Source: a virus
Direction: 5' to 3' (one strand)
DNA: 26,137 bases
IMG/VR virus record: IMGVR_UViG_3300023174_000580
Coordinates: 1 to 26,137 of that record
The notes beneath the pieces are model-generated. The model searched no databases and was not told where the DNA came from. It saw nothing but the letters and a program-made list of their open reading frames with translations. The translations under genes and the position numbers were made by a program. How positions within the stretch are numbered: position 1 is the stretch's first letter; each line of letters starts with the position of its first letter. This document shows positions 1 to 26,137 of the stretch, one piece after another.

Positions 1-248
1 ATTATTAGCCGCTGTAATAGATCCGTTTGCAAGAATATCATCAAAACCTACTTGATCTAAAATGATATTGCCTGATACAGTTAAATTACCACCAATAGTT
101 ACATTACCAGTTAGTGCAGACTCACCACCAACTGATAAATTGTTGGCAGCACTAATAGATCCGTTTGCATTAATATCGTCAAAACCGATTGCATCTAATA
201 CAATATTTCCCGATACAGTTAAGTCACCACCAATCGTTACATTATTTG
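1..248 (-). repeat. 138-bp in-frame tandem repeat in fibre gene
   Basis: Two copies of a 138-bp unit (46 codons) are visible. For example, atagatccgtttgc occurs at 17-30 and again at 155-168, and the surrounding bases match closely with mostly third-position changes. The encoded unit begins VTIGGxLTVSGNIxLD, continues through GFDDIxANGSIxAANN, and in the complete copy ends LSVGGESALTGN. The repeat probably continues beyond the left edge. In-frame repeats of this kind let a fibre shaft gain or lose segments by recombination. Confidence 0.85.
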
Positions 249-390
249 CAACCGAAAGATTGGTATTCGAATAGAAGATAGAACTACCACCACCTTCAAT
301 CAAGGAATTAGTTTTAGTTACTAAATCCTGTGTCGCAGTCAGCCATTGACTGAAGGTGTTTGCGGTATTTAATTGTGAAATTATAGACAT
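1..390 (-). CDS. Repeat-containing tail fibre-like structural protein (partial, N-terminal end)
   Basis: Only the first 130 codons are in the window; the gene runs off the left edge. The start (ATG at 390-388) overlaps the stop of the upstream 75-aa gene as TAATG, so translation is probably coupled. The protein opens with MSIISQLNTANTFSQWLTAT, an N-terminus I associate with fibre-like or neck-region structural proteins of marine T4-like phages. After a glycine stretch (IEGGGSS) it enters repeats built around VTIGGDLTVSGNI and ANGSISAANN, with a period of 46 residues. Such short Gly- and Asn-punctuated beta repeats suggest a trimeric beta-helical or shaft structure. Position downstream of the baseplate wedge genes fits a host-facing fibre. 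The family call is from sequence style and context; receptor specificity cannot be judged because the C-terminus is missing. Confidence 0.7.
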   Translation of the reverse strand, partial: MSIISQLNTANTFSQWLTATQDLVTKTNSLIEGGGSSIFYSNTNLSVANNVTIGGDLTVSGNIVLDAIGFDDINANGSISAANNLSVGGESALTGNVTIGGNLTVSGNIILDQVGFDDILANGSITAANN

Positions 391-617
391 TACTTATCCT
401 GATTTGCTGCTATTTGTAACAGCAACTGTTTGATCTCTTGCATATCTTCTTCTAGTTTGTTCAATCGAGCTTTGTCTTCAGTCTTTTCTATTTGCTGTCT
501 TTTTGCAAGCTCACGTTTCATATAATACTCATTTAGACCATTTCTATCTGTATTTAGAATGGCCTTAGAATGAGTATCTCTAACAAATGGCGAATCATTA
601 ACTTGTACTAGTGGCAT
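390..617 (-). CDS. Small 75-aa coiled-coil phage protein, function unknown
   Basis: The start chosen is ATG at 617-615, one base after the stop of the 2001-aa gene, with GGAG (624-627 on the complementary strand) about 7 bases upstream. A longer frame to 791 exists but would overlap the upstream gene by over 170 bases and encodes an unnatural Leu/Gln-rich stretch. The protein starts MPLVQVNDSPFVRDTHSKA, has a conserved-looking centre (ILNTDRNGLNEYYMKRE), and its last 35 residues (EDKARLNKLEEDMQEIKQLL) form a heptad-like amphipathic helix typical of a coiled coil. I recall similar small proteins between structural genes in marine T4-like phages, without assigned function. Being co-translated between two large virion proteins, it may be a small virion subunit, a fibre trimerisation factor or an assembly helper. 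That is inference. Confidence 0.75.
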   Translation of the reverse strand: MPLVQVNDSPFVRDTHSKAILNTDRNGLNEYYMKRELAKRQQIEKTEDKARLNKLEEDMQEIKQLLLQIAANQDK

Positions 618-618
618 A

Positions 619-3600
619 TTATACTCCAGATGGGAATGCAATTGCACGAAGATCACGCACTTTTGGAACATCAACATTATCTGTACCAGCCATAACAACT
701 TTAATAGCAAATGTTCTAAATGTAGAGAATCCAGTTGTTGAAGTTGTGTATCCAACAGAGTTGTTTGCAACACCACCAGTTCCTGGTGCAAATACTAATT
801 CACGATAATCAGATTTGCTTGTAGCAACATAGTTTTCATTACCAAGTTCTGTCATTAATTGATAGTTCTTATTATCAAATAGATCACTATCGGACTTAGA
901 AAGAATTTTGTAATAAACATATATGTTAGAATTTGATGGTTTGTATCCAGTCAAATAAACACGAATATCACCAGAGTCGAATCCGTCATTTAAAATAACT
1001 TTACGAGTCATGTAACGCACATTAGAATTACCACCAAGTTGTTTATCTTCACCATTATATGTAACAGCTGCACCAGAACCACCGCCTGATCCAGGAGTTA
1101 TCGTAATCGTTGGTGATGTTGTGTATCCAGAACCACCATTTGTGATATAAACAGAATTAATTGTGTTAGATAAAACATTTGCCGAAGCAGTTGCACCAGT
1201 ACCACCACCGCCTGTGATTGAAACAGTAACGTCAGTTGAATTGGCATAACCAGTTCCTGATGATGTGATAAAGATTTCAGAGTTTCTTAGTGGTAGATTG
1301 TTGATAATATTTTCAACAATAGTAGCACCAGCTCTTGACGCATCTACAACAGGACTTACAGCAGGATTTAATGTTGACATTACTGCCTGTAAGACAAACG
1401 AATTATTACTTGTTGTAACGACACGGCGTCCATATCCATCATCCATATAATAATCTTGTAATGGAAGAATAGGTTGGAAACCAGTTGATCCGCCGCCGGA
1501 ATCTACTGTTGTATTGAATGTGTATGCAACAGAAGTATTACCAAGGACTAAATCATTCGTGATTAAATGAGCTAAGTCAAAAACAACATTTGAACTTGGT
1601 GCAATGACATTAAACTTTAATGAAGCTGGTGTAGTTGAGAATACACTTCTGTATATTCGAAACAACATATCAGATGTTTGATCCGCAGTCCATGTAGAAC
1701 CATTCTGTGACAAGAATAGAGAACCACCATAAGCCTGTTCTGAAATTTGTCGTTGTTGTACGATATCTAGTTTACCAATTTCAGCAACATATGTTTCATA
1801 TTTGTTTGAGTTGGAGAAAAATACAAATGAATGTTCACCAGGTTGCATATAAATTGGTGAATCAAATTTGAATTCGGTATATTTTGTTGCATCATCTAAA
1901 CTTGGACTATCTGTTATTTTAACTTTGTCTGGAGTCAGAGTAACTGTGCCATTTGGATAAATGACAGAAGATGATGGAACACCGTTTACTGTTGGTCTAA
2001 GTTGTAGTGTAACAGGAACAACAGCATCTTTTGATTTGAAACATGCACGAATTCTACTGATATACATTCCTTGTGGGTATGTGTTTGGATCAATTAAGAA
2101 TGTTTGTGCAAGTGGATCATACCAACCAACAATTGCTTGTGTTGAAGATGAACCAGTTACTTTAGAAATTGGTTGCGCTTGCGCTACAGTAGTTCTTTGA
2201 ATTGTTGGTTGTGTAACAGAAAGGATTGTAGCCTCAACTGTTTGTACAGCACCTTGTGCAAAGAATGATGCATCACCATTAGTTGTGGATGAGACAATAT
2301 CGTTGATGTTATTGTCAATTAGACGAAGTTTCTTTTCACCAATACGGAATGTTGATGCAGGTATTGTAAAGATACCAGCAACATCACCAGCGGCAGTTGT
2401 TTTCATTCTACCAATAGAGTACGATGAATCGTTGGCAATAGGAGTTGTTGTCCATGAACCAGAAATCATTGCAACTCTTGTTGCAGGATTATATGATGTG
2501 ATTGTTGCAGTTTGGCCAGCACCTGTACCAGCAACAACGAAGATTACAGATGCATTATAATCTGAAACATTATTTGCAGAATTAGCATCTAATGCCAACG
2601 TAATAGAATTTGTATTTGCCGCAACAGCTTGACCAGAATAATGTTCGTATCGAACAATCTTAGAAGATGTTCCTGTAGATTGCCCAATCAGATTTGCAGA
2701 AGCGAGGTTATAAGAACCAGTTGGTTGATTATTAACAATGAAAACTTCAGTATTTGATGTTCTCACAACATATGCAGTACCAACAGATGATGCAGTACCA
2801 TTGTTGTAAATAGTTACTTGCTCAAAGTTACCAATTTCAGTTTTGTAACCAAGATTATTGTTTTGTAATGTAAACTTGTTTGCACGATTCGTATACGCTT
2901 CAACAGCTGTTGTATCAAAGAATGGATATAATGTTGTTGCTGGTTTGAAGTCAGAACCAACCATTACAATACCTTTACTTCTCATGTAAGGAATAATAGA
3001 CAAATCAACTAATCTATCACCAATATTTTGTGTAATAGTTTCTGGAACAACAGTAGAAACAACGCCTGAACGAGTAGCAGTACCAGTCGCAGTTGTTGTA
3101 GTTTGATATACATCAATGATTTGAGCCATACCACTAGTTCTACCATCACCACCCCAAAAGCCTAAATTACCAGTTCTTATTTGGCCAACTTGTTGCGTTG
3201 AAGTACTTGTTCCTGTCCAGTTGTCTTGCCATGCACCCCAAGTATAATCATATGGAGAAGTTAATGAAGTAATTCTACTCCATGCATCGGCAGAACCACC
3301 AAGATTAACTTTAACATCTGGTTGTCTTGTTGTATCTAACCAGATATCAGTTGTGGGATCAATTGCAATTTTACCAATATAATTAGTAATATTGAATGGA
3401 TTGATACTTGTTGCCTTTGATGCCTTTGGTTGGTCAATAAACATAGTATCAGTAGAACTTACAGTAATAGAAGTTCCGTTCTGTGTAAATCCAGAAGAAT
3501 TAGCAGAATCAAATTGTAAAGAGATAGAACTCACATTAAATGAAGGACGTAATTCTTTTCTCTTTGGATCAACAGAAGCTTTATAGTCTGGTTGTGCCAC

Positions 3601-6600
3601 ATCGGCAATACCAGAACCAGTAAACGAATCTACAATAATACCATTTTTAAATCTTGGTAAATTTTGAGCATCAAGAATTGTCAAATCTTGTTTAGAAACA
3701 GTATTTTGTTCTAATAAAGATAATGAAGTATAGTACTCAAGATTTTCAATACGTTTTTCTATAACACCAATATCTCTCATGGTGTATCTTCTATGATTTA
3801 TAAATTGTGTAGATACATTCGATGTATTTGCAACATAAGCTGGATTACGCAAAATATACAATGTCATTGAGTTATCATTGTCTTTAGGGTCATCTGGATA
3901 TAAAGATGATACACCTTTTAAGATTTGGAATGTTTTATCTTTGTTTAAAACAATCTTATCATTTCTTGGCAAGTAATAACTGTAACTCAAAATGATATCA
4001 GAACCATTTTCAGGTATCTTTGGTCCAGTAGATGAAGAATCAACATCAAATACAACTGAATTTGCCGTAGCAGCAGTTGCTGCAGCACGAACTGGCCTAA
4101 AGTCTAAACAATCACGGAGTGAGTAATTTGTACCAGTAGATGCAATGTATGTTGGAATATTTTCATATGTGTAACTACTATATGAATCATTTGTGAAGAA
4201 TCCAGCACCAGATGATGAAAATCTATCAAACTTAATAACGAGAGGACCTACAGGTGCAGGATAACCAGGCTTCAATTTGATTGAAGAATGGTCATAGAAT
4301 GAATCTCTTTGGCCGGTATCTAATGAATATCTTGCAGTAACATCAATTGCACTTGACACGTTTGCCTGAGTAATATATGTATTGTTGAAATCTAAAATAG
4401 AAACAATTCTGATAACGTCAGGTGTGTACAATGATTGTGCAACGCTTGGTACTCTAACGATGTTGTTAGCGGCAATTTGAATTTGGCCATTTGATGCATA
4501 TAGATTTACACCACCATTGGCAAATATGTTTACACCAGCAGATAATTGTAATGAAGTATTTGCAGGTGTATATGCTTTAGTTTTTGGATTTGGTGCAGTT
4601 GCATCAATCGTTGCATATACGTTTGCAGTTAAATTCAAACCATTTGTGATTGTAATTTTTCTTGTTACTTGGTCAACTGTAAACTTATCAGCAGGAATTG
4701 TTTTACCAACTTCATATGCAGAAGATCCAGCCGCAGTTACAACAACTTGATAGTTTGCCTGTCTTGTGCTTGTTGATGTAGCGGAAGATAAAGCTTCACC
4801 AGTACCAACAGCTAATGCTGAAGATTGTAAACCAGAACTGAATCCAACAGATTCATATAGTCTTCTGTATGATAATGAGAGACCAGTAATTGAACTATTA
4901 GCAATAAAGTTTTCACCCAACTTAAACAATAGGGGTTCTGTATTAGTATCACTAATAAACACATCATCATAAATTGTAGAATGGTCTTTTGAACGCTGGT
5001 CAATATCAACAGCGGCAACTCTTGCAGTTGCACCAGCACCATTTGTAACAACCATTGAATTTACATCATTGAATTCAAAGTCAATTGAATATACAGATGC
5101 GTTTGTTAATGTCGAAACAAAAGGTGGATCTATAGTGATTGTCTGATTCACACCACTATAGTTTGTAATCATTCTAGCTGGTTCACCAAGACCTGGACCA
5201 TTAGTAATCCTAAACTTAGCACCAATATATGCATTATCAGTAACTAAACGATTGTTAGCTGCAATCAGCGTGTTGGCAATTTGAACTGCACTAACATTAA
5301 TTGCTGTGTTAACTGTACCAGTCAATGAACCCACATTCACATCAAACAAGAAAGCCTTATATTGATATGTTGCAGAATTAGATGTATTTGCTGTTGAATC
5401 AAATTCAATAGATTTAATTCTTGCAGTACCAATTTTTGTGTTAGAAATGGTTGCAGTAGATGTTACGTTAATTTGAGAATTTGGAACGCAATGTAAATCT
5501 ACAGTTTGTAAACTGTTAATTGGTAATGTACCATAAAGTGTATTTGCGTAGACATAATATCCATAGTCTGCGGTAATACGCTTGCCCGTTACACTTTCAG
5601 TTTCTCTTGGTTTTGGAAGGATAAGTGTTGTTGGTGAAACTGTTTCAAATTCATAACCATAAACATATGCCTTGCCTGGAGATAAGATAATTTCCATGTT
5701 TGCTGTATTTGCAGCAGATGTGTTTAGTGTTAAATTAAATGGTCTAACAGTATAGTTACCAGATTCATCATATGTTCTACGAGCTAAAGTATCTTCTAGT
5801 ACTGAATAAATTGGGAATCTATTGTATTTTGTTAAAGTACCTTCTTGAATTCTAGCTAACTCAAGGAATTGAGTATCATCTGTAGAATCGATACTTCTTT
5901 GTGATAGTGTTAAATTAATTTTATATCTGTCAGATCCAGGTGCTTGATAGTTAGAAGCGTCTTGTGCTGGGTCTAAAAGAGTTGTATCAGAAGTATATGA
6001 TACTACTGATTCTGTAATCTCAAAACCCACTCTTGCATTTGCAGTTTGTGAGTATTTTGAAACGGCAATAGTTTGTGCATCATTTTTAATGAAGAAACCT
6101 TCATAGTAATACACACCTTCATTAACTGAAAAGATTTGGCCACCACCTGTACCACTAGTTGCAATATTGGCAGAAACAGTACTAGTTTCGTATGTCTTAA
6201 TTGTATCACCAGCTGCAAACTCTGTACCATAAATGTATTTGACCAATAGAGTCTTCGGATCACCAGTACCCGCATCAGCATCAAATACTTTAAGAACAAG
6301 AGCCTTCTTTGTTGGGTTTGTATTATCATCAACAAGAGTCTTGTCAATAAAATTATTTGCCGTAACAGCTGATCCCAAATATGTAGAATCTAATTTTAGA
6401 TACGTTACATTTTGAAAAAATGTTTGACCACCAGTTACAACAGAACCGTTTTTATATACAGAAGTTCCAAATCTTTGAACTTGTTTCTGTAAGATTGTTT
6501 GTAGTTGTGTTAATTCACGAGCTTGAACCGCATATCCTGGCTTAAACAACATGCGAAGAAATTTCTTATCTTCATCATAGTCATCATAATATGGGTTTAC

Positions 6601-6624
6601 ATTAAAATTGGTATCAAGAGCCAT
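619..6624 (-). CDS. Very large virion structural protein, DUF4815-type (baseplate or fibre)
   Basis: A 2001-residue protein, the largest in the window. The N-terminus (NPYYDDYDEDKKFLRMLF, followed by GYAVQARELTQLQTILQKQV) matches the conserved start I know from DUF4815-containing structural proteins of marine T4-like phages. A second signature, around RIENLEYYTSLSLLE and RFKNGIIVDSF, lies near the middle. The C-terminus (FRTFAIKVVMAG and VPKVRDLRAIAFP) is also family-typical. In between are long Ser/Thr/Asn-rich beta regions. Two glycine-rich modules with GSGY/GTGY cores lie around residues 1780-1855. The start is preceded by AAGGATAGTC, a good ribosome binding site, 9 bases after the gp8 stop. 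It occupies the place where T4 has gp9-gp12, so it may replace those baseplate and short-fibre proteins. The structural assignment is firm; the exact part of the virion is inferred. Confidence 0.8.
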   Translation of the reverse strand: MALDTNFNVNPYYDDYDEDKKFLRMLFKPGYAVQARELTQLQTILQKQVQRFGTSVYKNGSVVTGGQTFFQNVTYLKLDSTYLGSAVTANNFIDKTLVDDNTNPTKKALVLKVFDADAGTGDPKTLLVKYIYGTEFAAGDTIKTYETSTVSANIATSGTGGGQIFSVNEGVYYYEGFFIKNDAQTIAVSKYSQTANARVGFEITESVVSYTSDTTLLDPAQDASNYQAPGSDRYKINLTLSQRSIDSTDDTQFLELARIQEGTLTKYNRFPIYSVLEDTLARRTYDESGNYTVRPFNLTLNTSAANTANMEIILSPGKAYVYGYEFETVSPTTLILPKPRETESVTGKRITADYGYYVYANTLYGTLPINSLQTVDLHCVPNSQINVTSTATISNTKIGTARIKSIEFDSTANTSNSATYQYKAFLFDVNVGSLTGTVNTAINVSAVQIANTLIAANNRLVTDNAYIGAKFRITNGPGLGEPARMITNYSGVNQTITIDPPFVSTLTNASVYSIDFEFNDVNSMVVTNGAGATARVAAVDIDQRSKDHSTIYDDVFISDTNTEPLLFKLGENFIANSSITGLSLSYRRLYESVGFSSGLQSSALAVGTGEALSSATSTSTRQANYQVVVTAAGSSAYEVGKTIPADKFTVDQVTRKITITNGLNLTANVYATIDATAPNPKTKAYTPANTSLQLSAGVNIFANGGVNLYASNGQIQIAANNIVRVPSVAQSLYTPDVIRIVSILDFNNTYITQANVSSAIDVTARYSLDTGQRDSFYDHSSIKLKPGYPAPVGPLVIKFDRFSSSGAGFFTNDSYSSYTYENIPTYIASTGTNYSLRDCLDFRPVRAAATAATANSVVFDVDSSSTGPKIPENGSDIILSYSYYLPRNDKIVLNKDKTFQILKGVSSLYPDDPKDNDNSMTLYILRNPAYVANTSNVSTQFINHRRYTMRDIGVIEKRIENLEYYTSLSLLEQNTVSKQDLTILDAQNLPRFKNGIIVDSFTGSGIADVAQPDYKASVDPKRKELRPSFNVSSISLQFDSANSSGFTQNGTSITVSSTDTMFIDQPKASKATSINPFNITNYIGKIAIDPTTDIWLDTTRQPDVKVNLGGSADAWSRITSLTSPYDYTWGAWQDNWTGTSTSTQQVGQIRTGNLGFWGGDGRTSGMAQIIDVYQTTTTATGTATRSGVVSTVVPETITQNIGDRLVDLSIIPYMRSKGIVMVGSDFKPATTLYPFFDTTAVEAYTNRANKFTLQNNNLGYKTEIGNFEQVTIYNNGTASSVGTAYVVRTSNTEVFIVNNQPTGSYNLASANLIGQSTGTSSKIVRYEHYSGQAVAANTNSITLALDANSANNVSDYNASVIFVVAGTGAGQTATITSYNPATRVAMISGSWTTTPIANDSSYSIGRMKTTAAGDVAGIFTIPASTFRIGEKKLRLIDNNINDIVSSTTNGDASFFAQGAVQTVEATILSVTQPTIQRTTVAQAQPISKVTGSSSTQAIVGWYDPLAQTFLIDPNTYPQGMYISRIRACFKSKDAVVPVTLQLRPTVNGVPSSSVIYPNGTVTLTPDKVKITDSPSLDDATKYTEFKFDSPIYMQPGEHSFVFFSNSNKYETYVAEIGKLDIVQQRQISEQAYGGSLFLSQNGSTWTADQTSDMLFRIYRSVFSTTPASLKFNVIAPSSNVVFDLAHLITNDLVLGNTSVAYTFNTTVDSGGGSTGFQPILPLQDYYMDDGYGRRVVTTSNNSFVLQAVMSTLNPAVSPVVDASRAGATIVENIINNLPLRNSEIFITSSGTGYANSTDVTVSITGGGGTGATASANVLSNTINSVYITNGGSGYTTSPTITITPGSGGGSGAAVTYNGEDKQLGGNSNVRYMTRKVILNDGFDSGDIRVYLTGYKPSNSNIYVYYKILSKSDSDLFDNKNYQLMTELGNENYVATSKSDYRELVFAPGTGGVANNSVGYTTSTTGFSTFRTFAIKVVMAGTDNVDVPKVRDLRAIAFPSGV

Positions 6625-6633
6625 TGACTATCC

Positions 6634-8235
6634 TTAGAAACTTACGACTAGTTTAATATTTTCAGCTTGACCGTCAGCACGATCAATCTTTGTTGTGTTT
6701 TCAACATATAACATATCTCCAGTATATGGTTGAAATTCTGGATTCTTTACAGCAGTTACAGTTCTAGACGATCCAGAACTTACACCAATTAACGGCAAAC
6801 CAGTAATAAAATTACCTTTTACTTTAGACAAACGAACACCATTGGTTGTTTGTGCGTTGATAAATCCGTATGCATTTGGATTAACTACTGATCCTTGATA
6901 CACATATTCATTCAGAATAAATGCACCGCCGGCAACAATGTCTAGATTTGTAGTTTGTGAAATCACAGAATTTGATGTAGACGTATTTGCCGCAACTGTT
7001 AAGCCATATTTATACGGGTTTCTTAATAACCCAAACTGCCTAAATGAAGTATCTATAGAAATTAATCCCTGTTCTGTGGAGTCAATCTCACCAATACGTA
7101 CCGCAACCATTACATTATTAGCATTCAATTCTTTTGCTGGATTGAATGAGTGTCCAAATTTTGGTGGTAGAATAACTCTAGCAGCTGCACCTGAACCCGA
7201 ACCATAGATGTATGCATTTGCTCTAGAGTAACCAGATCCAATTGTTGACACAGTTATCTTATTTACATTCGCAGAAGCAGCTGGAACACCAGAAGAAGTA
7301 TTAGATAATACAGCAGAAGCAACTGCACCAATACCATCACCAAAGATGTATACTCTAGTTGAAATTGTTATGTTGTTTGCATTTCCACCAATCGCACTTG
7401 TTGGTGCTGATAGAGTAATTGATCCTGTTGTATTAGAAATTGAACTGATATAAGTGTCAGTTGGAATACCAGTACCTGTTATTGATAAGTTACTTAAATT
7501 ACCAAGTGTTGGGATACTAAAAACTGCTAGTGTCAACGAAGTATTTGATAATTGCAAAACAGTTTGTCCGGCAGTAAACGCATCAACTTTAATATTTGAT
7601 GCTTGTCTATAATTAGATCCCTTGGTTGTTAACACAATTGTTGTTAATTCACCATCAACAACACCAGCTGCATTTACACTATAGTCTAGTGCAGCTGTTG
7701 ATGTTGGTGCTGGAATCCACGAAGTTGTAAGAAACTTGTTTGATGGTTTAACATTGTACATGTACTTCCACACATAACCATCAGAAGTAGAAATATTACC
7801 ATTAGAAGTTGTATAGTCACCAGTCGGTTCTACAGATGAGTTTGACGATGCACTATTAGAAACGCATTTGTATACATTTCTAGCCGAAGTAATAACATAC
7901 ATCGGTTTTAAATTTTGAGTTGTATTAGAAGACAGTAAAGTACCAATATCAATCGTATCATCATACTGGCGATATTGTGTATTAGAAGTCCAATTGATTC
8001 TAGGTACAACTAATTGTACATCATTTCCTGTTGCTCTTTTTGCGGCAAAGATATTATCCCAAGTATTTTTCTCGGTTGAGACTGTATCTACCAAAACATC
8101 TGGAGAAGCCTCATTAGTGTACGGCACATGATTACCAACAAACGTGTAATATATTGTTGGTGCAGTTCCGGAGAACGATTCTTTGAACTGTTCTGCGTTA
8201 TTAAATGCTAGTTTTTTATTGGTTATTGCTGTCAT
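6634..8235 (-). CDS. 8: Baseplate wedge subunit gp8-like
   Basis: A 533-aa homologue of T4 gp8 (334 aa). Recognisable pieces are the N-terminal IYYTFVGNHVPYTNEASPD region, the VVPRINW segment (T4: IPRRDW), STSDGYVWKYMYNV (T4: PGDGYVWEYLFEI) and the C-terminal GDMLYVENTTKIDRADGQ ending in VSF, equivalent to T4 MIYMENRPPI ending in LFTF. The extra length is in the middle, where glycine-rich beta modules (GSGY and GSGSGAAARV) are inserted, as in marine T4-like phages. gp8 dimers link the wedge arms to gp10/gp7-type proteins. The start ATG (8235-8233) has no Shine-Dalgarno sequence; instead a CATAAATA motif ends 6 bases upstream. The gene is followed after 9 bases by the 2001-aa gene. Confidence 0.85.
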   Translation of the reverse strand: MTAITNKKLAFNNAEQFKESFSGTAPTIYYTFVGNHVPYTNEASPDVLVDTVSTEKNTWDNIFAAKRATGNDVQLVVPRINWTSNTQYRQYDDTIDIGTLLSSNTTQNLKPMYVITSARNVYKCVSNSASSNSSVEPTGDYTTSNGNISTSDGYVWKYMYNVKPSNKFLTTSWIPAPTSTAALDYSVNAAGVVDGELTTIVLTTKGSNYRQASNIKVDAFTAGQTVLQLSNTSLTLAVFSIPTLGNLSNLSITGTGIPTDTYISSISNTTGSITLSAPTSAIGGNANNITISTRVYIFGDGIGAVASAVLSNTSSGVPAASANVNKITVSTIGSGYSRANAYIYGSGSGAAARVILPPKFGHSFNPAKELNANNVMVAVRIGEIDSTEQGLISIDTSFRQFGLLRNPYKYGLTVAANTSTSNSVISQTTNLDIVAGGAFILNEYVYQGSVVNPNAYGFINAQTTNGVRLSKVKGNFITGLPLIGVSSGSSRTVTAVKNPEFQPYTGDMLYVENTTKIDRADGQAENIKLVVSF

Positions 8236-8241
8236 AAAGTG

Positions 8242-8249
8242 TATTTATG
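8242..8249 (-). promoter_or_regulatory. Late promoter-like motif CATAAATA before gp8
   Basis: The minus strand reads GACATAAATACAC, one base different from the T4 late consensus TATAAATA. It contains the stop codon of the gp7-like gene (TAA, 8247-8245) and ends 6 bases before the gp8 ATG. By T4 geometry transcription would begin around 8236, giving a leader of about one base. No Shine-Dalgarno sequence is visible for gp8. The motif match is direct; promoter function is inferred. Confidence 0.6.
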
Positions 8250-10785
8250 TCACTATAATTAAAGTTTCGCCGCTAGAATTAGTAGTAAATGCAGAAGAAA
8301 CAGAAATATTTGTGTTACTGATAATACTGTTTACAATTCTTAATTCACCATTAACTGCAATACTTGTACCAAGAGTTAGTGTTCCTCTTGTGTTTGCAAT
8401 GTTAAATTTAGTGTTTAGACCAGTAATATAGATTGAGCCATTTGTCACATTAACAGTACCAGAAATAGAATTTGCAGTCGATGTGTTTATGTAAATTGTA
8501 TTAGAAGAAATAGCAGAATTTTTATTCAAATCTGCATAGTTAACAAATCCAGCTGGATGTAATAATTCTTTCAGAATTGTTTTGTATTTTGTAAATTCTG
8601 TTAGTGATGATGTGATATAAGAATAGTCAACATAGAAATTACTACCTTGAATTTTTCTTTCTGAACTTGAGAGAATAGAATCTGAAGTTGTCCAACGGCC
8701 AGGTAATATAGAATATGAATCACCAATTGTTGCAGTTGCAGTTGCAGTACCATCACCTTTGGTTGTCAAATCTACTTTAGGAATATATTGATATCCAGCG
8801 CCACCACCAGTAACTTTGATTGTGATGATTTGACCCGGTACTGAATCAGTCAAAGCAGTCAGCCTTTCACCATCACCTATTAAAGAAGTAATTGCAATAT
8901 TTGCACCAGAACCAGTTGTTGATGATACTGTAACTGTTGGGAAGCTGCCTTGAGTATAATTAATACCACCAATAGTGCCTCTTGACAAAGAACCGATTGG
9001 TGAATTATTTGACCATACAGTACCATCACTAAATGAGAAAGCTGCATTCACAGTTGCAGACGTAGAAGAAGTCACAGCATTGATATATCTGTCTTGACTT
9101 CTAATTGTGATTTTATCACCAACACCCAATTCAGTACCAAATGCAGTACCAGTACCAACAACAACAATTGAATTGTTTAATACGTTTGCAGTACCAGCAA
9201 CTCTTTGGGATTGTGGTCTAATTTTTGTAATTGTACCAGTACCTTGAACCTCAGTTACGGCAGCAGCTGCACCATAACCATATGTACCAGATGGATTCAC
9301 ACCGAATAAAATTTCATCACCGACTTTATAGTTTACACCACCATTGTTAACGTCAATTCTTCCAACCGAACGATATGATTTAATATCATAGATTGTACTA
9401 CCAAGAAGATAACGAGCACCTTCTGCATCAAGTATTGCAGTATTAACCGAAGTGTTAGAAAACAAAATAACAGCGTTAGTCATTGGACCAAGGTCTGATA
9501 TAGTCAATGTTGTTAATGCATCAAAGATTCTGGTGCTGATGTTTTCACCAGCTGGAATAACTTGTGATGGAAATCCATAATCTGCAGCTGATAATACTAT
9601 GTTAGCATATGAGTTGATAACGTCATCATTAATTAAAAAAGATATATTTGTATTTGCACCAGATGTATCAACAGCATCAATCGCACCAGTAATGAATGTA
9701 TCTCCTGGAGTATTTGAACTTGAGATTAAAGAGGCAGTATGAAATCCTGCACCGCCATAATTCACTACTATTCTATTAGTAACACCAACAGTAACGGCCT
9801 CAACTTCTGCGGTTGCAACCGTTGTCGCACCACCGCCAAGAATAGTTAATTTATCACCAACATTATAAGATGCGCCAGTTCCAGTAACTAGAATTGTAGT
9901 AAGAATAGAAAATGTATCGGCATTTAAAGTTATTGTTAATCCGTTTGGATCAATGATATCAGTTACAATTTGTTCACCATTGGTGAATATTCCACTTAAT
10001 GATTTCTTATCAATAAACAATTCAAAAGGTAAACCAAAATTTAATCGGTCCGTGATGATTCGTTTTGTCGCACGTTCAATAACAGCACTTGCACCTGAAG
10101 TTAATCCTGTAACTTTTCTGTTGTTCAATAATGTAACATCAAAATTACTGTAGACAGCTTTGATTGCTGAATTTGCAGCTGGTGCTGTATTAAAAACTAA
10201 TTTTCTTGATTCTTTACGAACAGTATAATCTGTATTAAGTACTTTTAATGTATCATTAACATAAACGGAAATATCAGTAGAATCAACTGATTGTGCCAAA
10301 TAAAATACTGTGTTCGAACCATTGGCAACATATGTACTACGAATATCAGTTTCTAACTTTAGAATGTTATCAATAGTCCATTGGCCATCAGAAGTTTTTA
10401 AAACATTGTTCTTAGGTAAAAGCACTTCGACTTCATCACCAAAAAGTAATCGGAATAATAACTTAAATGATTTTTCATTACCTCTTGCAAGATAAAGCGG
10501 TAATACATTTTTAATTAATGTTTCTTTGTTGACTCTAGCATCTCTAGGAATAAGAGCTGCGTACATATCAAAGAAACTTCTTTCAAACGCATTTATAGAA
10601 ATATCAACATCAGAGATATATCTTAAATCTTTTGATAATTCCAATACATTGTTTTTCTGAGTTCCTTGGGCTGTTTCCAAAAACTCATAGTAAGCTTCCA
10701 TGAATGAAACGAATAATGGATATTCGTCATTAACGTATTCGGGTACTTGTTGTGAAACAAGTAGAGAGGTTTTTAAATCAGACAT
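8245..10785 (-). CDS. 7: Baseplate wedge protein gp7-like
   Basis: An 846-aa virion protein between gp6 and gp8, the place of gp7 in T4 (1032 aa). The N-terminal 130 residues (VPEYVNDEYPLFVSFMEAYY, then LYLARGNEKSFKLLFRLLFG) are a conserved alpha-helical region I know from the baseplate wedge proteins of marine T4-like phages. The rest is beta-rich with glycine modules: NYGGAGFHTAS, NNGGVNYKVGDEILF and TGGGAGYQYIPKVDL. Two similar segments (about residues 527-585 and 772-843) share the pattern GTxNVxNxSIxxxGxxTxF, followed by a SSAFT- or NAAFS-like strand, and look like an internal duplication. Assignment to gp7 rests on gene order, size and N-terminus; direct T4 similarity is weak. The start is 4 bases after the gp6 stop with no clear ribosome binding site, suggesting coupled translation. 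Confidence 0.65.
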   Translation of the reverse strand: MSDLKTSLLVSQQVPEYVNDEYPLFVSFMEAYYEFLETAQGTQKNNVLELSKDLRYISDVDISINAFERSFFDMYAALIPRDARVNKETLIKNVLPLYLARGNEKSFKLLFRLLFGDEVEVLLPKNNVLKTSDGQWTIDNILKLETDIRSTYVANGSNTVFYLAQSVDSTDISVYVNDTLKVLNTDYTVRKESRKLVFNTAPAANSAIKAVYSNFDVTLLNNRKVTGLTSGASAVIERATKRIITDRLNFGLPFELFIDKKSLSGIFTNGEQIVTDIIDPNGLTITLNADTFSILTTILVTGTGASYNVGDKLTILGGGATTVATAEVEAVTVGVTNRIVVNYGGAGFHTASLISSSNTPGDTFITGAIDAVDTSGANTNISFLINDDVINSYANIVLSAADYGFPSQVIPAGENISTRIFDALTTLTISDLGPMTNAVILFSNTSVNTAILDAEGARYLLGSTIYDIKSYRSVGRIDVNNGGVNYKVGDEILFGVNPSGTYGYGAAAAVTEVQGTGTITKIRPQSQRVAGTANVLNNSIVVVGTGTAFGTELGVGDKITIRSQDRYINAVTSSTSATVNAAFSFSDGTVWSNNSPIGSLSRGTIGGINYTQGSFPTVTVSSTTGSGANIAITSLIGDGERLTALTDSVPGQIITIKVTGGGAGYQYIPKVDLTTKGDGTATATATIGDSYSILPGRWTTSDSILSSSERKIQGSNFYVDYSYITSSLTEFTKYKTILKELLHPAGFVNYADLNKNSAISSNTIYINTSTANSISGTVNVTNGSIYITGLNTKFNIANTRGTLTLGTSIAVNGELRIVNSIISNTNISVSSAFTTNSSGETLIIVT

Positions 10786-10789
10786 TTAA

Positions 10790-12841
10790 TTAACTAGAAG
10801 CTTTAACTAATTCAATCGTAATAGCAGTAGGATCTGTTTCATCAATTGTGATAATTGTATTTCTAACAGTTTCAACAATAGTTTTGTCTGACTCTATAGC
10901 GATGCGAATGTAACCATCTGGTGATCCTACAGATAGAATATTGATATCATAAATTTGAATGATACCATTATCATAATCAATTAATCCAACATTATCGTCA
11001 ACAATTTGTCTTTCAGCATTTGAATCATAATAAATGGTTCTTATTGTACCGACTCTACCATCAATAACAGCAACACCAGTTGCACCATAACCACTACCAC
11101 CTTCAATAGTTACAAGAGCTCGTGTATATCCTATACCTCTTTTAACCATATTAATTGTTTGAATGCGGCCGTTTAGAAGAACAGCTTCTGCTTCTGCTCC
11201 GGATCCATCACCAATAATTGTTACTGTAGGTGCAGTGATATATCCAGAACCAGCGTCTGTTAATTGTATGGAGTTAACTCCAGAATAAGCTTGTTCAATT
11301 TCATCAAAGACCACAGTACGTTCTATACCATTTGTGTCGTTAACATTAAATGATGTTGATGTTAATTTATTTGTGATTGTTCCACGATGCAATGGTGCAT
11401 TGTAGTTGATTGTATAATTTTTACTTTGATTTAAAATTGGCAGTAATCTTTTCTGTAAACGGACAATGGTTTCAGAACCGATAATAGAATTCAAACTTAC
11501 CGCATTAATAGCTTCTTGTAATTTTGAAAGAATAAATCTAGTTGAAAATCTATCAAGATTTGTGTTCTTATAGTTTACAATTGCATTAGTGATATTTGTT
11601 TTAATAGCATTTTCACTTAATGTAGTTCTTTTTGGATCATACTGAATATAATTACTTACCAATAGATACAAGTATTCTGGATCTGTAAATTGTGTTTGAA
11701 CTGAAACAATAGATTTTGGGGATATAATGTCATTCAAAATTCTTTGTTTTTCAAATTGCGAAAGATAATATCCTTGTTTTGGCTTAATCGAAACAAAAAC
11801 TTTACCATAGACTGGTGGTATTTGATCTTCACCACCCCATACTGAAATTGAACTCAGTTGTGGATAGTTTCTTGTGATATAAGATTCATAATCTTTAAAT
11901 GTTACCAATCTATTTTGTGTTGCAAATTGAGAAGATGCATTGTATTTAATTTCACTAACAGTTTCTCTACCTGCACCACCAGAAGCTACACTAGCAGTAT
12001 CAACTGTTATCGTATATGCAGCACCAAGATCACTACCCACAGTAAATGCAGATGCTTTATTTGCTAATGAACCAGATGTTGACAGATAAGTTACTGTAAC
12101 TACTGCACCATCGTTAATTTTTTTACCAATATATCCATCACCAAAATATATTTTATATTTACCAGATTTAGATTCTTGTAAGAAATAAATTTCTGATTGT
12201 GCGGTAACATCTAAAACATCTCGCACAGAGTTGTAAATTGTGACTTGTGAATTTCCAGAAGATGGCCTAACAGTTACGCTAAGTGTATTAGTATCAATAT
12301 TGGCATCCGGAATCTCAAATATACTTTTTGGATTAGAGTTGTCAGATTGAGTAAAAGAATAGGTAGTAAATTCACCTTCTTTTATTTCCAAATTTTCAAA
12401 GAAGTATTGTGTTCCAGATTTAGTAACAGTTGCATCAGCCATTACATTAAAAATGTAAGAATTATTGTCAATAGTTTCAGATAAGAATCTAAAACCTTTT
12501 GGTATTGTTAAAGTGTCTACAACAGAACTACCAGATTCAATAGTGACATTTACTGCCGCAATGGCCGCAGTTTTAGAATATGGAACGTAACCCAAAGTCT
12601 TTGCGTGTGATACTACAGAATCTCTTAATAATGCCGTATCTAAAAACGATTCATTCGCTACCATATTCAAATAGTAAGCGTTGTAGTGTGTATTGTATGC
12701 TAAAAGATTAATTAAAACATTAAGACCAGATCCTTCAAAATCGTAATCTTGAAATTCTGACTGTTGTTGTAAATATGATTTTAAGTTGGTCTTGATCGTG
12801 TCAAAATCAAGTTCTGCAACCTGTAAGCGATTATCTGCCAT
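10790..12841 (-). CDS. 6: Baseplate wedge subunit gp6 (baseplate J-like)
   Basis: A 683-aa protein with the hallmark gp6 N-terminus: LDFDTIKTNLKSYLQQQSEF, DYDFEGSGLNVLINLLAYNT, and NMVANESFLDTALLRDSVVS with HAKTLGYVP. This region belongs to the baseplate J/gp6 family that forms the inner ring around the hub. The middle holds the FKDYESYITRNYP and SISVWGGEDQIPPVYGKVFV segments also typical of gp6. The C-terminal quarter carries two glycine beta modules (DAGSGYITAPTVTIIGDGSG and KRGIGYTRALVTIEGGSGYG) not present in T4 gp6. The ATG (12841-12839) follows the gp25 stop directly as TAAATG, with only weak Shine-Dalgarno similarity, so it probably depends on translation of gp25. gp6 with gp25 and gp53 forms the wedge core conserved in contractile tails. 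Confidence 0.92.
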   Translation of the reverse strand: MADNRLQVAELDFDTIKTNLKSYLQQQSEFQDYDFEGSGLNVLINLLAYNTHYNAYYLNMVANESFLDTALLRDSVVSHAKTLGYVPYSKTAAIAAVNVTIESGSSVVDTLTIPKGFRFLSETIDNNSYIFNVMADATVTKSGTQYFFENLEIKEGEFTTYSFTQSDNSNPKSIFEIPDANIDTNTLSVTVRPSSGNSQVTIYNSVRDVLDVTAQSEIYFLQESKSGKYKIYFGDGYIGKKINDGAVVTVTYLSTSGSLANKASAFTVGSDLGAAYTITVDTASVASGGAGRETVSEIKYNASSQFATQNRLVTFKDYESYITRNYPQLSSISVWGGEDQIPPVYGKVFVSIKPKQGYYLSQFEKQRILNDIISPKSIVSVQTQFTDPEYLYLLVSNYIQYDPKRTTLSENAIKTNITNAIVNYKNTNLDRFSTRFILSKLQEAINAVSLNSIIGSETIVRLQKRLLPILNQSKNYTINYNAPLHRGTITNKLTSTSFNVNDTNGIERTVVFDEIEQAYSGVNSIQLTDAGSGYITAPTVTIIGDGSGAEAEAVLLNGRIQTINMVKRGIGYTRALVTIEGGSGYGATGVAVIDGRVGTIRTIYYDSNAERQIVDDNVGLIDYDNGIIQIYDINILSVGSPDGYIRIAIESDKTIVETVRNTIITIDETDPTAITIELVKASS

Positions 12842-13246
12842 TTATCTAACTCGATCTAAGAAAAATTTGATTGTTACTGGATTAGTTGAATTGATTACTT
12901 TAAATACCATTTCAACATCATAACGATTGTTATCATAATTTAATTTTATATTCACAGTTTTCACACTAGCTCTAGGCTCAAAATTGTTAATAACTTCAGT
13001 CAACTCCCTTTCAAGCAGAGTAGCTGTAACTGAATCTAATGGTTCAAATAACAATTTGTGTAGATTTGAACCAATATCTGGTTGAAATGGCACCTCATAA
13101 TGTTTTGTTGACACTAAATTTTTGACAGAGTTAACTACTGCCATTTCACCCACGTGCTTATTAATGTCTTTTCGGACCGGATGAATCTTAAAATTCAGAT
13201 CCAAATCTTGGAATTTTCTTGTGGTTTGTGTTGATACTGTTGCCAT
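12842..13246 (-). CDS. 25: Baseplate wedge subunit gp25
   Basis: A 134-aa protein, the usual length for gp25 (T4: 132 aa). It shows the family pattern: an N-terminal FQDLDLNFKIHPVRKDI, the central KNLVSTKHYEVPFQPDIGSN and LHKLLFEPLD, and a C-terminal beta sheet ending in a short FLDRVR. gp25 is a core wedge protein with a lysozyme-related fold by name but no need for enzymatic activity; it contacts gp6, gp53 and the sheath initiator position. The ATG lies 4 bases downstream of a CATAAATA motif and has no Shine-Dalgarno sequence. Its stop TAA abuts the gp6 ATG. Confidence 0.95.
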   Translation of the reverse strand: MATVSTQTTRKFQDLDLNFKIHPVRKDINKHVGEMAVVNSVKNLVSTKHYEVPFQPDIGSNLHKLLFEPLDSVTATLLERELTEVINNFEPRASVKTVNIKLNYDNNRYDVEMVFKVINSTNPVTIKFFLDRVR

Positions 13247-13250
13247 TTTA

Positions 13251-13258
13251 TATTTATG
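13251..13258 (-). promoter_or_regulatory. Late promoter-like motif CATAAATA before gp25
   Basis: The minus strand reads AACATAAATATAAAATG, with the motif directly after the TAA stop of the 302-aa gene and only four bases (TAAA) before the gp25 start codon. With T4 late-promoter spacing the transcript would begin inside the ATG, at about 13245. It is one of four copies of the same extended motif, all at gene starts and on the coding strand. Confidence 0.55.
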
Positions 13259-14167
13259 TTACTGGTTAGCAAGCCTGGATTTTAATTTATCAGTTCCAAT
13301 GAGATTTTGAACTAAATTGTCCTCAGATGCTCCCAAATTCGAATATCTGCGTATAGTTTTAGCTTCATTAACCAATTCATTGGACTTAGTATAAAAATTC
13401 TCATCATGTATCCGCCTATCACGGATCAAAGTAATTAAACTATTTGCCACAGTAGCAATAGTATTTACTGCAACATAACTCAAATTTGAAGTCCTGATTG
13501 TATAGATGTTGTCTGGTGGAGTACCGCCTACACTTTCAGATACACTTGCATTAATTGTATTTGCATATGTAACAATAATATTAGCATAGTCATAAATTGT
13601 GTTAGCTACCAAAAGGCTTGTAAAACTGCCCAACATAGGAGCATTATCTTCTCGACCATCAACTTGAAATATCAAATATGTTAATGCTCGACCAACTTGC
13701 ATAGCTTGCTCAAGACATGGTTTATTTGCTGCATCTGTATTTGCAGTAATTGGAACTACGCCTGAAATCCTATATGTGTGAGCTAAAAATTCTTCCATTT
13801 GGCCAGTATAATGTGTAGTTACAATAGGTGGCGCTTCAGCACTTCCTGTTGTAACATTGTAACCAGCAATAGCTTTCAAGTCTGTATTAATTGTAGTCCA
13901 TAATGCAGTTAAATTGCCAGAGCCTTCCAACGCACTCGTAATATTAATGAGTGTGTTGGAAGAACTCCAAATTATATTACATGAATTTGCTAGAGGGTTT
14001 TTATAATAACCATTACTATCATCATTTATCAAATCATCTTTCATCCATTGATTTGGAACCAAAGCTGGAGCCGTATTCAATTGTTGAATAGCTGTATTTG
14101 GTAATGTGGTTATTGTACCACTATTATCTGTAAAATTAAAACCTGTTCTATCAAAAAGAGTTGCCAT
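13259..14167 (-). CDS. Unrecognised virion-cluster protein (302 aa)
   Basis: I do not recognise this protein. It begins MATLFDRTGFNFTDNSGTIT and is Ala/Asn/Thr-rich, with alternating predicted beta and helical stretches, for example GQMEEFLAHTYRISGVVPIT and NKPCLEQAMQVGRALTYLIF. Near the C-terminus is a charged helix (RDRRIHDENFYTKSNELVNE). It has no signal peptide and no obvious membrane segment. The ATG at 14167-14165 has a good ribosome binding site (AAGGATATATT) and follows the spike gene by 9 bases. Lying between the spike gene and gp25, it is most likely a baseplate component or a factor for joining hub and wedge. T4 has no gene at this place by direct comparison, so it may be lineage-specific or a highly diverged wedge or hub protein. 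Confidence 0.8.
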   Translation of the reverse strand: MATLFDRTGFNFTDNSGTITTLPNTAIQQLNTAPALVPNQWMKDDLINDDSNGYYKNPLANSCNIIWSSSNTLINITSALEGSGNLTALWTTINTDLKAIAGYNVTTGSAEAPPIVTTHYTGQMEEFLAHTYRISGVVPITANTDAANKPCLEQAMQVGRALTYLIFQVDGREDNAPMLGSFTSLLVANTIYDYANIIVTYANTINASVSESVGGTPPDNIYTIRTSNLSYVAVNTIATVANSLITLIRDRRIHDENFYTKSNELVNEAKTIRRYSNLGASEDNLVQNLIGTDKLKSRLANQ

Positions 14168-14176
14168 AATATATCC

Positions 14177-15007
14177 TTAAATCATTTTTGGAATTGGTGG
14201 ACCCGTAGGTCCTTTGAAACCTACATGGAAGTGACAATTGTGAAGTGCAGTATTTACTGTATCAGTCATCAATACAGCATCCATCAAACCAAAAGTTCCT
14301 AATGGAGCGGCCATAGAAAGTAAAGCTGTTACTGTAGTCGCAGAAAATATACCCAAAGGTGGTGTTGGCAATCTACCTTTAAGTGGATCACCTGGATCAC
14401 CTACACCACAAGAGAGACCAGCTCTAGCGTCAACCCTAACAGCACCAATTGAGAGTGCCTCTAAATGTCCATCAACTTCCAGATCACCAGTTATAAGCAA
14501 ATGGTCACCCGTCTTTATATGTAGTGAACCACCAGATACGTCACCACCAGCACCGACTGTCATATCATCTGCTGATAATATTGATCCTTCACCTTTAACA
14601 ACCACAGTATAATCACCTTTGACAATCATATTATAATCACCATCAACGATTTCTTTTTTATCACCTTTAACGTGTAAAAGAGAGTCACCTTCAATTGTAA
14701 TGTTACATACACCTTTAATCAATACATTTTTATTCTTAGTAATAATTTCATATCCATCACCATAAATCTTATGCACTTCATCACCATTTGGATGCATTTC
14801 GATAAATGTTCCAGAACGATGATGTATTCTGACACGCTCACCTTGAGGTGTATCATCCATTTCAAACATGTGACCAGACTTGGTCTGTGTTATGTTATTA
14901 TAAGGATATTTTGGTGGATATTTTGTAGACGCAGCCGATAGTGGTTCAGTCCAACCGTTGTCTGTATCTGGTCTATTGGGTAATTCTTCTCTAATAGTAT
15001 CTGCCAT
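14177..15007 (-). CDS. 5: Baseplate central spike, gp5 C-terminal beta-helix type
   Basis: A 276-aa protein equivalent to the C-terminal half of T4 gp5. Residues 42-80 (TKSGHMFEMDDTPQGERVRI, then HHRSGTFIEMHPNGDEVHKI) form the conserved entry seen in gp5 and VgrG spikes. Residues 97-144 are six successive octapeptides of the (V/I)xGxxxxx type that build the triple-stranded beta-helix of the gp5 needle. A second set of beta turns follows (GSLHIKTGDHLLITGDLEV), then a Pro/Gly-rich region and a tip ending TALHNCHFHVGF. The HxH at 259-261, with H256 and C258 nearby, resembles metal-binding spike tips (as in P2 gpV and phi92 gp138), so one polypeptide may form shaft and tip. It lacks the OB fold and the lysozyme domain; the OB fold is in the preceding gene. 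Twenty bases separate the two genes and no clear Shine-Dalgarno sequence precedes this ATG. Confidence 0.85.
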   Translation of the reverse strand: MADTIREELPNRPDTDNGWTEPLSAASTKYPPKYPYNNITQTKSGHMFEMDDTPQGERVRIHHRSGTFIEMHPNGDEVHKIYGDGYEIITKNKNVLIKGVCNITIEGDSLLHVKGDKKEIVDGDYNMIVKGDYTVVVKGEGSILSADDMTVGAGGDVSGGSLHIKTGDHLLITGDLEVDGHLEALSIGAVRVDARAGLSCGVGDPGDPLKGRLPTPPLGIFSATTVTALLSMAAPLGTFGLMDAVLMTDTVNTALHNCHFHVGFKGPTGPPIPKMI

Positions 15008-15026
15008 ATTTCAATTCACTCTTATA

Positions 15027-16070
15027 TCAAGGACCAGTTCCAACATCCAATGGACTAATTACTGTACCAGCTTCATCAATCAAACTTTGTACCGCTGCTT
15101 TTCCAGCTGCAGCTTCAGATGCTGTTGTTGGTGCAGTTGCTATTGCAAGAAGTTTTTGTGGAGTTGCAATAACTTGTGCAGCTGATCTGGTCAAATCTGT
15201 TACAGCGTCAACACCTTCTTGTACTGTAGTTATTAATTCAGCTATATCAGCGCCAAGACCTTCACCACCAAAATCTGGAAATAATGATGCGAATCCAGCT
15301 TTTATAACTGCAAGTAATTTACCTAAACATCCTTTAAAAAAAGCTGCAGCTTCTGCCGGTAAACTTGCAATATAAGCAATCATAGCTTTAACTTTTCTTA
15401 TAACTTCAAAGTATCCATCTATAACTTGTTGAACATATTTGATTGCTTTTGTAATTTGTTTAACAAATCTAATGACTTTTCTAGCAAATTCAATCACTTG
15501 CTTGACTAAACCAGTTGGATCAAGATTTGATGCTCCTATTACTCCATTAATCAAATCTCTAATTTTATCAATAATTGGTCCGAAAAGATTTTTCATAGCA
15601 CCAATAGTTTGGTCAACTTCATACGAAATATCACAAACGTGAGCTCGATTTCTATTGGATATATCTATCGCAGTATATTGAACAACACCACGACCTAAAA
15701 GTGGTGTTGTTGGTTCACCAGCTCTATTATACACAACACCAGCTGGTGTTTTTGGTGAATTTGCAGGTTGTTTAACAAGTACAGTATTAATTCCTGGAAG
15801 AACATGTGTTACTACAGGAAATTGTGCTGACTCACCATCTAAGAAAAATCCAACAACCCAATCACCAAGACTTGGTGCATTAGATGGCCTTGATGCATTA
15901 ACTGGTAATCCAACCATCGCCCAAGGCAAACAATGTGTCGGGAGAATTATTTTATCTGAATTATGATATCCAAAAATACGAACACGAAGTCTTCCATTCT
16001 CTAATGGATCATCGTAGTCTTCTATAACTCCTGTCCAATTATTTGGATTGGCTCTGTCATTATCATGCAT
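15027..16070 (-). CDS. 5: Baseplate hub gp5 N-terminal OB-fold protein with helical C-terminus
   Basis: Residues 10-93 match the OB domain of T4 gp5: NWTGVIEDYDDPLENGRLRV (T4: NWFVGVVEDRMDPLKLGRVR), then LPTHCLPWAMVGLP, LGDWVVGFFLDG and FPVVTHVLPGI. In T4 the OB domain is followed by a lysozyme domain and the needle. Here no lysozyme-like catalytic sequence is seen. Instead residues 150-345 are long amphipathic helices (for example FARKVIRFVKQITKAIKYV and VRKVKAMIAY-like segments), with weakly hydrophobic stretches near 226-262. The needle is encoded separately by the next gene. The ATG (16070-16068) has a good ribosome binding site (AAGGATATTAAAT), 11 bases after the gp27-like stop. It should sit between the hub ring and the spike. 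The role of the helical region is unknown; it could line the tube lumen or bind the tape measure end. Confidence 0.8.
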   Translation of the reverse strand: MHDNDRANPNNWTGVIEDYDDPLENGRLRVRIFGYHNSDKIILPTHCLPWAMVGLPVNASRPSNAPSLGDWVVGFFLDGESAQFPVVTHVLPGINTVLVKQPANSPKTPAGVVYNRAGEPTTPLLGRGVVQYTAIDISNRNRAHVCDISYEVDQTIGAMKNLFGPIIDKIRDLINGVIGASNLDPTGLVKQVIEFARKVIRFVKQITKAIKYVQQVIDGYFEVIRKVKAMIAYIASLPAEAAAFFKGCLGKLLAVIKAGFASLFPDFGGEGLGADIAELITTVQEGVDAVTDLTRSAAQVIATPQKLLAIATAPTTASEAAAGKAAVQSLIDEAGTVISPLDVGTGP

Positions 16071-16081
16071 ATTTAATATCC

Positions 16082-17467
16082 TTATCCTAAACTTAAATCT
16101 ACTACATTTCCATCACCAGAATAATCCGATTTTGTACTTGTGTCAGCCACTTTTCTACTTGTAACTTTAGGTGCTTGGACCAATGGTTTTTCTGATGAAT
16201 TAGTAACAACTTCTGCTATGGTTTCAAATTGGTTATATCTTATAATATGTCTAGTTGATAAAATTGCATATTTACCTTTTAGAGTCATATCATAATTATT
16301 AGAATCAACTAGATTTACTGATCTGGTTGGGACTTCCATATATAGAGTTCTTCCTGGTGAAACTATAAAGTTTCCAGGCAAAGCTATTTTCATTCTTTGA
16401 GATACAAAATTTTGCAATAAAGCTTTTCTTGCATATGCAAATTTTTGTGGTGTGTCATCAGTTTGTATTGAAGCGCCATCATTATCTTTAATGAATTTTG
16501 AAGTTTGTCTAGGCGCTGTTGATATGTCAACAACAACCCTTGATCCAGGCATATCAACATTTCGTTGGCCTTGTTTGTTAAATTCAATAGGTAAATTTGG
16601 ATTTTTATTACCAATTTTTGTTCCATTGTAAACATTATCAACAGTTTTTATTTCTGTTCTAACTTGCCTAGTTAACGGATCTATACCAATAAAAGTACCA
16701 GCAAAAACGCCGTACTGAGTACTCTTAATAAAATCAAATTGAGACATAACTTCCATAGCTCTCACACTAATTATTTCTTCTTTAATGTTTTGATCTTGTA
16801 TATTTTTAACATCAAAAAACACATTAAACATAACCGGTCTTTTCATAATATCTGACAATGTACAAAAATTATAACCTTCAACATTTTCAAAAAACATAAA
16901 AGATGGTTGACCACCAGAATCTACTGCTCTTTTTGCAATCCAATTCAATGCATCAAACGGTTTCAATTGTGGAATAATAATATCATTAATGCCCAAAGAT
17001 TGTGTAAAAACACCATTGAGATTTTCAGGATCAACTAACAACTTTGACGTTATTATTTTTTGAGCTATTTGTGTATAAGTTCCTCTATAACATTCAGCTA
17101 ATGTTTGTTGTTCTGATAAAATAATTTCATCTGAAGCAAAATTTAAAATGTATGATTCAGATGTTTGATTAATATTTGTTCTATCACTTTGACTATAGAC
17201 CCTAAACAGGCGTTTCATTCTAAACAACCCTTCACCTTTGTCTATGTCTATCAATAAACTTTCTGTGCCATCAAATAACAATTTAGATGTTAATCCAACA
17301 GCATCTCTTATAAGAATATTTCCAGAAATGCACGGCGCAAGCATACTCTCGTATATGTTTATTTCTTCATATACTTCATTGAGTTTAACTTTACCACCTT
17401 TTGTTAATAGACTAAGTTCATTAATTCTAAAGTCGGTAGATTGCTTAATATTTAAACTATCAGTCAT
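16082..17467 (-). CDS. 27: Baseplate hub protein gp27-like
   Basis: A 461-aa protein directly upstream of the gp5-type genes, the right place and size for a gp27/VgrG N-terminal hub (T4 gp27: 391 aa). It starts with a beta-barrel-like region (NEVYEEINIYESMLAPCISG, SKLLFDGTESLLIDI). Residues 168-181 (LKPFDALNWIAKRA) resemble the helix of gp27-type hubs that packs between barrels and is followed by the usual Phe-rich SFMFFENVEGYNF strand. The C-terminus carries a MKIALPGNFIVSPGRTLYME segment and then a disordered Lys/Ser tail. Trimers would form the hub ring continuing the tail tube and holding the OB-spike complex. The start overlaps the gp53 stop as ATGA. The similarity to T4 gp27 is structural in style and not close in sequence, so gp27 identity is probable and not certain. 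Confidence 0.7.
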   Translation of the reverse strand: MTDSLNIKQSTDFRINELSLLTKGGKVKLNEVYEEINIYESMLAPCISGNILIRDAVGLTSKLLFDGTESLLIDIDKGEGLFRMKRLFRVYSQSDRTNINQTSESYILNFASDEIILSEQQTLAECYRGTYTQIAQKIITSKLLVDPENLNGVFTQSLGINDIIIPQLKPFDALNWIAKRAVDSGGQPSFMFFENVEGYNFCTLSDIMKRPVMFNVFFDVKNIQDQNIKEEIISVRAMEVMSQFDFIKSTQYGVFAGTFIGIDPLTRQVRTEIKTVDNVYNGTKIGNKNPNLPIEFNKQGQRNVDMPGSRVVVDISTAPRQTSKFIKDNDGASIQTDDTPQKFAYARKALLQNFVSQRMKIALPGNFIVSPGRTLYMEVPTRSVNLVDSNNYDMTLKGKYAILSTRHIIRYNQFETIAEVVTNSSEKPLVQAPKVTSRKVADTSTKSDYSGDGNVVDLSLG

Positions 17468-18123
17468 AAAGTGTCTTTAATAACTCTCAAAAATTCAGAT
17501 TCTACTTCTGGTACAAATTCTGGTTTTAACAATATAATTTTTCTTCTGTTCTCATTCAATTCAATCTCATGGTCGTAATAAGTTTTAGTTTCTTTTGATG
17601 TTTCTATTGTGAGGCTTACACCATCTTGTAACGTAAAGTTATTTGAAGTTGCTACAATTTGTGAATATGTATTGATATCAACATTCAGTTTTCTAAAAGA
17701 TTTATATTTTAAAGTCGTATTGATTTTTGATACAACTTTATAATAGGAATGTATATTGTTTGTTGCCCAAGAAACACCAGATACTCCAGTATTAGCAGTA
17801 TCAGCGTATACATTAGATTCGTATTTTTTATTAATAAATTTAATAATTGTTCGTTGTGTCAATGGCCATTGATATAATGGATCGGTAATGTCATTCATAG
17901 ATAAAACAATCCAATGTCTTTCTGGTGATCCATAAATTTTAGACGCAATGATTTCTGGTGTATCACCATCTTTAATTAAATAATTATAATAAGCAGCTGC
18001 ATTGTTTTTTAGATCAGTTTGAAATCCAAATCTCGCAGTTATATTTGTCAACTCATCTAAAGAAGTTGAATTTAAACCTTTATAATAAGGTGTTCTCGGA
18101 AAGTAATTAAAGTATCTAGCCAT
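17464..18123 (-). CDS. 53: Baseplate wedge subunit gp53
   Basis: A 219-aa protein (T4 gp53: 196 aa). The signature is the LysM-like segment YYNYLIKDGDTPEIIASKIY followed by GSPERHWIVLSMNDITDPLY, aligned with T4 RPEELANAIYGNPQLYWVLL and NDNYDPYYGW. The N-terminus MARYFNYFPRTPYY is typical for the family. The start was set at 18123-18121: it is one base after the gp48 stop (TAATATG) and has an AGGGAGAAG ribosome binding site. The open frame extends 29 codons further, to 18210, but that would overlap gp48 and encodes unrelated residues. gp53 clamps the wedge core (gp25, gp6) and contacts the hub. Its stop overlaps the start of the hub gene by four bases. Confidence 0.88.
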   Translation of the reverse strand: MARYFNYFPRTPYYKGLNSTSLDELTNITARFGFQTDLKNNAAAYYNYLIKDGDTPEIIASKIYGSPERHWIVLSMNDITDPLYQWPLTQRTIIKFINKKYESNVYADTANTGVSGVSWATNNIHSYYKVVSKINTTLKYKSFRKLNVDINTYSQIVATSNNFTLQDGVSLTIETSKETKTYYDHEIELNENRRKIILLKPEFVPEVESEFLRVIKDTL

Positions 18124-18124
18124 A

Positions 18125-19594
18125 TTATTCTTCTCCCTCATCGAATGGACTTGCTTGGTCATCCCAAGAAGTAATTCCACCATAAACATCTTCTGAAATT
18201 GATAAGTCATCTATATCTGCGGCTCTTCTAAAATCATCAGCTGCATTCAAAGCTATAGCCTCATCTACTCCAGTAACATCATCTGGTTGTCCGCTGGCAA
18301 TTGTAGCTGCATATGTACCAGAAGCATCATAACGATCTTGACCAATTCCACTCGCATCACTACCTCCAGCAACAAAAGTACCAAGTCTTGAATCGCCTGC
18401 GCCAAGTTTTTTGGTATATTCATTTCTGAGTGAAGATTTTGTTTGAATCTCTGTTTCTTGAAATGACAGATCCATACGAATTGCAACTGGCATACCAGTC
18501 TTACCTTTTTGTGGCACATTACTTAAAGTTTCGTATGATTGATAACCATTAGGTGCAAAATCTAAAGCTACATCCGTCAAAACACAATTACCAATGGAAT
18601 GTATATTAGTATTTTCAACACCATTATAATAGAATTTAATATCAAATTCTGATGGTGGAATGAGATATCTGCCATAAGAAGAACTCATAATTTCTGGCGC
18701 TTGATGATATCTGAACAAATCAATAATGTCCAATACATCAGAAGCTTCTTTCTCACTTCTTGGATAAAACATAAATTGAAATCTAAAATTTCTGAATGAT
18801 GGTGACTGATATATTACTTCTAATTGTGGATTTACCGCTAATGCACCACCAGTTGCACTTGTTAATGCAGTAAATAATGTATCACCACCAAATTTACTCT
18901 TTAACGCTTCAGCGGCAAAGGGTGACATATTATTAATCTTTTGAGAAGTGCTGGCATTACTATCAAGTTGATCTTTCAATGAAGCTCCAGCCTGCACTAG
19001 ACCACCAAGAAGTCCCATATCTTTCGTAACACTTGTAGTACTAAAACTTTGTTTGTAATCAAAAGTTAAAGTGTCTGGCATATATAACGCAATGGTATCT
19101 TTTGTTCTTTTTGTTGTTCTGAAAAAATTTGATCTATTTAATATAGCGGATTCTGTTAAATGTTTGGACCCTTGAGCTAAAGCACTTTTTGTTTTTCTTA
19201 TAATATCTACAGATGAAGATGATTGACCATAGAATCCACCTTCTTGTGCATCAGCGTCTTGACTTGTGGTTGAAATACTATTATCAAGTTTTTCACCCAA
19301 ACTTTGAAAAATGGCAGCACCCGCATCAATAAGATTTTTGCCAGCATCAAAAAAACCATTATTGGGAGATGATCCAGATTGATCTCTACTCAATACATTA
19401 TTCAATCCTGGGTTTTGACCTATACTTCTTTCTTGAACTTTCACATAAAACATCATATAATGACCTTTGTCAGAATTGCCAAGGTCTGATGGATAACGTC
19501 TATTATCACTATTGTAATCAGTCTGAAATGAAAAATTCCTATCAAACTGTTCGCCAGAATTAAGTTTTATATCTGTTAATGAAAAAAATGCCAT
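18125..19594 (-). CDS. 48: Baseplate tail tube cap gp48
   Basis: A 489-aa protein related to T4 gp48 (364 aa). The recognised parts are in the C-terminal half: FRFQFMFYPRSEKEASDVLD with IIDLFRYHQAPE (T4: VFTWDLTPRSTEDLMAIINI and YQYFNYFSYG) and GNCVLTDVALDFAPNGYQSY with PVAIRMDLSFQETEI (T4: GPCQIQSIRFDKTPNGN and TFTLEITMREI). The N-terminal half is Ser/Asp-rich and less conserved. The last 90 residues are an extra, Asp/Ala-rich, acidic tail absent from T4 gp48. gp48 caps the baseplate dome and with gp54 forms the platform for tail tube polymerisation. The ATG has an AGGACAG ribosome binding site, and a CATAAATA motif lies about 25 bases upstream, a normal promoter-leader arrangement. The gene is the first of the long minus-strand block. 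Confidence 0.82.
   Translation of the reverse strand: MAFFSLTDIKLNSGEQFDRNFSFQTDYNSDNRRYPSDLGNSDKGHYMMFYVKVQERSIGQNPGLNNVLSRDQSGSSPNNGFFDAGKNLIDAGAAIFQSLGEKLDNSISTTSQDADAQEGGFYGQSSSSVDIIRKTKSALAQGSKHLTESAILNRSNFFRTTKRTKDTIALYMPDTLTFDYKQSFSTTSVTKDMGLLGGLVQAGASLKDQLDSNASTSQKINNMSPFAAEALKSKFGGDTLFTALTSATGGALAVNPQLEVIYQSPSFRNFRFQFMFYPRSEKEASDVLDIIDLFRYHQAPEIMSSSYGRYLIPPSEFDIKFYYNGVENTNIHSIGNCVLTDVALDFAPNGYQSYETLSNVPQKGKTGMPVAIRMDLSFQETEIQTKSSLRNEYTKKLGAGDSRLGTFVAGGSDASGIGQDRYDASGTYAATIASGQPDDVTGVDEAIALNAADDFRRAADIDDLSISEDVYGGITSWDDQASPFDEGEE
19433..19461 (+). promoter_or_regulatory. Possible sigma70-type promoter for the plus-strand block
   Basis: TTGAAC (19433-19438) and TATAAT (19456-19461) are separated by 17 bases, close to the bacterial sigma70 consensus. 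It lies antisense within the gp48 gene, about 160 bases upstream of gp4, which has no late-type motif of its own. In AT-rich DNA such matches arise by chance, so this is a weak call. Confidence 0.22.
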
Positions 19595-19619
19595 TTTCTG
19601 TCCTATAGTTTACTAGATA

Positions 19620-19627
19620 TATTTATG
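19620..19627 (-). promoter_or_regulatory. Late promoter-like motif CATAAATA before gp48
   Basis: The minus strand reads TGACATAAATATATC in the 30-bp divergent gap and overlaps the gp4 start codon on the other strand. Transcription would begin near 19614, leaving a leader of about 20 bases with an AGGACAG ribosome binding site before the gp48 ATG. Of the four copies of this motif it has the most conventional geometry, which supports reading all of them as late promoters. Confidence 0.65.
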
Positions 19628-20056
19628 TCATACCGAGGAACATTTACGCCTAAAAACACTTCAAAGTACAAAGGGAACGCAAGTAATATTATTTACCGTT
19701 CTTCTTGGGAATTGAGAGTGATGAAATATTTGGATGAGAATCCAAATGTAATCTGGTGGGCATCTGAAGAATTACCAATACCCTATGTGTCACCTGTTGA
19801 TAAGAAAGCTCATCGTTACTTTCCAGACTTCATCGTACATCTGAAACTGAAGGGTGGCAAGACCATTACCTATATATTAGAGGTCAAGCCAGAAGCACAA
19901 ACTAAGAAACCCACGCAAAAAAGACGAACAAAGAACTACATTAATGAGTCAATAACATATGCTATCAATCAAGAAAAGTGGCGAGCAGCTGATCTTTTCT
20001 GTAAAGAACATGGTTGGGAATTCAAATTGATAACTGAAAAAGAACTTGGTCTTTGA
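19625..20056 (+). CDS. 4: Head completion protein gp4 (PD-(D/E)XK-type nuclease fold)
   Basis: A 143-aa close relative of T4 gp4 (150 aa). It shows SKYKGNASNIIYRSSWELRV, NPNVIWWASEELPIPYVSP, AHRYFPDFIVHLK, the LEVKPEAQT segment and RTKNYINESITYAINQEKWR. E29, D68 and the E86-V-K88 triad form the pattern of a PD-(D/E)XK nuclease core. In T4, gp4 with gp50 and gp64 completes packaged heads so that tails can join; a DNA-trimming nuclease role has been proposed. It resembles a homing or transposon nuclease at first sight, but the length and phage context identify it as gp4. The ATG shares bases with the opposite-strand gp48 promoter motif and has no visible Shine-Dalgarno sequence. It is the first gene of the plus-strand block. 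Confidence 0.92.
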   Translation: MSYRGTFTPKNTSKYKGNASNIIYRSSWELRVMKYLDENPNVIWWASEELPIPYVSPVDKKAHRYFPDFIVHLKLKGGKTITYILEVKPEAQTKKPTQKRRTKNYINESITYAINQEKWRAADLFCKEHGWEFKLITEKELGL

Positions 20057-20064
20057 CATAAATA
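20057..20064 (+). promoter_or_regulatory. Late promoter-like motif CATAAATA before the 192-aa gene
   Basis: The sequence GACATAAATATACGATG places the motif directly after the gp4 stop and four bases before the next start codon. By T4 geometry the transcript would begin at about 20070, within the ATG. This is the only plus-strand copy seen, and it has the same four-base spacing as the copy before gp25. Confidence 0.55.
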
Positions 20065-20068
20065 TACG

Positions 20069-20647
20069 ATGGCATATCTTTTAGACAGAATAAATCAGTC
20101 CTTACAAAAAGAAGGACTTACACCTCGAACTAATAAATCGAGGTCTTGGCTTCGTGCAAAAATTTCAGAATTAAATCCATCAAGACAAAACTTGATGGCT
20201 GATCGTCAAAGACAAAGAAGTAGTACTATTATAGGTAATATGTACTTTTATTTCTATGACCCAAAAACAAAGAATTCGTTGCCATACTACGATAGGTTTC
20301 CTTTGGTACTCCCAATAGAACAATACTCAGACGGTTTTCTAGGATTGAATTTACATTACATTCATCCAAAGCAACGAATACTTTTGTTAGATAAGTTAAG
20401 TCAATATGCGTCAGATAGTCGTTATGATAAGAACACAAGATTGAAATTAAGTTATGCGGCTCTATCAGCTGCATCAAAGGCGTTTGAAGCACAACCATGT
20501 ATTAAAAGATATCTATACTCACATGTGCAATCTAGATTCTTGCAGATATCTGCTGATGAGTGGGATATAGCATGTTTATTACCAATGGAAAGTTTTGTTG
20601 GTGCGAGCACAAGTAAAGTATATGCCGATTCAAGGAAAAAATTCTAA
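20069..20647 (+). CDS. Conserved-looking phage protein of unknown function (192 aa)
   Basis: I cannot name this protein with confidence. It begins with a basic helical region (MAYLLDRINQSLQKEGLTPR, then NKSRSWLRAKISEL), followed by a compact aromatic segment: NMYFYFYDPKTKNSLPYYDR, FPLVLPIEQYSDGFLGLNLH and YIHPKQRILLLDKL. The second half is helical, with conserved-looking KRYLYSHVQSRFLQI and a final ADEWDIACLLPMESF. The many basic and aromatic residues would suit DNA or protein binding inside the virion; DNA-end protection (the gp2 role in T4) is one possibility, from its position next to gp4, but I see no firm match. The ATG has no Shine-Dalgarno sequence and sits four bases after a CATAAATA motif. 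Its stop overlaps the gp54 start as TAATG, so it is co-translated with a tail gene. Confidence 0.8.
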   Translation: MAYLLDRINQSLQKEGLTPRTNKSRSWLRAKISELNPSRQNLMADRQRQRSSTIIGNMYFYFYDPKTKNSLPYYDRFPLVLPIEQYSDGFLGLNLHYIHPKQRILLLDKLSQYASDSRYDKNTRLKLSYAALSAASKAFEAQPCIKRYLYSHVQSRFLQISADEWDIACLLPMESFVGASTSKVYADSRKKF

Positions 20648-21441
20648 TGGCCTTTTCACCACAATTATTTCTATCCAATATTAAAGGGAAAGATGGATTA
20701 GCAAAACCATCTCGCTTTGAGGTCATACTTCCTATTCCAGAATACATTGACAAATTCATACAAACATCTGCTTTAGAAAAACTATTAAATATACCAAATA
20801 CAATCGTAGCAGATATAACAGATTCTATTAATGACATAATTGGTAATAAACAACCAACTGGTCAATCTAAAACATCAAATGCGGCTATTTCGAGATACTT
20901 AGCCATGCAATGTGAAAGTGCAGAGTTGCCAGGAAAAACATTGCAAACAGCTGATGTTAAAATTTATGGACCCACATTTAAAGTTCCATACCAAACTGCA
21001 TACGGCAGTGGTGACACAACTTTAGGATTCTTGTGTACAAATGAATTCTATGAAAGAAAGTTGTTTGAGCGTTGGCTGGAAGCTATTATGCCAAGTGATA
21101 CAAACAATCTTAGATATGCAAAAGGTGTTGACACTAGATATTTAACAAATATTAAGATTGTTCAATACGATGATTTCATTAAACAGATATTTGCTGTTGA
21201 ATTGATTGATGCATTTCCTATTGGTATAGCTTCACAACCATTATCATGGAGTGAAGATGGTTTTCACCGATTGTCAGTACAATTTGCATATCAAAGATAT
21301 CGTGTTGTGTATGATGGAACGTATGACCTTGCTGCAGCTGCATCCGAGTTCTTTGGATCTAAAGCTGCTAAGTTTTTCGATAGTACGGGTAGCAAAGTTG
21401 GTAATTCTTTGATTGCACCCCTAACAAGAGGTTTATTTTAA
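20647..21441 (+). CDS. 54: Baseplate tail tube initiator gp54-like
   Basis: A 264-aa protein with a tail-tube-type fold. The central block (RYLAMQCESAELPGKTLQTA, DVKIYGPTFKVPYQTAYG, DTTLGFLCTNEFYERKLFER) and the later SEDGFHRLSVQFAYQRYRVV strand follow the pattern shared by T4 gp19, gp48 and gp54. The neighbours (gp26, tape measure, and gp48 across the divergent gap) point to gp54, which starts tube polymerisation on gp48, and not to the tube subunit gp19, which normally lies beside the sheath gene. T4 gp54 is longer (320 aa). The N-terminal helical stretch (residues 35-70) could be the part that contacts the hub or tape measure. The start overlaps the preceding stop by one base. Confidence 0.75.
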   Translation: MAFSPQLFLSNIKGKDGLAKPSRFEVILPIPEYIDKFIQTSALEKLLNIPNTIVADITDSINDIIGNKQPTGQSKTSNAAISRYLAMQCESAELPGKTLQTADVKIYGPTFKVPYQTAYGSGDTTLGFLCTNEFYERKLFERWLEAIMPSDTNNLRYAKGVDTRYLTNIKIVQYDDFIKQIFAVELIDAFPIGIASQPLSWSEDGFHRLSVQFAYQRYRVVYDGTYDLAAAASEFFGSKAAKFFDSTGSKVGNSLIAPLTRGLF

Positions 21442-21458
21442 TTAACTGAGGATATAAT

Positions 21459-22199
21459 ATGGCTTTACCTAAAATTGATGTGCCAACATATGAAACGAAA
21501 TTAATTTCGAATGGCAAAACTGTAAAATACAGACCCTTTCTTGTAAAGGAACAAAAACTATTTCTAATGGCAGCTCAGTCTACCGATGAAAAAGAAACAG
21601 TTGATGTTGTAAAACAAGTATTGAATAATTGTATTTTATCAGATATTGATGTTGATGATTTACCAACATTCGATCTTGAACACCTGTTCATGCAACTTAG
21701 AGCAAGATCGGTTGGTGAAGTTGTTAATTTAAAATACAACTGCAACAATACCGTTAAAGATGATAAAGACGAAGAAAAAGTTTGTGGATCATTAGTTAAA
21801 TTTGATTTGAATATTTTAGATATCAAACCAATCATTGATGAGAAACACTCAAGCAAAATTGAGATTAGTGATAAATTGGGTATTATGATGAAGTATCCAA
21901 CATTAAGTTTACTCAAAAATGCTGGAAATTTAGCAGATGAAGATGTTGATACAGTATTGAATGTTATTGTTAGCTGTATAGATTACATCTATGATGCAGA
22001 TCAAATGTACTATGCGAAAGATTCTACAAAAGAAGAATTGTTAGAATTTATTGAGAATTTGCAACAAGAAGACATGGAAAAAATTCAATTGTTTTTTAAT
22101 ACTATGCCAAAGATTGCAAAAGAGTTAGATTTTAAATGTAAGAAGTGTGGATATGAAGAAACTATTACTGTGCAAGGCATACAAAATTTTTTCGTATAA
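21459..22199 (+). CDS. 26: Baseplate hub assembly protein gp26 (T4 baseplate family)
   Basis: A 246-aa protein (T4 gp26: 208 aa) of the T4 baseplate gp26 family. It opens MALPKIDVPTYETKLISNGK with the typical VKYRPFLVKEQKLFLMA motif, then VVKQVLNNCI and FDLEHLFMQLRARSVGEVV. Cysteines C95 and C109 in one loop and C227-x-x-C230 near the end (FKCKKCGYEET) probably form a zinc ribbon. In T4 gp26 is needed for hub assembly; its place just before the tape measure matches the chaperone G of lambda-type phages. A strong ribosome binding site (TGAGGATATAAT) precedes the ATG. The last codons, AAT TTT TTC GTA TAA, contain a slippery heptamer, so a fraction of ribosomes may pass into the -1 frame and make a 309-aa product. 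Confidence 0.85.
   Translation: MALPKIDVPTYETKLISNGKTVKYRPFLVKEQKLFLMAAQSTDEKETVDVVKQVLNNCILSDIDVDDLPTFDLEHLFMQLRARSVGEVVNLKYNCNNTVKDDKDEEKVCGSLVKFDLNILDIKPIIDEKHSSKIEISDKLGIMMKYPTLSLLKNAGNLADEDVDTVLNVIVSCIDYIYDADQMYYAKDSTKEELLEFIENLQQEDMEKIQLFFNTMPKIAKELDFKCKKCGYEETITVQGIQNFFV
22187..22193 (+). promoter_or_regulatory. Putative -1 ribosomal frameshift site TTTTTTC
   Basis: In the gp26 frame the codons read AAT TTT TTC, so the heptamer is T TTT TTC, a perfect X XXY YYZ slippery site. It lies one sense codon (GTA) before the gp26 stop. A weak Shine-Dalgarno-like CAAGG at 22173-22177 ends 9 bases upstream, in the range where such elements stimulate -1 shifting in dnaX. The -1 frame then continues for 64 codons to 22387. 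I did not find a convincing downstream hairpin. Confidence 0.65.
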
Positions 22200-22387
22200 T
22201 ATTTGGTTATGATACATTAGGTAATTACTATCAGACTAATTTTGCGTTGATGCAACATCACAAGTATAGTTTGACTGAATTGGATAACATGTTACCTTGG
22301 GAAAGACAAGTCTATATTGATATGTTGGTGAAGTTTTTAGAAGAAGAAAATGAGAGAATAAAAGCTCAACAAAAGGCAAGAAAATAA
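22193..22387 (+). CDS. -1 frame extension of gp26 (gp51-like or lambda T-like segment)
   Basis: The frame is open from 22157 to the TAA at 22385-22387 and abuts the tape measure ATG (TAAATG). After a shift at 22187-22193 it adds 64 residues, RIIFGYDTLGNYYQTNFALM, then HHKYSLTELDNMLPWERQVY and a charged helix ending QQKARK, giving a fusion of 309 residues. There is no ATG or GTG before 22250, and the ATG there has no Shine-Dalgarno sequence and would make only 45 residues, cutting off the conserved-looking first part. The YSLTELDNMLPWERQVY pattern resembles the T-type segments of tail assembly chaperones and the small proteins annotated as gp51 beside gp26 in marine T4-like phages. The coding nature and frame are seen directly; expression by frameshifting is inferred. 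An alternative is a short independent gene from a non-standard start. Confidence 0.65.
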   Translation, partial: RIIFGYDTLGNYYQTNFALMQHHKYSLTELDNMLPWERQVYIDMLVKFLEEENERIKAQQKARK

Positions 22388-24904
22388 ATGGCAGATAAAC
22401 AATCAAGACTAGCAGAGATATACAAGGCCGAGAAAGAACGTGGCGGTGGTGTATTCTCGACTCTTGGAAAAAGAGCTAAAGAAAAGTTCGACCCAAGACA
22501 AATGTTTAATCAAAAAGGTTTTGCAGCTGCTGCACTACCATCATTATTTAAAGCCTATGATGCTGTTGATAAAACAAAGAAAGTAAAAGAATTATCTGGC
22601 ACTAATGCGAGTGGATTTTCTTCTGCTGTTTTGGAAAATGGTATCAGTTCTTTAATTACAGAAACTAGACAAGTAAAAATACATTCTCAACTAGCTGCAA
22701 AAAATTCTGTTGTATTGCCTTCGATGGCAAGAGATATGAATGTTACAAGACAGAATATGGTCAAGTTAGTTAAGCTTCAAGGTGGTACTGCAACAACAAA
22801 AGCAGATATGTTCTTCAAAAGAGCTGGTGATAGAGAAACTGCTTATGAATCTAAATTTAGTAAAGCTGGAGGAGTAGCATCTACAAAACCAACGCAAGTT
22901 GGTGCTAAGCCAGAAGAAAAAAAAGAAAGTGGTGGAATATTAGACTTTTTGGAGACTATTGCTAGTTATCTACTGAAGGGTGGATTACTTGGTTTGTTGG
23001 CAATAGGCGTTGGTAAACTGTTAGAAAATCAAGATGTAGTTGATGGAATAAAATCTTTTATTAAACAAGTTATTTTAGGTATTCAAACAATTATTCAAAA
23101 AGGTTCTGAAATTTTAGGTGACCTTTTTAGTGATCCTGATGTGAAAGAAGGTTTTATTAAAACATTTGTTGCTATTAAAGATTTATTTGTCAAAGGTATT
23201 AATTTACTAGGCGATTTAGCTTCTGATCCAAGATTTGCAGAAGGCGTAGTTCAAATTTTTTCTGCAATATGGCAAGCAATCAAAAAAGCATTCGTTACTT
23301 TAGATACTTATTTGAAAGATCAATTAAATGTTCCTGGTGGACTATTAACTGTTTTAGCAGTTGGGGGAGCACTATACTTAGCAATAACTGCTTTAAGTGG
23401 CGCTCTTGTTGGCTTAGCCGCGGCAGCTGGTACAGCCGCCGCTGCATGGGCTGCTAGTAAATTGGGAATGCCAGGAGGTGCACCAACAGGTGCTCCAACA
23501 GGAACACCATCCAAAACACCTGGTATTCCAGGCACACCAACAACACCTGGAACACCAGGAACAACACCTGGAAAAGTATCAACTCCAGGTGGTTTTAATA
23601 AAACAGCTGAGGATTTAATCAGAGAACGAGCTACAAGAATGGCTGCAGAACAAGGTGCTAAAGATGTTGCTAAAAAAGGTGCTGGTGAAATATTAAAAAG
23701 ATTCTTTACTGGTGAAGCAGCTGCACTTGTTGGTGGTCCAATAGGTGCTGTTTGGTTAACAGCTTTAACTGCATATCAAGTAATAGATGCTTTAGCTCCA
23801 GATGAACAACAACAAGTTATTGATAGTGTTGCCGCTCTCGCTTCAATACAAGATGATATTAATCAAGGTGGTAATGAAAAAATATTAAAACAAAGAGCAG
23901 TATTATATCAAGAAAAATTAAAACGATTAGGTGTTGCACCCCAAAAACTTGAAAGTGCTAAAGTCCAAGCATTACCTTCTGCACCAAATGAAAGTTCTGC
24001 TGAAGCAACAAGACTTGCAGCTGCCGGTAAACCAACACCAGCAGCACCTTCAACAAAACCAACAGCAGCACCTTCAACAAAACCAACAGCAACTGGTGGA
24101 ACAGGAAGTAGTCCTGTTGCCGGTCCTTCAACAACTGAATTGACTTGGGCTAATTTAACTGAACAACAAAAAGATGCTGTCGTTAGAGCTCAAGCAGATT
24201 TTGAACATGGTAAAGGCAAACCAATAAGACATAATAATCCAGGTAACATAATGTATACTGGAGAAAATGGTTTTGCTGCAAAATTTGGAGGAACTCCATC
24301 TAGTCAACAAGGAATTGATTCAGCTGGAAAATCTCACGGAACTTTGGCAAAATTTCCAACTATGGAAGATGGATTTAAAGCACAAAAAGCATTATGGGAT
24401 GGATCATCATATAAAAATTTACCTTTAGATAAAGCTATTGGCAGATGGGCTGGGGAATCTATGCTCACTAATGAAATTGATAAACAAGGCGTTGAAAATT
24501 ATAAGAAATTTGTTATTGCAGCTGCTGGTGGACAATATACACCTTCTACTCATCCAAGTACACCAGATACAGCTTTAGCTTCAGCTGCAAATCCAATGCA
24601 ACGAGATAGTCAAACTATGGCATCATCTCTTGGTTCTATGGGTTCAACATTAGCTGGTTTAATTGGTACAGGTGGATCATCAGCTGTTGCATCTGTGGCA
24701 GCAAATGCACCAAACATGGGTAATGTAATTGATTCAGCATCAACAGGTCTTTCTGAAGTGATGAGAATGTTTGACAATGCTATGGCTTCTGTTACAAACA
24801 TTACAAATAATAGTACACAAGCGTCAGCTTCACCACAAAGTCAAGGCAAATTACCATCTGTGTATGATGATACATTTGCTAATCTATTCCAAAGAGTTGC
24901 ATAA
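22388..24904 (+). CDS. 29: Tape measure protein with lysozyme-like domain (gp29 position)
   Basis: An 838-aa protein in the tape measure position directly after the gp26 pair; T4 gp29 has 590 aa. The first 180 residues are charged and helical (RLAEIYKAEKERGGG, KKVKELSGTNASGFS). Hydrophobic segments follow at about 183-212 (LLKGGLLGLLAIGVGKLL), 316-360 (GGLLTVLAVGGALYLAITAL) and 437-470, as expected for a protein that enters the host membrane. Gly/Pro/Thr linkers lie at about 362-405 and 548-580. Residues about 590-713 form a compact domain with RHNNPGNIMYTGENGFAAKF, GTLAKFPTMEDGFKAQKALW and KAIGRWAGES, the NNPGNI pattern known to me from virion-associated peptidoglycan-cleaving proteins. E606 is a candidate catalytic residue. 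The C-terminus is Ser/Ala-rich with a short coiled region before FANLFQRVA. The ATG directly follows the stop of the -1 frame segment. Confidence 0.78.
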   Translation: MADKQSRLAEIYKAEKERGGGVFSTLGKRAKEKFDPRQMFNQKGFAAAALPSLFKAYDAVDKTKKVKELSGTNASGFSSAVLENGISSLITETRQVKIHSQLAAKNSVVLPSMARDMNVTRQNMVKLVKLQGGTATTKADMFFKRAGDRETAYESKFSKAGGVASTKPTQVGAKPEEKKESGGILDFLETIASYLLKGGLLGLLAIGVGKLLENQDVVDGIKSFIKQVILGIQTIIQKGSEILGDLFSDPDVKEGFIKTFVAIKDLFVKGINLLGDLASDPRFAEGVVQIFSAIWQAIKKAFVTLDTYLKDQLNVPGGLLTVLAVGGALYLAITALSGALVGLAAAAGTAAAAWAASKLGMPGGAPTGAPTGTPSKTPGIPGTPTTPGTPGTTPGKVSTPGGFNKTAEDLIRERATRMAAEQGAKDVAKKGAGEILKRFFTGEAAALVGGPIGAVWLTALTAYQVIDALAPDEQQQVIDSVAALASIQDDINQGGNEKILKQRAVLYQEKLKRLGVAPQKLESAKVQALPSAPNESSAEATRLAAAGKPTPAAPSTKPTAAPSTKPTATGGTGSSPVAGPSTTELTWANLTEQQKDAVVRAQADFEHGKGKPIRHNNPGNIMYTGENGFAAKFGGTPSSQQGIDSAGKSHGTLAKFPTMEDGFKAQKALWDGSSYKNLPLDKAIGRWAGESMLTNEIDKQGVENYKKFVIAAAGGQYTPSTHPSTPDTALASAANPMQRDSQTMASSLGSMGSTLAGLIGTGGSSAVASVAANAPNMGNVIDSASTGLSEVMRMFDNAMASVTNITNNSTQASASPQSQGKLPSVYDDTFANLFQRVA
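24041..24088 (+). repeat. Two identical 24-bp units in the tape measure linker
   Basis: The 24-base unit beginning gcagcaccttcaac is present twice in direct tandem (24041-24064 and 24065-24088), encoding the eight residues AAPSTKPT twice. It lies in the Pro/Thr-rich linker before the NNPGNI domain. Exact identity at the DNA level suggests a recent duplication by slippage. Confidence 0.85.
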
Positions 24905-24906
24905 AA

Positions 24907-24928
24907 AAATCCCGCCGAAGCGGGATTT
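24907..24928. terminator. Bidirectional rho-independent terminator between tape measure gene and gp32
   Basis: AAATCCCGC (24907-24915) pairs perfectly with GCGGGATTT (24920-24928) around a four-base loop. On the minus strand the loop is TTCG closed by C and G, the very stable UUCG tetraloop, and the stem runs into seven Ts, so termination of gp32 transcripts should be strong. On the plus strand the hairpin is followed only by TTTAATC, a weaker tract, but it lies two bases after the tape measure stop and may also end that transcript. Confidence 0.9.
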
Positions 24929-24944
24929 AATCACGGTGAGAGAA

Positions 24945-25835
24945 TTACTCTTGTTCTGCGAGAGACTTAAAATAATCTAAGTCTTCATCATCAGCATGTA
25001 GAGGTTTATTCAATACAGAAGTATCATCTTTCAATGTTGCGACTGTATCTTCAGCCTTTGATTTAACGATTGGTGCACCATCAAATCCAAGAACCTTATC
25101 AAGACGGGTCTTGAGTTGGTCGTAAGCTTTAAAGTTCTTACGTTCTGTGAAATCTTTGAGAGAATATTCTTTCTTCCAAAGTTCTTCAAGTTTATCATCA
25201 TCACCATTCAACAATGCAGACGCATCAGCAAATTCTGATTTGTCATAATTGCGATAGCCTTCGACATTACGAATCTTCAACTTGAAGTTAGCGCCTTCCC
25301 ACAAGTCAAACGGATTGACCGGTGTTTCATCAGCGAATTCAGGATTCATTGCCTCTGTAATCTTATCAAAGATTTTCTTACCAAACTTGAACAGTCTGAT
25401 TTGACCTTCATTTGAAGGATTACTTGGATCAGAAACAACAAGAATGTTTGCAACATAACTTAACTTGCGTTTTTGTTTACGAGCAATATCTTTGTTGGCT
25501 TCGATGCCAGAGTTCCATAATGTATTGTTGTGTTCACACACAGGGCACTTATCATTCAAAGTGGTTAAACAGTTATCAATAAACCATCCACCTGGACCTT
25601 GAAATCCATGAGAGAACGTGCGAACCCAAGGAAGAGCATCATCACCATCAATTGAAGGTGCGGGAAGAAAACGAATAACAGCCATGCCGTTACCAGCTTT
25701 GTCTACTTCTGGTTGCCAGAAGCGTGTATCTTCTTTGGAGTTTGAGTCAGCAGTACCTGTTGAGGTTGCTTCAACTGCTTTAGAAAGTTTTTCAAAAGAG
25801 TTGCGATTGCGCTTGAGATTAGCGAATGAAGTCAT
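24945..25835 (-). CDS. 32: Single-stranded DNA-binding protein gp32
   Basis: A 296-aa homologue of T4 gp32 (301 aa), the protein that coats single-stranded DNA in replication, recombination and repair. Matching segments are DKAGNGMAVIRFLPAP (T4: DNAGNGQAVIRFLPS), HGFQGPGGWFIDNC, KRKLSYVANILVVSDPSNPS with NEGQIRLFKFGKKIFDKI (T4: RKTSYWANILVVKDP and FGKKIWDKI), WEGANFKLKI and GYRNYDKSEF. H76, C89, C97 and C100 match the zinc ligands H64, C77, C87 and C90 of T4. The basic N-terminus LKRNRNSFEKL stands for the cooperativity motif, and the C-terminus (ADDEDLDYFKSLAEQE) is acidic, as needed for partner binding. The ATG has an AAAGGAAAA ribosome binding site. It is convergent with the tape measure gene and is probably expressed early or middle, unlike the late genes around it. 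Confidence 0.95.
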   Translation of the reverse strand: MTSFANLKRNRNSFEKLSKAVEATSTGTADSNSKEDTRFWQPEVDKAGNGMAVIRFLPAPSIDGDDALPWVRTFSHGFQGPGGWFIDNCLTTLNDKCPVCEHNNTLWNSGIEANKDIARKQKRKLSYVANILVVSDPSNPSNEGQIRLFKFGKKIFDKITEAMNPEFADETPVNPFDLWEGANFKLKIRNVEGYRNYDKSEFADASALLNGDDDKLEELWKKEYSLKDFTERKNFKAYDQLKTRLDKVLGFDGAPIVKSKAEDTVATLKDDTSVLNKPLHADDEDLDYFKSLAEQE

Positions 25836-25896
25836 ATAATTTTCCTTTGTATAGACGTAGTATTAACGGAGTATAGTTGATTATCCACAACAACAT

Positions 25897-25925
25897 ATTA
25901 TACATTTATTTAGTATCCGATGCAA
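25897..25925 (-). promoter_or_regulatory. Possible sigma70-type promoter for gp32
   Basis: On the minus strand TATAAT (25902-25897) matches the -10 consensus perfectly, with TTGCAT (25925-25920) 17 bases upstream as a weak -35. It would begin transcription in the 70-bp gap before gp32, leaving a leader of roughly 55 bases. The -35 part lies in the end of the upstream HAD-type gene. A host-like promoter suits an early or middle gene such as gp32. Confidence 0.4.
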
Positions 25926-26137
25926 GCAGAGTTCTCAGTTGGTCTAGAGTTTCACCGATATCTTTGTGAAGTATACCGATGCCTCCAGCACGATTAAAAG
26001 AGACAATAACATCTTCTGTATCATCAATTAAAATCGTTTCGGGTGTAGCATAGTCTTTCTTATGGGAACGACCAGGCACTACATTAGCTGTATAATCAAT
26101 TGAATGATTACGCAACCAATATTTCTTTTGTTTCTTA
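25906..26137 (-). CDS. HAD-fold hydrolase or phosphatase (partial, C-terminal end)
   Basis: The frame is open to the right edge of the window, so the start is missing. The visible 77 residues begin KKQKKYWLRNHSIDYTANVV and contain the HAD motif IV-like strand ATPETILIDDTEDVIVSFNR, followed by AGGIGILHKDIGETLDQL. The DD pair after the hydrophobic strand is the usual magnesium-binding motif of HAD phosphatases, and the conserved basic residue of motif III may be one of the lysines just before it. Phage members of this fold include small 5'-nucleotidases and the 3'-phosphatase part of polynucleotide kinase; too little is present to choose. A TTG at 26115 could be read as a start, but the upstream residues fit the protein, so an internal position is more likely. 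The gene ends 70 bases before gp32 on the same strand. Confidence 0.7.
   Translation of the reverse strand, partial: KKQKKYWLRNHSIDYTANVVPGRSHKKDYATPETILIDDTEDVIVSFNRAGGIGILHKDIGETLDQLRTLLASDTK

Follow-up and report, generated by a model that had tools for sequence, protein, structure and literature searches.

The window, by which we mean the whole 26,137-nucleotide stretch of viral DNA that was analysed, carries a single PF12322 gene: a gp26 homologue preceded by a Shine-Dalgarno (SD) site, with a tail-tube-like gene directly upstream and a long open reading frame downstream (Table 1).

Table 1. Features of the gp26 locus in the window
Feature	Position	Strand	Size or motif	Evidence or remark
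Tail-tube-like gene	20647..21441	+		phrog_45 (tail tube) E 1.2e-31; directly upstream of gp26
Shine-Dalgarno site of gp26	21448-21452	+	GAGGA	few bases 5′ of the gp26 ATG
gp26-family gene (short tail assembly chaperone, TAC-N / G-like)	21459..22199	+	246 aa	PF12322 E 1.2e-63; phrog_150 E 7e-71
Slippery heptamer, in phase	22187..22193	+	T TTT TTC	direct reading; homologous place in 162/170 non-redundant loci
0-frame stop of gp26	22197..22199	+	TAA	one sense codon past the heptamer
−1-frame extension (‘gp51’ / T-like part)	22193..22387	+	64 codons + TAA	phrog_634; phrog_150 C-terminus
ORF in tape-measure position	22388..24904	+	838 aa	three hydrophobic segments; putative tape measure

The 3′ end of gp26 reads AAT TTT TTC GTA TAA. 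An earlier note on this DNA had remarked that T TTT TTC stands one sense codon before the gp26 stop and that the −1 frame is open for a further 64 codons; both can be read directly from the sequence. The −1 frame, open from C22193, is closed by the TAA at 22385-22387, with ATG 22388 immediately 3′. The note had described this ATG as that of the tape measure gene. The abutment is exact, but the label is positional: family searches and profile comparison gave the 838-aa ORF no family match and no profile identifying it as a tape measure, and comparison by hhalign of the next gene of KVP40 and Aeromonas phages with T4 gp29 gave no similarity. Base shuffling puts the chance of 65 open codons in the −1 frame at 0.0016, and both remaining frames of the segment contain many stops. 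The extension itself matches phrog_634, ‘baseplate hub assembly catalyst’, with E 1.2e-28. Were a ribosome to change frame at the heptamer, the product would be a fusion of 309 aa (21459-22193 + 22193-22384) with the predicted junction ...GIQNFF|RIIFGYDTLGNYYQ... and the junction peptide ...GIQNFFR / IIFGYDTLGNYYQ....

A heptamer of this kind is by itself unremarkable, since the main genes of the window, with 8282 codon pairs in all, contain in-phase T_TTT_TTN five times. What is remarkable is its fixed place and its conservation. When relatives are aligned, the check proposed in the note, 162 of the 170 non-redundant loci have an in-phase T TTT TTN at the same position at the end of gp26, and every one of the 162 continues into a −1-frame extension 55-68 codons long; in all but one the 0-frame stop falls 0-2 codons beyond the heptamer. 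The final position is mostly C, but may be C, T, A or G: the six Ts thus stay fixed even where the residue becomes L instead of F, as in the 17 loci where the change is made through TTA or TTG. The first Phe codon of the heptamer is TTT in 162/162, as against 71% elsewhere in the same genes, and the codon preceding it ends in T in every heptamer locus. Outside the heptamer only 13 of the 536 Phe-Phe or Phe-Leu pairs of these genes are spelled this way. Comparison of relatives thus demonstrates a conservation of the heptamer nucleotides that exceeds the needs of the protein.

The same comparison indicates that the extension is translated, and translated without a start codon of its own. Variability within its −1-frame codons peaks at the third position (entropy 1.39 versus 0.91 and 0.73), and this codon-position signal, together with residue conservation, is present 5′ of the extension's first ATG. 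In the window the first ATG, GTG or TTG of the −1 frame (TTG 22247 / ATG 22250) lies some 21 codons in and no SD site precedes it, as the earlier note had maintained; a protein begun there would miss the conserved YDTLGNYYQTNFAL. Immediately 5′ of the heptamer the −1 frame is not open in Aeromonas 65, phiAS5, S-N03 and Melnitz, which leaves the heptamer as the only point of entry.

The alternative that survives best, though we consider it very improbable, is the view taken by public annotation: that gp51 is a small protein in its own right, produced when ribosomes reinitiate after the gp26 TAA at a nearby −1-frame start (translational coupling). An ATG five codons after the start of the heptamer, present in 56/162 loci, and TAATG overlaps in KVP40-like and K368 loci, are what such coupling would use. 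Against this, throughout the clade to which the window belongs the extension has no ATG, GTG or TTG until about codon 20, and the residues before that point are conserved; 56/162 loci have no extension start codon before codon 12; and an SD core stands upstream of the extension's first start in just one of 161. For the window clade, with neither start codon nor SD, we reject reinitiation at an overlapping start. Reinitiation likewise leaves unexplained both the six Ts, frozen through F-to-L changes, and the in-frame fusion found in T4 (below).

Evidence for elements that might stimulate a frameshift differs between lineages. S-PM2-like cyanophages have a hairpin 6 nt downstream of the heptamer and an SD-like site about 10 nt upstream, with z-scores of −2.49 and −1.66, respectively, relative to codon shuffles preserving the amino-acid sequence. 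Covariation of the hairpin is convincing only in the S-PM2-like cyanophage alignment; it is weak in two other alignments, in one of which, of 16 rows, RNAalifold predicted no pairs. In the window clade, unlike the cyanophages, no such stimulators were detected: by the same kind of shuffling neither a hairpin downstream (mean z −0.09) nor an SD-like site upstream (mean z 0.04, with +2.6 for the window itself) rises above chance. Frameshift efficiency in this clade may therefore be low, or be set by the stop codon or by a distant element.

The fusion could also arise without a ribosomal slip if the polymerase slipped on the T-run and produced mRNAs of mixed length. Mononucleotide runs can induce such slippage and there are six consecutive Ts here; but longer runs are usual, the next base is mostly C, and polymerase slippage is independent of phase, whereas the ribosomal phase T_TTT_TTN is always kept. 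The hairpin and SD-like site of the cyanophages, moreover, resemble ribosomal stimulators. We regard transcriptional slippage as slightly less probable even than reinitiation. That sequencing or assembly error split one fused gene – homopolymer runs are error-prone – has a negligible chance of being true and is refuted by recurrence, since the arrangement is seen across 162 loci of many different samples as well as in finished isolate genomes.

We thus favour, at a probability of about 95%, the reading that the gp26 gene of the window encodes two tail (hub) assembly chaperones, one short and one long, by way of a −1 slip on T TTT TTC. Most ribosomes would end at the TAA at 22197 to give the 246-aa gp26; a minority would slip back by one nucleotide, with the two tRNAs, both for phenylalanine, pairing anew with phenylalanine codons, and would translate 64 further codons to give the 309-aa gp26-51 fusion. 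On the model of lambda G/GT and T4 gp26/gp51, the short form would be expected to coat the tape measure protein and the helical C-terminus of the long form to recruit tube or hub subunits. That ribosomes slip here in vivo, the frequency with which they do so, and the function of the products as chaperones are inferences.

A further comparison is with T4, for which PMC3004832 lists both gp26 and gp51 as chaperones of hub assembly. The whole of gp26 has a paralogous counterpart in T4 gp51 (PF12322 over residues 1-201, E 4e-52), to which the same extension is fused in frame, and comparison shows the extension of the window to be homologous to its C-terminus. The families are the same as in the window (PF12322 / phrog_150, with phrog_634 for the extension), as are the short and long forms; the difference is that T4 has two divergent paralogous genes and the window one gene with a heptamer. 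The two forms share an N-terminal domain, by the predicted frameshift in the window and as paralogues in T4. The note had equated gp26 and gp51 with the G and T parts of the lambda system. The first equation holds, but gp51, being a whole gp26-like protein plus the extension, corresponds to GT and not to T. For the same reason a gp51 gene separate from gp26, which the note had counted against a frameshift, is no refutation: T4 has exactly this, and the frameshift idea stands.

The arrangement sorts with gene number. In the T4-like genomes that were examined, a lone gp26-family gene comes with the heptamer everywhere but in Ackermannviridae and Vibrio phage K368, which keep the extension but have no canonical heptamer; T4, RB49, Ac42, Aeromonas 25 and others have two gp26 paralogues, no heptamer and the extension in frame. 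A tentative scenario, to which we give slightly less than even odds, is that the one-gene frameshift is ancestral in the T4 superfamily, and that T4/RB49/Ac42-type phages (perhaps Campylobacter phages independently) duplicated the gene with the extension in frame. The signal would then have been remodelled by lineage: cyanophages would have heptamer, SD-like site and hairpin together, the window clade the heptamer alone, and Ackermannviridae and Vibrio K368 a slip of non-canonical type (NTT TTC) or some other mechanism.

Structures were predicted for gp26 and for a T4-type in-frame gp51. The gp26 model (pLDDT 86) has as its top-probability PDB matches 2ob9 and 3fgx and, lower, 3klu (prob 0.75, 0.51 and 0.25, with weak E of 0.9-2.8), all three being tail assembly chaperones (PMC9603447). 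For the gp51 model the PDB yielded no known chaperone, and sequence-profile comparison to the PDB returned no relative. The two models share one predicted topology, to which that of gp51 adds C-terminal helices.

The parallel with lambda G/GT, drawn in the note and now strongly supported by comparison, lies in gene arrangement: a single gene, a long form produced in minor amount by a −1 shift close to the 3′ end of that gene, and a position just 5′ of a long ORF in the tape-measure place. The heptamers differ, that of lambda being G GGA AAG. A T-run heptamer like that described here, T TTT TTG, is found in P2, and RHph_I46, a Rhizobium phage of the gp26 family, has the same one; the P2 E/E+E′ frameshift, reportedly described by Christie et al. 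in 2002, involves a protein different from gp26. In Vandenendeviridae and Andersonviridae – phage families other than that of the window – a myovirus TAC gene has a conserved poly-T slippery motif, GTTTTT, and its −1 frame is mis-annotated as a separate gene (PMC12846349).

In the passages of PMC10885494 and PMC12846349 that cite Vladimirov, Gautam & Davidson 2022 (Virology 566:9-15), T4-like phages have tail assembly chaperones made either by a poly-T frameshift or from a short gene and a fused long gene. The T4-like genes in question are probably gp26 and gp51, and the core idea, of a widespread and conserved frameshift, had apparently been recognised and published by 2022 (Vladimirov et al., as cited there). 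The window locus is a well-supported further case.

The frameshift also accounts for an anomaly noted in 2010, when cyanophage and marine vibriophage gp51 was found to be missing the ~200 residues with which T4 gp51 begins, and Aeh1 appeared to have no gp51 at all (PMC3037559): gp26 would supply the missing residues through the frameshift, and in Aeh1 the extension is found in the −1 frame. The locus is present in hundreds of public cyanophage records, and those inspected have an unsupported gp51 start or no gp51. Public gp51 calls in the records inspected have differing, unsupported starts or are stubs of 27-44 aa, which agrees with the expectation that gp51 is mis-started in related genomes; the cyanophage calls are best read as fragments of a gp26-51 fusion. 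Both arrangements occur within Straboviridae, which thereby offers a natural comparison, inside one virus family, of slippage and gene duplication as ways to make a short and a long form.

Where gp26, the PF12322-family putative short chaperone gene, runs out in the window, we place at roughly 95% the probability that the locus is a real, functional-looking programmed -1 frameshift; that it yields short and long tail assembly chaperones is also very likely, if somewhat less secure. Read directly, the gene closes with AAT TTT TTC GTA TAA, in which T TTT TTC is a textbook -1 slippery heptamer. The earlier note had described this heptamer one sense codon before the stop, a 64-codon -1 frame up to the next ATG, and the want of a usable start or ribosome binding site, and each of these is borne out by the frames listed below: no Shine-Dalgarno (SD) site precedes TTG 22247 or ATG 22250. 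An open stretch of 65 codons has P = 0.0016 in base-shuffled DNA of this segment of the window. The product of this extension, usually called gp51, has matches in two profiles: phrog_634 ('baseplate hub assembly catalyst', E 1.2e-28) and the C-terminal end of phrog_150, the profile for the gp26 family.

Features of the frameshift locus in the window
Feature	Position	Length	Remarks
gp26 gene	21459-22199	246 aa	PF12322, E 1.2e-63
Slippery heptamer T TTT TTC	22187-22193		in phase, one codon 5' of the gp26 stop
-1 frame (extension)	from C22193	64 codons	closes with TAA|ATG at 22385-22390
Earliest common-type starts in the -1 frame	TTG 22247 / ATG 22250		
ORF in tape-measure position	22388-24904	838 aa	

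Relatives gathered from IMG/VR by several queries, together with annotated phages, gave 170 loci once near-copies were removed. The conservation that the note had proposed to check is extensive: T TTT TTN stands at the end of gp26 in 162 of the 170 (130 with N = C, 15 with T, 14 with A and 3 with G), the gap to the stop that follows being 0-2 codons in nearly all of them, and the extension is present in every heptamer locus. At the heptamer, where the note had proposed to test for a drop in synonymous variation, the first codon of the pair is TTT in 162/162 loci against 71% of Phe elsewhere in the same genes; at the remaining conserved Phe positions the majority codon reaches only 54-92%. The preceding codon (AGT, AAT, TCT, GAT, GCT) ends in T in every case. 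The six Ts are kept even in the 17 loci whose protein has FL in place of FF, and T_TTT_TT spells only 13 of the 536 Phe-Phe or Phe-Leu pairs found elsewhere in the genes: selection here is on nucleotides and not on protein.

The extension itself has the marks of coding sequence. It runs 55-68 codons beyond the stop on contigs long enough, and per-base entropy by -1 codon position is 0.91, 0.73 and 1.39, highest at the third. Residues ahead of the first ATG (L..YY..NF) are conserved, ATG, GTG and TTG are absent before codon 12 in 56/162 loci, and an SD core lies upstream of the first start in only 1/161. The -1 frame is closed by a stop directly 5' of the heptamer in Aeromonas 65, phiAS5, S-N03 and Melnitz-2, so that ribosomes can get into it nowhere but at the heptamer, over a stretch of about ten bases. 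In L014, a locus close to the window's, seven codons (SLTELDN) are missing inside the extension after 2719, with the frame kept.

A critical issue is how this arrangement relates to T4, in which genes 26 and 51 are annotated on opposite strands. Residues 1-201 of T4 gp51 form a complete gp26-family protein (E 4e-52), and the C-terminal ~50 residues are homologous to the -1 extension. We counted PF12322 genes per genome and inspected gp26 junctions for the heptamer. A single gene with heptamer occurs in S-PM2, P-SSM2, Mosig, HTVC008M, Melnitz-2, S-N03, V09 (KVP40 type), Aeromonas 65, Aeh1, phiAS5, pf16, DLP6, phiM7, phiM12, RHph_I46 and four near-genome-size IMG/VR contigs. Two genes, one with an in-frame extension, occur in T4, RB49, Aeromonas 25, Ac42, POP12, AM_K6, CP220 and IBB_35; NCTC12673 has two, one broken into pieces. 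No heptamer ends gp26 in the two-gene junctions read, those of RB49, Ac42, POP12, AM_K6 and CP220, T4 being judged from its annotation. Since T4 gp51 comprises a gp26-family protein plus the extension, and given these gene counts, gp26 would be the counterpart of lambda G, as the note had it; T4 gp51, which the note equated with T, would instead correspond to GT, as would the window's 309-aa fusion.

A single gene followed by a conserved extension is also present in Ackermannviridae and Vibrio K368, but there the junction has only NTT TTC (ATT TTC ATT TAA or CTT TTC AAG TAA), not a canonical heptamer. In Klebsiella phage AM_K6 the in-frame gp51 paralogue (135838-136227) is ~130 aa with its middle missing, and gp26 is intact; in Campylobacter phage NCTC12673 (15536-16650) the two PF12322 copies adjoin, the second matched piecewise with an in-frame TAA. 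Annotated gp51 is only a stub in Aeromonas 65 (about 26 aa) and phiAS5 (about 40 aa).

AlphaFold2 models of gp26 (pLDDT 86) and T4-type gp51 (pLDDT 83) have their element order in common, gp51 bearing extra C-terminal helices. Against the PDB the gp26 model's top probabilities were 0.75 for 2ob9 (HK97 gp13) and 0.51 for 3fgx, with 3klu lower at 0.25 (E-values 0.9-2.8), a predicted likeness to tail assembly chaperones that is suggestive only; the gp51 model gave no tail assembly chaperone match. In the tree, the gp51 copies of Straboviridae fall into a single clade (100/99) close to the gp26 copies, and KVP40, Aeh1, phiAS5 and Aeromonas 65 cluster together; long branches make the root and the placement of the Campylobacter copies unsure.

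Candidate stimulatory signals around the heptamer are lineage-specific. In tests that are not independent, because the sequences are related, S-PM2-like loci scored against shuffles preserving the -1 protein have excess structure 3' of the heptamer (mean z -2.49, with p under 0.05 in 68%), and anti-SD pairing 5' of it exceeds codon-choice expectation there (z -1.66) and in Melnitz-like loci (z -1.31; control blocks 0.03); in the window's clade structure shows no excess (z -0.09) and pairing is at chance level (z 0.04). Paired base changes among 25 cyanophage-type sequences back a 10-bp hairpin lying 6 nt 3' of the heptamer (10 double-changed cells; 0/500 shuffles), with weaker covariation support in two other sequence groups. 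S-PM2-like cyanophage loci carry an SD-like site ~10 nt 5' and a hairpin ~6 nt 3' of the heptamer, a three-part signal like that of dnaX; the hairpins differ among subclades.

The main idea, T4-like chaperones made by frameshift or from a fused long gene, must be regarded as already published. Citing Vladimirov et al. 2022, a passage of the PRFect paper (PMC10885494) describes some T4-like phages with a short chaperone gene and a fused long gene without frameshifting, and one in PMC12846349 cites the same work for poly-T slippery sequences in their TAC-N (short chaperone) genes. We did not find in print the extent of heptamer conservation across relatives, the cyanophage stimulators and their absence from the window's clade, the Ackermannviridae exception, or an explicit link of the frameshift to the 2010 remark (PMC3037559) that ~200 N-terminal residues are absent from the gp51 of cyanophages and that Aeh1 has no gp51. 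The Aeh1 gp51 reported missing exists as a -1 frame.

The 838-aa ORF that follows in the window has no family match; it contains hydrophobic segments, and by eye its C-terminal 'HNNPGN' stretch looks like part of an enzyme.
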